From Candidatus Saccharimonadota bacterium (GTDB lineage Bacteria > Patescibacteriota > Saccharimonadia > Saccharimonadales > Saccharimonadaceae), in assembly GCA_017537745.1 (NCBI GenBank), contig JAFYKF010000010.1, positions 1-64,000 on the forward strand: a stretch of 64,000 bases of DNA, read 5' to 3'. Position 1 is the stretch's first letter, and every line of letters starts with the position of its first letter. The translations under genes and the position numbers were made by a program. This document shows positions 1 to 64,000 of the stretch, in pieces. The notes beneath the pieces were generated by a model. The model worked only from the letters and a program-made list of their open reading frames with translations, did no database searches and was not told the DNA's origin.

Positions 1-111
1 CCTCCCGGGGCAGGCTCTCCCCGGTCAGCGCGGCGGTATTCAGCACGGAGCTTCCCGATTCAACGATCCCGTCGATCGGGATCTTTTCCCCGGGATTCAC
101 AACAATCAGGC
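1..111 (-). CDS. Heavy-metal P-type ATPase fragment (partial, probably foreign to contig)
   Basis: Read on the minus strand, the first ~110 bases translate without a stop into part of the actuator domain of a P1B-type metal-transporting ATPase, including NPGEKIPIDG and the phosphatase loop TGESLP. The family exports Cd, Zn or Cu across the membrane. Only about 36 residues are present and the reading ends abruptly near base 111, where an unrelated gene on the other strand begins. The stretch is far more GC-rich than what follows and its codon use is like that of a Firmicute. I infer a chimeric contig end or a very recent junction. The family assignment is firm; its belonging to this genome is doubtful. 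Confidence 0.7.
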
Positions 112-115
112 TTTA

Positions 116-520
116 GTGCCATTCCCAATTCAGGATGCGGATGGGACTTATAAGTTTGCAAATTCGGAGATAATCGTGCGTTATATGTTTGCGGCGGAGC
201 AACTTAGGTCTGGTATGGCCATGGAAATATTGGATAGGGTTTTCACTTGGAAGGATGACGACATGAGATCTTATCAAGATCTATTCAATAGCTATTATTC
301 AAGAGAAGAGGCAATTGAGGTATTGGATGGTTGGCTTGTCGACAGTGGATTTAGTAAAGATGGGCTTAAAGAACTCCATGAAATTGTTGATTACCCCGAA
401 ATAACTGACAAATTGAACGAGAATCGCAATCTTGTCGAAAACGAATTAAAGGTGCGTGGGATTCCAACAATGATTTACAATGGAAAAAAACATACTGGGC
501 TTTGGAAAGCCGCTGAATAG
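116..520 (+). CDS. DsbA-like thioredoxin-fold protein, C-terminal fragment
   Basis: The 134 readable residues match the second half of a DsbA/FrnE-type oxidoreductase: a helical insert followed by VRGIPTMIYNG, the cis-proline strand (GIPT) that closes a thioredoxin fold. The N-terminal strand and the CxxC active site are missing because the sequence changes character just upstream. The nominal GTG at 116 is therefore unlikely to be the native start, and the frame stays open into the foreign-looking segment. Presumed role is thiol-disulfide exchange outside the membrane. The last codons are followed by a non-coding gap and the promoter of the next gene. Confidence 0.6.
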   Translation: MPFPIQDADGTYKFANSEIIVRYMFAAEQLRSGMAMEILDRVFTWKDDDMRSYQDLFNSYYSREEAIEVLDGWLVDSGFSKDGLKELHEIVDYPEITDKLNENRNLVENELKVRGIPTMIYNGKKHTGLWKAAE

Positions 521-658
521 ATACTAAATGTATTTTTTACAACATTTTGAGCATGACCGGTGTTAAAACGGTGGAAAACTTTCAGGTGAAAATGTTGACT
601 TTTTGGGCGGGGTGATATAATATAATATTAATACTATATATAGACAGGATGCGAGGTG

Positions 659-1177
659 ATGTCTGAAATACCAGAAAAACAAATAAAAAGATTGCGTAGC
701 CTTATTACTGAGGCTGAGACAAATTTAGCAGCCGCGAAAGAATTGCTGGTTTCCGTTTTGGGTGATGGCGATACGATTACTGCGCCAAGAGACACCGTAT
801 TGTCTGGGCCGGAAGGCAAAGTTATTGAAGGTATTTTTGATGGCCAAATCATGATTGGTCCTGATGGCAAGAATTATCCAGTTCCAGCGAACTACGCATC
901 GAAGTCGAAGCTAGTTGAAGGTGATATTATGAAGCTTACTATTGGTGATGATGGTAAGTTTACCTACAAGCAGATTGGTCCAGTGGAGCGCAAGACCGTA
1001 ATAGGCACATTGACACATCACGACGATAAATATTATGTTGAAGTTTCAGGACGTGAATATCAGATTCTTTACGCTTCGGTAACTTATTTCCGTTTGCACG
1101 AAGGCTCGCAGGTTTCTATTACAATACCTGCAAATAACGACGATGCTACTTGGGCAGCAGTTGAAGCTGCAATCTAA
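659..1177 (+). CDS. Conserved hypothetical protein upstream of dnaX
   Basis: A 172-residue acidic protein with a short N-terminal coiled segment (about residues 1-40) and a beta-rich remainder containing MIGPDGKNYPVPANYA and a strand-rich C-terminus. I recognise no catalytic motif. Overlapping TATAAT boxes at 616-626 lie about 35 bases before the start and an AGGA at 646 could be the ribosome site. GTG at 656 immediately precedes the chosen ATG. It sits just before dnaX-dnaB, which may hint at a link to DNA metabolism or may be chance. Real gene with good confidence; function unknown. Confidence 0.7.
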   Translation: MSEIPEKQIKRLRSLITEAETNLAAAKELLVSVLGDGDTITAPRDTVLSGPEGKVIEGIFDGQIMIGPDGKNYPVPANYASKSKLVEGDIMKLTIGDDGKFTYKQIGPVERKTVIGTLTHHDDKYYVEVSGREYQILYASVTYFRLHEGSQVSITIPANNDDATWAAVEAAI

Positions 1178-1215
1178 CTTCTTGTTTAAATTTTTCATCT
1201 TGATATAATATTGAT

Positions 1216-2619
1216 ATGAGGAGTTTATATAGACGGTATCGTCCGGTAAAGTTAAGCGAGGTTGTTGGGCAAAAGCAGGTGACTGAGCCGCTTGCCAATT
1301 CTTTGAAAGAAGGGAAGATTAGTCATGCATATCTTTTTATTGGTCCGCGAGGTACCGGTAAGACAAGCGTGGCTAGAATTTTTGCGCACGAAGTAAACGG
1401 ATTTCCTTATACTATAGAAGATGATTATGTGGATATAATTGAAATTGATGGCGCTTCGAACCGTGGCATCGATAATATCCGCGAGCTTCGCGAGAAGGTT
1501 GCGATTGCACCTACGGCTGGTAAATATAAAATATATATTATCGACGAAGTCCATATGTTAACGAAAGAAGCATTTAATGCTTTACTTAAGACGCTCGAGG
1601 AACCCCCAGAACATGCTATATTTATTATGGCAACAACTGACGCCTACAAGGTTCCAGTCACAATTACTTCCCGTTCGCAAACCTACACCTTCCGTTTGGC
1701 TGAATCAGACGTAATCTTTCCATATATTAAATCTATCTGCGAAAAAGAGAAAATTCTAATTGATGACGATGCGCTAAAAATCGTAATAAAGCGTGGTGGT
1801 GGTTCATTCCGTGACACCTTATCATTGCTAGATCAAATTTCAACACTAAGTGACAAACAAATCTCCAAGGAAATGGTGGTTGACGCTTTGGGTTTGCCAG
1901 AGGATGAGCAAATTGCAAACTTACTAACTGCCTATCAAAATAGTGATGCTGGCGCAGTTGTCAATGAATTGCGAAATATATTATCATCTGGGATTAAACC
2001 AGAAACATTGGCTGAAGAATTAATCTCTACTATAATTGCAGAACCAACGCCAGAATTATTGCCCCTGCTTGCAAAGTTGCCCGATGTTAAGGCTCCTTTT
2101 GCCGAAGCGAGAATACTAGTTGCATTGATGAAAGAAGGGGTGGCTGAGCGTCTTTTTCCGGGACCGGCAAGCCCACTCTCGACGTCATACGCTGGGACGC
2201 GGGCAGAACCGCCCCTACAGGGCGAACCTGTCCGGTCCGGCAGGAATATACGTCTCGAGCGGTCTAACCGGAAATTGTCCTCGGAAAAAGACGCGTCAGC
2301 CACCCCCTCTTTCAATTGGAGCAGTTTCAGCGAGAAAGTTAAGGAGGCAAGTGGGGCGTTAGCGTTACAAATTGCATCGGCAAATTATGAAGTCGACGGT
2401 ACGACATTAAAAATATATCCAGAAAATGACTTCGCTAAGACATTTTTATCACGCGACAAGAACAAGAAAATTTTAATTGAATGTGCTGATGGTTTAAAAG
2501 TGACGGTTTGCGATGTAAAGGATAATCCAAAAATCAAAAACGATGAACTAATTTCAAAAATGTCTGATATAATGGGTGGTGAGGTAATGAACGATGGAGG
2601 AGGTAACCCATTCAACTAG
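1216..2619 (+). CDS. dnaX: DNA polymerase III subunit gamma/tau
   Basis: AAA+ clamp-loader ATPase that loads the sliding clamp at replication forks. The N-terminus RSLYRRYRP and GQ motif, Walker A GPRGTGKTS (about 43-51), Walker B IIDEVHML and sensor TTDAYKVP are all present. At 467 residues it is a short version. The Cys4 zinc module that normally sits between Walker A and EIDGASNRG is absent: residues 60-72 hold only a short acidic linker without cysteine. A GC-rich palindromic element (2130-2313) is inserted in frame at about residues 305-366. TATAAT at 1204-1209 lies 6 bases before the ATG, so the transcript is probably leaderless. The end overlaps dnaB. Confidence 0.95.
   Translation: MRSLYRRYRPVKLSEVVGQKQVTEPLANSLKEGKISHAYLFIGPRGTGKTSVARIFAHEVNGFPYTIEDDYVDIIEIDGASNRGIDNIRELREKVAIAPTAGKYKIYIIDEVHMLTKEAFNALLKTLEEPPEHAIFIMATTDAYKVPVTITSRSQTYTFRLAESDVIFPYIKSICEKEKILIDDDALKIVIKRGGGSFRDTLSLLDQISTLSDKQISKEMVVDALGLPEDEQIANLLTAYQNSDAGAVVNELRNILSSGIKPETLAEELISTIIAEPTPELLPLLAKLPDVKAPFAEARILVALMKEGVAERLFPGPASPLSTSYAGTRAEPPLQGEPVRSGRNIRLERSNRKLSSEKDASATPSFNWSSFSEKVKEASGALALQIASANYEVDGTTLKIYPENDFAKTFLSRDKNKKILIECADGLKVTVCDVKDNPKIKNDELISKMSDIMGGEVMNDGGGNPFN
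2130..2313. repeat. In-frame palindromic element inside dnaX
   Basis: Arms of about 31 bases (2130-2160 and 2282-2313) are inverted copies with few mismatches: GAAAGAAGGGGTGGCTGA then GCGTCTTTTTCCG, against its complement at the other end. The interior is clearly more GC-rich than dnaX and includes a CCGCCCCTACAGGGCGAAC stretch. It reads through without a stop and adds about 60 residues between the ATPase part and the C-terminal region of DnaX. Because of the symmetry the opposite strand is also open. Confidence 0.85.
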
Positions 2620-3958
2620 CGGTGGACGTGTACCACCACAAGATATTGCGGCGGAGAAATCTTTGCTTGGTGCAATTTTGATTTCGGAAAATGCTATTAC
2701 TGACGCAATTAATATTGTGCGCCCAGCAGATTTCTATGAACCTGCACATCAAACGATTTACCAAGCCATGATGAATCTTTACGACCAGCATCGGCCGATT
2801 GATTTATCCACAATAACCGCAGAGCTCAAGAGATTAAAAAAGCTTAAAGAAGTTGGTGGTGCACCATATTTAACTGAATTGTCTAATTTTACTCCAGCCG
2901 CATCACATGCAAAAGCCTACGCTGATATCATTGAAAAAGCATCTACTAGGCGTCGGCTAATTAAGGCTGGTACCGAAATTGCCAACAAAGCTTACGATGA
3001 TGACGCAAATGTTGGAGATTTAGTTGGCGCTGCGGAAAAACAATTATTTGAAGTCTCGGATAAGATTGTCAAAAGCGATTATGTGGCGATGGGGGATTTA
3101 TTGGTTGATGCTTTCGATAGAATTGAAGAGCTCCATAAAAATAAAGGGAATTTGCGTGGTCTAAAGACTGGTTTTCGCGATTTAGATCAAAAGACGGCCG
3201 GTATGCAAAAGGGCGATCTTGTGATTATTGGCGCACGCCCGGCCATGGGTAAAACAACTTTTGCACAGAACTTAACCTACAATATTGCGAGTATTAACAA
3301 GCGGGGTGTATTGTTTTTTTCAATGGAGATGGCGGCAAATGAAATTGTAGAAAGGATGATTTCTGACGTTTCCGGTGTAGATAACTGGAAAATCAGAACA
3401 GGAAACTATTCCGACGAAGACTTCCAAAAAATTGGTGATGCTATGGGCGAAATGGACGAATTGCCAATTTATATCGATGATACTAGCTCGATGACAGTGA
3501 TGGAACTCAGAAATAAAGCACGGCGCGCAGTGCATGATCATGACATTGGCATAATAATCGTTGACTATTTGCAGCTAATTGCGGGTTCGGGTAATTACAA
3601 AGGGAATCGTGTGCAAGAGGTGACGGAGATTTCACGTGGTCTTAAAATATTAGCACGTGAACTTGAAATACCAGTTGTAGCTTTGGCACAGCTTTCGCGT
3701 AGTGTAACTGGGCGCGATGATCCAAGGCCGGTTTTGTCCGATTTACGCGAATCAGGTTCTATCGAGCAGGACGCCGACCTTGTAATGTTCTTGCACCGTC
3801 CGGATTATTACAAGATGAATGATGATAATTATGAGGAAACCCATATTACGGAATTGCTAATCGCAAAACATCGTCATGGCGCAGTTGGAAAAGTTGAACT
3901 TTACTTCCATCCAGAACTGCTACGTTTTATGTCACTTGATAAAACTCATGATGAATAG
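2594..3958 (+). CDS. dnaB: Replicative DNA helicase
   Basis: Hexameric 5'-3' helicase of the replication fork. The N-terminal domain begins with VPPQDIAAEKSLLGAIL (about 12-28). The C-terminal RecA-like domain has Walker A GARPAMGKTTFAQ, the H2-type FSMEM, Walker B IIVDYLQLI and the arginine-finger region SDLRESGSIEQDADLV. The length of 454 residues is normal and no intein is present. The ATG lies inside the end of dnaX with GGAG just after it, so translation is probably coupled to dnaX. The dnaX-dnaB pairing makes a small replication operon. Confidence 0.96.
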   Translation: MEEVTHSTSGGRVPPQDIAAEKSLLGAILISENAITDAINIVRPADFYEPAHQTIYQAMMNLYDQHRPIDLSTITAELKRLKKLKEVGGAPYLTELSNFTPAASHAKAYADIIEKASTRRRLIKAGTEIANKAYDDDANVGDLVGAAEKQLFEVSDKIVKSDYVAMGDLLVDAFDRIEELHKNKGNLRGLKTGFRDLDQKTAGMQKGDLVIIGARPAMGKTTFAQNLTYNIASINKRGVLFFSMEMAANEIVERMISDVSGVDNWKIRTGNYSDEDFQKIGDAMGEMDELPIYIDDTSSMTVMELRNKARRAVHDHDIGIIIVDYLQLIAGSGNYKGNRVQEVTEISRGLKILARELEIPVVALAQLSRSVTGRDDPRPVLSDLRESGSIEQDADLVMFLHRPDYYKMNDDNYEETHITELLIAKHRHGAVGKVELYFHPELLRFMSLDKTHDE

Positions 3959-3970
3959 TATAATGATTAT

Positions 3971-5407
3971 GTGAAGAAGATTATTATCTCTAAACTCTTT
4001 TTATACCGTCATCGATTTCTGATTGGTTATATTTTACTGGGTGTAGCATTCGTTGGCTTGCTTTTTTGTCTCCCTTTAATAGCACAGTATGGCCTATCCG
4101 ACGCAGAAATGGCTTCAGCTGTCGGTTCATATAATTTAAGCATCGATGCGCCTTTAAACGGTGATTTGGTTGATTTGCCATATCGTTTCTTGCAAAAATT
4201 ATCTATTGTAATTTTTGGTTTAACACCATATGCTGTAAAATTGCCGAGTATCATTATTGGTTTGCTTTTAGGTTTCTTGTTTATTTTATTGCTTAATCGT
4301 TGGTTCAAAAATAATGTGTCACTTTTGGCATCGTGCCTTATAGTATTATCTACACCATTTTTGTTCTTAGCTGGGTCTGGTACCCCATTAATCATGATAG
4401 TATTTTGGCCAACACTTTTACTTTGGCTCGGTTCAAGAATTCAGGGCGAGAAGAAGCCTAAACCGCTCTATTCTTTACTGTTTGCAATCGCATTATTATT
4501 AGCGATTTTTACTCCATACATGCTTTACTTCGCAGTATTCTGCGTGTTATTTGTTTTCCTACAACCACATCTCAGATTCATTGTAAAAAGTTTGCCAAAA
4601 ATACCATTAATCGCCGTAGGTGTTTTAATATTGGGTGGTATTGCTACCCTCGTTATGAACATCGTTAATCATCCAGAGACTCTGACGGAACTACTGTTTG
4701 CAAGCGGTTTTCAAATTAGCGACATATGGAAGAATCTAAGTACTGGTTTTGTGCCAGTCTTTGCTTGGTGGGGAGGAGTAGAAAGCGTTTTCTTAGCTCC
4801 ACTAATGAGTCTGCCAACATTATCTATAGCCTTAATTGGCTTACTTAGCACTACAAAAGGATTCTTCGCCTCACGTAATTCTATTGCATCGCTATTACTT
4901 GTGTTTACAGTCATTATTACAGCGTTCAATCCGAATGCAGTTATATTCTTCATTCTGCCAATTGCAATCCTGGTAGCACATGGGCTAAAATATTTACTCG
5001 AAAAATGGTATGGACTCTTTCCGGAAAATCCATATGCACGTGTGGCGGCAATTTTCCCACTCTCAATTCTATTTGGCGTGATTTTAATTCCTTCACTCTT
5101 CCAGTACGTCTATGGGTATCGCTATAATCACGATGTGGCTGGACAGTTTAACTACGATATCGCCATTATTCGTGAAAATCTGACCGATGAGACCATCGTC
5201 GCAAGAGATAACTATGAATTCTATAAGATTCTAGAGCGATCAACCGATTTAACAGTAGTGAGCGAGTTGTCCGACGCAGAATCGGAAAGAGTCGCCATTC
5301 TTCATGGCACTTTGGATAGCCCTTACTACAAGCTTTCACAGATTATTGCTTCGCCGATGCGCGAAAAGTCTGATATAATATATTTATATACTGTAAAAGG
5401 AGAATAA
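3971..5407 (+). CDS. Polytopic membrane protein, GT-C glycosyltransferase-like (family 39/ArnT-like)
   Basis: A 478-residue protein with about 10-12 hydrophobic segments. The first extracytoplasmic loop carries an acidic pair (SDAEMASA) followed by PYRFLQKLSIVIFG, the layout of GT-C transferases that use lipid-linked sugars. This would place it in cell-envelope glycosylation. The C-terminal ~90 residues are soluble. TATAAT at 3959-3964 sits 6 bases before a GTG start, so the gene looks leaderless and its promoter overlaps the dnaB stop region. Superfamily call is moderate; donor and acceptor are unknown. Confidence 0.65.
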   Translation: MKKIIISKLFLYRHRFLIGYILLGVAFVGLLFCLPLIAQYGLSDAEMASAVGSYNLSIDAPLNGDLVDLPYRFLQKLSIVIFGLTPYAVKLPSIIIGLLLGFLFILLLNRWFKNNVSLLASCLIVLSTPFLFLAGSGTPLIMIVFWPTLLLWLGSRIQGEKKPKPLYSLLFAIALLLAIFTPYMLYFAVFCVLFVFLQPHLRFIVKSLPKIPLIAVGVLILGGIATLVMNIVNHPETLTELLFASGFQISDIWKNLSTGFVPVFAWWGGVESVFLAPLMSLPTLSIALIGLLSTTKGFFASRNSIASLLLVFTVIITAFNPNAVIFFILPIAILVAHGLKYLLEKWYGLFPENPYARVAAIFPLSILFGVILIPSLFQYVYGYRYNHDVAGQFNYDIAIIRENLTDETIVARDNYEFYKILERSTDLTVVSELSDAESERVAILHGTLDSPYYKLSQIIASPMREKSDIIYLYTVKGE

Positions 5408-5408
5408 A

Positions 5409-5714
5409 ATGGGACAGACAATTGATCAGATGAAGCTATTAAATCAGCTTCGTAAGGCACAAAAGGAGCTTAAAAACGAAATCGTAGAAGTAGAGGCTGG
5501 CGACGGCGCTGTAGTGGTGCAAATTTCTGGCGAACTGAAAGTCAAGAAGGTTTCTATTGACCCAGAAAAAGTTGATTTAGACGATATCCACGAACTTGAA
5601 AGATGGATTGAAAACTGTATGCGCGATGGTTTTGCTAAAGCACAAGAAATTGCTACAGACAAAATGAAGCCTTTGATGGGTGGTTTGCAGGGTTTGGGTC
5701 TTGGCGGAATGTAA
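5409..5714 (+). CDS. ybaB: Nucleoid-associated protein YbaB/EbfC family
   Basis: A 101-residue protein with the family pattern: N-terminal coiled-coil helix with QLRKAQKELKNE, a central beta hairpin with VVVQISGELKVKKVSIDP, and a Met/Gly-rich C-terminus (MKPLMGGLQGLGLGGM). The family forms dimers that bind DNA. It is preceded by AAAAGGAG at a good distance, and by a TATAAT inside the end of the upstream gene. It lies 3 bases before recR, the classic ybaB-recR pairing seen across bacteria, which supports a shared role around repair. Confidence 0.93.
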   Translation: MGQTIDQMKLLNQLRKAQKELKNEIVEVEAGDGAVVVQISGELKVKKVSIDPEKVDLDDIHELERWIENCMRDGFAKAQEIATDKMKPLMGGLQGLGLGGM

Positions 5715-5717
5715 TAT

Positions 5718-6323
5718 ATGCTGCCACAGGCTCTCAACAATGTAATTGATGCGCTTGGAATGTTGCCCGGCGTGGGACCACGCACGGCTGAACGGTATGC
5801 TTACTTTTTATTTAAATCAAATCCTAAGGTCGCTGAGGGGATTGCTGATTCCTTGAATTCACTCCATTCTGGCGTGAAATCTTGCCCTGTGACTTTTGCT
5901 TTAATTGACGCAGATGAAGATGTTTCACCACTTTATTCCGATCCATCTCGAGATAAAAGTATAGTTTTGGTCGTAGAAGAGCCATTAGATATTTACGCAA
6001 TTGAGTCCACCCATGCTTTTCGCGGTGTCTATCACGTACTCGGTGGAGCAATTTCACCAATTGATGGAATAACACCAGAACAATTACATATCCGCGAATT
6101 AGTCAATCGTCTAGAGCCGGATGACGTAAACGAAGTGATTATTGCTACAAACCCGTCGGTAGAAGGGGAATCTACTGCTTTATTGTTAGAAAAAGTTTTG
6201 CATGAAGCGAAACCTTCATTAAAAATTACGCGCTTGGCACGTGGTTTACCGCTTGGTGTAGATTTGTCTTATGCGGATCAAATAACTTTATCAGCCGCGC
6301 TTGAAAATCGTACAAAGTTATAA
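5718..6323 (+). CDS. recR: Recombination protein RecR, zinc-finger-less
   Basis: RecR acts with RecF/RecO to load RecA at gaps. The helix-hairpin-helix MLPGVGPRTAERYAYFL (about 15-31), the Toprim core VVEEPLDIYAIE and ATNPSVEGESTALLL are intact and the length (201) is normal. The C4 zinc finger is degenerate: the usual CPxCF and CxICSDPxRD become CPVTF and SPLYSDPSRD, leaving one cysteine (about residue 56). Reads cleanly, so this is not a sequencing error in a single codon. DnaX in the same window has also lost its zinc module. Confidence 0.95.
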   Translation: MLPQALNNVIDALGMLPGVGPRTAERYAYFLFKSNPKVAEGIADSLNSLHSGVKSCPVTFALIDADEDVSPLYSDPSRDKSIVLVVEEPLDIYAIESTHAFRGVYHVLGGAISPIDGITPEQLHIRELVNRLEPDDVNEVIIATNPSVEGESTALLLEKVLHEAKPSLKITRLARGLPLGVDLSYADQITLSAALENRTKL

Positions 6324-6324
6324 T

Positions 6325-6873
6325 TTAGACCCATTTAGAAAGGCGGGCATATTCTGGAGATTTTTTGTCGTATGAATCTAAAATATCTTCAATATATGTC
6401 TTACCGTTAGAAAGATTTAAAGTTTCAACTTCTGGCATGGAAGATAATAGGCGAATAATAGCCTCGTCGGTATCCGGATTGGTCATAGAATGTTTTGGGT
6501 CAGTAGAATGCGAATGTACACGGAGCTCTTTATAAACGAAACGTTTGATGCCAGCCTGTAGACAATACTTTAGACAGTTTTCGCAAGTAGCGACACGATT
6601 ATAGAGTGTACAACCTTCGAGATTTTGGTGTGCAAATATTAGAGCATTCATTTCGGAATGGATTGCAAAATAATATTTCATTGGGCGTTCACTTAAAGTC
6701 ATTTTTGATTCATCGGCGCCTTGGACCATGCCATTGTAGCCAAGTGATACTACGCGTTTGTTTTTGTCCACTATTACACATCCCATTTTGCTGGATGGAT
6801 CTTTTGATTTTGTCGAAACGGCTTCGGCAATTTGCATGAAGTATTCGTCCCAAGATTCTTGCTTACTCTTCAT
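6325..6873 (-). CDS. Deoxycytidylate (dCMP) deaminase, ComEB-like
   Basis: A 182-residue zinc deaminase converting dCMP to dUMP, the precursor of dTMP. Zinc and catalytic residues are visible: HSEMNAL (His and Glu) and TCENCLKYC (two Cys). The N-terminal helix WDEYFMQIAEAVSTKSKD and CVIVDKNKRVVSLGYNGM fit the family. The stop lies next to that of recR on the other strand. A minus-strand TATAAT (6883-6888 on plus) stands 9 bases before the ATG, so it is likely leaderless, and diverges from the next gene. Confidence 0.88.
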   Translation of the reverse strand: MKSKQESWDEYFMQIAEAVSTKSKDPSSKMGCVIVDKNKRVVSLGYNGMVQGADESKMTLSERPMKYYFAIHSEMNALIFAHQNLEGCTLYNRVATCENCLKYCLQAGIKRFVYKELRVHSHSTDPKHSMTNPDTDEAIIRLLSSMPEVETLNLSNGKTYIEDILDSYDKKSPEYARLSKWV

Positions 6874-7019
6874 AATATTTTCATTATATCATATAAATTG
6901 GATTGGCTATTTTAAAAATATATCATAAATTTTATGCTTTTTACTGGGGCGAAGTAGTAGGGGGTTGATTTTTATAATGACCTATGCCTAGAATACTTCA
7001 CTAATAAAAAAGGAGTATT

Positions 7020-8777
7020 ATGCCCAGAAAAAAATTATCAAAAATTAAGTTCTTGGCTTGCCTCGTCGGTGGGCTAATCACATGTATAACACTTGGATGT
7101 TTAAGCCCACATCATGCAAGTGCGGCGAGTTGCCCAGACCTACAAATAATATTTGTGCGCGGTAGCGGCGCAACACGTTATGACAATGAAGATTATCAGG
7201 CCTTCAAGTCTTCATTAACCGATAAATTATCACTTACCGATTTAAGCTATGATTTTGACGATTTGGATTATCCAGCCGTAGGAGTGGGGGTTGATAATAT
7301 TTGGACGGCAATTGGAGCATATTTTGGCGGCGGTGACGCATATGATTTTGGCAACAGCGTAGATTCTGGTGTACAAGAATTAATTCGTGCCACAAACACG
7401 GGCTGCAATGACACTAAGTATGTTATAGCTGGCTATTCTCAAGGAGCAATGGTAGTCTCGAAGGCCCTGCCGTCGCTTGATCCAGGGCACATCATATATG
7501 CGGCAACTTTTGGTGACCCAAAAATCTATTTACCGGAGGGGAAGGGTGCTTTATCGGTCAAAATAGCTAGCAAAAATGGTTTGAAGACTGGCACTATTCC
7601 GCCAGCTTGCAAAGGCGCAAATCTATCCAACTACCGCGCCTACGTGCCTGACTGCTATGCATATGAAGGACTATTGGGTAGCAATCGTCCATATCAACCA
7701 GAGGGCTTTCAATATAAACTAGGAACTTGGTGTAATAAGTTTGATATTTTCTGCAGTTCTTATTATAGCATCGACAGCCATGTATCATATGTTCGTGATG
7801 GTTTGTACGAAGACGCTAGTAAAACTATCTTCTCAAAGATTACCAGCGCGTTCGGGAAAGAAAATACTTTTGTATCTACGCATGATACTGCAATCGTCAT
7901 CGATTCAACTTTGTCGATGCATGGATTGATTAACCAGTATAAAGCCGAGGCCTTGCGTTTGGCAGAAAAGACCTTGTCTTCTGGTGGACGAGTCGCATTA
8001 TATGATTATCGTGATTTGGCTGATCCGTACGATTTGGTTGAACATTGTAATTTTGATACTTGTACATTAGATATAGTTAGGTCAGAGTTAGACGAGATTA
8101 AGGCTGCAAACGGTGGCGATGTACCAGAATCACTACTTTCAGCATCTTTTAAGACCATGAATAAATTGTCATGGAATTATGGTTCGACTAAGTCCCTGGT
8201 CATATTAACTGATGCCGGATTTCATTCTCCAGATTTAGACGGAACAACTTTTTCGGATGTCGTTGGGCTCAGTAAGAGAATTGATCCGGTGAATTTTTAT
8301 ATAATTACAGTTCCGGAAATGTTTGATAAATATACTGAGTTGGCAAATGCCACAGATGGACTTGTAACAACATCGTTAGATGATTTATCATTGTTCACTG
8401 ACACGATTATGGCACGTTTTGACAGTTTGCCAAACGTGGAAGAATTGGAAATTGACTCAACTGGGGCTTTTATTGTAGACGAAGAGCTGCCGGAAATTAC
8501 AGTAAATAGTGTCGAGGATGATTTAAGTGATACAATTATGATTAAATTTTCAAATACCGGAGTTCGAACCCTTGTTGTTCTAAACGGTTCAGTACTAGGT
8601 TTAACTGAAGAAGAATTTGTCGCAATTAATGGGTTAGACAGAAGTATCCAAAATCAAATCAAATTAATTCCATTGTCTGCAACGAGACGTGGTACAGCTG
8701 CGGAGGTAGTAGCTGGGCTTGTTTCTGCGCCCAGAGCGGTCGTGCCAAGAGCACCAGATACTGGGATTGTAAAATAG
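7020..8777 (+). CDS. Secreted cutinase-like esterase fused to a von Willebrand A domain
   Basis: A signal peptide (hydrophobic 11-35, ending near ASAAS) is followed by a cutinase-type alpha/beta hydrolase: FVRGSGATR near the oxyanion region, nucleophile elbow AGYSQGAMVV, an acidic CYA segment and SHVSYV for the histidine. From about residue 290 a VWA domain follows with an altered MIDAS (IDSTLSMHG) and VILTDAGFHSP. The C-terminus ends in PRAPDTGIVK, resembling the start of a sortase signal but without a membrane helix. SD AAGGAG and TATAAT at 6973-6978 precede it. Cutinases are typical of Actinobacteria; since Saccharibacteria live on Actinobacteria, a role on host envelope lipids is a plausible inference. 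Confidence 0.8.
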   Translation: MPRKKLSKIKFLACLVGGLITCITLGCLSPHHASAASCPDLQIIFVRGSGATRYDNEDYQAFKSSLTDKLSLTDLSYDFDDLDYPAVGVGVDNIWTAIGAYFGGGDAYDFGNSVDSGVQELIRATNTGCNDTKYVIAGYSQGAMVVSKALPSLDPGHIIYAATFGDPKIYLPEGKGALSVKIASKNGLKTGTIPPACKGANLSNYRAYVPDCYAYEGLLGSNRPYQPEGFQYKLGTWCNKFDIFCSSYYSIDSHVSYVRDGLYEDASKTIFSKITSAFGKENTFVSTHDTAIVIDSTLSMHGLINQYKAEALRLAEKTLSSGGRVALYDYRDLADPYDLVEHCNFDTCTLDIVRSELDEIKAANGGDVPESLLSASFKTMNKLSWNYGSTKSLVILTDAGFHSPDLDGTTFSDVVGLSKRIDPVNFYIITVPEMFDKYTELANATDGLVTTSLDDLSLFTDTIMARFDSLPNVEELEIDSTGAFIVDEELPEITVNSVEDDLSDTIMIKFSNTGVRTLVVLNGSVLGLTEEEFVAINGLDRSIQNQIKLIPLSATRRGTAAEVVAGLVSAPRAVVPRAPDTGIVK

Positions 8778-8821
8778 TTTTAAACTTAAGTACTGTGGTT
8801 GTATTTGTCGCTAAATTATGA

Positions 8822-8827
8822 TATAAT
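8822..8827 (+). promoter_or_regulatory. -10 box giving a leaderless typA transcript
   Basis: TGATATAAT with TATAAT at 8822-8827 lies 7 bases before ATG 8835. Transcription starting about 7 bases after the box would begin at the start codon. No Shine-Dalgarno precedes the ATG. The same geometry recurs before many core genes here. Confidence 0.75.
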
Positions 8828-8834
8828 AGCTTTT

Positions 8835-10652
8835 ATGACTTTAAACAAAGATTTGATTCGCAATGTGGCGATTATCGCCCATGTTGACCACGGTAAAACC
8901 ACGCTTGTTGATGGGCTTCTTAAGCAGTCGCATACTTTTCGTGACAATCAAGCAGAAATGTCACAGACATTAATTATGGATTCCGGCGATCAGGAACATG
9001 AGCGAGGAATTACTATCACCGCAAAACAAACCTGCGTTTATTATGATGGCTACAAAATCAACATTATTGATACACCAGGGCACGCAGACTTTTCCGGTGA
9101 GGTTGAACGCACGCTCAACATGGCGGATGGAGTACTTTTGATTGTTGACGCGCAAGAAGGCCCAATGCCACAAACAAAATTCGTATTGTCAAAGGCATTA
9201 TCGCTCGGTCTTAAGCCGGTTGTTATTATTAACAAAATTGATAAACCAGCTGCAAGGATTTCAGAGGTTTTGGGAGAAGTCGAGAGTTTATTTTTGGAAC
9301 TTGCTACGGACGAGTCACAACTTAACTATCCTGTTTACTACGCAATTGCACGTGAAGGTCGCGCCGGTCGCACTACCGAGCTCGATGATGATTTACATGT
9401 GATTTTTGAATCAATTATTAATGATATTCCGGCGCCATCAGTGGACCCAGATGCTGCCGATGCAAAGTTGCTTGTTGCAGCATTGGCGGCGGATAATTAT
9501 CTCGGTAAATACTGTATTGGCAAAATCTTTGGCGGGAAGCTTAAAAAAGGCCAGAACGTTAAAGTCTTGCACAATGGAGAATCCAAAAATAGTAAGATTG
9601 ATAATCTGTTTATATACAAGGGTTTGGGCAAGGAAGAAGTGACCGAGGCGATTGCGGGTGATATCGTGGCGTTGACTGGTGTGTCTGAGGCAAATATCGG
9701 TGATACGGTCGCAACCGGCGAGAATCCCGAAGCTTTGCCAACAATCGAATTAGAGGCACCTACTTTGTCTATTTATATCGGCCCCAATACTTCTCCGCTC
9801 AAAGGTCGCGAAGGCGAATTTACGACTTCTCGTCAGATTGCAGAAAGGCTTGAAAAGGAGCTAGAAACCAATATTGCTCTTAAATTACAACCAGATGGTT
9901 TGGGCTATAAAGTATCTGGACGTGGCGAATTGCATTTGTCTGTTTTGATTGAAACGATGCGACGCGAAGGATATGAATTAGAAGCTGGTAGGCCGGAAGT
10001 AGTCTACCGAGATATTGACGGTGTTAAATGTGAGCCAATTGAGTCTCTCACCGTAGAAGCTTCGCCTGAATTTGTGGGTGCAGTTTCACAAGAGTTAGGC
10101 ATCCGCAAAGCCGAACTTAAATCACAAGAACTCACTTCTACTGGGACTACAAGATTTGTCTATGAAATATCTACTGCGGCCCTAATTGGTCTTCGCAATA
10201 ATTTGCTTACTGCAACTAAGGGCACCGTGATAATGTCCTCTATTCCATCTGGATACCGTCCAGTCGAAGGGAAATACCGCCCAGAAAGAAACGGCGCGCT
10301 GATTGCTTCCGAAGATGGCGTTTCTACTGCCTACGCATTGGATGGCGCACAGGCGCGTGGTATATTATATATTCCACCACAAGTTCCAGTTTATCAAGGT
10401 ATGATTGTGGGGCTTTCGAATAAAAAAGAAGACTTGGATATTAATATTTGCCGTGAGAAACAGCTCACCAATATGCGTACCCACGCTTCAGACGGTGCCA
10501 TTCAACTTACGCCATATACACAATTATCGCTTGAACAATGTCTTGACTTCTTGCTTGATGACGAATTACTCGAGGTTACACCTAAGTCTTTGCGCCTACG
10601 CAAGCGCCAGCTTGATCCTATTAAACGGAAAAGGGAGAATCGCAATGCCTGA
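8835..10652 (+). CDS. typA: Ribosome-associated GTPase TypA/BipA
   Basis: Translational GTPase of the EF-G family acting in ribosome assembly and stress. G motifs: [10 protein letters not shown] (G1), RGITI (G2), DTPGH (G3), NKID (G4) and the G5 region SAL-like. Domain [23 protein letters not shown] and the BipA-specific C-terminus ending in [11 protein letters not shown] are present; 605 residues is the normal size. I chose ATG 8835 because [23 protein letters not shown] matches the family start and the upstream region is promoter. The last codons overlap the start of tatD and the first base pairs of a palindromic element. Confidence 0.96.
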
Positions 10653-11583
10653 CGGGTCCTGCCAGTCACTCTCCTCCCCCACGTCACAAAGTTCCGTGGG
10701 GGACCCCCTCCGTGACTGTCACCCGTCATGTTTTATGATTGATACCCATTGTCATTTACATGATCGGGAATTTTTTACCGCCGAACAGGCGGAAGCCATG
10801 ATTGAACGCGCGCACAAAAACAATGTAAAACGTATTATTTGCATCGGCACGTCGCATGAAGATTCTCTCAAAGCAGCTGAATTTGCCAAAGAGCATAATA
10901 ATGTTTACTGGACCTACGGCATTCACCCAGAAGAGACGGCCTCAGTTATGCTATACTCGGGGCCGCGTCCGTCCGGCCCATCGCCATGGGCGGACGGCGC
11001 TATACCCTCGCTTCGCTCGCGCGTCCCAAGGGGCGAACGCGCTGCCGCGCTCCGGAATGCCCCGAATATAGCATCAACTGAGGCCCCCATAGCTATAGGT
11101 GAAGTGGGGTTGGATTACCATCATGATGGGTATGATAGAGAGGCGCAGATTAAGCTGTTTGAACAAATGTTGCAGTTGGCGGTTGATAATGATCTACCGG
11201 TTTCTTTTCATGTGCGCGAAGCGTTTGAAGATTTCTTCGGTGTGGTAGCGAATTTTCCAAAAGTACGTGGCGTAGTGCATAGTTTTTCGGATAGCAAGAA
11301 GAAATTAAAACGTATCCTTGAAACAACTGATTTCTACATCGGAGTAAACGGTTTAGCTACTTATTCAACCCTTCCTTTGCCTCCATTAGAGAGAATATTA
11401 CTTGAAACAGATGCTCCATTCTTGACTCCTACACCATTTCGTGGTATAATTAATGAACCAGCTTATGTTCCATGCATAGCCGACTGGCTAAGTAAAAAAA
11501 TGGACGTAAGCTTAGAGACAATAGAGAAGGAGACGACCCGAAATGCAGAAAAACTCTTCAACTTTTCAGATACCGTCCTTTAA
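10645..11583 (+). CDS. tatD: TatD-family metal-dependent deoxyribonuclease/hydrolase carrying two palindromic inserts
   Basis: TIM-barrel hydrolase with the metal ligands of the family: IDTHCHLHD, IGEVGLDY, SFHVREAF, VVHSFS and LLETDAPFLTP. The family-like start is ATG 10735 (MIDTHCHLHD). An in-frame ATG at 10645, with GGGAG 8 bases upstream, is the better ribosome site, and using it adds a 30-residue extension encoded by a palindrome. A second palindrome (10938-11085) inserts ~48 residues between GIHPEE and the IGEVGLDY strand. Neither insert hits a metal ligand. ATG 10645 overlaps the typA stop (ATGCCTGA), which suggests coupling. The end overlaps the next small gene. Confidence 0.92.
   Translation: MPDGSCQSLSSPTSQSSVGDPLRDCHPSCFMIDTHCHLHDREFFTAEQAEAMIERAHKNNVKRIICIGTSHEDSLKAAEFAKEHNNVYWTYGIHPEETASVMLYSGPRPSGPSPWADGAIPSLRSRVPRGERAAALRNAPNIASTEAPIAIGEVGLDYHHDGYDREAQIKLFEQMLQLAVDNDLPVSFHVREAFEDFFGVVANFPKVRGVVHSFSDSKKKLKRILETTDFYIGVNGLATYSTLPLPPLERILLETDAPFLTPTPFRGIINEPAYVPCIADWLSKKMDVSLETIEKETTRNAEKLFNFSDTVL
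10651..10727. repeat. Family-1 palindromic element at the 5' end of tatD
   Basis: Hairpin with outer arms GACGGGT/ACCCGTC, then AGTCAC/GTGACT and CCCCAC/GTGGGG around a short loop. It encodes [20 protein letters not shown] in the tatD frame. The copy in the cysteine desulfurase gene (17904-17982) is about 78% identical, and its AGCTCT/AGAGCT arm keeps the pairing although the sequence differs. Confidence 0.85.
10938..11085. repeat. Family-2 palindromic element inside tatD
   Basis: Outer arms GGCCTCAGTTATGCTATA and its near-complement ending at 11085 enclose a GC-rich core starting GGGGCCGCGTCCGTCC and ending GAATGCCCC. The core contains the hairpin CCGTCCGGCCCAT-CGCC-ATGGGCGGACGG. It is nearly identical to the cores in alaS and trmD, with an extra ~30 bases here. 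It encodes PRPSGPSPWADGAI in the tatD frame. Confidence 0.9.
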
Positions 11584-11800
11584 TGCCCCAAAGGCGTCTA
11601 ATTCTGATACCATCGTTAATATTACTGCAAATAATACAATTGTCGCTAATAAAGCCATAAAAAGCGACGAAATTGATGGCCTTAAAAATTTGAACATCGA
11701 TGGTGCGATTAACGATGAGCAAGGTTATCGTTTTAAATACTACAATGAGCTTAATCAAATAGCAGAGGAGATTGAAAAATGTCGCTCGCGGAATTGTTAG
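11543..11800 (+). CDS. Small hypothetical protein
   Basis: An 85-residue polar protein rich in Asn, Ile and Lys, with no transmembrane segment or motif I recognise. The ATG at 11543 lies within the last 41 bases of tatD and has a GGAG upstream. The C-terminal helix (YYNELNQIAEEIEKC) overlaps the start of the next gene by 22 bases. Dense overlap with both neighbours supports an operon tatD-11543-11779. Function unknown. Confidence 0.6.
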   Translation: MQKNSSTFQIPSFNAPKASNSDTIVNITANNTIVANKAIKSDEIDGLKNLNIDGAINDEQGYRFKYYNELNQIAEEIEKCRSRNC

Positions 11801-12195
11801 GCTTTAAAAAATGGGAGCGGGGGCCATCGCCGTTTAAAATGACACTCGATGATTCATTTTTATATGGTAACCGGAGATATAGTAACAGATTTACTTATGA
11901 AGATTTAATGAATGCCGAGAGTGAACTTGGCAAGACTATTTTTGGGCCAATACCGGTCGGGCACGAAAGAGCTTTCTTTAAAAACCGTGGCAACACTTGG
12001 ATTTGGCACGAAAGCTGGACTGATGCCCTAGGAGCAGCACAAAGTACAACAATTACTTATGATGTACGTCCGGAGGGTGTATTCAAAAAGGTTCCTGGCA
12101 CTAATTACCAAAAAATTGAAGGCTCTGAACTGGAGAATTTCGTAACCGCAGCACGCACTTATTATGGACTCGTAAAAGACAACTTATATAGTTAA
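11779..12195 (+). CDS. Conserved hypothetical protein
   Basis: A 138-residue protein with aromatic-rich beta-prone sequence (GNTWIWHESW, TTITYDVRPEGVFKKV). No catalytic signature or membrane segment. Preceded by GAGGAG at a normal distance from the ATG, and overlapping the preceding small gene. The layout suggests the two products work together, but nothing in the sequence says how. Confidence 0.65.
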   Translation: MSLAELLGFKKWERGPSPFKMTLDDSFLYGNRRYSNRFTYEDLMNAESELGKTIFGPIPVGHERAFFKNRGNTWIWHESWTDALGAAQSTTITYDVRPEGVFKKVPGTNYQKIEGSELENFVTAARTYYGLVKDNLYS

Positions 12196-12223
12196 TTACA
12201 AACAAATGTAGTAAAATAAAAAC

Positions 12224-12646
12224 ATGAAGAAAGAAGAAGAGCCCAAACAAAAAAACAAAAAGAAATTAATCGGTTTAATCGTACTGATATGCGGGATTCT
12301 GGCATGCATCGCCGGGCTCGTTTTTTTGCTTGTTGATCTCTTAACTGGCCCGGGACTACGTGACGCAGAATACCTGGTCGAAGTTGGCGAGTGGGTGCGC
12401 GAAGACGAACCAAGTGTGATTTGGCAGTTTACCGAAATTGGCAAAGGTACTTTAACCACTAATTCGCACACAAATGATTATGATTTTATTTGGGCAATTT
12501 CTGATGATGTGCTGGAAATTGAAACGAGTTGGCTTTATACGCTTAATGATAATTTTGAATATGTATTAGACCAGGACGCCAATACCCTAGTTTTGACGTC
12601 TGGTGATAGAATAATCACCTTTTTAGCGAACGCACAAACTCCATAA
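12224..12646 (+). CDS. Single-pass membrane hypothetical protein
   Basis: 140 residues: a lysine-rich start, one hydrophobic helix (about 15-40, LIGLIVLICGILACIAGLV), then an extracytoplasmic beta-rich domain (WQFTEIGKGTLTTN, WLYTLNDNFEYVLD) that resembles small lipocalin-like or DUF-type domains without a clear match. TAAAAT at 12212-12217 sits 6 bases before the ATG, so it is probably leaderless. Its 3' end overlaps the end of pyrG on the other strand by about 32 bases. Confidence 0.6.
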   Translation: MKKEEEPKQKNKKKLIGLIVLICGILACIAGLVFLLVDLLTGPGLRDAEYLVEVGEWVREDEPSVIWQFTEIGKGTLTTNSHTNDYDFIWAISDDVLEIETSWLYTLNDNFEYVLDQDANTLVLTSGDRIITFLANAQTP

Positions 12647-14300
12647 AAAGCGGGTGAACATTTAAGGGGCGGGACTTAAATTCTGGATGTGCTTGAGTGG
12701 CTTGGAAAAACTTAAGGTCTGGTGCCTCAACGAATTCCACAAGTTTACCATCTGGCGAAAAACCGGTGAATTGCAGACCGCCAGCTTTGATTTGCTCGGC
12801 AAAGTCTTGATTTACTTCGTAGCGGTGACGGTGGCGCTCGATTACTTTGACGTCACCATTTTTCAAAACTTCAGTGCCATAGACATATTCGCCAGTTTTT
12901 TCGGCTTCATTGCGATAAATCGCGGCAGTTTTGGTGCCTTTCTTCAATTTGGCCGGATAATCTCCAAGTCGCATTGATGCGCCAGTGGATTCTTTGCCTT
13001 TTTGATCTTCCATAATGTAAATGACGTTATTATGTTTCTTGGCGGTAGCGCCAAACTCTTCGGAGTTGGCGTTTTTGACGCCACCACGACGAGCGGCGGC
13101 GATGCAAGCGACCTGTAACCCGAGACAAAGTCCGAGATATGGCACATCATGTTCTAGAGCATAAGTAGCGGCAGTAATTTTGCCCTCAATACCACGCGAA
13201 CCGAAACCACCTGGAACCACAATACCATCACATTCTCGTAGTTTTCGACGTGCCTCATTTTTGGGATCTTCTAATTCTTCTGCGTTGATCCAAACTAAGT
13301 CAAGGTTAACATGATTATGCGCTGCAGCCGCCTTCAAAGCTTCGGTTACGCAGATATAAGTATCTTCATTGCCAACATATTTCGCGACTAGGCCGACCTT
13401 GATAGCCTCAGGCCATTTAGTGGCGCGCCATTCAGAGAATTTTTCCCATTTATGCATATTGGGCGGGGTATCATCACCAGTAAATTTGTTTAGAATTTCT
13501 AGCACACCGGATTTTAAGACGTTAAACGGTACATCATAAACCGAATTAATGTCTGGAAGGTTTAATACTGCTTCAGGATTGAGCCCAGCAAAAGCGGCAA
13601 TTTTTTCACAAATGGCCCGCGGAGCTGGTCTTTCGGTGCGTACACAGACGACGTCTGGAATTATACCAAAACCGCGCAAATCCTTTAAGGCATTTTGAGC
13701 AGGTTTGGTTTTAAACTCTTTACTTGTGTTGAGCCAAGGGACGTATATTACCGAGAGATAGAGGCAGTTTGCACGACCAACTTTATTGGCGAATAGTCTA
13801 ATCGCTTCAATAAATGGCAAACCCTCATAATCGCCAACGGTGCCACCAATTTCAACGATATGAATGTCACTATCTTTGGAGGCGAGGGCAATTTTTTCTT
13901 GGACTAGGTCGGTAAAATGAGGAACGAGTTGAACTGTTTTGCCATGAAAGCCGCCTGCACGTTCGCGCTCAATCAATTCTTTATAAATAGAACCAGACAA
14001 GGTAATAGAATACTTACTAGTTTCAAAATCCAAAAATCGCTCGTAATGCCCAAGGTCAAGGTCGGTTTCGACGCCATCATGTGTAACAAAACACTCACCA
14101 TGCTCAACTGGGTTTAAGAGCCCAGCATCAACATTGAGGTAAGGGTCGCACTTTTGCATAGTAACTTTGTAGCCTTTGGATTTTAGAATTGAGCCGATGG
14201 AAGCCGCTGTTATACCTTTGCCAACTCCGGATAATACGCCGCCGCTGACAAAAATGTATTTACACGGTTTTTGTTTTGTTTCTTCACGCTTGCTATGCAC
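12615..14300 (-). CDS. pyrG: CTP synthase
   Basis: Makes CTP from UTP and ATP with glutamine. The N-terminal synthetase domain has YIFVSGGVLSGVGKGI, KCDPYLNVD and HVDIG-type VEIGGTVGDYE. The C-terminal glutaminase has GGFGSRG, the nucleophile GLCLGLQ and AQAHPEFKS. An ATG at 14321 would give 568 residues; GTG at 14300 follows GGGAGGAGG by 7 bases, so I prefer it. The enzyme is normal in length either way. A TATTAT-like box lies upstream on the minus strand. Confidence 0.95.
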   Translation of the reverse strand: MHSKREETKQKPCKYIFVSGGVLSGVGKGITAASIGSILKSKGYKVTMQKCDPYLNVDAGLLNPVEHGECFVTHDGVETDLDLGHYERFLDFETSKYSITLSGSIYKELIERERAGGFHGKTVQLVPHFTDLVQEKIALASKDSDIHIVEIGGTVGDYEGLPFIEAIRLFANKVGRANCLYLSVIYVPWLNTSKEFKTKPAQNALKDLRGFGIIPDVVCVRTERPAPRAICEKIAAFAGLNPEAVLNLPDINSVYDVPFNVLKSGVLEILNKFTGDDTPPNMHKWEKFSEWRATKWPEAIKVGLVAKYVGNEDTYICVTEALKAAAAHNHVNLDLVWINAEELEDPKNEARRKLRECDGIVVPGGFGSRGIEGKITAATYALEHDVPYLGLCLGLQVACIAAARRGGVKNANSEEFGATAKKHNNVIYIMEDQKGKESTGASMRLGDYPAKLKKGTKTAAIYRNEAEKTGEYVYGTEVLKNGDVKVIERHRHRYEVNQDFAEQIKAGGLQFTGFSPDGKLVEFVEAPDLKFFQATQAHPEFKSRPLNVHPLFMEFVRSLKR

Positions 14301-14379
14301 GCTGGGACCTCCTCCCACCATTAATGTTAATGTTTATAATATAAATATTTTAGCATACATCAAAATAAAATAATTGATT

Positions 14380-15846
14380 TTATGCAATGTCGATTTCAAT
14401 ACCACAAGTTGCGTTAATGCCAAGGTTAGATAAAACAATCATTTCATCGTCTGTAATCATGTGGGTAGAATGTAGTTCAGCGCCCTGGAGTTTGTCCAAA
14501 TTATCCAAAATCTTTTTTACCACTGGATTAGTCGTAGAGCAAATCGATAAAGCTATCAAAACTTCACCGATTTTTAGGTTGCTTTCTTTGAAATTGCTGG
14601 TTTTATTTTTGATTTCCAAAATTGGCTCAAGTACAGACGGAGCAATCAGATCGACTTCGTCTGGAATTTTGTTGATAGTTTTTAAAGCATTTAGCATAAC
14701 AGCGGAAATTGGTGAGAGATAGCCGGTTTTGCGACCAACGATGTATCTTCGCCCAATTTGAATAGCAGCAGATGGGAGGCCGTTAGCAATCTGACGCTTC
14801 TCGGCAGCTTTTAGAGCCACGATGCGGTCTTTTTCGGTGATACCGAGTTCATTCATTAATAACTTGATACATTCTGGCACTTCTGGCGCAACGATGCCTT
14901 TTTTGAGGTCGGCGGCAGCGCGATAATAGCGACGAATTATTTCATCTTTGGCTGCTTTCTTGGCAACTTCGTCATCTGTAATACATTCACCGATAACGTT
15001 TACACCCATGTCGGTAGGTGAATAATAAATGGCCTTGCCGGTGATGCGCTTTAAAATCTCTTTTAAAACTGGGAAGGTTTCGAGGTCGCGATTGTAATTT
15101 ACAGCCAAAGTGCCATATTTTTCGAGATGAAAATGATCAATCATGTTTTTGTCGCCGAGATCCGCCGTAGCAGCTTCGTAAGCGATATTTACTGGGTGTT
15201 TTAGTGGCAAAGACCAGACGGGGAAGGTTTCAAATTTAGCATAGCCAGCTTTGACACCTTTTTTGGATTCATGATAAAGCTGAGACAAAGCCGTGGCAAG
15301 TTTGCCAGAACAAGGACCGGGGGCCGATACGATGACTAGTTTGCGGGTAGTTTCGATGTATGGATTAGCACCGTAACCCTCGTCGGACACAATAGTATCA
15401 ACATCGGTTGGATAGCCTTTGGTAAAAGTGTGAAAATAGGTTTTGATTTTATAATCTTTGAGTTTTTCGGCGAAATCTTTGGCTTTTTTCTGACCGTCAA
15501 ACAGTGTGATTACGACTGATGAGACGTAAATACCTTTAGAACGCAAGAATGTGATTAGACGCAGAACTTCGGTTTCGTAAGAAATCATGTGGTCGGCGCG
15601 TATTTTGGATTTTTCGATAGCGTTAGCGTTGATACACAAAATAACCTCAGCGTCATCCTTAAATTCTTGAAGGAGTCGGATCTTGAGGTCTGGGAGAAAG
15701 CCGGGGAGCGTGCGTGCGGCGTGCTGGTCGTCGATTAGTTTGCCGCCAAACTCGAGATAGAGTTTATCGAACATCCCAATGCGTTGCTTGATTTTCTTCT
15801 TTTGGATTTTTAGGTATTTTTCGGCATCAAAGCACTTTTTCGTCAC
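14380..15846 (-). CDS. DUF1846 family protein
   Basis: A 488-residue protein matching the DUF1846 family in length and in landmarks such as GFLPDLKIRLL, the phosphate-binding-like SAPGPCSGKLATALSQLYHE and YSPTDMGVNVIGECI. The family is widespread in Firmicutes and small-genome bacteria; its biochemical role is unsettled, with a nucleotide-binding look. The ATG is preceded by AAGGAGG on the minus strand. It stands alone between pyrG and mnmA, in the same direction. Confidence 0.85.
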   Translation of the reverse strand: MTKKCFDAEKYLKIQKKKIKQRIGMFDKLYLEFGGKLIDDQHAARTLPGFLPDLKIRLLQEFKDDAEVILCINANAIEKSKIRADHMISYETEVLRLITFLRSKGIYVSSVVITLFDGQKKAKDFAEKLKDYKIKTYFHTFTKGYPTDVDTIVSDEGYGANPYIETTRKLVIVSAPGPCSGKLATALSQLYHESKKGVKAGYAKFETFPVWSLPLKHPVNIAYEAATADLGDKNMIDHFHLEKYGTLAVNYNRDLETFPVLKEILKRITGKAIYYSPTDMGVNVIGECITDDEVAKKAAKDEIIRRYYRAAADLKKGIVAPEVPECIKLLMNELGITEKDRIVALKAAEKRQIANGLPSAAIQIGRRYIVGRKTGYLSPISAVMLNALKTINKIPDEVDLIAPSVLEPILEIKNKTSNFKESNLKIGEVLIALSICSTTNPVVKKILDNLDKLQGAELHSTHMITDDEMIVLSNLGINATCGIEIDIA

Positions 15847-15907
15847 ATAACCTCCTTGTTATGGTATTATTATAGCACGCAAAAATAATATACAAGTGGG
15901 TTTTTAG

Positions 15908-17029
15908 CTATACGATGATGCCGCCACCAAGGCAAATTTCGTCATCATACAAAACAGCGGATTGGCCAGAGGCGGGACGCTTGATTTCGTTTTCGAAGAC
16001 TAGTTTCTCGCCGTCGAACTGGGCGGGGATTAAAGGGGCACGATGACGCAAACGAACTAATATGCTTGGTTTGCTCGCCTCCTCGCTCGCGCCCGTCGTT
16101 ACGGGGCTCGCTTCGTCGCTTGCTCCCGTTGTCGCAAATGCTCGCAAACCAAGCATATTAGTTCGCGTCACAACATCTTTTAGCTTCAATTCCTTGGTCC
16201 AGATGTGGGAGTCGTTGAGGTTTTTGGAGACGTAGACGATGTTGTTTTTTAGGTCTTTTTTGACGACGTAGTAGGGGAGGCCGTCGTTAATCTCGCCTTT
16301 GTTGCCAGAGATATATAATCCGTGACGTTGGCCAATGGTATAAAAAACTGCGCCTTCGTGTACGCCAAGGACTTTTTCGGTCTCGATTTCCCGGATTTCA
16401 CCAGGCTCTATTTCGATATATTCTTTGAGAAAATCTTTCATACCGACTTCGCCGACAAAACAGACGCCCATCGATTCTTTTTTGTAGGCGTTGTGGAGGC
16501 CTTTTTCCTCGGCGAGTTTTTTGACGTCGGGTTTTAGCATCTCGCCAATAGGGAACAATGTGTGTTTTAAGGCTTCGTCGGAAATGCGATAAAGGAAGTA
16601 GGTTTGGTCTTTATTCTCATCGACCGCTCTAGCAAGATTCCCGTCGATAATTCTTGCGTAGTGGCCGGTGGCAATAAAGTCGGCACCACGCTCCATGGCT
16701 TTTTCGAAGAAGAGTTTGAACTTGATTTCTTGATTGCACATGATGTCGGGGTTGGGCGTGTTGCCTTTTTTGAATTCCTCGAGCATGTATTCGACGACTT
16801 TTTCGCGATAAGCGTCTTCAAAATCCCAAACTTCAAAAGGGATGCCGAGTTTAACTGCGACGCGCTTGGCATCGGCAAGGTCTTCGGCCCATGGGCATTT
16901 CATGCCGGGTAGGTCACGAGACCAGTTTTTCATGTAGACGCCGGTTACGTCGTAGCCTTGTTCTTTTAACAATAACGCCGAGACAGACGAGTCTACACCG
17001 CCGCTCATACCAACAAAAACTTTAGACAT
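15908..17029 (-). CDS. mnmA: tRNA-specific 2-thiouridylase
   Basis: Puts the 2-thio group on U34 of Lys, Glu and Gln tRNAs. PP-loop GMSGGVDSSVSALLL, CNQEIKF and GHYAR, the second catalytic cysteine in GVCFVGE, and the C-terminal beta barrel are present. ATG 17029 gives MSKVFVGMSGGVDSS and overlaps the desulfurase stop (ATGTCTAA). That pairing is functional: the desulfurase supplies the sulfur. A palindromic element adds ~40 residues at about 288-329, just before the conserved ILVRLRHRAP strand. 373 residues including the insert. Confidence 0.95.
   Translation of the reverse strand: MSKVFVGMSGGVDSSVSALLLKEQGYDVTGVYMKNWSRDLPGMKCPWAEDLADAKRVAVKLGIPFEVWDFEDAYREKVVEYMLEEFKKGNTPNPDIMCNQEIKFKLFFEKAMERGADFIATGHYARIIDGNLARAVDENKDQTYFLYRISDEALKHTLFPIGEMLKPDVKKLAEEKGLHNAYKKESMGVCFVGEVGMKDFLKEYIEIEPGEIREIETEKVLGVHEGAVFYTIGQRHGLYISGNKGEINDGLPYYVVKKDLKNNIVYVSKNLNDSHIWTKELKLKDVVTRTNMLGLRAFATTGASDEASPVTTGASEEASKPSILVRLRHRAPLIPAQFDGEKLVFENEIKRPASGQSAVLYDDEICLGGGIIV
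16045..16169. repeat. Palindromic element inside mnmA
   Basis: Perfect 22-base inverted repeats at 16053-16074 and 16144-16165, with weaker pairing out to 16045 and 16169. The 69-base interior is GC-rich with TCGCTCGCGCCCGTCGTTACGG. On the coding strand it reads through as an Ala/Ser/Glu/Thr-rich stretch (TTGASDEASPVTTGASEEAS). One arm encodes ILVRLR, which belongs to the conserved MnmA barrel; the other encodes non-conserved residues. Confidence 0.9.
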
Positions 17030-18227
17030 TTTGTAGCCTTTCTTTTTCTTTAGCAACAACTTCGTTGATGATTTTTGCGGCTTCGTGGATTTGAGCGTCG
17101 TCATTGGTCTCACCGAGAGTAAGGCGAAGCGAGCCGGCAATTTGGCTATCTGATAAACCAATAGCGGCGAGCACATGAGATTTTTGGCCTTTGCTGGCGG
17201 CACAAGCGGCGCCGGTAGAAACGTAGATTTGTTTGTCTTCTAAGAGATAGATTAATCTCTCTGCATCTATATTATTATAGCATAGATTGACAAAATTGTC
17301 AACTGAATGCTTTTTGTTGATAAGTTCGTAATCTGTCAATTCTTTGAGTAGGGTTTGGCGCCAGGTGGCATATTTTTTGCGGTTGCCATTAAGATGCTCT
17401 TTGGCGATTTCTACGGCTTTGGCAAAACCAATCACGCCTGGAACATTTTCGGTGCCAGAACGCAAACCATTCTCCTGGCCACCGCCGTAGGTTAGAGGTT
17501 TTAGGTTGACATCGTGCGAGACATAAAGTGCGCCGACGCCTTTTGGACCATAAACTTTGGCTGAGTTTAGAGTCAGCAAATCTACGCCGAGACGGGCAAC
17601 GTTGATATCAAGGAGGTTTAGCGCTTGCGAGGCGTCGGAGTGAAGCAAGAGTTGCTTTTTGATACCGCGCTTTAAGCGGTCTATTTTGATTTCACGAATG
17701 ATAGCGGAGATTTCGGCGAGTGGTTGGATGGTGCCAAGCTCATTGTTGACTAGCGAGACCGAGATTAGCTCTGTTTCGTCGGTAATTTTTTGTTTTAAAT
17801 CATCGAGGTCAATAACGCCGGTTTTTAACACTTTGATTGGCTTGCCACCACGCTGTTCGGCAACCTTGCGGACCGAGTCATGCTCGGTTACCAAGTATAG
17901 TATGGACGGGTAACAGCTCTGGAGGGGGACCCCCGCTGAGCCTTGCGAAGTGGGGGAGGAGAAGAGCTGGCAGGACCCGTCCAGAGAAACACTTGTGAAG
18001 GCAAGGTTGTTTGCTTCGGTGGCGCCGGCGGTAATGATAAGGTCGGAAGATTTGGCACCAATAGCATGAGCAATTGTGGCCTTGGCGGATTCGTAATCGG
18101 CAGAGACTTTTTTGGCAGGAAGATAAGCGGAAGAAGGGTTAAAAAAATCATGCGAAAAATACGGCTCCATGGCCTCTAAAGCTTTTTTGTTGACGGGTGT
18201 AGCCGCCGCATGATCTAAATATATCAT
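17022..18227 (-). CDS. Cysteine desulfurase (NifS/IscS family)
   Basis: PLP enzyme that takes sulfur from cysteine for tRNA thiolation and Fe-S clusters. Seen: IYLDHAAATPV start, TAGATEANNLA, HSDASQALN, the PLP lysine in LTLNSAKVYGPKG, and the loop cysteine STGAACAASKG. A family-1 palindrome inserts ~26 residues (about 82-108) right after NNLAF, before the LVTEHDSV strand. Overlap with mnmA makes a sulfur-transfer operon. The minus-strand region before the ATG holds TATGATATATC-like sequence, so a leaderless or short-leader transcript is possible. Normal length is restored when the insert is subtracted. Confidence 0.93.
   Translation of the reverse strand: MIYLDHAAATPVNKKALEAMEPYFSHDFFNPSSAYLPAKKVSADYESAKATIAHAIGAKSSDLIITAGATEANNLAFTSVSLDGSCQLFSSPTSQGSAGVPLQSCYPSILYLVTEHDSVRKVAEQRGGKPIKVLKTGVIDLDDLKQKITDETELISVSLVNNELGTIQPLAEISAIIREIKIDRLKRGIKKQLLLHSDASQALNLLDINVARLGVDLLTLNSAKVYGPKGVGALYVSHDVNLKPLTYGGGQENGLRSGTENVPGVIGFAKAVEIAKEHLNGNRKKYATWRQTLLKELTDYELINKKHSVDNFVNLCYNNIDAERLIYLLEDKQIYVSTGAACAASKGQKSHVLAAIGLSDSQIAGSLRLTLGETNDDAQIHEAAKIINEVVAKEKERLQNV
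17904..17982. repeat. Family-1 palindromic element inside the cysteine desulfurase gene
   Basis: Hairpin with GGACGGGT/ACCCGTCC, AGCTCT/AGAGCT and CCCCAC/GGGGG pairing. On the minus strand it reads DGSCQLFSSPTSQGSAGVPL in the gene frame, matching the peptide from the tatD copy in the same frame. The two copies differ at paired positions in a way that keeps the stem. Confidence 0.88.
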
Positions 18228-18316
18228 AAGATATATGATAACATAAAAACCGGTTATTGTAAATGTCGCACGTCTTTCTACTAGGTGTTTAGTCGCATGT
18301 TATAATATTGAGTAAT

Positions 18317-18940
18317 ATGAGATTATGTCTAGCTTCGTACGCAAAAGATACCCTAAAGACAATAATTCAGCACGACGGCATAAATCCAAATGGAAAAACC
18401 GCCGTGTTTATCCCGACCGCCGGGGACCCGTATGATGACAGATGCTTTGTCGAGGCCGATAGAAAAGCCTTAGCGGATGTTGGCTTTAAGGTTGTCGATT
18501 TAGATTTGAAACAGGCAGGCAAAAATAGCAATTATAAAAGTATCTTGCTTGACGCCGATGCAATTTTAATTGCTGGAGGAAACACGTTTTATCTAATGGA
18601 TTGGCTGATAAAAACTGGCTTTGACAAATTATTAAAAAAATATATTGTAGATGGCGGTCTATATATTGGCTCTAGTGCTAGCTCGATAATATGCTGCCCC
18701 ACAATTGAGGGCGCCGTTGAATTTGATGATCCAAAACTAGCACCAGATTTAAAAAACTATACTGGCCTTGACGTATTCCCAAACATTGTTTTGCCCCATG
18801 CACATAAAGAACAATACTTTGATAGGATTAATCGCACAACTAAGAAATTGGAACAGGCTGGTTTTAAAGTCTTTCATCTAACGGATGATGATGCATTATT
18901 CTATGATGGTAAGAATATAGAAATTTTAACGAATAAGTAA
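18317..18940 (+). CDS. Peptidase E-like (S51) protein
   Basis: About 207 residues with the class I glutamine-amidotransferase-like fold of peptidase E. Landmarks: VFIPTAGDPYDD, AILIAGGNTFYLMDWL, the nucleophile elbow GLYIGSSASSII, and LPHAHKEQYFD near the catalytic His/Asp. The family cleaves Asp-X dipeptides or related substrates in the cytoplasm. TATAAT at 18301-18306 lies 10 bases before ATG 18317; an in-frame TTG at 18308 is too close to the -10 to be used by that promoter. Confidence 0.82.
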   Translation: MRLCLASYAKDTLKTIIQHDGINPNGKTAVFIPTAGDPYDDRCFVEADRKALADVGFKVVDLDLKQAGKNSNYKSILLDADAILIAGGNTFYLMDWLIKTGFDKLLKKYIVDGGLYIGSSASSIICCPTIEGAVEFDDPKLAPDLKNYTGLDVFPNIVLPHAHKEQYFDRINRTTKKLEQAGFKVFHLTDDDALFYDGKNIEILTNK

Positions 18941-18995
18941 TCTTCGCAACGTGGGTATTTGTTGGGCTTTTGGAGGAAGATGCTATAATTAATAC

Positions 18996-19664
18996 ATGAG
19001 TAAAGAGAACCAAAAAACTTTAGAAGTATATGAAGAATTATTCCAAGAATACTTTAATGGAACAAAAAGACGGATTAAAAGTCGCGGCATAGAGAAATCT
19101 GCCAAGAAAGCGATAATAGAGCATAATTATTGGTTTGAAGGCTTCAAAACGCTAGGTGACCATGCCGATATTTTAGAAATCGGCTCGGCTGATGGACTGG
19201 GAGCTAAGGCTTTGGCCAAACACAGATTTAATGTCACGACGAGCAATACGGTTGGTGGTTTTATTAAAGTATTGGAAAAGAGCGGACTTAAACCAATTAA
19301 ATTTAATGTTTTGATTGACCGCCTCGATTGCCAATTTGATGGCGTGTTGGCTTGGCATGTATTTGTACATTTTACGCCAGAAGATTTAAAAATTGCGCTG
19401 AAAAATATCCATGATATACTTCGTCCTGGAGGACGTTTAATTTTTGATGTTCAAACTCGTGGAGAAGAGAATGGCGAGATTGCTGAATGGCTTGACTATG
19501 AAGGCGACTATCATTTGGGTGCAAAGCGGTTCTTTCAATATTATAGCGAAAGCGGTGTTCGAAATATTATCGATGATGCGAATTTTAAAACGGTAAAATT
19601 TGAACGACATAATAGTGATTCAGGGATTGGTTGGCTACGCTTCGTTGTTACTCCGAAATCGTGA
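18996..19664 (+). CDS. SAM-dependent class I methyltransferase
   Basis: A 222-residue Rossmann methyltransferase: motif I ILEIGSADGLGAKAL, an acidic end of strand 4 (DGVLAWHVFVHF) and LRPGGRLIFDVQT typical of UbiE/Ubi-like family 11. Substrate cannot be read from sequence. TATAAT at 18984-18989 lies 6 bases before the ATG, a leaderless layout. The TGA stop merges with the promoter of the next gene (TGATATAAT). Confidence 0.8.
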   Translation: MSKENQKTLEVYEELFQEYFNGTKRRIKSRGIEKSAKKAIIEHNYWFEGFKTLGDHADILEIGSADGLGAKALAKHRFNVTTSNTVGGFIKVLEKSGLKPIKFNVLIDRLDCQFDGVLAWHVFVHFTPEDLKIALKNIHDILRPGGRLIFDVQTRGEENGEIAEWLDYEGDYHLGAKRFFQYYSESGVRNIIDDANFKTVKFERHNSDSGIGWLRFVVTPKS

Positions 19665-19679
19665 TATAATATGTTTATC

Positions 19680-20399
19680 ATGGAGGAAAATTATAAATTA
19701 GTTAATCAAGAAGTGGTGGATTACGTCACGACGCAGGTTTTTCCGCGTTATGGCGATGGAAATGGTCACGGCCTTGTCCATATCAAAAATGTCATTCAGC
19801 GAAGTTTGGATTTTGCACAGAGAATTAATAACGGCGAGATAAAAACTACGGCGAAAGACTTTAAAAATCTGCCAAAAGGCTTAAAACCGACCAAGAAGCA
19901 GAAAGTCGATTATGATATTTGTTTTGTAGTGGCGGCTTTTCATGACCTCGGGCGAGATAAGAATCAGAAGCTACATCATTTAGTTTCTGCGGCCTACTTA
20001 TTAAACGATGATTTTATGGAAGAACATTTTTCGCGCGACCAGCTCCGGATAATGGCCGACGCGATTATGGACCATCGTGCGTCCAACGAGCTTGATCCGG
20101 TCACGATTTATGGACGGATTGTGTCGTCGGCAGACCGCGATACGGATTGTTATGATATTATGCGGCGGGCCTTTGCCTACAACCAATTTCTGCATCCAGA
20201 ACGCACCGAAGACGAATCAATTGATTGGACTTACAAGAAAATTTGCAAGAAATTCGCAGGAGATGATGCCTATAGCGCCAAGAAGATGTATTTTGAAAAT
20301 CCGGCGTTTGAGGCAATGTTAGCCAAGTTCACTGAAATGTCAAAAGATCCAGAGCTCTTTCGGACCGAGATTAAAAAAGCCTTGGCAGAGCAAGCATAA
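19680..20399 (+). CDS. HD-domain phosphohydrolase
   Basis: 239 residues with the HD metal motif: HGLVHIKNV, AAFHDLGRDK, a third H in DHRASNELD, and SADRDTD. HD hydrolases act on nucleotides or (p)ppGpp-like substrates. ATG 19671 directly abuts TATAAT (19665-19670) and cannot be in the transcript, so I place the start at ATG 19680, 9 bases after the box (MEENYKLV). It ends the AT-rich core block before the first GC-rich unknown genes. Confidence 0.82.
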   Translation: MEENYKLVNQEVVDYVTTQVFPRYGDGNGHGLVHIKNVIQRSLDFAQRINNGEIKTTAKDFKNLPKGLKPTKKQKVDYDICFVVAAFHDLGRDKNQKLHHLVSAAYLLNDDFMEEHFSRDQLRIMADAIMDHRASNELDPVTIYGRIVSSADRDTDCYDIMRRAFAYNQFLHPERTEDESIDWTYKKICKKFAGDDAYSAKKMYFENPAFEAMLAKFTEMSKDPELFRTEIKKALAEQA

Positions 20400-20568
20400 A
20401 TCACCTACACGGTTGGATTTTTCTTAAAATTGTTGTATAATATAAGTGCGGAATACTCTAAGCTTTTGCTTTGGGGTATTTTGTTCTTTAATAAGGAGTG
20501 ATTAGAAAGTGACTGGTTAGGAATTGGGGAGTTTGGCAACAAAAAACTAAATTTTGAGGGGGACAATT

Positions 20569-21048
20569 ATGAAAGTCAAAGTTGGCAGAGAAGTATGGAT
20601 TCAGAAGTACGAAATGGCCTACATCATGCGCGAAATCAGCGACGTTCCAGCTTCATTGTTGGAGGAGTTGTTTGCTGGTGGTAGCGTGTTCACCATGACC
20701 GGCTTCGATGACAGTTTGAAATTTGCCTGTGTGTTCAGAAAAGCAAAGAATGTGAAATGGCTGATGGAGCAGGATTGGATTGTGGACTACAACGCCTACA
20801 AAAATGTGCCCTACGCCGCACTGAAGTCGACCCGCAAAAAGCTCATCCGGAGCTATCGCGCGGAAACGGAGGCTTTTGACTCCCGTGAGGAAAATTTCCG
20901 CAGGAAGAACCGCTCCGAACAGGAGCAGCGCTTCAGCAAGATGATGCACAAGGAATACAGTTTCGAACTGATGCTCAAGTATTTCAAGAAGAAAATCAAT
21001 TTCGTTGTCCCGACGGAAAGAACATTGGTAGGGTACAAAAATGCGTGA
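20569..21048 (+). CDS. Hypothetical protein, first gene of an SD-led GC-rich pair
   Basis: 159 residues, charged, with a C-terminal helical half rich in Arg, Glu and Lys (REENFRRKNRSEQEQRF). No domain recognised. The start ATG follows GAGGGGGAC. The leader runs about 120 bases from the TATAAT near 20436 and includes a small hairpin (GAATACTC...GGGGTATT) followed by T-rich sequence that could act as an attenuator. GC content is well above the neighbouring core genes. It overlaps the next gene by 8 bases, so the two products are probably co-made. Confidence 0.65.
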   Translation: MKVKVGREVWIQKYEMAYIMREISDVPASLLEELFAGGSVFTMTGFDDSLKFACVFRKAKNVKWLMEQDWIVDYNAYKNVPYAALKSTRKKLIRSYRAETEAFDSREENFRRKNRSEQEQRFSKMMHKEYSFELMLKYFKKKINFVVPTERTLVGYKNA

Positions 21049-21790
21049 AATTGATTTTGAAGAGCTGATGGAGCAGATCCCACTCTTTAAGCAAATCCAT
21101 CTCTGGAATGTGGAGTGGGAGCCTATCGACAACTGGTTGAATGAACTGGAAATGCCCGAGGAAGAGCACAAAAAACGCGCTGTGCTTGAGCACATCAAAA
21201 ACATCGCCGGCACGAAATTCAACTGGGTTTTTCTCCAGATTGATAGCCGTGAGGCACATGAACTGTTGATTCAATTCAAGAAAGTAATACTCCATACCGA
21301 TGAGCCGCTCGAACTTGAGGGTAAAAGGATTCCTGGCGAAGTCCTCAGTGCAGAGTGTTATCCGGAAAGATACTACATTCCGGCAAATGCCTACAAATAC
21401 ACCGGTGAAGCCTGGCGTTTCTCGGTGCTGGAAGCCGAATATAAAAAGGGGCTCCACATGTTTTATGGCAGTCTACCGCACGGCGATGGGTTACTGAGGG
21501 ATTTTATGGCCTGGAACGACGAGGGTGAGCGCATCGAGTTCAGCGGATTGAAAGAATTGAAGAAAATCTACCGCGCCAGCTATATACAAATAACGAGCAC
21601 GCAGGCGTTACGTTTTCTGCAGATGGCTGGATTTGACAACTACATGAACTCACCTTTTAAAATTCCTTCGCCCCATATGCCGCGCAGATACTACTTGCGC
21701 AATAACGGTAATCAACCCAAATATATGTGGGGCGACTGGACCGAGGAAATCGAGCTGGAATATTTTCGGGCTCGCGAAGCTTTCTTTTAA
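21041..21790 (+). CDS. Hypothetical protein, second gene of the pair
   Basis: 249 residues, mixed alpha/beta, with many Trp and Tyr (WNVEWEPIDNWLNELEMP, MWGDWTEEIELEYF). No catalytic signature or signal peptide. Overlapping the upstream gene by 8 bases implies translational coupling. An intrinsic terminator follows 10 bases after the stop, so the pair is a complete two-gene unit. Codon use favours C/G at third positions, unlike the flanking core genes. Confidence 0.65.
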   Translation: MREIDFEELMEQIPLFKQIHLWNVEWEPIDNWLNELEMPEEEHKKRAVLEHIKNIAGTKFNWVFLQIDSREAHELLIQFKKVILHTDEPLELEGKRIPGEVLSAECYPERYYIPANAYKYTGEAWRFSVLEAEYKKGLHMFYGSLPHGDGLLRDFMAWNDEGERIEFSGLKELKKIYRASYIQITSTQALRFLQMAGFDNYMNSPFKIPSPHMPRRYYLRNNGNQPKYMWGDWTEEIELEYFRAREAFF

Positions 21791-21799
21791 TTACTCCCT

Positions 21800-21829
21800 G
21801 GCCACCCTTCGGGGTGGCCTTTGCGTTTT
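21800..21829 (+). terminator. Intrinsic terminator
   Basis: Perfect stem GGCCACCC-TTCG-GGGTGGCC at 21800-21819 followed by TTTGCGTTTT. Ends the 20569-21790 unit. Confidence 0.85.
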
Positions 21830-21989
21830 AGCATAAGTAACATATTGACTTTTTTAGTGAAGTATGATATAATTATAGTGAGTTTCTATTTTTGGCGACT
21901 CGTATTTTAGCATCTGTCAAATATTGTCTCAGGAAGCCCCATGGTACATAATTCTACAATTATATTATGAAAGAGAGGAAAACTGCTCC

Positions 21990-22328
21990 ATGGATACTGG
22001 AAGCAATTTCGAACCCAAGGCCTGGCATGGTTTACTGAAAACCGTTGCGGTCGAACCCGCGCCGATCTTTGCCCTGGAGGGCTGCGGAGAGGTGCGTCTG
22101 TACTTCGACCCCAAGAAGTTTAGCATCAATGCCGATGCCGTGAAAGATACCCTGAATGGGCTTGTTTACAATAACAATTGTAGCGGCTTCGACATTAATA
22201 GGCTGATTAACGGTGACATTCGCGTATATCTTAACCCGGCCTGTCATGGGCCCAGCGATAGCCATCGGGTTATCACCAAAGTGGCTGAAGCACTCTGCAA
22301 GAGCGACCTTTTCCTGGGGGAAGACTAA
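21990..22328 (+). CDS. Hypothetical protein
   Basis: 112 residues, beta/alpha/beta/alpha in pattern with two strand segments (GCGEVRLYFDPKKF, GDIRVYLNPACHG) each followed by a helix, perhaps a small ACT- or ferredoxin-like fold. No function recognised. ATG chosen because GAGAGG lies upstream. The leader from the TATAAT near 21871 is about 115 bases. Single-gene unit closed by a terminator. GC-rich relative to the core. Confidence 0.6.
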   Translation: MDTGSNFEPKAWHGLLKTVAVEPAPIFALEGCGEVRLYFDPKKFSINADAVKDTLNGLVYNNNCSGFDINRLINGDIRVYLNPACHGPSDSHRVITKVAEALCKSDLFLGED

Positions 22329-22340
22329 TTTTGACGAGAA

Positions 22341-22370
22341 GGCGGCCCCCGCGCGGGGCTGCTTTTCATT
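22341..22370 (+). terminator. Intrinsic terminator
   Basis: GC-rich stem GGC(G)GCCCC/GGGGC(T)GC at 22341-22362 followed by TTTTCATTTT. Closes the single-gene unit before it. Confidence 0.8.
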
Positions 22371-22420
22371 TTATGCTTAAATATGATATAATGTGTTCAA
22401 TAATGATGCATGGAGGTAAC

Positions 22421-23356
22421 ATGAATAATATCTTTGGTGGCGGTGAATTCCACAAGCCACCAGATGACAAAAGAACAATTTTACGCAAAGCAATGTATAG
22501 TGCTCAACCAGTTTTAAGCGATTTCCTTGGATACCCAGACTTTCCAGAAAATAAGATATTGGCGGACCAAAAATACCTAAATGCTAAAATAGGCAATATT
22601 GCCCTTGGAGCCCAATCGTCTTCGGATGACGACTATGCAAGGGATATGGAGCCAATTTTGACATACATCCTTAATACTGGGGTGTTGTTGCCATCTAGAA
22701 CTAATTTCTCTTTTTTGGCAAGCGATTATGATGATAAGTTTAATGGAACAGACATTGTTTTTGGTGTGCAAAACAAAAAAACTAAAGACAATATGTTATT
22801 CTCGGTCGATGTAGCAACTGGCACTCTCCTAAAAAGTATCCAGTCTAAGTTTGAGAATAGCCTCGACCGGCATGACGGTGTGTCAAACATAGATTATTGT
22901 ATATACAAGGATCAGAGATGGAGCGAAACAGACACCCCGCACTTTATCTTGGGCATGTCGCCGGCTAGCCAAGATAAGGCGTTCGAAAAAATTAGAATCG
23001 AGAACGGTGAGCTAAAGGGTCGCGATGAGGATTTGGATACCGACTTTATTGTCTTGTCAGAGATTAAAGAACAAATCGAGATGCAATTATCTATACTAGT
23101 AAAAAAACCTCGGATTGAATCGATTGAAAATAGAATTGCAAAATTAAGTGATTTGATGCCGGCTATAGGGAGTGGGTTATATCGTACTCTAGGAATTAAT
23201 GCCAGTGATTTTTCTTCAAAGGTGGAGCGTAAAAAGGTGTTTACTGAAAAATATAATCAAAAAGCAAATAAGCTTTTACCCCTCGACGATGTTTATAAAA
23301 ACATTGTTTACGAATCAAATCGACGAGAGGACCTGTTTAAAAATAATAGCCGGTAG
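22421..23356 (+). CDS. Hypothetical protein
   Basis: 311 residues. The middle carries FNGTDIVFGV and NMLFSVDVATG, a strand pattern with acidic residues that faintly resembles a PD-(D/E)xK nuclease core, but the lysine step is unclear, so I assign no function. ATG 22421 has GGAGG at the right distance. The leader is short (TATAAT near 22386), and codon use is AT-richer than in the adjacent GC-rich units. It lies alone between two terminators. Confidence 0.6.
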   Translation: MNNIFGGGEFHKPPDDKRTILRKAMYSAQPVLSDFLGYPDFPENKILADQKYLNAKIGNIALGAQSSSDDDYARDMEPILTYILNTGVLLPSRTNFSFLASDYDDKFNGTDIVFGVQNKKTKDNMLFSVDVATGTLLKSIQSKFENSLDRHDGVSNIDYCIYKDQRWSETDTPHFILGMSPASQDKAFEKIRIENGELKGRDEDLDTDFIVLSEIKEQIEMQLSILVKKPRIESIENRIAKLSDLMPAIGSGLYRTLGINASDFSSKVERKKVFTEKYNQKANKLLPLDDVYKNIVYESNRREDLFKNNSR

Positions 23357-23494
23357 TAGCATTCAGCTGCTGTGTATGGCTTTTCGGTTTTTTGGTTTTT
23401 ACTGATACGGTCAAGAGATTATATGTTATAATAATGACAATAGGAGTATGTGTTTTCCTCGTAGTTTAATTTTTTGTGAATTGGAGGGTAAGAA

Positions 23495-24472
23495 ATGTCC
23501 ATGCAGAAAACTTTTGAGGACGGGGTGTCTGAGCTGCTCAAAAAAGCATTCGCCACCACAACCACTCGTTGTCGCAAGATTACGAGCCTGACCGAGCCCC
23601 TTAAAGGCATCCAGGATGTCATCCTGGTAGAGAACCAGCTGGGGCAAAGCCTCTTGGTGGAGTGTGATGACATTGCGGAAGCGGTCAATCGGTTTCACCT
23701 GCACTTTGCCGAGCAAATTCAAGATCTGGAAACCAAGCTGTTTTACACCAAGGCGCGGTTTAACGCCTGCGCCAACGAAGCAAAAGACCGCATCTATCAT
23801 TTCTTGGACCCTGACCTGGTGGACGAGTTGGGAGATGGACTGCGGCGCAAGTACTACTATCTGCCTATTCCGCTCGATGACGTCACCGAGCCGATGGGGG
23901 ATGAAGAACCGCGTGGGCGCATCGTGCGCCTGCCGATTGCGCAAAATGGTGCGCTGGCAGAGTTTTCGGTAAATACCACTATGAATGCCTTTGAGCCGGT
24001 GTTTGACCTCAAGCTTGAACAGCAGTCGAGACCCTTTGTCTGTCTGTTGGTCGAGACTGTTACAACCGAAGGCATCAATCTCCCCAATACGGTTTCGTTG
24101 CTGGCAACCCAAATCGTGAGCATTGGTGCTTTTCCGGTGCTTTACGGCGTGGAGCGGTATCTCCATGATGACTACTGCGACGAAAAGGGCCGGGAGCAAC
24201 TGTTGACCCTGTTGAAAGAAAGCCCTGAAGGTGAGGAATACTACCTTTGCAAATGCTACAACAGCTCTGACGCAAAGGCCGACATCATCAACCAGCTGCT
24301 CAAAGTCGAACAGCTCGACTACTTTGTGCCGGCGGAGGACAACAGAATGGTTAACGTTTGCGACTGGAACAGAGTCGACAGGTCCTTTGGCATCTGGATT
24401 AACGGCCAAGTCGACGGCTACACGCAGCGCGACAGCGAGCTGCGCCATGTTAGTGAGGATGATCCCTGGTAA
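23495..24472 (+). CDS. Hypothetical protein
   Basis: 325 residues with an N-terminal helical region (about 55-120, HFAEQIQDLETKLFYTKARF) and a mixed C-terminal half. I recognise no domain. GGAGGG stands 8 bases before ATG 23495, a TATAAT lies near 23425 and a strong terminator follows the stop, so the plus strand is the coding one even though a long antisense frame is also open. GC-rich codon use. Single-gene unit between 22421 and alaS. Confidence 0.65.
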   Translation: MSMQKTFEDGVSELLKKAFATTTTRCRKITSLTEPLKGIQDVILVENQLGQSLLVECDDIAEAVNRFHLHFAEQIQDLETKLFYTKARFNACANEAKDRIYHFLDPDLVDELGDGLRRKYYYLPIPLDDVTEPMGDEEPRGRIVRLPIAQNGALAEFSVNTTMNAFEPVFDLKLEQQSRPFVCLLVETVTTEGINLPNTVSLLATQIVSIGAFPVLYGVERYLHDDYCDEKGREQLLTLLKESPEGEEYYLCKCYNSSDAKADIINQLLKVEQLDYFVPAEDNRMVNVCDWNRVDRSFGIWINGQVDGYTQRDSELRHVSEDDPW

Positions 24473-24486
24473 ATTCACAAGCACTC

Positions 24487-24521
24487 TTAAGGCACCCCGC
24501 TAACGGGGTGCCTTAACTTTT
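24487..24521 (+). terminator. Intrinsic terminator
   Basis: Stem TTAAGGCACCCCG-CTAA-CGGGGTGCCTTAA followed by CTTTTT. It is symmetrical at its base and could serve either direction. Confidence 0.88.
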
Positions 24522-24558
24522 TGGGATGGTTTGACAAAAATATGGTATAATTGTCTTT

Positions 24559-26538
24559 ATGGATGCAAATGAAGTACGTCAAAAATTTTTAGATTTTCAA
24601 GTTAAAAAAGGGCATAAAGTTATTGCCCCGGCACCACTAGTGCTCGAGGGCGACCCGACCACATTATTTACTGGTTCAGGCATGCAACCTTTACTACCTT
24701 ATTTGTTGGGTGAGCCGCATAAAGAAGGCAAGCGGCTTTGCGATTCGCAGCCCTCAATGCGTTTGCAAGACATTGAAGACGTGGGCGACCCTAGGCACAC
24801 GACGGTATTTGAGATGCTTGGCAACTGGTCTTTGGGCGATTATTTCAAAAAAGAGCAGATCCAAAATTTCTTTGAGTTTTTGACTAAAGAAATTGGTCTA
24901 GATCCAAGCAAAATCTACGTAACATGCTTCATTGGTAATGAAAAATACGGGATCCCGAAAGATACCGAAGCGGCAAAAATTTGGCAAGAAGTGTTTAAGA
25001 AGGCCGGGATTGAAGCTAAGATTGCCGAAATTGGCACCGCGAAGGAAGGCGACAAGCGTGGAATCAAAGAAGGTGAGCGAATCTTCTTTTATGACGACCA
25101 CGAAAACTGGTGGAGCCGCGGCGGTGGCTGTGAGTCTACACCGATTGGCGATCCTTGTGGCCCAGACTCGGAAGTGTTCTATGACTTTGGCGAAGATAAG
25201 CAGGATGTTGAGAAATACGGTTTATCACATCCAGCGTCGGATGGCGCAAGATTTATGGAAATCGGTAACCAGGTCTTTATGCAATATCGACGCTTGCCAG
25301 ATGGTAGTTTCGAAGAATTGGAACACAAGAATGTTGACTTTGGCGGTGGTCTCGAGCGCATAACGGCGGCTTCGATTGGGTCGTTTGATGTATTTAAGAT
25401 TTCATTAATGAAACCAATTATTGATAAATTGGAAGAGATTTCAGGGAAGTCATACGATAATAATACTGATGAAATGCGGGTGATTGCCGATCATATTCGC
25501 GGTGCATATTTGCTTGCAGCACAAGGTTTGGTGCCATCCAATAAGACTCAGGGTTATGCGATGAGGCGATTGGTACGCCGAGCAATTCTGCGCGCACTCG
25601 ACCTTGGTATATCGACTAATTTCTTGTCCGAAATTGTACCGATTGTGGCTGAAAACTATGCGGGATTGCCGGATTCGATTTTGACACACCGTGAAGTTGC
25701 ACTAGAGACATTGCTCAAAGAAGAAGCTGCTTTCCGGAAGACTTTAAATAAAGGCTTAAAAGAGTTAAATAGGATGGCTCGCATATCCAACCCGGGGCCG
25801 CGTCCGTCCGGCCCATCGCCATGGGCGGACGGCGCTATACCTCGCGCTGCCGCGCTCCGGAATGCCCCGGGTTCGGATACACGAGCCACCCTGTCTGGCT
25901 ATGATTTGTTTAAGCTTCAGGATACTTATGGTTTTCCGTTGGAATTGTCCGTTGAGGAGTGTTATCATCAGGGGATTGAGCTGTCCAAGGATTATCAAGC
26001 GGAATTCGAGAAAGCTTTGAAAGAGCAGCGCGAGAGGTCGCAAACTGCGTCTAAAGGCATGTTTAAGGGTGGTCTTGAAGACCATGGTGAACAGACGGTC
26101 AAATATCACACTGCGACACATTTGTTGCTTGCAGCTTTGCAAAAACTGATTGATCCATCGATTTCACAGAAAGGCTCCAATACTACCGCCGAGCGAACGC
26201 GTTTTGACTTTAATCTTGATCACAAAATGACACCAGAAGAAATCAAAAAGGTGGAAGACCAAGTCAACGAATGGATTGCTGCAGATTTACCTGTGGTATT
26301 CGATGAATACGAAAAAGATTACGCACGAAATACGCTAAAGGCACACGGCCAGTTCTGGGATAAGTATCCAGACATTTTGAAAGTTTACACGATTGGCGAT
26401 TTTGAAGCACCGATTTCACGCGAGGTTTGTGGCGGTCCACACGTGGAGCATACTGGCGTGATTGGCCATTTTAAGATTGTCAAGGAAGAATCTTCGGCGG
26501 CTGGAATCCGCAGAATTAAAGCGATCTTGACGGATTAG
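24559..26538 (+). CDS. alaS: Alanyl-tRNA synthetase, reduced form
   Basis: Charges tRNA-Ala. The catalytic core (VRQKFLDFQVKKGHK, motif 2 DVGDPRHTTVFEMLGNWS, motif 3 GGGLER) and the editing site HTATHLL (about 517-521) and CGGPHVEHTG are present. At 659 residues it is ~200 shorter than usual. The C-terminal C-Ala/oligomerisation part is missing, and the beta-barrel with the FYAESGGQ-type motif that normally precedes the editing domain is also missing: KALKEQRERSQTASKG runs within ~25 residues into HTATH. A family-2 palindrome adds ~40 residues at 405-445. TATAAT at 24546-24551, 7 bases before ATG, gives a leaderless transcript. Confidence 0.94.
   Translation: MDANEVRQKFLDFQVKKGHKVIAPAPLVLEGDPTTLFTGSGMQPLLPYLLGEPHKEGKRLCDSQPSMRLQDIEDVGDPRHTTVFEMLGNWSLGDYFKKEQIQNFFEFLTKEIGLDPSKIYVTCFIGNEKYGIPKDTEAAKIWQEVFKKAGIEAKIAEIGTAKEGDKRGIKEGERIFFYDDHENWWSRGGGCESTPIGDPCGPDSEVFYDFGEDKQDVEKYGLSHPASDGARFMEIGNQVFMQYRRLPDGSFEELEHKNVDFGGGLERITAASIGSFDVFKISLMKPIIDKLEEISGKSYDNNTDEMRVIADHIRGAYLLAAQGLVPSNKTQGYAMRRLVRRAILRALDLGISTNFLSEIVPIVAENYAGLPDSILTHREVALETLLKEEAAFRKTLNKGLKELNRMARISNPGPRPSGPSPWADGAIPRAAALRNAPGSDTRATLSGYDLFKLQDTYGFPLELSVEECYHQGIELSKDYQAEFEKALKEQRERSQTASKGMFKGGLEDHGEQTVKYHTATHLLLAALQKLIDPSISQKGSNTTAERTRFDFNLDHKMTPEEIKKVEDQVNEWIAADLPVVFDEYEKDYARNTLKAHGQFWDKYPDILKVYTIGDFEAPISREVCGGPHVEHTGVIGHFKIVKEESSAAGIRRIKAILTD
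25771..25892. repeat. Family-2 palindromic element inside alaS
   Basis: Arms AGGATGGCTCGCATATCC and its near-complement at 25875-25892 enclose the same GC-rich core as in tatD and trmD. Encodes PRPSGPSPWADGAIPRAAAL in the alaS frame, located in the linker before LSGYDLFKLQDTYGFP. Confidence 0.9.
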
Positions 26539-27815
26539 TTTTGCAAGATTTTGTTAATTTTGGCTTTAAGGCGGTTTTCTTCAGGCGCACTAGCCAGCGT
26601 ATCGGTGCCAACACGGAGCAAGCCGAGGGCAGTAGCAAAAGAGTGATCAAGCGTTACATTGGTTTTTAATAATTCTGGAGTAGAACTAATAGCGCCGGTG
26701 CCAGAGACTTTCTGGTCGTCTTTAATAGTAAGGTCTGGAAGCTCGGCGATGTCCAATAAATGAATCACCGGACGACGCGAGAATGGTAAGTCTTGGTACC
26801 AGTCCGATACGGCGAGGCTTTCTTGCAAAAGCGAGAGGCTTGCACCGCCACCGCAAAGTAGAATATTGCGAGGGAAGGAGCCGTTTTGATTAAATTCTTC
26901 GAGTGCTACTTGGGCACCAGTTAACCAGACGCTTAAATTGCGCGAAAGTGCAGATTCGACTTTAGCTTTTAGGTCGTCTTCGAGTTTGCCAGAATCGTAA
27001 TCTAATTTGTATTGTTCGGCAGTTTCAAAATCTACACCCACGGCCTCAGCAATTTGGTGAGTAAAACTACGGCCACCGATGGAGAACATCCTGGTTCCTT
27101 CCACGCCGCCATCCTCAACTACGGCCACGTCGGTGGTGCCGCCACCGATATCTATCACAATACCGGAAAAATCCGAATCGGAATTATCGCCAAGTATAGC
27201 ACGACAAACCGCAAATGGCTCAACCGCTACAGTTAGTAGGTCTAGATTCAGCTCGGCGCAGACTTTTTCGATAGCAGCAACATGAATCATTGGAGCAAAG
27301 GCGGTGTAAATTATAATTTCAACATCTGAACCCTTAAAACCAACTGGATTGCTGACTTTGTAACCATCAATCACTAGAGAAACAATGGCAGAATTAATTA
27401 AGCGAACTTCAACATTACTATTACCGGTTTCGAGAGCGACGGTTTTTCTAGCTACTTCGGCAGTTTTTTGCTGAACTTTTTTGATTACTTCATTCATTTC
27501 GGCCTCAGTGATTGGAGCCGAGGGATCCTTGCGGGTATACTTGACGTTCGTAGTGTTACCCTTAATGAGTTCGCCGGCAATTCCTACCACCGTGGTATCG
27601 GCTCGCACACCGGCGCTTTCTTCTACTTGAACCAAGGCCTCTTCGCACGATGCAATCACGGCCGGAATGTCCGCAATAGCACCAGCATGCATGCTACCAA
27701 GTTCCTGGCGTGCTTTACCAACGCCCAAAATCTCCAGCGTGGCTTCTTTACCGGGCTTTGCTAGGACTGCTTTAACATATTCTGTACCAATATCTAGCCC
27801 AAGGATTGTGCTCAT
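26535..27815 (-). CDS. FtsA/PilM-like actin-fold ATPase
   Basis: 426 residues with the actin/HSP70 phosphate motifs: LGLDIGTEYVKAVLA, VIDIGGGTTDVAVV and LCGGGASL, plus an SHS2-type insertion (about 70-165). This combination fits the FtsA or PilM families, which tether division or pilus machinery to the membrane. No clear C-terminal amphipathic helix is visible, although KAKINKILQN might serve. It shares an ATGA overlap with the upstream pseudouridine synthase, and its stop overlaps the alaS stop on the other strand. I cannot separate FtsA from PilM on this evidence. Confidence 0.75.
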   Translation of the reverse strand: MSTILGLDIGTEYVKAVLAKPGKEATLEILGVGKARQELGSMHAGAIADIPAVIASCEEALVQVEESAGVRADTTVVGIAGELIKGNTTNVKYTRKDPSAPITEAEMNEVIKKVQQKTAEVARKTVALETGNSNVEVRLINSAIVSLVIDGYKVSNPVGFKGSDVEIIIYTAFAPMIHVAAIEKVCAELNLDLLTVAVEPFAVCRAILGDNSDSDFSGIVIDIGGGTTDVAVVEDGGVEGTRMFSIGGRSFTHQIAEAVGVDFETAEQYKLDYDSGKLEDDLKAKVESALSRNLSVWLTGAQVALEEFNQNGSFPRNILLCGGGASLSLLQESLAVSDWYQDLPFSRRPVIHLLDIAELPDLTIKDDQKVSGTGAISSTPELLKTNVTLDHSFATALGLLRVGTDTLASAPEENRLKAKINKILQN

Positions 27816-28498
27816 GGTTCTATTATATCATATTTACCAGAAGCAAGAGATCCGAGCTCATACTTACCAAATTGGGTACGGTGGAGTTTTGTGACGCGAT
27901 AGCCCAAAGCAGCAAAAGTTCGGCGTATTTGCCGATTACGGCCCTCACTTAGAATCACTATATAGGAAAGATGAGAACCATTCTTAATAATAGTAAACTT
28001 TGAAGGGCCGTCATCGAGCATTACGCCGAAGTCGGAGATCATTTGTTGGTGGAGTGGCTCGAGCGTCTTGTTTAATTCCACTTCATAAACTTTTTGCTTA
28101 CGGAATTTTGGATGAGTCATCTGAAAGGAGAAATCACCATCATTGGTTAGCAATATCAGTCCAGAAGAATCTTTGTCAAGGCGTCCAACTGTTTTTAAAT
28201 TATGGTATTTTTTAGGTAACAGATTATAGAGCGTGGGCGCGGACCCTTGAGCACGGCGCGAACAAACATAACCAACTGGTTTATTAAATGCAAGATATAA
28301 AAAATCCGTCTTAAACGGTACTACTTTATTATTATAGCATACTTTGTCTGAAATGTCAATGTGGGCACCCAGTACGGCTGGTTCATCATTCACTAGAATT
28401 TTGCCGTCCGAAATTAGCTCGTCTGCCTCGCGACGAGAGACACCAATCCGTTCAGCAAGAAATTTATTGAGCCGGAGTTGGGGCTGGAGCTGCTGCAA
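27812..28498 (-). CDS. RsuA/RluB-family 23S/16S rRNA pseudouridine synthase
   Basis: An S4 RNA-binding domain (RLNKFLAERIGVSRREADEL) is followed by the synthase domain with VGRLDKDSSGLILLTNDG (catalytic Asp) and SEGRNRQIRR. No ATG precedes the S4 domain in frame until 28846. I choose an in-frame TTG at 28498. That start lies 35 bases inside the end of the response-regulator gene. The alternative ATG at 28846 would add ~116 Gln/Leu/Pro-rich residues read out of frame across the regulator's repetitive tail. Three neighbours in a row overlap: histidine kinase, regulator, synthase, then the FtsA-like gene. Confidence 0.82.
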   Translation of the reverse strand: MQQLQPQLRLNKFLAERIGVSRREADELISDGKILVNDEPAVLGAHIDISDKVCYNNKVVPFKTDFLYLAFNKPVGYVCSRRAQGSAPTLYNLLPKKYHNLKTVGRLDKDSSGLILLTNDGDFSFQMTHPKFRKQKVYEVELNKTLEPLHQQMISDFGVMLDDGPSKFTIIKNGSHLSYIVILSEGRNRQIRRTFAALGYRVTKLHRTQFGKYELGSLASGKYDIIEP

Positions 28499-29204
28499 CT
28501 GGGGCTGGGGCAGCTGCCTCAGCTGGGGCGACTGGAGCTGGGGTTGTTGGGTTTGGGGCTGGAGCTTCAGTTGTTGCTCCGGCTGTTGGAGCTGCTGCGT
28601 CTGGATTTGTTGGAGCCTGGGTTGTTGCGGTTGTTGGAGTTGCTTCAGCTTGCGGGGTTGGAGTTGCTTCGACTGGGGTTGGGGCAGTTGTTTCGGCCGG
28701 GGCGGCTGGAGTTGCTTCGACTGGGGCTGTTGGAGCTGGGGTTGTCGGGTTTGGGGCTGGAGCCTCAGTTGCTGCTCCGGTTGTTGGAGCTGCTGCGTTT
28801 GCCTGGGCGGCTGGAGCTGGGGTTGTCGCTTGTGTTGTTTTGTCATTTAATACCTCATGAATTGTGTTAACCATATCTTCGATACCAATTTGTGATTTAA
28901 CGAGATAGCGATCGCATCCGAGGGCTTCACCACGTGCGCGCTGATCTTCTGACGAGAGCGCTGTCATCATGATAACTCTAATATTTGCAGTTTCAGGAGT
29001 GTTACGTAGGATATCTAGCATATCAAATCCAGATATCTTAGGCATCATAACATCCGACAGAACTAGGTCTGGTTTTTCGCGAACGGCAACGGCCAAAGCG
29101 TCTTCGCCATCACCCGCAGATACAACGTCATATCCTTCGGCAGCAATGCGAATACTATAAATCTCACGCAAGGCTGCGTCATCTTCTACTACCATTACTT
29201 TCAT
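28464..29204 (-). CDS. Response regulator: receiver domain with a Pro/Ala/Thr-rich tail
   Basis: Residues 1-120 form a CheY-like receiver: KVMVVEDDAALRE, phospho-acceptor D51 in LVLSDVMMP, MMTALSSED and the lysine in YLVKSQ. No DNA-binding output domain follows. Instead there are ~120 residues of repeats such as TPAPTAPVEATPAAPAE, low in complexity and probably disordered. The start overlaps the kinase stop by 4 bases, so the pair is co-translated. Output is presumably by protein contact. The repetitive DNA is a likely site of length variation. Confidence 0.9.
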   Translation of the reverse strand: MKVMVVEDDAALREIYSIRIAAEGYDVVSAGDGEDALAVAVREKPDLVLSDVMMPKISGFDMLDILRNTPETANIRVIMMTALSSEDQRARGEALGCDRYLVKSQIGIEDMVNTIHEVLNDKTTQATTPAPAAQANAAAPTTGAATEAPAPNPTTPAPTAPVEATPAAPAETTAPTPVEATPTPQAEATPTTATTQAPTNPDAAAPTAGATTEAPAPNPTTPAPVAPAEAAAPAPVAAAPAPTPAQ

Positions 29205-30676
29205 GTGTTTCCTCCTTGTGTTACGTTGTTAATCTGGCTAGTGGTTACGTTTGTATTTATAGGCTGAGCTGGTGGGGTGGGTGCGGGTTGAGGTGTAGGT
29301 TGAGCGGCCGGTGCTGGTTGAGGTGGAGCTGCAGTAGTAGTCTGAACTGGAGCCGTTGGGGCTGGTTGAGCGACAGGCTGCGGAGCCGGTGCATTAGCAG
29401 GCGCTGGTGCAGCAGCGGATGCGGGTTGAGCAACCGGTTGTGGGGCTATAGCAGGGGCTGGTGCCGGTTGCTTAGCAACTTGAGGGTTGGCCGCCTGTTG
29501 GTTTTTGACTGCGATCATACGTTTTTCGTATTCCTCGCCAGACAAACGTGGTAGAGAAACATAAAAAGTCGAACCTTCGCCATACTTCGACTCCGCCCAA
29601 ACGCTGCCATCCATAGCTTCAACACGCTGTTTAACGATATACAATCCAAGTCCAGTACCGCCAATGGTACGGGTGTCCGAATTGTCGGCACGATAGAATT
29701 TTTGAAAAACATGTCCTAAATCTTCAGCAGAAATGCCCATACCGGTATCTTTTACCGAAATAACTGCCCGATCACCATCGCCGCGCACATTGACGCGGAT
29801 GGAGCCTCCAGCCGCAGTGTATTTAATTGCATTGTCGATTAAGTTGCCGATTATTTCGCGCAGAAAATTCACATCAACAGAACTGTAGACCACCTGGGAA
29901 AGGCGGAGCGCATTCCTAAAGGAACTGTCACTCGTGCCTAATTCTAGTTTTAGCTTTGCATTCTGGGCTGGGACGATATAGCCGTCGGCAATTTGCCTGA
30001 CAAGTTCGGTTAGTTCGACTGGAACCAGTTCTGGACGCAAGCGACTATCGTCTAATTTAGTAGTATCTAGCAAATCTCGAAATAGATGACCAAGATGCTG
30101 TGAGGCGTCGTGGGCGGAAGTCAGATAACCGCGAGCGCGCTCATCGATAGTGGCGGTTTGCGGGTTCAAAGCCAAAGTGAGATATCCATCGATTGTGGCT
30201 ACTGGTGTACGCATTTCGTGTGACGCAGTGGAAATGAATTCGGCTTGCTCACCTTCTTCGGCAAGCTCACGTGTAATATCGCGAAAAGTAATAATAAAAT
30301 TACCAGCCTGATTATTGACAGGTACGACCGATACAGCAATGGGGATGCGTTTGGCAGATGTGCCAGCAATAAGATTAACTTCGTAGCCATCAAGTACTTG
30401 ACCAGTGCGCACCGACTGGAATAGCATATTGTCATTATCTGGCAATTCACGACCATCTTTGGATTCAATTTTTAGCAACAAACCATAATCTAATCCCACG
30501 GCGTTTTCTGCCCCGCCACAGTCAGTCATAGTAACGGCTGCGGGATTAATGTATTGAACGATGCCGGAACGGTTAATCACAACTACACCGTCATGAATCA
30601 TATTTAGGGCGAGCTCAGCAAGACCACTAGCAGGGCTACCGGCTTTTGAAGATGATTTCTTACTAAAAAAGCTCAT
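29201..30676 (-). CDS. Sensor histidine kinase with PAS domain
   Basis: 491 residues, no transmembrane segment, so apparently cytosolic. PAS domain at about 20-130 (MIHDGVVVINRSGIVQYINPAA), HisKA with H153 in TASHEMRTPVATIDG, N box IGNLIDNAIKYTAAGG, G boxes DTGMGIS and GTGLGLYIVKQ. The last ~100 residues are Pro/Ala/Gln repeats like the tail of its partner regulator. The shared style of the two tails suggests they evolved together, perhaps for clustering. The ATG lies shortly after a run of T on the minus strand; divergent from the 30727 gene. Confidence 0.92.
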   Translation of the reverse strand: MSFFSKKSSSKAGSPASGLAELALNMIHDGVVVINRSGIVQYINPAAVTMTDCGGAENAVGLDYGLLLKIESKDGRELPDNDNMLFQSVRTGQVLDGYEVNLIAGTSAKRIPIAVSVVPVNNQAGNFIITFRDITRELAEEGEQAEFISTASHEMRTPVATIDGYLTLALNPQTATIDERARGYLTSAHDASQHLGHLFRDLLDTTKLDDSRLRPELVPVELTELVRQIADGYIVPAQNAKLKLELGTSDSSFRNALRLSQVVYSSVDVNFLREIIGNLIDNAIKYTAAGGSIRVNVRGDGDRAVISVKDTGMGISAEDLGHVFQKFYRADNSDTRTIGGTGLGLYIVKQRVEAMDGSVWAESKYGEGSTFYVSLPRLSGEEYEKRMIAVKNQQAANPQVAKQPAPAPAIAPQPVAQPASAAAPAPANAPAPQPVAQPAPTAPVQTTTAAPPQPAPAAQPTPQPAPTPPAQPINTNVTTSQINNVTQGGNT

Positions 30677-30726
30677 ACTTAAAGTTATTTTACCACAAGT
30701 TTAATAAAATGTGATAAAATTACTTT

Positions 30727-32454
30727 ATGAATAAAGACGTCATCTATATTGAATCAGAAGATGATATCACCGATATCATTACAAAAATTGAAAAATCCAA
30801 AGAAAAAATTGTGGCTCTTGTTCCGCCCAAAAAAGCTGGTGTATTTCGGAGTATCGTGAATATTAAGCTAATCACAAAGGCAGGTGCGAATGCCGAAAAA
30901 GCCGTAGTGCTCGTGACGACCGACCCGTCCATTATTAAACTCGCTGCCGTAACAAAACTCCCGGTTACCAAGAATTTACGTTCAGCTCCAGCAGTACCAA
31001 AAGCTGAAGAAATTGAGGAAATTGAAGCAGCTGCGACAGAAGAAGCCGTTGTAGAAGACAGAGATGGTTCTGATGAGGGCGACAAGGCGGATAATAAAAC
31101 AGATGACAAAGCAGCAGAGGGGGCCGAAAAAGAAGATAAAAAATCTGAAAAAAAGGATGACGAAAAAGAAGATAAGAAATCTGATGACAAAGCAAAGGGG
31201 AAAAAGGACGGTGCCGAGCCGAAAAAGAAAAAAGATTTTTCATCGAATCCGTTTATTGCTTGGATACAAAAGCACAAGATAATTGTGATTGGCGGCGGAA
31301 TTGGACTAGTGTTATTGGTTTTATTGCTGATTTGGGCCAATGTGATTGCGCCGGCCGTAACGGTTGACGTAGTAGTACGCACCACAACCGCTAACTTTTC
31401 AGAGAATGTTACCTTTACTGATAAATTAGAGGAAGAGAATGCTAGTGAAGGTAAATTCTATATCCAAGAGAAGAAAATCGAAATTAAATCTGAAGTAGAT
31501 TTTCCGGCTACAGGTAAGAAGAATATCGGCGAAAAAGCTACGGGCGCGGTGATTGTGAAAGTTTATTTTGAAGCTAAAGGTTCAATTTCAGTCGATAAGG
31601 GAACGACTTTTACCGTCAATAACTTATCGTTCGTAGCGACGGACGACACGCTAGTGTCTTGGGATGGTAGATTTTCTAATTGCGAAAACCAAGACGATGT
31701 AGTATTGCCAGGAAGTCACGCCCAATGTCTTAAAACTGCTAGCGTAGCTGTAGAGGCTGTTGAGCCTGGTGCTGATTACAATATCCCAGCTACTCCTGGT
31801 GGTTGGAACTTTACCGCAAACGTATCAGGTGTTTATTCTACCCAACCTATGGTTGGTGGGACTGATAAGGTTGTCACAGTAGTACAACAATCCGATATCG
31901 ATAAGGCTAAAGACGATTTAAAAACCAAGGATGAGAATAATAATAAAAAGTCTTTGCTCGAATCGCTAAGCGATGACGATTTTGAGATTGAGAGTAGCTT
32001 TAAACAGACTGTCGGTGATGCTGTTTCAAAACCGGCATTGGGCGAGCAAGTGGAGGAGAATAAAAAAGCCAAGCTAACTGTCACAACAACTGCTAGCATC
32101 TATATAGTTGATGAAACAAAAGTTAAGGAGTTTATCAAAGAAAAAGCTAAATTGGCGGATGGTTATAAAATTTACGAGATGAACGATCCGTTTATCGAAA
32201 ACTTTACCAAGACTGAGACTGGATATATAGGTAAACTGAAGACTTCTTATGTTTCTGGCTCTGAGGTGACAGCCAAAGATGTGGTAGAGACAGTGATGGG
32301 TAAAGGTCTTGGTACTGGACGCGATGATTTAACCAAAGCTTACAGTGGTATTTCAAAGGTGATAACCGAAGTTTCATTCCCGTGGGTGACATCTTTCCCG
32401 AACGACGAAGAAAAAATCACGGTAAATATTATCGTGGAGGATAATAATAAGTAA
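30727..32454 (+). CDS. Membrane-anchored protein with acidic/lysine linker and baseplate-J-like exterior domain
   Basis: 575 residues: a soluble N-terminal part (1-85), a Lys/Glu/Asp-rich linker (100-175), one membrane helix (IIVIGGGIGLVLLVLLLIWA, about 180-205), then a ~370-residue extracytoplasmic beta-rich part with repeated strand motifs (VDVVVRTTTANFSENVTF, GATGAVIVKVY-like). It resembles the baseplate-J-like membrane proteins of CPR bacteria, a loose match. TAAAAT at 30714-30719 sits 7 bases before the ATG. It is divergent from the kinase operon and lies upstream of envelope genes. Confidence 0.65.
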   Translation: MNKDVIYIESEDDITDIITKIEKSKEKIVALVPPKKAGVFRSIVNIKLITKAGANAEKAVVLVTTDPSIIKLAAVTKLPVTKNLRSAPAVPKAEEIEEIEAAATEEAVVEDRDGSDEGDKADNKTDDKAAEGAEKEDKKSEKKDDEKEDKKSDDKAKGKKDGAEPKKKKDFSSNPFIAWIQKHKIIVIGGGIGLVLLVLLLIWANVIAPAVTVDVVVRTTTANFSENVTFTDKLEEENASEGKFYIQEKKIEIKSEVDFPATGKKNIGEKATGAVIVKVYFEAKGSISVDKGTTFTVNNLSFVATDDTLVSWDGRFSNCENQDDVVLPGSHAQCLKTASVAVEAVEPGADYNIPATPGGWNFTANVSGVYSTQPMVGGTDKVVTVVQQSDIDKAKDDLKTKDENNNKKSLLESLSDDDFEIESSFKQTVGDAVSKPALGEQVEENKKAKLTVTTTASIYIVDETKVKEFIKEKAKLADGYKIYEMNDPFIENFTKTETGYIGKLKTSYVSGSEVTAKDVVETVMGKGLGTGRDDLTKAYSGISKVITEVSFPWVTSFPNDEEKITVNIIVEDNNK

Positions 32455-32483
32455 GTAATCAACAGATTTAAGAGGAGTGCGGA

Positions 32484-33914
32484 GTGAAGATTATTGGTTT
32501 AGATGTGGGCGAGAAGAGGATTGGTGTAGCGAAAGTTGATTCGTCGACTAAGATTGCGGTGCCAGTTGGTTTTATTCGAGTTGATGGCACTGAGTGGCAA
32601 GAGATTGAACGTTTAGGAAGAATTAATAGCACAAATGTATTCGTGTTGGGTCTGCCACGAAGCAACGAGGGAAACGAGACTAAGCAGAGTGCATACGTGC
32701 GAACCTTTGCTAAAACTTTGGCCGAAAAAATTCCCGACGCAAAAATACGCTTTCAGGATGAATCTTTAACGTCTGTAGAAGCTGAATCGCGGCTCAAAAG
32801 AAGTAAGAAAAAATACCAACGTGGCGATATTGACGCTGAAGCAGCAGCAATTATTTTGCAAGATTTTGTTGAAGACTTAAGTAAGCATGGTAAAGATACG
32901 TCGCTTGGTGCATCTAATAAAAATAAGCAGATAGCAAGCGAGCAAAATGAAGGACGATTACCAAAGAAAGCTGCTAAAGTTGTTTTAAAAACCAAGACCA
33001 CATCGTCAAAACTTAAAAAGTGGACCATTTTTGGGATCCCGGTGATTCTAATCTTAATTTTAGGCGGCATTACAGCGGGACTAAAAATACGAGATTATGT
33101 AAGATGGAAAAGAGAACAAGAGTATCTTGCTTGGCAAGAATCTCAAGTTGCCGCAACTTTTGATTTTACAATTAAGCCAGGCGAAACGATTTTTGATGTA
33201 AAAAAACATTTGCTTACAATAGACCGCAACGGTGGAGCCGAGCCTACCGAGGGAGAAGAATTAATGCCAAATTACACAAGCGATGAAATCGAGGCGGCAT
33301 TTAGCGCACATTATGATTTTGATTTTTTGAGCGGGCGGCCAGAAGGTGCTAGCCTAGAAGGCTATTTATATCCGGAGACGCATAATTTCTATAGTACAGC
33401 TACGGTTGAAGATATTTTAAAAACTTTTCTTACTGGCATGAACGATGCAATTACCGCTAATGGGTTAGTTGATGCTTACGCGGCGCAGGGCCTTAGTTTG
33501 TATGATGGAGTTGTTTTAGCTTCAGTGGTGCAGAAGGAAGTACCACCACAAGATATGCCAACCGCAGCACAGGTTTTTTTGACTCGGATTAATTACGGGA
33601 TGGCTCTTGGTAGCGATATTACAGTGGCTTACGCCTTAAATATGATTGACCCAAATCGCGAAATATATCAAGATAACTATGCCGCATTAGAGGTTGATTC
33701 TTGCTATAATACACGAAAATATGCCGGTTTACCATGCGGTCCGGTGTCAAATCCAGGTTTGTCTGCGCTCCTTGCCGTAGCACATCCCACCGATACAGCT
33801 TATCTGTATTTCTTGACAGGAGACGACGGTATGACGTATTATAGTTACACACAGGATGAACACGATAGGAACAGACAAAACTATTGTCAGGAGCTGTGTG
33901 AAGTATCATTATGA
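32484..33914 (+). CDS. Fusion of YqgF/RuvX nuclease-like domain with MltG endolytic transglycosylase
   Basis: Residues 1-135 are a complete YqgF/RuvX RNase H-like domain: IIGLDVGEKRIGVA, the switch QDESLTSVEAE and DIDAEAAAIIL; the family processes pre-16S rRNA or Holliday junctions. A linker and one membrane helix (about 178-200) lead to a MltG/YceG domain with LEGYLYPETHNF, the catalytic-region glutamate in ASVVQKEV and the GPVSNPG motif; MltG cuts nascent peptidoglycan outside the membrane. The topology is consistent: nuclease inside, lyase outside. GTG start with GAGGAG upstream. Overlaps the LysM-CHAP gene by 4 bases. Confidence 0.9.
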   Translation: MKIIGLDVGEKRIGVAKVDSSTKIAVPVGFIRVDGTEWQEIERLGRINSTNVFVLGLPRSNEGNETKQSAYVRTFAKTLAEKIPDAKIRFQDESLTSVEAESRLKRSKKKYQRGDIDAEAAAIILQDFVEDLSKHGKDTSLGASNKNKQIASEQNEGRLPKKAAKVVLKTKTTSSKLKKWTIFGIPVILILILGGITAGLKIRDYVRWKREQEYLAWQESQVAATFDFTIKPGETIFDVKKHLLTIDRNGGAEPTEGEELMPNYTSDEIEAAFSAHYDFDFLSGRPEGASLEGYLYPETHNFYSTATVEDILKTFLTGMNDAITANGLVDAYAAQGLSLYDGVVLASVVQKEVPPQDMPTAAQVFLTRINYGMALGSDITVAYALNMIDPNREIYQDNYAALEVDSCYNTRKYAGLPCGPVSNPGLSALLAVAHPTDTAYLYFLTGDDGMTYYSYTQDEHDRNRQNYCQELCEVSL

Positions 33915-35005
33915 GTAAGCGTAAGAAAAAATTTGATATTAAAAAGATTAGACAATTCCTACCTTATTTCTTAACCGGAGCAATTACTCTGGTTTTGGTT
34001 TTTGTCGGTTCAATTGACAAAAAGAACGCTGGCGCCACACTCAGCCTTGATAGTTTCGCAGAAAATGATTATAAAGTTTCAGTTGACCAGTTATCCGAGC
34101 TGTATGTGGTGGCGGATTTGTCCGACGCGATTGGGCTTGCTTCAGCATCAGACGTGGCATCAAACTACGTAGTAACGGTGTCTATGTATGACGCCGGCCA
34201 GACTTCTACTGGCAAAATAGAAAAGCCAACTATCACCGACGTAGATATTCTACGCGGTGTAATAGTGCACATCGTAAAAGAAGGTGAGACAATGGAGTCT
34301 ATCGCGGCGAGCGTCGGCAAAGGGGTCACAACGGATGACATTAGGTGGTCTAATGACATGAAAGATACCGATGTCTCGGTCGGAGATACTCTTTACGTAC
34401 CGAGTGCGCATGGTATTGTCTATATCGTGGAGGATGATGATACCGCTGACTCGATTGCCGAAAAGTATGGTTCAACTGCAACAGAAATACTACATTTGAA
34501 CGATTTAGAGACTACTGGCTTAGTGGCGGGGAGACCAATTTTTATTAAGGGTGGCACCCTACCAGAGACTGAACGCCCAGAGTATGAGCCGCCAGTAGTA
34601 ACGTACTATTATTACACTTATTTAGGCAACACAGCATCACGTCAGGACATTGAGGTAATAGGTTGGTTTTATGGGCTTGGCGGTCCATATGCGGCCGGTC
34701 AGTGTACTCAGTGGGCGTGGTATATGTGGCAGCAGAACGGACGCGATGTGCCAACAAGCTGGGGCAACGCTTACTCTTGGGGCGCGAATGCAGCAGCACA
34801 GGGCTATCAAGTCGACCATTATCCAGCGGCTGGCGCGATTTTCCAAAGTTCATCTGGTTGGTACGGGCACGTTGGCTATGTAGAAGCAGTAAATTCGGAT
34901 GGTTCAATTGTTGCTTCCGAGATGAACTACAACTATCAGCCTTTCCGTGCAATCAGATCAACTATTCCGGCAGCTTCAGCGGCTAGCTTGTGGTATATTC
35001 ACTAA
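33911..35005 (+). CDS. Secreted LysM-CHAP peptidoglycan hydrolase
   Basis: 364 residues. Signal/anchor helix at about 17-35, two LysM-type repeats (HIVKEGETMESIAASVG and YIVEDDDTADSIAEKYG), a Pro/Glu hinge, then a CHAP amidase/endopeptidase with catalytic Cys265 (AGQCTQWAW) and His320 (WYGHVGYVE). It would bind and cut cell-wall peptides, either for self-remodelling or at the host contact. The ATGA overlap with the MltG fusion gives a wall-enzyme operon. Confidence 0.9.
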   Translation: MSKRKKKFDIKKIRQFLPYFLTGAITLVLVFVGSIDKKNAGATLSLDSFAENDYKVSVDQLSELYVVADLSDAIGLASASDVASNYVVTVSMYDAGQTSTGKIEKPTITDVDILRGVIVHIVKEGETMESIAASVGKGVTTDDIRWSNDMKDTDVSVGDTLYVPSAHGIVYIVEDDDTADSIAEKYGSTATEILHLNDLETTGLVAGRPIFIKGGTLPETERPEYEPPVVTYYYYTYLGNTASRQDIEVIGWFYGLGGPYAAGQCTQWAWYMWQQNGRDVPTSWGNAYSWGANAAAQGYQVDHYPAAGAIFQSSSGWYGHVGYVEAVNSDGSIVASEMNYNYQPFRAIRSTIPAASAASLWYIH

Positions 35006-36325
<1,320 letters not shown>

Positions 36326-36428
36326 GATATCGGTGCCAGCCCGCATTGTTTTTTATTTTTTATCTCGTTTATGTTATAATAGTAAGATAGCTCATTTTGC
36401 GATTTTTTTGAAGGGAGTGAGACAACTC

Positions 36429-36812
36429 ATGCTGCAAAATGAAAGAACATTAAGAATGAAAGGAGAGTTTAAGCAGCTCAGAGACGATGGGCTAAATATC
36501 GCGGAAATTGCCGAGAAATTTGGTCTGTCTCCCTCTACGGTTTATCGTCATCTCGACGAGATTGCAGATTCCCTCGGCGTCAGCCGCGAGTCGCTGCTCT
36601 TGGAGCCTGACAAGGCCTCTTTCGGCGCAGCCGGTAGGACCTACGGGAAACTCGAGCCTGTCGACCTCGCTGGATTTTACCAGCATTCTGAATCGGCATT
36701 GAAGGAAATGTCCGAAATGAATCAGGGTATCAAAGAACAGCTTGACGAAAAAGATGTTGAACTACAATTATTCGAGGAGGACTGGAAAGATGTTAGTGCT
36801 CACGCCTGCTGA
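36429..36812 (+). CDS. Helix-turn-helix protein
   Basis: 127 residues. A clear HTH at about 20-45 (LNIAEIAEKFGLSPSTVYRHLDEI) followed by an acidic, coiled-coil-prone tail (ALKEMSEMNQGIKEQLDEKD). Likely a small transcription regulator or the DNA-binding half of a two-protein complex. ATG 36429 is 10 bases after GGGAG; a longer in-frame start upstream would cover the promoter (TATAAT near 36375). Overlaps the next gene by 23 bases, so the products are probably made in a fixed ratio. Confidence 0.7.
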   Translation: MLQNERTLRMKGEFKQLRDDGLNIAEIAEKFGLSPSTVYRHLDEIADSLGVSRESLLLEPDKASFGAAGRTYGKLEPVDLAGFYQHSESALKEMSEMNQGIKEQLDEKDVELQLFEEDWKDVSAHAC

Positions 36813-37659
36813 TGTCAAGAACGGCATCAAATATGGGGTCGGTATCGACGAATTCTGCACCAAATACGGTTGCACGACAGAGGAGTTTGAACGCCGAGTA
36901 CGTGGCATGTATCACGGAAAAGCGGATGAAATTCTAGGGGAGATTCGCGCATCAGAGCGCAAACACCGCAAAGACAGAAGCCACCTGAAATCCAGCAAGA
37001 TGAAAGGTGCCTCGGCGGCCCCTTCGGAACCCCCCGTGGATACGGAAACCAAATCTGATGAAACCGAGCAGGACGCTCCCACCTCTGTTGGGGGCATCGA
37101 GAGCGAGCTCGAGCTGCTGCGCGCCGAAGAGAAGAGTGTAAGCGATAAAATTATGACTGAAGAAAATGATTATCAGCTTTTGCTCAGCCATCACAAGGAG
37201 CATCTTAGCCAGCTGAGAGAAATCCAGAAAGAGTTGATAAGGGTAGAGCAATTCTTCAGAGCCAAGAGTGAGGAGTTTAAAGCCATAACTACCGAAGACA
37301 ACCAGCTCGTCGAGTCCATGAATAGGATTTCTGAGGCTCGACGCGCCAACGTCAAAACACTTGAATCTATCCGCGAGAAAATCAAGATTCTGGAGATTGT
37401 TACTCTGTATGCCTACGATGATGGCAACATCACAATCATCGATGGTCCATCAATGGAGCTTGACGACACTGGAGCCGACGAGCATTTCCCGCAGTTAGTG
37501 GCGCACCCAGAGTGCGAAAACCTGACGGTGCGACAGATACGGCTCATCGCGAGAATGCTCTGCATTGTCAAAAACGCCACCGCGCCAACAGAGGTGCTGT
37601 TTGATTCAGAACCCGTCGGCAAGGCGTACAGCCAAATCGTCAGCACGACTATCGCTTAA
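36790..37659 (+). CDS. Hypothetical coiled-coil protein with HTH-like start
   Basis: 289 residues. The first 60 (TPADVKNGIKYGVGIDEFCTKYGCTTEEFERRV) look like a divergent HTH. Residues ~110-215 form a long coiled coil (EKSVSDKIMTEENDYQLLLSHHKEHLSQL). A small mixed domain ends the protein. GAGGAGG precedes ATG 36790. Coupled to the HTH gene; the two coiled coils might pair. A terminator follows. GC-rich codon use. Confidence 0.65.
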   Translation: MLVLTPADVKNGIKYGVGIDEFCTKYGCTTEEFERRVRGMYHGKADEILGEIRASERKHRKDRSHLKSSKMKGASAAPSEPPVDTETKSDETEQDAPTSVGGIESELELLRAEEKSVSDKIMTEENDYQLLLSHHKEHLSQLREIQKELIRVEQFFRAKSEEFKAITTEDNQLVESMNRISEARRANVKTLESIREKIKILEIVTLYAYDDGNITIIDGPSMELDDTGADEHFPQLVAHPECENLTVRQIRLIARMLCIVKNATAPTEVLFDSEPVGKAYSQIVSTTIA

Positions 37660-37672
37660 ACTCAAGCCTTTC

Positions 37673-37709
37673 ATTAAAGCACCGCAAACACTCGCAGCGG
37701 TGCTTTAAT
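37673..37709 (+). terminator. Intrinsic terminator
   Basis: ATTAAAGCACCGC and GCGGTGCTTTAAT pair around a short loop, followed by TATAT rather than a clean U run. Ends the 36429-37659 pair and could act on both strands. Confidence 0.7.
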
Positions 37710-37824
37710 TATATCTTGACTTTTTATCTTATTTATGCTATAATTTTAAGGTTAGGTCTAATATTTTAGAGCCTAAGGCTCTTTTGCATAGATAATTTTT
37801 CATACTATATTAGGGGGTAAGACA

Positions 37825-38724
37825 ATGAAAAAGCTCATCATCGCGATCCTCGCACTGGTTCTTCTGGTTTCCTGCATCGGTTGTTCGAAGTCCGGCTCTT
37901 ACAAGTACGCGGAAAACTACAAGTTTACCGCGTATAACAATGTCGCAAGCGACGAATTCTGGACGACTCTGTCCGTAAACTCGAGCGAAGCCGACATTGG
38001 AGATTTGCTGGGTCTCATTGAGAGAATTTTCCAGCGTGACTTCGGGAAACTGAACATGAACTGGGACAATCTCATGAGGATCACCAAGGCAATGCAGGTA
38101 GCAATGGACGTGGGCGACATGGAAGATGCCCCAAGCGACATTTCCTATGGAGCTCAATTCTACTGCGCGACCTGCAACACGGAAGTCGGGGAGATGTATC
38201 TCTTCCCGGGATACTTTAGCGCTCCGGAAAAGAGGCAGCTGCAAGCGTTGACGCATGTCTTAACGCGAGCAGCTCTTTCAACGGAGACCGATGAATCTAG
38301 CCAGATTAGGGAGGGGCTGGCCGAGTATTACACGTCCAAATTCATGGATAATGTGGGTTACAAGATGGAAGAGACCATTTATCCTCACCAGATGACCGCC
38401 GCCATTTGGCTGATAGCGGTATTCGGCGAGGACACAGTTGTTAACGCCGCAAGAGAAGACCGGCTCGAAGAGCTGATCGACAGCAATACCAGGCCCGGCA
38501 TGGGCGCCAAACTTGAAGAAGCGCTCAATGCCATCAACCTGGGTGGCGACCAGAACAGAGCGACGAACGCCATTTATGACATTCTGGCCAATGTGACGGT
38601 CGGAGCCGGAAAAAAGCTCGAGGACGTTGATTATCTGTTGGATTACGTCAACGATCTCTCGAAGCTCGAAGGCACCAAAATTGACTCCAGCTACATGAGG
38701 AAGGTTTTGCAAGGGAAGGCATAA
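37825..38724 (+). CDS. Lipoprotein, degenerate paralogue of a zinc metalloprotease
   Basis: Signal peptide with lipobox (LLVSCIGC, lipid on Cys about 20) and a 280-residue exterior domain. It aligns along its length with the next gene: WDNL, REGLAEYY against EEGLADYY, TRPGMGAKLEEAL against TKPGMGKKLDDAL. Where the neighbour has HELVH it has HVLTR (about 144-148), so the zinc site is lost and it is probably inactive, perhaps a decoy or regulator. SD GGGGG at 9 bases. The leader contains AGAGCCTAAGGCTCTTTT, a possible attenuator. Confidence 0.75.
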   Translation: MKKLIIAILALVLLVSCIGCSKSGSYKYAENYKFTAYNNVASDEFWTTLSVNSSEADIGDLLGLIERIFQRDFGKLNMNWDNLMRITKAMQVAMDVGDMEDAPSDISYGAQFYCATCNTEVGEMYLFPGYFSAPEKRQLQALTHVLTRAALSTETDESSQIREGLAEYYTSKFMDNVGYKMEETIYPHQMTAAIWLIAVFGEDTVVNAAREDRLEELIDSNTRPGMGAKLEEALNAINLGGDQNRATNAIYDILANVTVGAGKKLEDVDYLLDYVNDLSKLEGTKIDSSYMRKVLQGKA

Positions 38725-38745
38725 TAGTTTCATTGGGGGGAGAAA

Positions 38746-39663
38746 ATGAAAAAAGCTATCCTGATTATCCTGGCAGCATTCCTGTTTGTCTCTGGCACAA
38801 TCAGTTGCACAGTGGTCCAGAAAGGCGATTACAGATACGCCGACCATTGCAATATTGATATCACCGCGCTGCCCGATGAGGTCTTTTGGAATGAAATCTA
38901 TGAACATTCCGAAGAGGCCGGGCTTCAAGATGTATTGGCTATCCTGGAAGACAGCTTCGAGCTGTACTTCCAGGATTTAGACTTCGACTGGGACAATCTC
39001 AGAGCTTTAGATACGGCGCGAGTCGTATTGGTCAATGATAGAGAAGAACTTCAGAAACTGTCAGTGACCACTCTGGAATCCTTGCAGCGCGATCACGCGT
39101 TGTACGACAGCAAAAACAATGCAATATTTCTTCTGCCGAAATTCGTGAGCGCCGACTCTACCATGCAGGTGTATATCTTGGTGCACGAGCTCGTACACGC
39201 AGCTCTAGCATCCAAAACTACGCCTCACATAGAGGAGGGATTAGCTGACTACTACGCCTCTGTTTATATGCGGCGAGCAGGCATGGAAGTGTCTGGTTTC
39301 GCTTACCCGCAAGAGATGGTGGTGACGATGTGGCTTTTCTCCGTGTATGGGGAAAAAGAAGTTATCCAGGCTGTACGCACCGGGGAAATATACTCCCTAT
39401 TGGACAACAGCACGAAGCCCGGCATGGGCAAAAAGCTGGATGACGCGCTTATTTACCTCTATTCCGGGGACCAGAAAGACAGTCGCGGACGGACAGCCGC
39501 AGCAAATACGGTTTACGATATCTTGGCTCATGCGACCATCCAGGCCGAAAAAGCCGACGAAGTCGAATACCTGTATGAGACGGCGAAGATAGTCTGCGAT
39601 ACAATCGGTATCGAAATCGATACGAAATATTTCGATAACATGCTCTCAAGAAAGAAGGTATGA
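38746..39663 (+). CDS. Lipoprotein zinc metalloprotease (HELVH type)
   Basis: 305 residues. Signal peptide with cysteine at about 21 (SGTISC), then an extracytoplasmic domain with the zincin motif HELVH at 147-151 and a downstream glutamate in HIEEGLADYY (163-164) placed as the third ligand in gluzincins. It would act outside the membrane. 21 bases after its degenerate paralogue, with its own GGGGGGAG ribosome site, and followed by a terminator. Intact catalytic residues beside a broken copy make an enzyme/pseudoenzyme pair. Confidence 0.78.
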   Translation: MKKAILIILAAFLFVSGTISCTVVQKGDYRYADHCNIDITALPDEVFWNEIYEHSEEAGLQDVLAILEDSFELYFQDLDFDWDNLRALDTARVVLVNDREELQKLSVTTLESLQRDHALYDSKNNAIFLLPKFVSADSTMQVYILVHELVHAALASKTTPHIEEGLADYYASVYMRRAGMEVSGFAYPQEMVVTMWLFSVYGEKEVIQAVRTGEIYSLLDNSTKPGMGKKLDDALIYLYSGDQKDSRGRTAAANTVYDILAHATIQAEKADEVEYLYETAKIVCDTIGIEIDTKYFDNMLSRKKV

Positions 39664-39673
39664 AAAAATCTAT

Positions 39674-39711
39674 AAAAAATCTCTCCGGCAGCCAGTCGGA
39701 GGATTTTTTTG
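39674..39711 (+). terminator. Intrinsic terminator
   Basis: AAAAATCTCTCCG and CGGAGGATTTTTT pair around GCAGCCAGT and run into T7. Ends the lipoprotein pair. Confidence 0.85.
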
Positions 39712-39738
39712 TTTTTTACACTTTTTATGAAAAAAGTA

Positions 39739-39767
39739 TTGACAATTTTAAGTATGTGTGATATAAT
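39739..39767 (+). promoter_or_regulatory. Strong consensus promoter for the 39.8 kb RNA
   Basis: TTGACA (39739-39744), 17-base spacer, TGTGA-TATAAT (39762-39767). A full -35 is rare in this window. The segment GAAAAAAGTATTGACA...TATGTGTGATATAAT is nearly copied at 41052-41095. Confidence 0.88.
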
Positions 39768-39774
39768 AGATAAC

Positions 39775-40245
39775 ATCATGGGTGTGGATATGGTACATTA
39801 ACAAGTGTGGGTGAAAACAGGATTTTGACTGGACGCTTCCGCGAGGCAAATACCTGTTTTAGCTTAGTCATTCCACTGGCTAAGCAGCCCGGGCAGAAAC
39901 AGTCTGCATGCAAGTTCCGGACCTGGCGGGGGAAGGAAGTGGAAACTTGTATGTAATCTGCTAGTGTATCTCTCTTCGTTGGCTGGTTGCCTCGTAGTGG
40001 GTAATCTAGTTGAAACACCGCTGAAGAGGCGTTGCAAATTCCCGGTCTACCCGGCGGTCTAGAATGGCCCTCTATGGGGGGTCGACCGCCGGGAGCAATA
40101 GCCGGAGAACGAACAACGTGCAGCCAATATGGTTGCAGTACACTATGGGCGCGGCCTTTCCGTGAATCATGATTGATCTCACTGTCGACCGTTCTCACCG
40201 CCCTCTACCACACCCCCCTCGGAGCTTGCTCCGAGGGATTTTTTT
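39775..40245 (+). ncRNA. Unassigned ~470-nt structured RNA
   Basis: No coding frame with a ribosome site, but a perfect promoter, a terminator and a closed fold. The ends pair: GGGTGTGG (39780-39787) with CCACACCC (40208-40215), immediately before the terminator. Inside I see hairpins 39814-39821/39853-39860, 39862-39867/39880-39885, 39893-39897/39903-39907, 39911-39918/39941-39949, the 10-pair stem 40050-40059/40084-40093, and 40120-40125/40131-40136. I could not find the conserved core of RNase P, tmRNA, SRP or a group I intron. Its promoter suggests high abundance. Identity open; existence as an RNA gene well supported. Confidence 0.75.
40216..40245 (+). terminator. Intrinsic terminator of the 39.8 kb RNA
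   Basis: CCCTCGGAGC-TT-GCTCCGAGGG (40216-40237) followed by ATTTTTTT. The U run overlaps the trmD stop codon, which lies on the other strand. Confidence 0.92.
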
Positions 40246-40993
40246 AATTATTCTTGACCTTGCCAGAGTGATCGGCGCGCCATTTGGCGATTTCGCCGTG
40301 GTTGCCCGACAACAGGATATCTGGAACCTTCATACCTCTAAAATCGGCTGGTTTGGTATATTGAGGATATTCAAGGTTGTCGCCGTCGGAAAAACTTTCG
40401 ATTTCGGCAGATTGTTCACCACCGAGGACGCCAGGGATAAGGCGGACTACACTATCGATGATGATTAGCGCCGGAAGTTCGCCGCCGGTGAGAACGTATT
40501 TGCCTAAGGAAATCTTATAATCCACCAGAGATAGTATCCGCTCATCGTAGCCTTCGTAATGTGGGCACAAGATGATGTAATGGATGTTTGCATCAGGCTT
40601 GGGGCCGCGTCCGTCCGGCCCATCGCCATGGGCGGCCGGCGCTAATTCTCGCGCTGCCGCGCTCCGCAATGCCCCAAGCCCTGACGCAAACATCCGAGCT
40701 TTCTCTTGGGTCCAGATTTCGCCGACAGGGGTGGGGAGGATGACTTTGGCGGATGGATCTTTCTCTTTGACAGATTCGATGGCGGCAAAAACTGGCTCAC
40801 AACGGAGCAACATGCCGTCGCCACCGCCATACGGGGTGTCATCAACAGATTTGTGGGGACCAAGGCCAAAATCGCGCAAATTCACAAAATCAAACTCAGC
40901 AAGGCCTTTATCTACGGCTTTCCACATCATGGAGGTCTTGAGATATGGCTCAATCGCTTCTTGGAATAAAGTTATTATTGTAAATTTGATCAT
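40244..40993 (-). CDS. trmD: tRNA (guanine-37-N1)-methyltransferase
   Basis: Methylates G37 next to the anticodon to prevent frameshifts. Trefoil-knot features: FTIITLFQEAI start, YGGGDGMLLRCEPV, ILPTPVGEIWTQEKA, LCPHYEGYDERIL and SLGKYVLTGGELPAL. A family-2 palindrome adds ~38 residues (about 100-137) between FASG and IHYIILC, in the opposite orientation to the copies in tatD and alaS. It remains open in frame. The gene is convergent with the structured RNA on the plus strand and flanked by a second RNA gene. Confidence 0.94.
   Translation of the reverse strand: MIKFTIITLFQEAIEPYLKTSMMWKAVDKGLAEFDFVNLRDFGLGPHKSVDDTPYGGGDGMLLRCEPVFAAIESVKEKDPSAKVILPTPVGEIWTQEKARMFASGLGALRSAAARELAPAAHGDGPDGRGPKPDANIHYIILCPHYEGYDERILSLVDYKISLGKYVLTGGELPALIIIDSVVRLIPGVLGGEQSAEIESFSDGDNLEYPQYTKPADFRGMKVPDILLSGNHGEIAKWRADHSGKVKNN
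40582..40695. repeat. Family-2 palindromic element inside trmD (reverse orientation)
   Basis: Arms GGATGTTTGCATCAGGCTT and its near-complement ending at 40695 enclose the shared core, with only a few differences from the alaS core (GGCCGG for GGACGG, CTAATTC for CTATACC). The gene is on the minus strand, so the element encodes the other peptide, ALRSAAARELAPAAHGDGPD. Confidence 0.9.
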
Positions 40994-41066
40994 ATCTTAT
41001 ATTATAACAGATTTTTTCCGATAAATATGGTCTTTCTTGCGAGATTAAAAAAATGTGAAAAAAGTA

Positions 41067-41095
41067 TTGACATTTTTAATCATGTGTGGTATAAT
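41067..41095 (+). promoter_or_regulatory. Strong consensus promoter for the 41.1 kb RNA
   Basis: TTGACA (41067-41072), 17-base spacer, TGTGG-TATAAT (41090-41095). About 40 bases are nearly the same as the promoter of the 39.8 kb RNA. Confidence 0.85.
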
Positions 41096-41101
41096 GATAA
41101 T

Positions 41102-41365
41102 TGGGTATGAGTAGTTTACCTGGTTAAAGTTGTTAGGAGTCCGAGAGACGTAAAGCCTCTGGAAGCGGTATAGTACATCTTTGGAAATTTCGGCGGGTCT
41201 TATGGCCCCACAAAAAGCGAAAAAGTACAATTTTGGAGATGCCCTCCCCTCAACCACTAGATAGACGAAAATATGTTTGCGCGGGGGGCCGAAGAGGCCC
41301 CCCGATTAATTTGATTTAATAGTGAATAATTGATGCTGAAAAACACCGCACGAGCGGTGCTTTTT
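41102..41365 (+). ncRNA. Unassigned structured RNA, ~200-265 nt
   Basis: Non-coding stretch driven by a consensus promoter. GTTGTTAGGAG (41129-41139) pairs with CTCCCCTCAAC (41244-41254), closing a folded domain with small hairpins such as CCGAGAG/CTCTGG and GGG/CCC around TCTTATGG. Two possible 3' ends: the stem CGGGGGGCC/GGCCCCCCG (41282-41304), which lacks a good U run, and CACCGC-ACGA-GCGGTG followed by CTTTTT (41344-41364). No match to a known housekeeping RNA that I can see. Confidence 0.65.
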
Positions 41366-41483
41366 CGTGCGATAATCTGTTACTTGATAAAATGTGCTAT
41401 AATGTTTTTATTATCTTTATCCACGGGAGTGTATAGGTTAGTTCTTTAAAATGTTGGTTTTGAATGCAGAAGGGGGAACAGAA

Positions 41484-42221
41484 ATGACAGTTTCAGAAAA
41501 GAAGTATGGATTCACTGAAGAGACCAAGGAATGGAAAGGACACATTCTCCATCAGATTGTCGCAATCAAGAGTTTTGGCAATATCAAGGCCGGCACGGTG
41601 GGCGGCTGGATTGAGAGGGAGCAGAATCTCTCCCAGGAAGGTAACTGCTGGGTGGGCGACAATGCCAAGGTCTGGGGCAACGCCAGCGTGCGCGATGATG
41701 CGATTGTTGCTGATTTTGCGAAAGTCTATGACTATGCAGAAATAAGCGACAAGGCACTGGTATACGCGGACGCGAAGGTATACGGTCAGGCCAAGGTCTA
41801 CGATACTGCTTTGGTTCACGGCCAGTCAGCCATTTATGACTTGGCTGAGGTGCGTGGTAAGGCAGAGGTCTACGGAGACTTGGTTAAGGTCTTTGGCAAT
41901 GCCAAAATCTACGGCCATGCCAAGGTCTACCACTATTCCAAGGTTTACGGAATGGCTCAGGTCTATGGTGAGGCCGAAGTCTTTAACAGAGCAGCCGTCT
42001 ATGGTTGGGCCAGAGTTTACGAGTTGGCAAAAATCTACGGCGACGCCAAAATCTACGGCCGGGCTGAAATCTACGGCGAAGCACGAGTCTTTGAGAATGC
42101 GATGGTTTTCGATGACGCATTCGTGTTCGACACGGCAAAGGTCCACAAATATGCTCGCGTGTTCTACGACGCCAGAGTTTTCCACGATGAGGATGTCGCA
42201 AAAACAATCTTTGGACGATGA
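41484..42221 (+). CDS. Left-handed beta-helix (hexapeptide repeat) protein 1
   Basis: 245 residues. A head of ~55 residues (ETKEWKGHILHQIVAI, GTVGGWIEREQNLSQEGNCWV) precedes ~25 imperfect hexapeptides of the A-x-V-Y/F-G/D type (AKVYGQAKVYDTALVHG), the signature of a left-handed parallel beta helix. Similar proteins with this head occur in phages and gut bacteria; function unproven. ATG 41484 follows AGGGGGAAC. First of three tandem paralogues. Leader ~85 bases from TATAAT near 41397. Confidence 0.8.
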   Translation: MTVSEKKYGFTEETKEWKGHILHQIVAIKSFGNIKAGTVGGWIEREQNLSQEGNCWVGDNAKVWGNASVRDDAIVADFAKVYDYAEISDKALVYADAKVYGQAKVYDTALVHGQSAIYDLAEVRGKAEVYGDLVKVFGNAKIYGHAKVYHYSKVYGMAQVYGEAEVFNRAAVYGWARVYELAKIYGDAKIYGRAEIYGEARVFENAMVFDDAFVFDTAKVHKYARVFYDARVFHDEDVAKTIFGR

Positions 42222-42242
42222 GAAATTAAGGAGGGAGAGCGA

Positions 42243-43109
42243 ATGTCCGAAAACGTTGAAAAGAAGTACGAGTTGCTCGAAGAAACTATGGAGTGGGGAG
42301 GCCACATTCTTCATCGCATTCGCGCAACAAGGGATTTTGGCCGCGTCCACAAAGGTCAGGTTGGCGGGTGGATTGAGAAAGAATCGAACCTGTCGCACGA
42401 GGGCGACTGCTGGGTCTATGGTGAAGCAAAGGTATACAGCCACGCTGTTGTGGAGGGAAATGCCTTGGTTTTTAATGAGGCCTTGGTGTATAACTCTGCC
42501 AAAGTGTCGGAGAGTGCCACCGTGCATGAACGGGCCGAGGTTTACGGTCTCGCTGTCGTGAGAGGAAACAGCTGGGTGCTCGGCTGTGCCAAGATTTATG
42601 GCGGCGCTGAGGTATACGGCGATGCCGTTGTGCTTGGCTACGCACAAGTTTTCAACAAGGCCTCGGTGTACGGAATTGCTCAGATATATGGGAAAGCCCA
42701 GATATTTGACTATGCTCGCGTCTACGAGAATGCCATGGTTTACGACGGCGGCAAGGTTTTTGACCGTGCCGAAGTTTTTGGATCCGCTCGCGTGTTTGAT
42801 GAGGCCTATGTCTACGGTAATGCCAAGGTGTTTGGTGGAGCCGAAATCTATGGCAAATCCTCGGTTTCCGACAATTCCATGGTCTTTGACGCCGCGGAAA
42901 TCTGCGGCGACTCGCGAATCCTCTACGACTCGAGAGTGTATTTCAACGAGAAAATCAAGGACCGAGTTGTTGCGATGCGGTGGCCGAGAGACGCTGAATG
43001 CGCAAGCAAGGTCGTCGAAACTATCGGCCAGGTTGTATTGCAAAGGTTCGACACAGACAGTATGACTTTTGTGAAAGAGGAGGGCAATAATGGCGAAAAC
43101 GAATCATAA
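42243..43109 (+). CDS. Left-handed beta-helix (hexapeptide repeat) protein 2
   Basis: 288 residues, same architecture: head with TMEWGGHILHRIRATRDFG, VGGWIEKESNLSHEGDCWV, then ~30 hexapeptides (KVYGGAEVYGDAVVLGYAQV style) and a non-repeat tail of ~40 residues unlike paralogue 1. GGAGGGAG precedes the ATG, 21 bases after the first gene. Overlaps paralogue 3 by 20 bases, so the three are one transcription unit. Confidence 0.8.
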   Translation: MSENVEKKYELLEETMEWGGHILHRIRATRDFGRVHKGQVGGWIEKESNLSHEGDCWVYGEAKVYSHAVVEGNALVFNEALVYNSAKVSESATVHERAEVYGLAVVRGNSWVLGCAKIYGGAEVYGDAVVLGYAQVFNKASVYGIAQIYGKAQIFDYARVYENAMVYDGGKVFDRAEVFGSARVFDEAYVYGNAKVFGGAEIYGKSSVSDNSMVFDAAEICGDSRILYDSRVYFNEKIKDRVVAMRWPRDAECASKVVETIGQVVLQRFDTDSMTFVKEEGNNGENES

Positions 43110-43755
43110 GTTTATTGAAAACTTGGCGCCGGGCCAGAAGAAGTTCGAGCTGACCGCGGAAACGAAGGAAGTGGATGGGCATATTCTTCACCGAATTCGT
43201 GCCGTGGTCGACATCAAAAGCCTTTATTACCCCATCCGCATCAAGAAAGGTACGCTTGGCGGGTGGGTCGAAAAAGAGTCAAATCTGTCACAATCTGGAG
43301 CTTGCTGGGTTTTTCACGAAGGCATGGTCTTTGGCGAAGCTATAGTGTCTATGGCGGGCTCGGTAGGCGGAAAAGCGAGAGTCTATGGCGATGCTCGAGT
43401 ATACGACAAAGCCATGATTATGGATCAGAGCGAGATTTATGGCGGAGCAACCATATGCGGTAACTCAATCATATTGGGAGAGGTAAAAGTCTACGAATAC
43501 GCCTCGGTGGTTAGCGCAATTATTAGTGGCCATGCCAAGATCTATGGCAATGCGCGTGTCACCGGTGATGCCGAAGTTGGAGATAACGCATGCGTCTATG
43601 AGGATGCAGTAATCGGGGGGCGTGTCCGCATCAGTGATAAGGCAAGGATTCGTGGTTATACCCACATAGAGTGTTATGACTCTCCTGACAACTGCACTAT
43701 ATGGATTGCTGGCGACACCGAGATTGAAGGCAGTGCCAGGATTACCGCTCAGTAA
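43090..43755 (+). CDS. Left-handed beta-helix (hexapeptide repeat) protein 3
   Basis: 221 residues with the same head (KEVDGHILHRIRAVVDIK, LGGWVEKESNLSQSGACWV) and a shorter, more diverged helix. The repeat pattern is interrupted near the end (ECYDSPDNCTIW) before a last turn (GDTEIEGSARITAQ). GAGGAGG lies upstream inside the previous gene. Closes the operon. Loss of the aromatic Y/F positions compared with copies 1 and 2 suggests a different surface. Confidence 0.78.
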   Translation: MAKTNHKFIENLAPGQKKFELTAETKEVDGHILHRIRAVVDIKSLYYPIRIKKGTLGGWVEKESNLSQSGACWVFHEGMVFGEAIVSMAGSVGGKARVYGDARVYDKAMIMDQSEIYGGATICGNSIILGEVKVYEYASVVSAIISGHAKIYGNARVTGDAEVGDNACVYEDAVIGGRVRISDKARIRGYTHIECYDSPDNCTIWIAGDTEIEGSARITAQ

Positions 43756-43768
43756 AAACCAACAGAGA

Positions 43769-43800
43769 GGCGTTGCTTGATATCAAGCGGCGCCTTTTTC
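43769..43800 (+). terminator. Intrinsic terminator of the beta-helix operon
   Basis: GGCGTTGCTTGA-TATC-AAGCGGCGCC forms a stem with a small internal mismatch (43769-43794), followed by TTTTTC. Confidence 0.8.
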
Positions 43801-43814
43801 TTACTTTTTTGGGG

Positions 43815-43969
43815 CAAAAAGAAAACGGCCTTTTAAGCCGTTTCCCCGCTGTTACGCGCCCACCCTTGGGGCACATTGGTTTGTTTTAATCCGCTGTTTG
43901 TTTTTGTTAATGTAAGTCTCCACACTCCACCAACATTGTCAGTGGAACCCCTGTGAAGCGTACCAGCTT
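43815..43969 (-). ncRNA. Unassigned minus-strand structured RNA, ~155 nt
   Basis: A minus-strand promoter (44005-43976) and a terminator AAACGGC/GCCGTTT with TTTTCTTTTT bracket a non-coding stretch. Folds visible on the minus strand: CTTCACA/TGTGGAG enclosing CCAC/GTGG, and GCCC/GGGC near the 3' end. No known RNA recognised. It faces away from the tandem hairpins that lie just upstream of its promoter. Confidence 0.65.
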
Positions 43970-43975
43970 ATGTTT

Positions 43976-44005
43976 ATTATAAAGCATAAGCATGCACGTT
44001 GTCAA
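43976..44005 (-). promoter_or_regulatory. Consensus promoter of the minus-strand RNA
   Basis: On the minus strand TTGACA (44005-44000), 18-base spacer, TATAAT (43981-43976). The -35 overlaps the outermost hairpin of the repeat array at 44003. Confidence 0.8.
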
Positions 44006-44100
44006 GACTTTTTTTCAAAAAGTCTTGGAACTTCGTAAACAATAGTTTTTTTCAAAAACTATTGGAACTTCGTAAACAAGACTTTTTTTCAAAAATTTTA
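44003..44100. repeat. Three tandem hairpin units with a 13-base spacer
   Basis: AAGACTTTTT-TTC-AAAAAGTCTT, then GAACTTCGTAAAC, then AATAGTTTTT-TTC-AAAAACTATT, then the identical GAACTTCGTAAAC, then a decayed third unit AAGACTTTTTTTCAAAAATT. The stems of units 1 and 2 differ (GAC against TAG) but both pair perfectly, a sign that pairing is kept. Not CRISPR: only three units and no unique spacers. Confidence 0.8.
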
Positions 44101-44118
44101 TCCCGCCGAGGGGCGGGA
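44090..44118 (-). terminator. Terminator of the small membrane protein gene
   Basis: Minus strand TCCCGCC-CCT-CGGCGGGA followed by TAAAATTTTT; lies directly after the stop of the 44126 gene. Confidence 0.7.
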
Positions 44119-44125
44119 TGTGGTA

Positions 44126-44344
44126 CTAGGGTATGGGGGCAAGAGACAGGTTGATAACATCGCTGGTAAACAGAAGAACGATAGCGATAATTCCGAAGAT
44201 TTCAATCTTTCTGCCGTCTCTATTGATGTCGCCATAGTCGTTGGTAATGTCATAACTGACGGTTGCCCTGATGTAATAGAACATTGCCACTTCTAGCGAT
44301 AAGACAGCTAGTATAACTAGGATTTTCGTGATGATGTTTGCCAT
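44126..44344 (-). CDS. Small two-helix membrane protein
   Basis: 72 residues: helix 1 at about 5-27 (ITKILVILAVLSLEVAMFYYI), a polar loop (SYDITNDYGDINRDGRKIE), helix 2 at 48-65. Preceded on the minus strand by TATAAT, a ~50-base leader and AGGAGGGCG before the ATG, and followed by a terminator, so it is a complete gene in spite of its size. Promoter divergent from the 44489 gene. Function unknown. Confidence 0.65.
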   Translation of the reverse strand: MANIITKILVILAVLSLEVAMFYYIRATVSYDITNDYGDINRDGRKIEIFGIIAIVLLFTSDVINLSLAPIP

Positions 44345-44488
44345 TTTTCGCCCTCCTAAAACATCTATTCAAAACCCAAACCCTGTACCTTTGTATTATA
44401 TCATAGGTGGCAGGTTTCGATAAGATATGATATAATCCAGACAAGATGTTGGTACCTTTAGGGTAAATACAGATGGGAGGAGAGTACG

Positions 44489-44884
44489 ATGACGGAAAAA
44501 ATCATCGAGACCGAAATCACCGCGAAAATGCTCACCACGGACATCGAACTGGCGAGCGGAGGAACTATGAGCGGTCTTTCTCATGATATTAAGTGGATGC
44601 GTCTCTACTTGACTTATCTTGAGGAAGACTATGGCGTCAAGGTTGACCCAGCAGAGAGGTTTGGTGTTATGCCCGAGGCAGTACTTGAGGAAATCAAGTT
44701 GCGCATCAAAAAGGCGGAATATGACCTCGCTCTGATTCAGGCCGGCAAGCACGAATACCCGCAGCGTGCGCTCATCGAGGCGCACAACTCCCTGGTGGAA
44801 GGTCGGCAAATGGCATCGGATATTTCTCGCAAGATCGTGGATTTGTATTTCGATCTTGCAAAAGAGAACGACATCGATATCTAG
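44489..44884 (+). CDS. Hypothetical helical protein
   Basis: 131 residues, almost wholly helical and charged (LEEIKLRIKKAEYDLALIQAG). No known domain. GGGAGGAGAG lies before the ATG; TATAAT near 44431 gives a ~55-base leader; a strong terminator follows. A single-gene unit of the GC-rich, SD-led type. Confidence 0.62.
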   Translation: MTEKIIETEITAKMLTTDIELASGGTMSGLSHDIKWMRLYLTYLEEDYGVKVDPAERFGVMPEAVLEEIKLRIKKAEYDLALIQAGKHEYPQRALIEAHNSLVEGRQMASDISRKIVDLYFDLAKENDIDI

Positions 44885-44897
44885 CTACTCTACCACG

Positions 44898-44925
44898 CCC
44901 CCGCGTCTTCGGACGCGGGGGTTTT
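44898..44925 (+). terminator. Intrinsic terminator
   Basis: CCCCCGCGTC-TTCG-GACGCGGGGG followed by TTTT; perfect 10-pair stem with a UUCG loop. Confidence 0.9.
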
Positions 44926-45005
44926 CATGTTATCTGCATGGACAAATAAGCTAAAATATGATATAATGTAAGTATATAGGTGGTATGTTTAGGGGAGGTA
45001 AACAA

Positions 45006-45032
45006 ATGCCACTAGTTTTTTTAACAAACTAA
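45006..45032 (+). CDS. Possible leader peptide before the XRE-sigma-alphaCTD gene
   Basis: Eight codons, MPLVFLTN then TAA, with an excellent AGGGGAGG ribosome site 7 bases upstream. The stop is 2 bases before ATG 45035 of the regulator. This position suggests translational coupling or attenuation. It is too short to judge by composition; the case rests on the strong ribosome site. Confidence 0.45.
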   Translation: MPLVFLTN

Positions 45033-45034
45033 CG

Positions 45035-46126
45035 ATGAGGAAGGAAGTGTGTTTTTTGACTCGGTTTAATGGCGAAATACTCCGGAGACTAATTGACGAG
45101 GCCGGCTTGACACGACCCGAAGTTGCAGCGGCAACATTACTGTCAGCCTCTACGATTGACGCTTGTATCGACGGCCGGATGGGCAATCCCAGTATGAAAA
45201 CCTTGTTGGCGCTGGCGGACTTTTTCGCGGTGCCATTGGATTTCCTGGTTGGACGTTGCGACAAAGAACAGGCTGAAAAAATCCTAAAGAATTACGGCGA
45301 ATGCTTCATGGAACTTCGGCGAGCCCCCTTTGAGGCTTACCTCCATGGCCGAAAGGGGACTATAGGGAAAAATTTGGTGGGTGAGGCACCTTGGCCTTAT
45401 AACCTGCTAAATGCGGTTTTTCCCAATTTGAAGATTGATGACACGGTAAGTAAGGAGCACGAGGAAGAGATTATTGAGGCAATGCAGAGCGTGCTCTCGC
45501 CCAAACAGCTCAAGTTTATCCTTGCATATTATCGCGACGGAAAGACCCTTAGTAAAATTGGCAAGTCGGCGGGTTTGTCCGGCGAGCGCGTACGCCAGAT
45601 TATCACTAAGGCCCAGAGTACCTTGACCTACCCTCCGCAGTCTAGCATTTTGCTTTACGGCAAAGATATCTCCAATAAGAACTCGGAAATAAAGATTATG
45701 GAGATTCGAGTGCTGGAAAAACGGCAGGAGCTTGCGAGAATCCAAGAGGAATTGGACGAGAAATACAAGAAGATTCTCGAGGCGCAAACCTATCTTTATG
45801 AGTATGGTATCGAGGCTATGAAAATGGTGGAGGCGATCTCCGATGCCGTGGCGGTGTTGCCGCCGGTACCAGAAAAGAAGATTGTGAATACGGCTAACAT
45901 CAGATTAGATGATGCCTTCTTGAAAAACCAGATTTCACAGAGAGCTTATAATGCGTTGATGCGCTTCGGTTGCAAGACGCTGGCCGATGTGGTGGACATC
46001 GCAAAGGCTGGTGAGCTCATAAAAATCCGCAACCTGGGCAGAGTTTCCACGAGAGAGCTCCTCGCAAAAATCGAGGAGTTGACCGGCAAGGACTATTTCG
46101 GGGTTGGCAACAATCCCACTCGTTAG
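45035..46126 (+). CDS. XRE / sigma region 4 / RNA polymerase alpha-CTD fusion regulator
   Basis: 363 residues with three DNA-contacting modules in order. Residues ~8-75: XRE HTH (RRLIDEAGLTRPEVAAATLL, MKTLLALADFFAVPLDFL). Residues ~150-195: sigma-70 region 4-type HTH (LSPKQLKFILAYYRDGKTL, GLSGERVRQIITKAQ). A coiled coil (~215-255) follows. Residues ~290-358: alpha-CTD-like helix-hairpin-helix (FGCKTLADVVDIA, IRNLGRVSTRELLAKIEELT). It could bind promoters and UP elements at once. Start could also be TTG 45056 after AGGAAGG. Possible regulator of the nearby SD-led genes (inference). Confidence 0.8.
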   Translation: MRKEVCFLTRFNGEILRRLIDEAGLTRPEVAAATLLSASTIDACIDGRMGNPSMKTLLALADFFAVPLDFLVGRCDKEQAEKILKNYGECFMELRRAPFEAYLHGRKGTIGKNLVGEAPWPYNLLNAVFPNLKIDDTVSKEHEEEIIEAMQSVLSPKQLKFILAYYRDGKTLSKIGKSAGLSGERVRQIITKAQSTLTYPPQSSILLYGKDISNKNSEIKIMEIRVLEKRQELARIQEELDEKYKKILEAQTYLYEYGIEAMKMVEAISDAVAVLPPVPEKKIVNTANIRLDDAFLKNQISQRAYNALMRFGCKTLADVVDIAKAGELIKIRNLGRVSTRELLAKIEELTGKDYFGVGNNPTR

Positions 46127-46131
46127 TTATC

Positions 46132-46164
46132 ATCCCGTGACGGGGGACCGTCGCGGGATTTTTC
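46132..46164 (+). terminator. Intrinsic terminator
   Basis: ATCCCG/CGGGAT with an inner ACG/CGT pairing and a TTTTT tail. Follows the fusion regulator. Confidence 0.8.
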
Positions 46165-46212
46165 ATGCCTTTGTACGGGGTGCGTGACTGGTTTTTGTGC
46201 TATAATCTAGAT

Positions 46213-48285
46213 ATGGATTTGATGGCGAGCGTGGAGGAGCTGAAAGGCATTGGACCGAAGACGGCGGAGATTTTGAAGAAGTTCGGGATTAAAACAGTAC
46301 GGGATTTTTTTTATAATTTACCGAGAGATTATGAGAATTTTTCGAAGCCGAGCGCAATTCGTGATATTGTACCAGGGAAAGTGGTAATTAAAGGGCAAAT
46401 ATCTGATTTGAGCTCTCGGAGAGCTCGAAAACGTAACTTGTCCATCACAGAGGGGGTAGTAAGCGATAAAACAGGGGCAATCCGAGTGGTGTGGTTTAAC
46501 CAGAGCTACAGATTGCGGCAGTTCGCGCCAGATAAGGAATACTATTTTACCGGTGTGTATGAGCTCAAAAATGGGCGCTTTCAGCTGACTTCGCCTTCGG
46601 CGGCTTTAGCATCCGAGGTAGAGCTCACAAACGGTCCTAGCCCTATCTACGTGGCCCACGGGGGCTTAAAATCGGGGGATTTTCGACGTTTGATGGACGC
46701 TTCACGCAATAAGTTTGCGGAAATACCGGATTTATTGCCGACGGCTAGCGAAGGAAAACGACGAGAATCGCTCTTTAAGGTGCATTTTCCAGATTCACCA
46801 GAAGATGTGCAGACAGGGCGCGAATATCTTGCGTACGAAGAGATTTTTGAATTATTGTTTGCGGCGCGACTGAATCGGCGTGAAAATGAGAAATTAAAGG
46901 CGGTTAGTGTGCCATTTGAATTAGAGCGGATTCGTAAGTTTGTGGACTCTTTACCTTTTAAACTAACTAACGCACAGAGGCGGGCAGCCTGGGAAATATT
47001 CCAAGATATGGAGAAGGATTTGCCGATGAACCGGCTTTTACAGGGGGATGTAGGGTCAGGCAAAACGATGGTGGCAGCACTAAGCGCATATGAAGTGGTT
47101 GGAGATGCTGGTAAAAAGCGTGGATCTGAGTGCCGCCAGGTCGCAATTTTGGCGCCCACGGCAATTTTAGCTTCTCAGCATTATGAGAGTATTGGGCCGA
47201 TGCTTGGTAAATTTGGCGTACGGACCGCACTACTCACAGCCGCTACCAAGAAGAAGGCTGAGCTAAAAAAACAGATTGCCCAGGGAGAAGTTGATATTAT
47301 TATCGGTACACACGCGATTTTGACTGATGATACGGAATTTGCTAATTTGGCGCTCGTGATCATCGACGAACAGCACCGTTTCGGTGTAGAACAGAGGCAA
47401 AAGTTGATGCTAAAATCGCCATCTGGGCTATCGCCGCACCTGCTCGCAATGACCGCTACGCCAATTCCACGCTCTTTGCAACTCACTGTTTTTGGGGATT
47501 TGGCGGTATCGGTATTAGACGAGCTGCCAGCGGGGCGCCAGCCAGTAACAACGCAGATTTTAAGCGAAATTGAGATGCGCGAGAAGTTGTATCCTTTGAT
47601 GCGCGAGATAATACGGCGCAAGCCAGATAGCAAACGCCACGGTGAGCATGCGCATGGGCAACAAATTTATTGGATTTGCAAGGCGATTGAAGATGGGGTG
47701 AGCGAGGTGACTTCGGTAAAGAAGCGTGCACGGCAACTTAGTGAGATGTTCCAGGATTTGAAAGTGGAATTCTTGCATGGCAAGATGAAGCCGGCTGAAA
47801 AAGATGCAGTGATGGAACGGTTTGCAGATGGAGAAATTGATATTTTGGTATCTACAACAGTGGTGGAAGTAGGGGTGGATGTGCCAAATGCAACTTTGAT
47901 GATAATAGAGAACGCCGAGACGTATGGGTTGGCGCAATTGCACCAATTACGGGGGCGCGTGGGGCGTGGGGCTTCGGCAGCCTATTGTATTTTACTAACT
48001 ACAGGGGATTTAACGCCATCGCGGCGGCTCCGAGAGGTCGAAAAGTCTAATGACGGATTTCATCTGGCGGAAGTAGATTTAAAATTGCGCGGACCAGGGG
48101 AGATTTACGGAGCTTTGCAGCACGGGGCGCTTGATCTAAGAATTGCCACACTCTCTGATACACGATTGATTGCGCGCGCACAAAAAGACGTGGAGCAGTT
48201 TTTGACTAATCCTGAAAATATGGTAAAATATAAAGAGTTAATGGCTAATATCAAGAAATACCAACAAATAACGACACTAAACTAG
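46213..48285 (+). CDS. recG: ATP-dependent DNA helicase RecG
   Basis: Branch-migration helicase for stalled forks. Wedge/OB domain in the first ~180 residues, helicase motifs LLQGDVGSGKTMVAALS, DEQHRFGVEQR (DEQH box), MTATPIPRSL, and VEVGVDVPNATLM with HQLRGRVGRG. 690 residues, normal. ATG 46213 is 6 bases after TATAAT (46201-46206), so the message is probably leaderless and any start upstream would not be transcribed. rsmD follows 7 bases later. Confidence 0.95.
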   Translation: MDLMASVEELKGIGPKTAEILKKFGIKTVRDFFYNLPRDYENFSKPSAIRDIVPGKVVIKGQISDLSSRRARKRNLSITEGVVSDKTGAIRVVWFNQSYRLRQFAPDKEYYFTGVYELKNGRFQLTSPSAALASEVELTNGPSPIYVAHGGLKSGDFRRLMDASRNKFAEIPDLLPTASEGKRRESLFKVHFPDSPEDVQTGREYLAYEEIFELLFAARLNRRENEKLKAVSVPFELERIRKFVDSLPFKLTNAQRRAAWEIFQDMEKDLPMNRLLQGDVGSGKTMVAALSAYEVVGDAGKKRGSECRQVAILAPTAILASQHYESIGPMLGKFGVRTALLTAATKKKAELKKQIAQGEVDIIIGTHAILTDDTEFANLALVIIDEQHRFGVEQRQKLMLKSPSGLSPHLLAMTATPIPRSLQLTVFGDLAVSVLDELPAGRQPVTTQILSEIEMREKLYPLMREIIRRKPDSKRHGEHAHGQQIYWICKAIEDGVSEVTSVKKRARQLSEMFQDLKVEFLHGKMKPAEKDAVMERFADGEIDILVSTTVVEVGVDVPNATLMIIENAETYGLAQLHQLRGRVGRGASAAYCILLTTGDLTPSRRLREVEKSNDGFHLAEVDLKLRGPGEIYGALQHGALDLRIATLSDTRLIARAQKDVEQFLTNPENMVKYKELMANIKKYQQITTLN

Positions 48286-48292
48286 GAGAACC

Positions 48293-48835
48293 ATGATTAG
48301 AAAGGAACGCAAAAACAGAGGTGGGGAAGCAAGAATATCAGGTGGGGTGTTTCGTGGGCGTAAAATCAAGACCCCTGGTGCTGGGACCCATCCGATGGGA
48401 GAAAGAGAAAGATTGGCCCTGTTTAACATGATTGCTGATTTGCTGGATAGCGCAATGGTTTTGGATGCTTATGCGGGAAGTGGGGCGCTAGGAATTGAGG
48501 CGTTGTCACGAGGGGCCGCCAAAGTAGTTTTTGTTGAAAAAAATCGTGCTGCAGCCGGGGTTATCTCTGATAATTTAAGTTTGCTTGGCGCGAGCGGCGA
48601 GGTTGTAGTTTACGATGCTGCCAAATACGAGAGTGATCTAGCTTTTGATTTGATTTTAGCAGATCCGCCATATGATGCTTTTGAGTTAGATGGCGTGATA
48701 AATTTGTCTCGAGTCTTGAAAGATGGTGGCGTTTTGGCATTGTCTCATCCTAGTGAGGCGCCTATGGTTCCAGGGTTACAGCTTGAAAAAAGCCGGACTT
48801 ACGCTGGGGCGACGATTTCAATTTATCGCAAATAA
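48293..48835 (+). CDS. rsmD: 16S rRNA (guanine-966-N2)-methyltransferase
   Basis: 180 residues. N-terminal RISGGVFRGRKIKTP, motif I VLDAYAGSGALGIEALSRGA and the catalytic LADPPYD motif identify RsmD. It modifies 16S rRNA in the small subunit. AGGAG precedes the ATG, 7 bases after recG, so they form an operon. The stop codon merges with the first arm of a palindromic element. Confidence 0.93.
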   Translation: MIRKERKNRGGEARISGGVFRGRKIKTPGAGTHPMGERERLALFNMIADLLDSAMVLDAYAGSGALGIEALSRGAAKVVFVEKNRAAAGVISDNLSLLGASGEVVVYDAAKYESDLAFDLILADPPYDAFELDGVINLSRVLKDGGVLALSHPSEAPMVPGLQLEKSRTYAGATISIYRK

Positions 48836-48976
48836 CACGTCTTTCTTAATTCACTACATCTCGGGACATAAAGGCAAAATCGAAGATTTTGCCGCCGAAG
48901 GGGCGCAGCGATGTGATAAAATTTATTATCACATCGCGAAGCTCCCGAGATGTAGTGAATTAAGAAAAAAACGTGT
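48835..48976. repeat. Palindromic element after rsmD
   Basis: Outer arms (48835-48865 and 48943-48976) share TTCTTAATTCACTACATCTCGGGA and its complement. Two further perfect hairpins lie inside: GGCAAAATC/GATTTTGCC (48873-48893) and GCGATGTGATAA/TTATCACATCGC (48908-48937). The whole folds as a three-stem cruciform. It has no coding role and differs from the in-gene families. Confidence 0.88.
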
Positions 48977-49063
48977 CGCTTGCGCTTTCTGGATTTTTGA
49001 TATATTGCTATTTACTTTTTTGCAAAAGTATGATAAAATTAAGGTAGAAGGAGTTTTATATTT

Positions 49064-49576
49064 ATGTATAACCCAGAAGTAACAGAGAAAAAAGAGCGTA
49101 GAAAGGTCATCTTTTTCGCGGTTTTGACCGTGTTGGTGATTTTGGTGCTAGTTGTTGCAATTATCGTAGTTGCTACGAGAAAAACTTCTAGAACCAACAT
49201 CGGTGGCGAAGATAACTCATCGTTCTCAATTACCGACGGTAGTTCAGACGACGATTCGAAGTCTGATGGTTCGAAATCTGAGGATTCGAAGAGTGAAAGC
49301 TCAAAGTCCGAAGATTCCAAGACCGAGAGTTCAAAGAGCTCAAAGACTGAGAGCTCTGACTCTAAGAGTTCGAAGACCGAATCTAGCGATTCGAAGTCTT
49401 CAACCAAGTCTTCGTCTAAGACCGAATCTACAACGGTTGCGACGACCACTACTACCGCTGAGACTTCCTCTGATATACCAAGTACTGGTCCAGAGGATAT
49501 GCTAAATACTGCAATCGCTCTTGGTAGCCTCACTACCGCTGGTACCGCTTATATTATGAGCAAAAGTAAGAGGTAA
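49064..49576 (+). CDS. Ser/Lys-rich surface protein with LPxTG-like end
   Basis: 170 residues: a membrane helix near the N-terminus (about 17-38), a long low-complexity stalk of Ser, Lys, Asp, Glu and Thr (DSKSESSKSEDSKTESSKSS), then IPSTGPED, a hydrophobic stretch (LNTAIALGSLTTAGTAYIM) and KSKR. The last part is a sortase-sorting signal with a variant pentapeptide. AAGGAG precedes the ATG. The repetitive serine codons (TCT/TCG/AGC AAG) make length variation likely. Confidence 0.75.
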   Translation: MYNPEVTEKKERRKVIFFAVLTVLVILVLVVAIIVVATRKTSRTNIGGEDNSSFSITDGSSDDDSKSDGSKSEDSKSESSKSEDSKTESSKSSKTESSDSKSSKTESSDSKSSTKSSSKTESTTVATTTTTAETSSDIPSTGPEDMLNTAIALGSLTTAGTAYIMSKSKR

Positions 49577-49640
49577 AAATAGAAGTTTTGTTCGCTTGGA
49601 CTTTTGAATTCGTAATTTTTACAATTTAAGTCTAGAAAAA

Positions 49641-49678
49641 AAGTCCTCAGTCGCCCTTCGGGTTATGGGACATTTTTT
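49641..49678 (+). terminator. Intrinsic terminator
   Basis: GTCC...CCC-TTCG-GGG...GGAC hairpin followed by ATTTTTT, downstream of the surface protein gene. Confidence 0.75.
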
Positions 49679-49757
49679 CGTAGTTAAATTGATAAAAATT
49701 ACATTTAAAAATCTGTTCTATTCTATTTTTACCCTGAATATGCTATAATATTTTTAT

Positions 49758-49843
49758 GCCCGTGTGGTGGAATTGGTAGACACGCTAGCCTTAGGAGCTA
49801 GTGCCGATAACGCATGCTGGTTCGAGTCCAGTCGCGGGCACCA
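49758..49843 (+). tRNA. tRNA-Leu (anticodon UAG)
   Basis: Full class II cloverleaf: acceptor GCCCGTG/CGCGGGC, D arm with TGG and GGTAGA, anticodon stem CTAGC/GCTAG with loop CTTAGGA (anticodon TAG, reads CUN), long variable arm, T arm GGTTCGAGTCC, and an encoded CCA. TATAAT at 49744-49749 is only 8 bases before the first base, so the primary transcript would start within about 0-2 bases of the mature 5' end. Confidence 0.97.
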
Positions 49844-49879
49844 CAGATTGACTCTACCCTGGAGAACACATTATTGTTA

Positions 49880-49912
49880 GATAATCCCCGATTTTACAGG
49901 GGTATTTTTATA
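49880..49912 (+). terminator. Terminator after tRNA-Leu
   Basis: CCCC-GATTTTACA-GGGG followed by TATTTTTATATT. Weak but well placed. Confidence 0.6.
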
Positions 49913-50065
49913 TTATTGTGGCTTCTAGTAAACTGCTGCGGTACAGTTATGCACCAATTTTCTCACAAGTTGAGGCTTCCGGATGTTGGTTAAAATCAAA
50001 AACTGGTGCAGAGTTAGTAAAATGCGGAAAGACGCAAGCGAAACACCGGCAAAAGGAACGACCTA

Positions 50066-52540
50066 CTACCGAGCTACGCAACGTACCGAAAAACCGCCGC
50101 CACGGCCATCAGAGTTACGAGAGAATATACTGCCATCTCCAAGAAAAGCAAAAAGATACGCATCACTATCATTATAGACTGCAGAAGATCGATAGCTACC
50201 ATATCCACCAACACCGCCGTAATACGAACCATACCAGAATCCGCCATATACAAAATACGCAGGTGTATTTTTAATATCATTGGAAGTATCAAAGACCAAA
50301 CTAAGTTGTGTAATTAGATTACCATAGGATTTATCGCCACTAAGGGCTGGAAGCCTCCAACCAGCAGGACAGATTGACTGATTTGCATTTTCTCCATCCG
50401 TAGTGTAAGAGCTGCTATCGTTCATGGCAATAGCAACAGTCCAATTGTAATAGTTTCCAATATGGTAATGTTTATCACTACCACAAGCTACGGCATATGT
50501 GTCTAATGTACCACCCCAGTTCGATATAATAGTACCATCCCAACAAAGATTTCCCGGATCATAAGATTCTGGAGTAGTATAAAAGTTATTCCAGGTCATG
50601 TTATCAGTAGTATACGTAGCCCTACTTGGCGTCCAAGCCGAAGAAATATCGGTATTGGCAGGAGTATAAAAATTAGCCTGCTCCACAATATCATGATCCA
50701 AGTTTTGCGTCATCCAAATATTACCATCAGCGAGCTTGGAGACATAATAAGTTTTCTCGTCACGATTATCCTTCAACTGATATTGCTGACCTTCAGTCAT
50801 AGAAGCTAACACCTTAGTTTTTTCCTCACTTGTAAGCGTCGCAAAGTCTTGCATATAAGTCAAATTAGAAATATCTAAAATCACTCCATCGGGCCTAGAA
50901 TCGCCAGTACGAGCCACACAGCGAATCGTAGCTCCATCAAAGCGATTATCATACGATAATCCCGTACCATCATAATCTTTATATACATTAAACATATACG
51001 AGTTAGCTGACGAATTAACATCACGTGACCAGTAATATCCATTCACGCCTATATCCTGGTATGTCCACATGCTTGATAGGGCAAAATATAATGGACTATT
51101 ATGCCATATTTCCGTATTATAAATTGTATATATACCGTACCAGGAAACTTCATTATCCCTAAACGTATTTATTGGCAAAGTCCAACCAGCTGGACAAATA
51201 GACTGATTTACATCTACTCCGTCTGCTACATATTTGCTACTATTATTCATCGCTACGGCAGCAGTCCAATTATAGTAATTACCAATATGATAGTGCGGAT
51301 CGCCATTCGTCGAAACAAATTTACTGTTGTCCAACGTACCATCATAATCATAATAGTTACCCAACGTACCATTCCAATACAAATCACCTGGGTCATACGA
51401 TTCTGGTAATACATCTGTCCAGTTCCAAGTTGTATTATTTGTTGAATACGTCGCCGTATCAGCCGTCCAGTTTTCTGGAATATCAGTATTTTGCGGCGTA
51501 TAAAAATCTTCAGTAGTGACAATATCGTGGTCTAGATTTTGCGTCATCCAAACATTACCATCAGCAAGTTTTGCAATTGCATAACTCTTCTCATCACGCA
51601 CGTCCATAAGCGTATATTGTGTTTCTGGTGTCATAGAATCAACGATTTGGTCACGATTAGGACCAGCGAAGTCTTGTAAACACTTAGTTTCTTGTATGGT
51701 GGTAGCGTTCGGATTGCATAATTCAGTTACATTGGCTACTGCAACGTAAGTAATAGCAACACCAGAATAAGTACCATAATCTAGGTCTGGAGTAATATAG
51801 GTACCATAATAAACAGTAGTCTTATCATTGGCAGTTGTAGCTTCTTCTGTAGTTTTGAGAGTTATTACTTCTTCTAATGTAGTGGGAAGACCAGTAAAGA
51901 CTGTTTGTGTTTGGCCTGTTGGTTTAGTGGTAGCTATGCCCCATGTATTGTTAGTGAGAGCTGTAGGTTCTAATGAATCTAGCATCGTAATAGTACTTTT
52001 AGAAGACTTATTAGTTTCATTCTTTAAGTCTGTAGTAGTACTATCTATATAGGCCATGAGTGTGTATCCTGCAGTTGTAGCAGAATCTATTGTAACTACA
52101 CTTTCGCCAGTGGCAAAGACTGCTTTGTCATTTAGATCTACATCAATTTCAATGTCACTCGTTGTAACAGTTAGTGTATTATTAGCTGCACTTACATTGT
52201 CTTCTTGTTTTACATTATAATTTAATGCTACAAATGTAGTAATAAGGATTAAGGTCATAATACCAGTAATTCTAAGGATAGTATGTCCTTTAGAATATAT
52301 AGAGAACTTATTTGTCTTCTTTTGTTTATGTTTCTTTACTAGACTAATTACTAAGGCTAGTAATACTAATACTACTACAGAAATACCAATGATGGGAGCA
52401 ATCATATTAGGAGTGTTATTTACTCCATCATTATGTATAGTGCTGAATACACCGGTGTCTGGTGCGTTAGTGTCTGCATCAGTGTCTGGCACTACGGTTG
52501 GAGTAGCGTCATTTACATTGATTAAGAGTTTTGCCGACAT
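50066..52540 (-). CDS. Surface protein with two FISUMP domains
   Basis: 824 residues. Residues 1-80 hold APDTGVFS, a hydrophobic helix (APIIGISVVVLVLLALVISLV) and KKHKQKK, the layout of a sortase signal but at the N-terminus. A second helix follows (~95-112). Then a beta-rich Thr-rich region and two FISUMP/C-type-lectin-like units (about 280-550 and 555-824), each with KLADGNVWMTQNLDHDIV or a near copy, YHIGNYYNWTxA, NQSICPAGW and a RCVAR end. Their ends are rich in Tyr, Ser, Asn and Gly and differ most, a plausible binding face. Own -35/-10 promoter; SD AAAGG. Confidence 0.8.
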   Translation of the reverse strand: MSAKLLINVNDATPTVVPDTDADTNAPDTGVFSTIHNDGVNNTPNMIAPIIGISVVVLVLLALVISLVKKHKQKKTNKFSIYSKGHTILRITGIMTLILITTFVALNYNVKQEDNVSAANNTLTVTTSDIEIDVDLNDKAVFATGESVVTIDSATTAGYTLMAYIDSTTTDLKNETNKSSKSTITMLDSLEPTALTNNTWGIATTKPTGQTQTVFTGLPTTLEEVITLKTTEEATTANDKTTVYYGTYITPDLDYGTYSGVAITYVAVANVTELCNPNATTIQETKCLQDFAGPNRDQIVDSMTPETQYTLMDVRDEKSYAIAKLADGNVWMTQNLDHDIVTTEDFYTPQNTDIPENWTADTATYSTNNTTWNWTDVLPESYDPGDLYWNGTLGNYYDYDGTLDNSKFVSTNGDPHYHIGNYYNWTAAVAMNNSSKYVADGVDVNQSICPAGWTLPINTFRDNEVSWYGIYTIYNTEIWHNSPLYFALSSMWTYQDIGVNGYYWSRDVNSSANSYMFNVYKDYDGTGLSYDNRFDGATIRCVARTGDSRPDGVILDISNLTYMQDFATLTSEEKTKVLASMTEGQQYQLKDNRDEKTYYVSKLADGNIWMTQNLDHDIVEQANFYTPANTDISSAWTPSRATYTTDNMTWNNFYTTPESYDPGNLCWDGTIISNWGGTLDTYAVACGSDKHYHIGNYYNWTVAIAMNDSSSYTTDGENANQSICPAGWRLPALSGDKSYGNLITQLSLVFDTSNDIKNTPAYFVYGGFWYGSYYGGVGGYGSYRSSAVYNDSDAYLFAFLGDGSIFSRNSDGRGGGFSVRCVAR

Positions 52541-52585
52541 GTCTTTTCGCCTTTTATATTTTTGTGTTTATAAACTTATGGTTTA

Positions 52586-52614
52586 ATTATAAAGCAAGCG
52601 ATAATATTAGTCAA
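52586..52614 (-). promoter_or_regulatory. Promoter of the FISUMP surface protein gene
   Basis: Minus strand TTGACT (52614-52609), 17-base spacer, TATAAT (52591-52586); leader of about 39 bases to the ATG. One of few protein genes here with a recognisable -35. Confidence 0.75.
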
Positions 52615-52660
52615 GCAAGTGTATCTAATTATAGTGCTTGACGATTCGACACGGCTTTTT

Positions 52661-52690
52661 AATTATCCGTGTCATGTGACACGGATAATT
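52661..52690. repeat. Perfect 30-base palindrome
   Basis: AATTATCCGTGTCA-TG-TGACACGGATAATT, 14-base arms with no mismatch, between divergent genes. A further CACC/GGGTG stem and T7 follow at about 52733-52757. It could be a bidirectional terminator, an operator or part of a small RNA. Confidence 0.8.
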
Positions 52691-52798
52691 GTTAGGCGGT
52701 ACGACGTTCTCCAAGGTGACGTCATAACACACGCACCTGAACGAGGGTGTTTTTTTGTTGGTTTGCCATGGGCCATATAATGATATAATTTTATTGAT

Positions 52799-54181
52799 AT
52801 GCCTAGGGAACAGGAAAAGTGTTACATTGCGATTGATTTAAAGTCTTTTTATGCCTCCGTGGAATGTTTGGAGCGAGGATTAAATCCTTTAAAAGCGCGG
52901 CTTGTCGTAGCAGATATTTCGCGGACAGATAAGACGATTTGTCTGGCGGTTAGTCCGGCGCTAAAAGAACGATGTGGACTGGGCGGGCGGGAACGATTAT
53001 ACAAAGTGATCCAGGCTGCAGAGCGAGCGGGAGTGGATTTTACTGTGGCGCCACCACAAATGCATAAATACATGGAAATTTCGCAGAAGATTTTCGGGAT
53101 TTATGGACGTTTTATTGCGCCGGAAGACATACACGTCTACTCAATTGATGAGGTTTTTATCGACGCGACATCGTATCTTAAAAACTATCGGATGACTGGG
53201 CGAGAGCTAGCCGAGACCATGATTCATGCGGTGTTAGATGAAACTGGGATTACTGCTACTGCCGGAATTGGTACCAACTTATATCTTGCAAAGATTGCGA
53301 TGGACATTAAGGCCAAGCGTTTGAAGGCCGACGAGCACGGAGTGAGAATTGCGGAGCTAAATGAAATGTCTTATCGCCAAGAATTATGGAGCCATACGCC
53401 GCTGACAGATTTTTGGCGGATTGGGCACGGGTACGCGCGGAGGTTGTCTCAGCTTGGAATTCATACGATGGGAGAACTCGCAAGATATTCTTTGAGTGGT
53501 TCCGGAAAATTATACAAAGAATTTGGAATTGCAGCGGAACTCTTGATTGACCATGCTTGGGGTTATGAACCGGTGACAATGGCGGATATCAAAAACTATC
53601 GCACCGAAAATCATTCAGTGTCTTCTGGGCAAGTGCTGCATGAACCGTATGGGTTTGAATCGGCGAGGCTGATTGCATGGGAGATGGCGGATACGCTGGC
53701 ACTTGATTTGTTCGCAGATGGATTAGCAACCGACCAAGTAGTTTTGACGGTCAATTACGATAAAGATAATCCGACTTATGACGGGCCGACGCACCGGGAT
53801 CATTATGGGCGCGTGGTGCCTAAGCCGGCGCACGGAACTTTGAATCTTGACATATTTACTAATTCATCACGAATATTTGCGGAAAAGACGGTAGAGCTTT
53901 TTGATAAAATTGTGAATCCGGATTTGACCGTGCGAGCAATTTATGTGGTAGCTGGGCATGTGCGGGATGCTTCCAATGCAAAGAGCGCACCAAGACAGGC
54001 TGATTTATTTACGGATTATATAAAAGAAGCTGAGGCAGCTTCGCGCGAGCAAAAGTTGCAGGAGGCGGAACTTTTGATTAAAAAGCGTTATGGCCGGAAT
54101 GCGATTTTGAAACTTAAAAATTACGAGAAAGATGCGACGATGCGGGCGAGAAATAATCAAGTCGGAGGACACAAAGCATGA
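52799..54181 (+). CDS. Y-family DNA polymerase (UvrX/UmuC-like)
   Basis: 460 residues. YIAIDLKSFYASVE, YSIDEVFIDATSY (catalytic acids), AGIGTNLYLAKIAMD and a finger/little-finger tail place it with the UvrX/YqjW-type translesion polymerases. TATAAT at 52784-52789 is 9 bases before ATG, so leaderless. The stop overlaps the start of a YolD-like gene by ATGA, matching the yolD-uvrX pairing of Bacillus phages and plasmids. Likely role is error-prone bypass and mutagenesis. Confidence 0.92.
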   Translation: MPREQEKCYIAIDLKSFYASVECLERGLNPLKARLVVADISRTDKTICLAVSPALKERCGLGGRERLYKVIQAAERAGVDFTVAPPQMHKYMEISQKIFGIYGRFIAPEDIHVYSIDEVFIDATSYLKNYRMTGRELAETMIHAVLDETGITATAGIGTNLYLAKIAMDIKAKRLKADEHGVRIAELNEMSYRQELWSHTPLTDFWRIGHGYARRLSQLGIHTMGELARYSLSGSGKLYKEFGIAAELLIDHAWGYEPVTMADIKNYRTENHSVSSGQVLHEPYGFESARLIAWEMADTLALDLFADGLATDQVVLTVNYDKDNPTYDGPTHRDHYGRVVPKPAHGTLNLDIFTNSSRIFAEKTVELFDKIVNPDLTVRAIYVVAGHVRDASNAKSAPRQADLFTDYIKEAEAASREQKLQEAELLIKKRYGRNAILKLKNYEKDATMRARNNQVGGHKA

Positions 54182-54348
54182 AATATGATGATATTATCGA
54201 TTTGCCACATTTTCACGACCCGAATAAACCTTATATGTCTTTACGAGACCGGGCGGCACAGTTTGCGCCATATAAATCTTTAGTGGGCTATGAGAAAATG
54301 ATTGAAGAAAAGACCGATTATTTGATGGAGCTCGATAACCCGGAATGA
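54178..54348 (+). CDS. YolD-like protein
   Basis: A 56-residue gene beginning in the polymerase stop (ATGA). The sequence carries the YolD landmarks: YDDIIDLPHF, then MSLRDRAAQFAPYKSLVGYE and a charged helix. YolD proteins accompany Y-family polymerases, possibly as UmuD-like partners. Its size and overlap make it easy to miss. Confidence 0.88.
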   Translation: MKYDDIIDLPHFHDPNKPYMSLRDRAAQFAPYKSLVGYEKMIEEKTDYLMELDNPE

Positions 54349-54382
54349 TATAATTAAATTAACTTAACATTTAGGAGTAAAA

Positions 54383-54640
54383 ATGGAACAAAAGATTTGT
54401 CAAAGCTGCGCAATGCCACTAACTTCGGATGATATGTATGGAACGAACGCAGACGGCAGCGTAAATACTGATTATTGCAAATGGTGCTACGATAAGGGCG
54501 AGTTTATCGAAAAATGCTCAATGGAAGAGTTTATCGATAAGTGCTCACAGTTTGGCGAACAAGCCGGCATGACCAACGAGCAAATGAAAGAATACTGCAC
54601 CAAAGTTTTCCCAACTTTGAAGCGCTGGAAAGAAGCGTAG
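54383..54640 (+). CDS. Putative zinc-ribbon protein
   Basis: 85 residues with CQSCAMPL near the N-terminus and YCKWCYDKG at about 32-40, four cysteines spaced as in the zinc-ribbon family often fused to AraC-type proteins. The remainder is helical (MEEFIDKCSQFGEQAGMTNEQM). GGAG precedes the ATG; TATAAT near 54349. Probably a small metal-binding adaptor; partner unknown. Confidence 0.78.
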   Translation: MEQKICQSCAMPLTSDDMYGTNADGSVNTDYCKWCYDKGEFIEKCSMEEFIDKCSQFGEQAGMTNEQMKEYCTKVFPTLKRWKEA

Positions 54641-54713
54641 GGCTTTGTAGCAATTTAGTGCGACTAGAATAATTTTTGAATAGTGTTGACTTTTTTGTAC
54701 AACGGGCTTACAA

Positions 54714-54736
54714 TTGTTGTATAAGTATTACAACAA
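54714..54736. promoter_or_regulatory. Candidate operator of the XRE-ImmA-HNH operon
   Basis: TTGTTGTA-TAAGTAT-TACAACAA, perfect 8-base arms, lies across the start region between a TTGACT (54685) and the ribosome site. A second small palindrome TTGTACAA lies at 54695. Probable binding site for the XRE protein encoded directly downstream, giving autoregulation. Confidence 0.65.
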
Positions 54737-54744
54737 GGAGGGCA

Positions 54745-55113
54745 ATGAAATTTCACGAACTATTCAAGAAGAAGCGGATGGAGATTGGCACGGTGCGTCA
54801 GTTCGCTAAGCAGGCGGGGCTAGATTTGGCGTATGTGTCACGACTGGAAAATGGGGTATGTTTACCGCCAAAAGATGATGCAAAATTAGCTAAGCTTGCT
54901 TCGGCTCTAAATATTCAAAAGGAAACGGAAGAATGGCAAGAGTTTATGGATCTCGCGGCCGTAGCAAAAAATGAATTACCTACTGATTTGCAAGACAACG
55001 AGCGAGTGGCGGCAGTTTTACCTGCATTTTATCGGACACTTAGGAAAGATAAGCTAGACGAGAAGGAACTAAAAGAATTACTAAAATTAATTAATTCTGG
55101 GAAGGGGGAGTAG
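54745..55113 (+). CDS. XRE-family repressor (ImmR-like)
   Basis: 122 residues. HTH at about 5-60: FKKKRMEIGTVRQFAKQAGL, YVSRLENGVCLPP. The C-terminal half is helical. AAGGAGG is placed ideally before ATG 54745. It is followed by an ImmA/IrrE metallopeptidase, the classic ImmR-ImmA pair in which the peptidase relieves repression. The palindrome at 54714-54736 would be its own operator. Confidence 0.85.
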   Translation: MKFHELFKKKRMEIGTVRQFAKQAGLDLAYVSRLENGVCLPPKDDAKLAKLASALNIQKETEEWQEFMDLAAVAKNELPTDLQDNERVAAVLPAFYRTLRKDKLDEKELKELLKLINSGKGE

Positions 55114-55117
55114 GTTG

Positions 55118-55771
55118 ATGCTTTATTTAGGTGAAGATGGAGGTGTACCAAGCCTTAGTAGGGATGAGATAATTAAGATAACGGAAGAAATCTCTGGCCA
55201 GTGTGATTTGGATAATAGTTTGTTGGTTGACATTGAGGTTTTGTGCGATAAATTGAACATAAATATGTTACCAGTGCCGAATCTGTCAAAAAAATTTTAT
55301 GTAGATGCTTTTATTTCGGCAGATTTTAAGACAATTTTTGTGGATGAGCATGAATATGCTAGCGAAAGCGCACGATATAGGTTTAGCGTGGCGCATGAAC
55401 TCGGGCATTTTGTCTTGCATAGACAATATTATCCGGATGAAATAGGTGGTTTGGCGGATTGGTTTAGTGTTTCGGGCGACTTAATGAGCGACTGGGCAGA
55501 AAACCAAGCAAATTGTTTTGCTGGAAATTTGTTAGTACCAGAAGATAAACTGGTGCAAGTGTTGAATGATTTATTTGATGGCAGTTTTGTAAGGAATTAT
55601 TGGAATGCTAGCCCGATGGAAATCGAGACGATTTTCGCGGGTGTTGGGAAGAAGTTTGGTGTTTCCGAACAAGTGATTCTGCATAGGATGCAGGATGTGT
55701 TTCCAGGTGTTGGTAGAGATATATATTTTATCGTTAATCATAATTGGAGGTCATATGTCAACAAAAAATAA
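55118..55771 (+). CDS. ImmA/IrrE-family metallopeptidase
   Basis: 217 residues with zinc-binding HELGH at about 91-95 (SVAHELGHFVLH) and a downstream acidic EnqANCFAGNLLVP segment completing the gluzincin pattern. Family members cleave XRE repressors in response to stress or mobile-element signals. GGGGGAG precedes ATG 55118. Overlaps the HNH gene by 17 bases. Confidence 0.88.
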   Translation: MLYLGEDGGVPSLSRDEIIKITEEISGQCDLDNSLLVDIEVLCDKLNINMLPVPNLSKKFYVDAFISADFKTIFVDEHEYASESARYRFSVAHELGHFVLHRQYYPDEIGGLADWFSVSGDLMSDWAENQANCFAGNLLVPEDKLVQVLNDLFDGSFVRNYWNASPMEIETIFAGVGKKFGVSEQVILHRMQDVFPGVGRDIYFIVNHNWRSYVNKK

Positions 55772-56039
55772 GAGTATCAAGTTGCAACTATTGTGGAAAT
55801 ATGGGAATAGATGCGCTATTTGCGGTAAGAAAATCCGTAATTTTGAAGAATTATCAGTTGATCACATTATTCCGCGTGCAAAAGGCGGGAGAAACGTGAT
55901 TTCAAATTGCCAGTTGGCACATAAATCTTGCAATGAACTGAAGAATGATAATCTGCCGGATGAATATGAAAGAATACTCCGTAGCAACAAGCGCAGAATT
56001 CTAAAAATGCGAATTAGGAGAGCGATTTTGTTTTGGTAA
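55755..56039 (+). CDS. HNH endonuclease
   Basis: 94 residues: zinc CAICGKKI, catalytic LSVDHIIPRAKGG, and a closing CNELKNDNL. A small stand-alone HNH nuclease. GGAGG stands before ATG 55755, which lies in the end of the peptidase gene. Third gene of the regulated XRE-ImmA-HNH operon, so the nuclease may be released when the repressor is cleaved (inference). Confidence 0.85.
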   Translation: MSTKNKSIKLQLLWKYGNRCAICGKKIRNFEELSVDHIIPRAKGGRNVISNCQLAHKSCNELKNDNLPDEYERILRSNKRRILKMRIRRAILFW

Positions 56040-56158
56040 AAAAGGTAATACTCATGAACTCAGTCATTGTCCAAAATAAACAGATAAAACGACTTCTTTT
56101 GATAGATAAGCAAAAAAATATAGTTTAAATGTCTAAAAAAGTGTAGTATAATTAAAAC

Positions 56159-56214
56159 ATCGAAAGCTCGACAGGCAGTGATGGATATGCACAGGTTCGG
56201 GGCTTTCTTTTTTT
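56159..56214 (+). ncRNA. Tiny structured RNA, copy A
   Basis: TATAAT at 56147-56152 is 7-8 bases before CGAAAGCTCG. The stem GAAAGCTC/GGGGCTTTC (8 pairs with one G-U) ends in T8, so the whole transcript would be ~50 nt. It shares CAGGCAG and GCxCAGGTTCGGGGCTTTC with copy B at 61025. Differences in both stems keep pairing. Confidence 0.72.
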
Positions 56215-56245
56215 GCGCTGTTTTTATTTATATGATATAATTAAG

Positions 56246-56390
56246 GGGCAATACATCAACATTAACAGTTTGGCAATACGCCAGCATTGTGTCTACGAGT
56301 AGAAAATGGGACCCTCACCGGCCCGATTTTGGTCCTATTCGTAGAGACTAATGTTGGTGTATTGCAAACCGTGTGGGGGTTCCATTTTTT
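56246..56390 (+). ncRNA. Long-hairpin RNA with two competing 5' arms, before mod
   Basis: TATAAT at 56236-56241. GCAATACATCAACATT (56248-56263) and GCAATACGCCAGCATT (56273-56288) can each pair with AATGTTGGTGTATTGC (56350-56365), using G-U pairs. A second hairpin GTCTACGAGTAG...CTATTCGTAGAGAC lies inside. A late GTGTGGGGGTTCCA can pair with TGGGACCCTCAC or form a weak stem before T7 (56385). Could be a leader switch for mod or a separate small RNA. Confidence 0.65.
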
Positions 56391-56406
56391 TATTATTTAA
56401 AAAATG

Positions 56407-56431
56407 TATTGCAGAAGGTAGGTTTCTGCAA
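56407..56431 (+). promoter_or_regulatory. Hairpin presenting the mod ribosome site
   Basis: TTGCAGAA-GGTAGGT-TTCTGCAA, perfect 8-pair stem with the purine-rich candidate Shine-Dalgarno in its loop, ending at the ATG. Could gate translation of the methyltransferase. Confidence 0.55.
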
Positions 56432-58155
56432 TGGGGCGAAGGCTGGAAGAATATACTCGTGAAGAGTTGCTCGAGTATGTTAAAACATTAAAAAAACAAA
56501 AGAAATTCGGGCTGGTGTGGGAAGATAAACCCGAGAGGGTCGTAAAAGAATGCGAAACAAAATTTCCGGTCGTGAGAGAAGTTGAAGAAAAAGCCATTGA
56601 GAATGCTCCGGGCGAGCCAACCAATATTATTATTGAAGGTGATAATTACCACGCTTTGTCTGTTCTAAACTATACACATGCGGGAAAAGTTGATGTAATC
56701 TATATTGATCCGCCATATAATACTGGCAATAAAGATTTTATTTACAATGACTGTTATGTTGATAAGGAAGACACTTTCCGCCACTCGAAATGGTTGTCTT
56801 TTATGGATAAAAGACTTCGGTTGGCGAAAAATTTGCTTAAAGATGATGGGGTAATTTTCATTTCAATTGATGATAATGAACAGGCGAATTTAAAAATATT
56901 ATGCGATGAAATATTTGGTGTTCAAAATTTCGTATCAAATATGGTTTGGGCTGGAAATAGGACTGGAAAAAACGATAGCGTTAATATAAAGAATATTCAT
57001 GAATATATCCTCGTTTATTTTAAAACTAGCGATGGAGTTCTCCAAGGCATTAAGGACATAGATGAATCTAAGTATAAATTTAGCGATGAATACGTCGATG
57101 AACGTGGGAAGTATTATCTTATTACTTTGGACCAAGCCGCTTTAGGCTATGTTGAGAGCCTTGATTTTGGAATAGAAGATCCAGAAACTGGCGAGTTAGT
57201 TTTTCCGAATGGAAGAAAAGAAAAATCCAAAGGTGAAGATGAGCACCGTTGGCGATGGGGAAAAGAAAAAGTTAAAAATGGATTAGAAAATGGTCTTATT
57301 GTTTTTAAAAATAGCGCCGGTAAAAGACGAGTGTACACTAAACAATATCAATTTTATAATTCAGAAGGAGCGAAGATAGATAGGACAATTTTGAAAGAAT
57401 CCGTTATAAGCGAATATTCAACGCGAGGCGGGAAAGATTTATTAAAAGAATTATTCGGATATGCTCCATTCTCTTACGCTAAACCTATGAATTTATTAAA
57501 AGATTTAATTGCCATATTCCCAAATAAACAAGCTGTCGTTTTGGATTTCTTTGCTGGATCAGGAACAACTGGGCAGGCAGTGATGGAACTTAATAAAGAA
57601 GATGACGGGCATCGACAGTTTATACTTGTAACCAATAATGAAGCGAGTGGTAAAGCTGATGCTGGAGCAGAGGGAATTGCCGAGAAAGTCACCTACCCGC
57701 GCATTAAAACCGTGATTACTGGAATTCGTCCAGACGGAACAAAATATTCTGACGGAATTCCAGCAAACTTGCGATATTTTAAGACTGATTTTGTCGAAAA
57801 AGGCGCTACTACCGATGATACGCGCGAAGCATTAATTACCGAGTGCTCGGATATGATTAGAATTCGCGAGAACGCTTTTGATTTTGTCGCAAGTGCGCCA
57901 GAATATAGGTTTTATAAAAACGACAAGGTATTTGTGCCGATAATTTTTGACCAATTTGCCATTGCTGAAACTTGGGAGAAGGTCGAGGAATTAAACACCG
58001 ACAAACTGCCGGTGCATTGCTATAACTTTAGCTACAACCGCCACGCTAACGAAGAAGAGATTCCGGAAGACACCAAGCTCGAATGGACGGCTTGCTCGAT
58101 TCCGGAATCCGTTCTCGAAGTATATCGCAAAATTTTTAGGAAGAAGGAGGCCTAA
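56431..58155 (+). CDS. Type III restriction-modification methyltransferase (Mod)
   Basis: 574 residues. DPPY motif at 93-96 (VIYIDPPYNTG) comes first and the SAM-binding LDFFAGSGTTGQAV near 370, the beta-class order of type III Mod N6-adenine methylases. Between them lies the variable target-recognition region, and the C-terminal ~170 residues are for Res contact. It marks DNA and also gives Res its specificity. Only 1 base separates it from res. No phase-variable simple repeat seen in the frame. Confidence 0.92.
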   Translation: MGRRLEEYTREELLEYVKTLKKQKKFGLVWEDKPERVVKECETKFPVVREVEEKAIENAPGEPTNIIIEGDNYHALSVLNYTHAGKVDVIYIDPPYNTGNKDFIYNDCYVDKEDTFRHSKWLSFMDKRLRLAKNLLKDDGVIFISIDDNEQANLKILCDEIFGVQNFVSNMVWAGNRTGKNDSVNIKNIHEYILVYFKTSDGVLQGIKDIDESKYKFSDEYVDERGKYYLITLDQAALGYVESLDFGIEDPETGELVFPNGRKEKSKGEDEHRWRWGKEKVKNGLENGLIVFKNSAGKRRVYTKQYQFYNSEGAKIDRTILKESVISEYSTRGGKDLLKELFGYAPFSYAKPMNLLKDLIAIFPNKQAVVLDFFAGSGTTGQAVMELNKEDDGHRQFILVTNNEASGKADAGAEGIAEKVTYPRIKTVITGIRPDGTKYSDGIPANLRYFKTDFVEKGATTDDTREALITECSDMIRIRENAFDFVASAPEYRFYKNDKVFVPIIFDQFAIAETWEKVEELNTDKLPVHCYNFSYNRHANEEEIPEDTKLEWTACSIPESVLEVYRKIFRKKEA

Positions 58156-58156
58156 A

Positions 58157-60499
58157 ATGCAACTAAAGGAATTTCAAGTTGAGACTATCAGAAAGTCCGT
58201 GAATAATATTTACGAGCTTTTGGAACTTGCTAACCACCGCGCGGAGACTGGCGATGATGAGCCGGCGCATTTTGTGCTTCAATCCTGTACTGGTTCGGGC
58301 AAGACTATCATGCTTGCTGAGATTTTGCGAGAACTTAAAGAACGAGATTTGTCATCACATTATGTGTTCGTTTGGGCGGCGCCAAATAAGCTTCATTCGC
58401 AGAGTCAGAAAAAGCTCGCCAACATTTTAAAAGATACTGTGTATAAACTTATCGATATCGAATCGCTTGAAGCGGGTGCTTTGCAAGAAAACACCATAAT
58501 TTTTACAAACTGGGAAAAAGTTTTTAAACGCGCAACGAAAGATGACGAAGAAAAAGGTATTAAAAAGGGTGAATTTAATAATGTCGCGGTGCGACGAGGC
58601 GAAAACGAACGGAATATTCAAGACATTATGGATGCCACGCGGGATGCGGGGCTTAAAACTATCATTATCGTGGATGAAAGCCATCAGACATTTTATGGGC
58701 CCAATTCACAATTATTGGTGCGGGATGTAATCAAGCCTTCGCTCGTGATTGAAGCCTCGGCGACACCGAAATTTTCTGGCGATGGAGTTTCAACTGACAA
58801 ATATCGCAAGATTAAGGTTACGACTGATGAGGTTATTGATAGTGGTTTAATTAAAAAGTCTGTAATTATTAATGGCGAGATTGAGTCGATTGCCGACGAA
58901 TTAAACCGCGAGGCAGTTAAGACTGCAGTGGCGGCGGGCCTAAAGAAGCGAGATGAACTTGAAAGTGAATACGAAAAACTTGGGCTGAATATTAATCCTT
59001 TGATGGTGATACAACTGCCAACTGAAAACAGTGAGGACTTAAGCGAGCTTGATGCGAAGGTGCGCGGGATTGTTGAGGAAATTCTGTCGGAATACTTTTA
59101 TGAGTATTATAATAAGAATCTCGCAGTGTGGCTGGCGAGTGAAAAAGAAAATCTTGATAATATTACCGACAACGACAATATGGTCGGAGTGCTAATTTTT
59201 AAGCAAGCGATTGCGCTGGGCTGGGATTGCCCTAGAGCGCAGGTACTCGTGATGCTTCGCGAGATTAAAAATGAAGCATTCCAGATTCAGACCGTTGGAC
59301 GAATCCTTCGGATGCCAGAAGCGAAACACTACGAAAATGATTTACTCGACAATGCGTATGTTTATACTAATAGCGGGCGAACGGTGAAAATCGACCAAGA
59401 TGATACGGATGCGAAAAACCTTATTAAATATAAGAAATCTGATTTGAGGTTTGGTATTTCTAATATTGTTTTGCCGGATTCGGTTTATGTTCACCGGGTT
59501 GATTACGGTGATTTGAAGGCAAGCTTTAAACAAGTTTTGGAGGGCGAGCTTGATTTAACTTTTCGAATTGACGAAAAAGATTCGCAAAAAGCGCGCTATG
59601 AAAAATTGGACGAAAAACTCGAAATTTGTCCAGAAGAGCTAGTTTCGCCAGTGATTTCGGATGTCGTGATAAAAAATGTCGATGATGTGATGGAGCAAAA
59701 CGAAATTAAAACAATTAATCTCGTGATGGACAAACCAAATGTTGAGCGAGTATTTCGAGATGTCTTGCGTGGCTTTTGTGGGAAGTTTAAGAACTTTGCG
59801 CGTTCTGAAACTAAGGTCGTGGGGACTTTGAAGCCGTGGTTTAAAAAAGCTGGGATTGAGTGGGAAACTGTGCAAAGAGTTTTCTCCTGCTCGGAGTTTA
59901 ATCAACGAGTATTTGCCGATATTTTTGACCGGGCGATTGATCAATATGATACAGTGAATCGTAAAGAAATGGTTGAGCGCCGGCAGAGGCAAGATAAATA
60001 TTTTGATTTTAGCTTGCCGGAAATTGATGAGTTTAGTGATAGATACGTTGAAGTGCCAACGGCGAAGAATGCGATGAAACCGTATTATCGCAAAGTTGGT
60101 GCGCCAACTTCTACGGAAATTCCGTTTGAAAATGCACTAGAATGGTCTTCAAAAGTCGAGTGGTGGTTTAAAAACGGCGAGAAAATGGACAAATATTTCG
60201 CCGTAAAGTATTATGAGCTCGGCGATGATGCAAAGAGTTATGGTAAGGCATTTTATCCAGATTATATTATCAAATTTAGTGATGGTCGGATTGGGATTTT
60301 TGACACTAAGAGTGGGTGGACAGCCGAGGATGCATCCGCAAAAGCTAATGCTCTGCAAAGGTATATTGCCGAACATGCGGATTTGAACTTGTGCGGTGGG
60401 ATTATCAATGTTGTGAATGGGGCGTTTTATTTAAACGACAACCCAGACTATGAATTTGGTGATGGTAAGAGTGGGCAGTGGAAGTTGTTTGAAATTTAA
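58157..60499 (+). CDS. Type III restriction enzyme (Res)
   Basis: 780 residues. SF2 helicase motifs: Walker A SCTGSGKTIMLAE (44-50), VDESHQTFYG, SATPKFSG and the VGRILRMPEA motif VI. The C-terminal PD-(D/E)xK nuclease shows PDYIIKFSDGRIGIFDTKSG. With Mod it forms the nucleoside-triphosphate-dependent type III enzyme that cuts unmodified phage DNA. All catalytic motifs intact; slightly short for the family. Confidence 0.93.
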   Translation: MQLKEFQVETIRKSVNNIYELLELANHRAETGDDEPAHFVLQSCTGSGKTIMLAEILRELKERDLSSHYVFVWAAPNKLHSQSQKKLANILKDTVYKLIDIESLEAGALQENTIIFTNWEKVFKRATKDDEEKGIKKGEFNNVAVRRGENERNIQDIMDATRDAGLKTIIIVDESHQTFYGPNSQLLVRDVIKPSLVIEASATPKFSGDGVSTDKYRKIKVTTDEVIDSGLIKKSVIINGEIESIADELNREAVKTAVAAGLKKRDELESEYEKLGLNINPLMVIQLPTENSEDLSELDAKVRGIVEEILSEYFYEYYNKNLAVWLASEKENLDNITDNDNMVGVLIFKQAIALGWDCPRAQVLVMLREIKNEAFQIQTVGRILRMPEAKHYENDLLDNAYVYTNSGRTVKIDQDDTDAKNLIKYKKSDLRFGISNIVLPDSVYVHRVDYGDLKASFKQVLEGELDLTFRIDEKDSQKARYEKLDEKLEICPEELVSPVISDVVIKNVDDVMEQNEIKTINLVMDKPNVERVFRDVLRGFCGKFKNFARSETKVVGTLKPWFKKAGIEWETVQRVFSCSEFNQRVFADIFDRAIDQYDTVNRKEMVERRQRQDKYFDFSLPEIDEFSDRYVEVPTAKNAMKPYYRKVGAPTSTEIPFENALEWSSKVEWWFKNGEKMDKYFAVKYYELGDDAKSYGKAFYPDYIIKFSDGRIGIFDTKSGWTAEDASAKANALQRYIAEHADLNLCGGIINVVNGAFYLNDNPDYEFGDGKSGQWKLFEI

Positions 60500-60611
60500 T
60501 TCGTGTGCGACATGGGGTGGGGTGGTATTATAGCACGCGGATAATTATTCTGCAACCTCCCACCTGATTGATGCAGCTTACACTGTTTGACAGGGGTGAT
60601 ATAATGGCAAT

Positions 60612-61001
60612 ATGTCTAAAAAAGAATTATCGATTATTGTCCCGGAATCTGTTTTTCCGAAACCTTCGAAGCGCGAATTGTCAGCTGCATATATTTTGTT
60701 AAACTATTTTAAGGCCGATGTAAAATTTATTCCCAGAAGTAATCAAAAAACTCCGGATTTTCTAATTAAAAACTTACATTGGGAATTAAAAACGCCAATT
60801 GGTGATGGCAAATATAATATCCAACATCTTCTACACTCTGCCATCCAACAATCCAAAAATATCATTGTCGATGCGAGATTTTCCAAAATGCACCTATCAA
60901 GAATAATAAGTGAACTAAAAAGGCATTCCAATTTAACAACGAAAGGCATCAAAAACCTTATTGTCATCACAAAGGGAAAGAAAATTATTGTAATTATTTA
61001 G
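60612..61001 (+). CDS. Stand-alone PD-(D/E)xK nuclease-like protein (CdiA C-terminal tRNase-like)
   Basis: 129 residues. TPDFLI and HWELKTPIG (D49, E58, K60) with QQSKNIIVDAR fit the small nuclease domain found at the C-terminus of CdiA-type toxins, here without any carrier. TATAAT at 60600-60605 is 6 bases before ATG, leaderless. No obvious immunity gene follows. It may be a domesticated nuclease, a component of the adjoining defence module, or an exported toxin; I cannot decide. Confidence 0.65.
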   Translation: MSKKELSIIVPESVFPKPSKRELSAAYILLNYFKADVKFIPRSNQKTPDFLIKNLHWELKTPIGDGKYNIQHLLHSAIQQSKNIIVDARFSKMHLSRIISELKRHSNLTTKGIKNLIVITKGKKIIVII

Positions 61002-61022
61002 TAGTTGTGCTATTATTATTGC

Positions 61023-61077
61023 AACGAAAGTCCGTCAGGCAGCGCTGTAATGCGCAGGTTCGGGGCTTTCATTTTTT
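61023..61077 (+). ncRNA. Tiny structured RNA, copy B
   Basis: Extended -10 TGTGC-TATTAT (61011-61016) lies 8 bases before CGAAAGTCCG. GAAAGTCC/GGGGCTTTC (8 pairs, one G-U) and the inner GCGC/GCGC stem, then ATTTTTT. About 80% identical to copy A, same direction, 4.86 kb apart, on the other side of the R-M module. Confidence 0.72.
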
Positions 61078-61078
61078 G

Positions 61079-62266
61079 TTAGCTTTTCTTAAACAATTTC
61101 GGCTTCGCGATGTTGAAATTAATCGCGTTTTTCTGGAAAGTTTTGACCGCGAGGCGAATGGCAATTACCGCAGAGACCGACACTACAGCAATGCCGATGC
61201 AAAATTCTGGCGTGCTAATAGTACCAAATACATTCCTTAGCATCAAGGCGATTGGCGCTGAAAGCGGGAAATAGGTGAAAATCTGCACGATTAGATTTGG
61301 ATCGGCCATGAACATTTGCATGAAATAAAGTGGGAAGACCATCAGTATGATTGCTGGACCAATGAATGACGAGGCGTCGCGCGCGGTGGAGACCATCGAG
61401 CCGACCAACACACAAACACCCGCATACAAAACCGCCGAGGCTGCGAATAATAAAATATTTAAGGCAATCGAAAGTGGATCGATTTCAATCATTGAAAGGA
61501 TTGGTGCGATGAATGCGTCGTTTCGTTTAGCAAAAACTAACAATAAGACAGGTATTATGATTGCGGCAATCTGGACCATACCAAGTGCGAGCATCGCAAT
61601 AATTTTACCCACAATTAGATGCTTAGCCGAGATGGAAGTTAGAATCATTTCACTGATACGATTTTCCTTTTCTTCTACGACGGTGAGCAGGAAGCGGTTA
61701 CCGCAAAGCGCGATAAAGAAGAAGAATGTCGCGCCAATTATGATTGGGATAATCGCCTTGCCAAGAGCATTGGAGTCGGAACCATCGGTGGTGATTTTGT
61801 GATCTTCGATTTCGTAATTGCCGGTAAGGGCAATAACATCAAGTTCATCTACGCGCGAAGCGGCGTTTTGCGAAAGAAGTAATTTTAAAATATCGCCATC
61901 CATATTTAAAATTTCGAGACCTTCGGAAATGTGATAGTATTCAGCTTTTTTGCTCTCAGCAAAATCGGCAGGGATGTAATAATACAAATCCACTTCGCCA
62001 TTTTTAACCATCTCGATGCCGTATTCTTTGTCGCCGTTAATAATATATGGTGCGCCTGGGCCAAAAATGCCAGCGTCGTCCGTAATGGCAATTTTGGTGT
62101 CTTCATCAAGATGAGCTTCGGTATCGACACTCATAGATGAGATGAAACTAATAAAATAAATGAAACCGATAAGCAATGGAATAAGCAACGTGGCAGCCCA
62201 GAAGGCTGGCTTTTTCAACTGACGAATGATTTCGAATTTGGCAACTTTTAATGTATTTTTATTCAT
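61079..62266 (-). CDS. ABC-2 type exporter permease (NatB-like)
   Basis: 395 residues. An N-terminal membrane helix, a ~150-residue exterior loop, then five helices including the core with RFLLTVVEEKENRISEMILTS, the conserved cytoplasmic motif of NatB/ABC-2 permeases. Start chosen at ATG 62266 (MNKNTLKVAKFEI), which overlaps the ATPase stop (ATGAATAA). Exports an unknown substrate (Na+ or a peptide in relatives). Confidence 0.85.
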   Translation of the reverse strand: MNKNTLKVAKFEIIRQLKKPAFWAATLLIPLLIGFIYFISFISSMSVDTEAHLDEDTKIAITDDAGIFGPGAPYIINGDKEYGIEMVKNGEVDLYYYIPADFAESKKAEYYHISEGLEILNMDGDILKLLLSQNAASRVDELDVIALTGNYEIEDHKITTDGSDSNALGKAIIPIIIGATFFFFIALCGNRFLLTVVEEKENRISEMILTSISAKHLIVGKIIAMLALGMVQIAAIIIPVLLLVFAKRNDAFIAPILSMIEIDPLSIALNILLFAASAVLYAGVCVLVGSMVSTARDASSFIGPAIILMVFPLYFMQMFMADPNLIVQIFTYFPLSAPIALMLRNVFGTISTPEFCIGIAVVSVSAVIAIRLAVKTFQKNAINFNIAKPKLFKKS

Positions 62267-62981
62267 AGTTTTCTCCATAGATGTCTACAAAAATTTGATC
62301 GAGACTCTTGCCGTTAAATTCTTTTTTGATTTCGTCAATTGTACCGTAAGCGTGCGCAGTGCCGTCTTTTAATAACAATGCGCGGTCGCATAGGCGTTCA
62401 ACTTCGTCCATGTAGTGAGTAATCATGATGATTGAAGTGCCTTTTTCGTGGAGCTCTTCGATGATTTCCATTAAAAGTCGGCGATTCATCGGGTCGAAAC
62501 CTTTGGTTGGTTCGTCGAGAATTAGGAGTTTCGGATTGTTCATAATAGTGATGCCAAGCTGGATTTTTTGCTGCTGGCCACCGGATAATTTCTCAACTTT
62601 TTCGGTGATTTTGTCGGACAGGCCGACGCGAGCGAGGTATTTTTCGCTCCATGCGCGGGGATTTTCGAGGCCTTTTAGATTGCCGAAATAAACCATTGTG
62701 TCGATGACGTTTTCTTTGCGATAGAGACCGCGCTCCTCGGGGAGATAACCGACAGTGATTTCGGTGTCTTCGGGATTGTATTTTTTGCCGTCGATGAGCA
62801 ACTCGCCGCCGGTCGGTTTATAAAGGCCAAGCAAAGCGCGGATTGTGGTGGTTTTACCAGAGCCATTGGCGCCAAGCAGGCCGAAGATTTCGCCTTTTGC
62901 CACCGTAAACGACAAATCTTTAATGACGGTTTTGCCGTCAAAAGCCATTTTGAAATTATTCACTTCAATCATGTTTTTCAT
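62259..62981 (-). CDS. ABC transporter ATP-binding protein (NatA-like)
   Basis: 240 residues. Walker A GANGSGKTT, Q loop LPEERGLY, signature LSGGQQQKIQLG, Walker B LLILDEPTKG and the H loop MITHYMDE. Pairs with the permease downstream by an 8-base overlap. On the minus strand TATAAT (62994-62989) stands 7 bases before the ATG, so leaderless. Confidence 0.92.
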   Translation of the reverse strand: MKNMIEVNNFKMAFDGKTVIKDLSFTVAKGEIFGLLGANGSGKTTTIRALLGLYKPTGGELLIDGKKYNPEDTEITVGYLPEERGLYRKENVIDTMVYFGNLKGLENPRAWSEKYLARVGLSDKITEKVEKLSGGQQQKIQLGITIMNNPKLLILDEPTKGFDPMNRRLLMEIIEELHEKGTSIIMITHYMDEVERLCDRALLLKDGTAHAYGTIDEIKKEFNGKSLDQIFVDIYGENYE

Positions 62982-63098
62982 ATATATTATTATAGCACAA
63001 TGGCGATTCGGCGACCGACTGGCCAGATGCTAACAGATATGATATAATATTGTTGCGGATCGAAAGATCTTTGCAATACTTTACAGGGGGTGCACCTT

Positions 63099-63590
63099 AT
63101 GGAAACAACGGTAAAAAGGGTATTCGTTGCAGTGATGGACAACGGCAAGTCCAGGGTTTTGCCTTGTCCGATTCGGACGGCCGACGGCAAACTGATGACG
63201 CAGAGGCTGAAAAGACTGATCAACGGTAACTACCAGTGGAACTATGCAGTCTGGTGTGACGACTGCGATGATGCGCACATTTTTGTGAACCATGATGTCT
63301 ATTCGCAAGGTTTGGTCTGGAAGAGACCTCTCACGCTGTTGACGGAAATCGCGCAGGACCGGATTGAGCTCCAGCACGAGCTCTACATGCTCGAAGGCTC
63401 GAGTGAGCTGACGCGTGCGGCGCCAGTCTTGGTGCCGGCTGATGCAACGAATTCCGAGATTTCCAACATCGTCCTGCACGAATTGGAGCTTCGCCAGGCC
63501 ATCAAGTCGCGGCTGCGCGAACTGAGCGACATCAAAAAGTCGCAGTCCGATTCGCACGAATATTCCGGCGGCGGCTGGATGCAGCCGTAA
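63099..63590 (+). CDS. Hypothetical protein
   Basis: 163 residues. A beta-rich first half with two CDDC-like cysteines (VWCDDCDDAHIFV) and a helical second half (EISNIVLHELELRQAIKSRL). No domain recognised. ACAGGGGG lies before ATG 63099; TATAAT near 63042 gives a ~50-base leader with a small hairpin (GATCGAAAGATC). Single-gene, GC-rich, terminator-closed unit like those at 21990 and 44489. Confidence 0.62.
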   Translation: METTVKRVFVAVMDNGKSRVLPCPIRTADGKLMTQRLKRLINGNYQWNYAVWCDDCDDAHIFVNHDVYSQGLVWKRPLTLLTEIAQDRIELQHELYMLEGSSELTRAAPVLVPADATNSEISNIVLHELELRQAIKSRLRELSDIKKSQSDSHEYSGGGWMQP

Positions 63591-63609
63591 TACTTTTACC
63601 AATGTTTTT

Positions 63610-63638
63610 AAAGCCCCCGCGCCCGGGGGCTTTAAAAA
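63610..63638 (+). terminator. Intrinsic terminator
   Basis: AAAGCCCCCG-CGCC-CGGGGGCTTT, perfect stem, flanked by TTTTT and AAAAA so it could serve both strands. Confidence 0.85.
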
Positions 63639-63701
63639 TGTGCAAAAAACATAAATAATTTTTGTATTTTTTAAAAACTTTGTGTTATAATCGTAAGCAG
63701 G

Positions 63702-64000
63702 ATGGGAAAGATTGCGAGGTATTTGAATCAGTTGACGATTGGAAACGTGTTTGACACGCCCGACGTAATTGAAGCTTATTCGACTGATCGATCGGTATTA
63801 AGAATCAAACCAAAATTTGTGGCTTTGCCAGAATCAACTGAAGACATTCGTAAGTTGATGAGATTTTGTTATCAATTGATGGCAAAGGGAATAAGAATCC
63901 CAGTGACAGTGCGCGGGTCTGGTATGGATGAAATGGGAGCAGACCTCGGTAACGGACTTGTAATTTCGATGGAGAAATTGAACCGATTGATGGAATCGGA
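63702..64000 (+). CDS. FAD-linked oxidase, N-terminal part (cut by window end)
   Basis: The first 99 residues show the PCMH-type FAD-binding start: KPKFVALPESTEDIRKLMRF, then PVTVRGSGMDEMGADLGNGLVISMEKLNR, the pattern of GlcD/lactate-dehydrogenase-like flavoproteins. Substrate cannot be told from this part. TATAAT at 63686-63691 is 10 bases before ATG 63702. The reading frame runs off the window. Confidence 0.75.
   Translation, partial: MGKIARYLNQLTIGNVFDTPDVIEAYSTDRSVLRIKPKFVALPESTEDIRKLMRFCYQLMAKGIRIPVTVRGSGMDEMGADLGNGLVISMEKLNRLMES

Follow-up and report, generated by a model that had tools for sequence, protein, structure and literature searches.

Small hairpin elements in ruminant-gut Saccharibacteria whose outer arms mirror host gene sequence

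Described hairpin elements and the mnmA locus

The Rickettsia palindromic elements (RPE), reportedly studied by Ogata et al. in 2000 and 2002, carry palindromes that are part of the repeat and are common to its copies. Elements of the IS200/IS605 and REP/RAYT types rely on a hairpin that is recognised in one DNA strand and show an orientation bias relative to replication; we know of no member that copies its target sequence in inverted form, and the transposition reactions known to us generate direct target duplications or none. Replication itself can create or repair inverted copies of nearby sequence and homogenise their arms through template switching and quasi-palindrome correction (PMC8794818, PMC8604942, PMC7202029). 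In mitochondria, repetitive hairpin and double-hairpin elements are small, are thought to be mobile and, in the excerpted account of Allomyces, lack flanking direct duplications (PMC2800124), while the coding genes of Nematomorpha mitochondria contain inverted repeats whose arms evolve in concert, as far as the excerpted source describes them (PMC6649704).

The window, by which we mean the whole 64-kb stretch of DNA that was analysed, belongs to a Saccharibacteria genome (G000; 838 kb in 11 contigs, 98% complete) whose genus occurs mostly in ruminant guts. Its mnmA gene contains an in-frame element, and the 373-aa reading frame remains open across it. The features are as follows.

15907..17029, - strand: mnmA (tRNA 2-thiouridylase), with the in-frame element in a variable loop before LVRLRHRAP
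16044-16052, + strand: outer continuation of the left arm, TGACG plus a CAAA bulge
16053..16074, + strand: window-left arm (right in the gene), host-derived, encoding SILVRLR of the conserved C-terminal barrel
16075..16143, + strand: family-2 core, 69 nt, also found in gatA and a recX-like gene
16144..16170, + strand: window-right arm (left in the gene), the inverted copy, encoding TRTNMLGL, which is non-conserved

The hairpin at 16053-16165 consists of 22-nt arms (16053-16074 and 16144-16165) with 69 nt between them, and its stem extends outward to 16044-16170 past a 4-nt bulge (16049-16052). Only one other inverted repeat in the window has exact arms of at least 16 nt and a spacing of 30-220 nt. 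The LVRLRHRAP motif is conserved in relatives that lack the element (L034 and L038-L043, for example). A preliminary description of this DNA had stated that one arm encodes the conserved ILVRLR and that the other encodes non-conserved residues, and this is indeed the case. Its view of the arms as near-perfect inverses holds in full at mnmA, where the 22 nt are 100% complementary; elsewhere the arms are near-perfect and not always perfect. The family-2 core recurs in gatA (C11:49666-49731; 95% identical to the mnmA copy over 66 nt) and more weakly in a recX-like gene of the same genome (C6:63332-63390; 80% over 57 nt), and the arms differ in both. The mnmA genes of two relatives contain apparent remnants: L045 retains GGGCCGCGTC of a core of another family, family 1, and L046 has an 11-bp arm pair without a GC-rich core.

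The family-1 core is about 75 nt long and occurs at nine places in the genome, namely tatD, alaS, trmD, uvrC, queA, der, tgt, an rlmD-like gene and one position outside a long ORF. The three copies in the window obey the same arm rule as the mnmA element, and an element of a further core family lies near the start of the window.

10938..11085, + strand: family-1 element in the TatD-family DNase gene (tatD); core 10959-11063, a 105-nt form with an extra insert; arms of about 21 nt
25771..25892, + strand: family-1 element in alaS; core 25794-25868; arms of about 23 nt; net gain of 96 nt over the empty relative G099
40582..40695, + strand: family-1 element in trmD (gene on the - strand, 40247-40993); core 40601-40675; arms of 19-20 nt; net gain of 93 nt over empty G099
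2129..2314, + strand: element of another core family (ACGTCATACGCTGG...CAGGAATATACGT), inside an ORF, with site-specific arms of about 36 nt

Other repeats accompany these elements. Further copies of the ACGTCATACGCTGG...CAGGAATATACGT family are present in related loci. A perfect 25-nt inverted repeat at 48842-48967, in or near a short ORF, encloses a 76-nt spacer that is unlike the other cores and has the inner hairpin GCGATGTGATAA; imperfect inverted repeats lie at 49602-49710 and 27919-28030, one of the two being AT-rich; and an 18-nt period repeat (GCCAAGGTCTACGG...) at 41648-43336 probably encodes a repeat protein. Family-1 cores of 105-150 nt (window 10959-11063, L014, L047 and L058) have extra sequence nested within them, as if the hairpins accepted further insertions. 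A smaller hairpin family in L066, L121, L165 and L239 shares strings such as CAAGCCGCTCTGGCCAAGTC and has site-specific arms of its own; its compared copies gave no Rfam match. An Rfam scan of the window returned only a tRNA, and 13 element-bearing loci gave no match above the gathering score.

Site-specific arms and empty sites

Two sets of family-1 copies were assembled. The first came from a core-only search of related ruminant-gut Saccharibacteria loci that was blind to the arms and was skewed toward the neighbourhoods of the searched genes; the second, chosen by core similarity alone at 40 sites, is free of that skew. Arms flank 59 of the 66 cores in the first set (about 89%) and 49 of the 62 further cores in the second (about 79%), some of these outside long ORFs; not every copy is phylogenetically independent of the others. 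The outer ends of the arms are typically 19-22 nt away from the core, and the arms are complementary over about 20-22 nt. Exact-arm repeats numbered 21 in 1.46 Mb of related loci and none in shuffled sequence, while gapped inverted repeats numbered 120 in 1.71 Mb, against seven mirror-repeat controls. Among 295 sampled genomes of the family, this genus is the main carrier of family 1; weaker matches came from three other genera.

For family 2 it had been proposed that the cores are shared and that the arms differ at each site yet remain complementary there, and the pairing scores of both family-1 sets show that this behaviour of the arms is general. An arm in the first set pairs with its own partner with a mean score of 12.5, compared with 2.1 for the same gene in other species and 1.2 for other genes; the second set gave 11.3, compared with 2.2 (same site, other species) and 0.9 (other sites). 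Four other core families, which were chosen via their inverted repeats, scored 12.2-14.0 with their own partners and 0.6-0.9 otherwise. Conservation between sites is confined to the three or so innermost arm bases (YTC).

These scores bear on the idea that the arms are ordinary terminal inverted repeats which the element carries and which have since diverged, and the common YTC speaks in favour of it. We consider this highly improbable. Arms common to unrelated sites were sought and not found, even where cores at different sites are at least 97% identical: their arms cross-pair with a score of 2.2 and have an identity of 0.36-0.37, against a background of 0.31-0.33. Moreover, one arm encodes conserved host residues that are found in empty relatives, and the net gain in length, given below, is too small for two carried arms. 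Terminal inverted repeats shared among copies were likewise rejected.

Many relatives are empty at trmD, alaS and two mnmA loops and have native lengths there. In four loops the best inverted-repeat score of 164 empty sites was 4.7-6.3, similar to that of control windows, whereas filled arms scored 14.5. An element that targets pre-existing palindromes is thus a most unlikely source of the arms, although one empty relative, L034, does have an imperfect 10-bp inverted repeat at its mnmA site. The comparison of empty and filled sites had been suggested as a means of finding one native and one new arm, and this is what we observed. The clearest pair is in alaS, where the filled L280 and the empty L208 share 81% identity upstream: native KQSKD codons make up the left arm of L280, and its right arm, which is complementary to these codons as they stand in L280, is new. 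In trmD, AR-x-FA codons that empty relatives also conserve form part of the left arm, and the right arm repeats them in inverted form before the native HYIIL; in gatA a mirror image of the conserved RIG codons lies at the other side of the core. In another alaS pair, L084 and L285, of which one is filled and one empty, the sequences are 91% identical upstream and near-identical downstream, with a stretch of about 60 nt at the insertion in which they differ; recombination over a short tract may have transferred or removed an allele there.

Direct repeats across the core scored 5.26, compared with 5.14 in controls, a measure that duplications of 2-4 nt would escape, while inverted repeats scored 10.1, compared with 5.2. 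The proposal of an inverted instead of a direct target duplication therefore agrees with the data. We regard target mirroring as well supported, since the empty sites lack a palindrome, one arm is native and the other new, and there is no direct duplication. The attribution of the inverted duplication to the element stands as far as the native and new arms and the missing direct repeat are concerned; that it is made within the insertion event is no more than probable, because the nearest filled and empty pairs, at about 81-91% identity, do not cleanly separate creation at insertion from quick later rewriting. The genomes compared are species representatives and mostly metagenome-assembled, with 81-91% sequence identity in the nearest comparisons; the closest relative of G000 among the 174 genomes of the genus is at about 83%.

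Nine genes of G000 were compared with their empty counterparts in G099, and the net gains are 78, 84, 84, 90, 93, 93, 96, 96 and 126 nt. In 9/9 this is the core plus 9-21 nt, the core boundary being uncertain by a few bases, and it is less than the core plus two arms; mnmA gained 78 nt, only about 9-12 nt beyond its core.

Recurrent insertion, strand preference and arm imperfections

Cores in the same gene of different genomes are 0.829 similar and those in unrelated genes 0.831, whereas cores within a genome are 0.876 similar (p = 2e-4). Because same-gene cores are no closer than unrelated ones and are closer within a genome, we interpret the distribution as the result of recurrent independent insertions; slow co-evolution of orthologous insertions at shared sites is disfavoured on the same grounds. 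Hot-spot insertions lie at slightly different codons, and family-1 cores are found in both orientations at the hot spots (seven and six in trmD, 12 and seven in mnmA, five and four in tatD). As most hot-spot copies are separate insertions, the site-specific arms must be formed during each of these events or shortly afterwards.

The orientation of the element is biased to one replication strand. Of 36 gene families that could be decided, 28 have the element plus strand on the G-rich strand (28 vs 8), independently of the strand of the gene, and 13 of 15 copies in opposite-strand genes follow the replication strand and not the gene, as judged from skew in 12-21-kb stretches and the window rather than from mapped origins.

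The imperfections of the arms are strand-specific. Most copies have one bulge and 1-3 mismatches per 21 nt or so of arm. On the element plus strand A·C mismatches outnumber G·T by 55 to 10 in genes of either orientation, and pyrimidine-pyrimidine mismatches outnumber purine-purine ones by about 8:1; read on the minus strand, they become G·T and purine pairs. Coding copies repeatedly show a one-base bulge at about 5 nt from the core; in 68 of 99 it lies within positions 2-7. Divergence of the core is no predictor of arm mismatches. Even the cores nearest the consensus have arms with 1-3 mismatches, no more perfect than the others, in a sample that contains no truly recent event.

Selection on hairpins that fold in the transcript would explain why the copies lie in coding sequence, with the frame kept in 65 of the 66 copies of the first set, in long ORFs, and in 53 of the 62 of the second. 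This explanation appears very improbable to us: A·C mismatches are as frequent as G·U ones when read in the mRNA sense (61 vs 58 in family 1; 113 vs 99 overall), the cores are present in both orientations, and copies outside long ORFs are armed as well. It seems to be a folded single strand of the element, and not the mRNA, that matters, either during insertion or in place.

That strand could be the target of selection in its own right. The stem would then be kept by selection on the folded minus strand of the element, as single-stranded DNA or as an RNA distinct from the host mRNA; a structure-reading recombinase, for instance, might use this strand as its substrate, and the arms would adapt to the host. 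The plus-strand mismatch classes, which become G·T and purine-purine on the minus strand, suit this reading, as do the fixed position of the bulge, the compensatory G-C to C-G swaps in the core stems and the greater stability of the minus-strand fold, which is the stabler one in 84 cases vs 24 for the arms-only hairpin and in 109 of 111 for the whole element. Such selection keeps complementarity, but it is not a ready source of some 20 nt of new complementarity, copied from host codons, at dozens of independent sites; moreover, searches for a Y1 transposase and a reverse transcriptase yielded no enzyme for it and Rfam no related family. We hold it to be a doubtful origin of the arms, though it could also act on top of the explanation that we favour.

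The core might alternatively insert alone, with later template switching between the flanks during replication continually rewriting one as the complement of the other, that is, quasi-palindrome correction with concerted evolution of the arms. Hairpins are known to arise and to be maintained through template switching, which also homogenises their arms and inverts their spacers (PMC8794818, PMC8604942), each hot spot contains both core orientations, and many mnmA copies gain 78-84 nt with a core of 73-76 nt, as if a native loop had been overwritten. On the other hand, all nine genes have gained 9-21 nt more than the core, mismatches and bulges persist, recur at fixed positions and are no more frequent with divergent cores, and strand-specific mismatch classes are unexpected if the arms are continually corrected. 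We consider this course of events unlikely, if rather less so than the carried repeats, targeted palindromes and transcript hairpins discussed above.

Mirroring of the target and comparison with known systems

Our preferred explanation, which we hold to be probable, is that these are small non-autonomous mobile hairpins and that about 20 nt of the target are mirrored by fold-back or template-switch synthesis at insertion. The elements would consist of a core of about 66-105 nt with two inner hairpins, in several core families, and, within one genus of ruminant-gut Saccharibacteria, would repeatedly enter loops of housekeeping genes in frame. The outer stem would not be carried by the element; instead, some 20 nt of one flank would be rewritten in inverted form across the core at each new site, to give host arm, core and inverted copy of the host arm without a direct target duplication. 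At a replication fork, synthesis of DNA on a single strand by fold-back or template switching may produce the inverted copy, and the closing stem of the core (GGGG/CCCC) may serve as a snap-back primer.

Synthesis of this kind at replication forks is our best guess, for which the replication-strand orientation bias and the template-switch behaviour known elsewhere provide hints. The earlier suggestion of a fold-back or template-switch origin fits the outcome; it does not account for the arm imperfections, as neither strand-specific mismatches nor a recurrent bulge is predicted by plain copying. A fixed fold-back polarity, in which the new arm is always on the same side of the core, was rejected: in trmD the host arm is the left one in both core orientations, so that either flank of the core can be the one that is copied, which argues against one fixed fold-back strand. 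We searched for a Y1 transposase and a reverse transcriptase and obtained no candidate mobilising enzyme. The former is present in two of 60 genomes and the latter in 39 of 60, and neither was found in G000, so both were set aside as local mobilisers. We tentatively suggest that the intermediate is a folded single strand which inserts at the fork and uses the target as the template for its own outer stem, with the inverted target duplication as the result. If this is true, each copy rebuilds the structured ends that its next move requires out of the host sequence that it happens to enter.

The RPE resemble these elements in being small, palindromic and mobile and in their presence in frame in housekeeping genes without destruction of the protein, as far as the excerpted source goes (PMC6649704). 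They differ, as RPE are generally known, in that here the outer stem is site-specific and mirrors the host gene; the phylum is another one and the Saccharibacteria cores have no Rfam relation. The literature that we searched contained no account of such elements in Saccharibacteria. Template-switch mutations share with our elements an arm that is an inverted copy of native sequence and is absent from the empty allele, yet those events have no mobile core, whereas here a shared core is present each time and arms of about 20-22 nt are formed repeatedly. The mitochondrial hairpin elements insert mostly between genes, and host-derived arms are not mentioned in the excerpted account (PMC2800124). 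The Nematomorpha palindromes are perfect repeats, in contrast to the regularly imperfect ones here, and the excerpts of their description include no shared mobile core (PMC6649704).

From IS200/IS605 and REP/RAYT the elements differ in the lack of a Y1 transposase in G000 and in 58 of the 60 genomes searched, and from classical DNA transposons and MITEs in that no direct target-site duplication and no shared terminal inverted repeats are seen. It is possible that the insertion chemistry of these small palindromic elements is itself new. With more than 100 copies in one genus, empty and filled alleles and a strand bias, they offer a testable system for the building of hairpins by template switching, and one that also bears on the tolerance of essential enzymes to inserts of 25-40 residues in minimal genomes. 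An element that mirrors its target would represent a different outcome of transposition, and it would naturally record fold-back DNA synthesis at replication forks.
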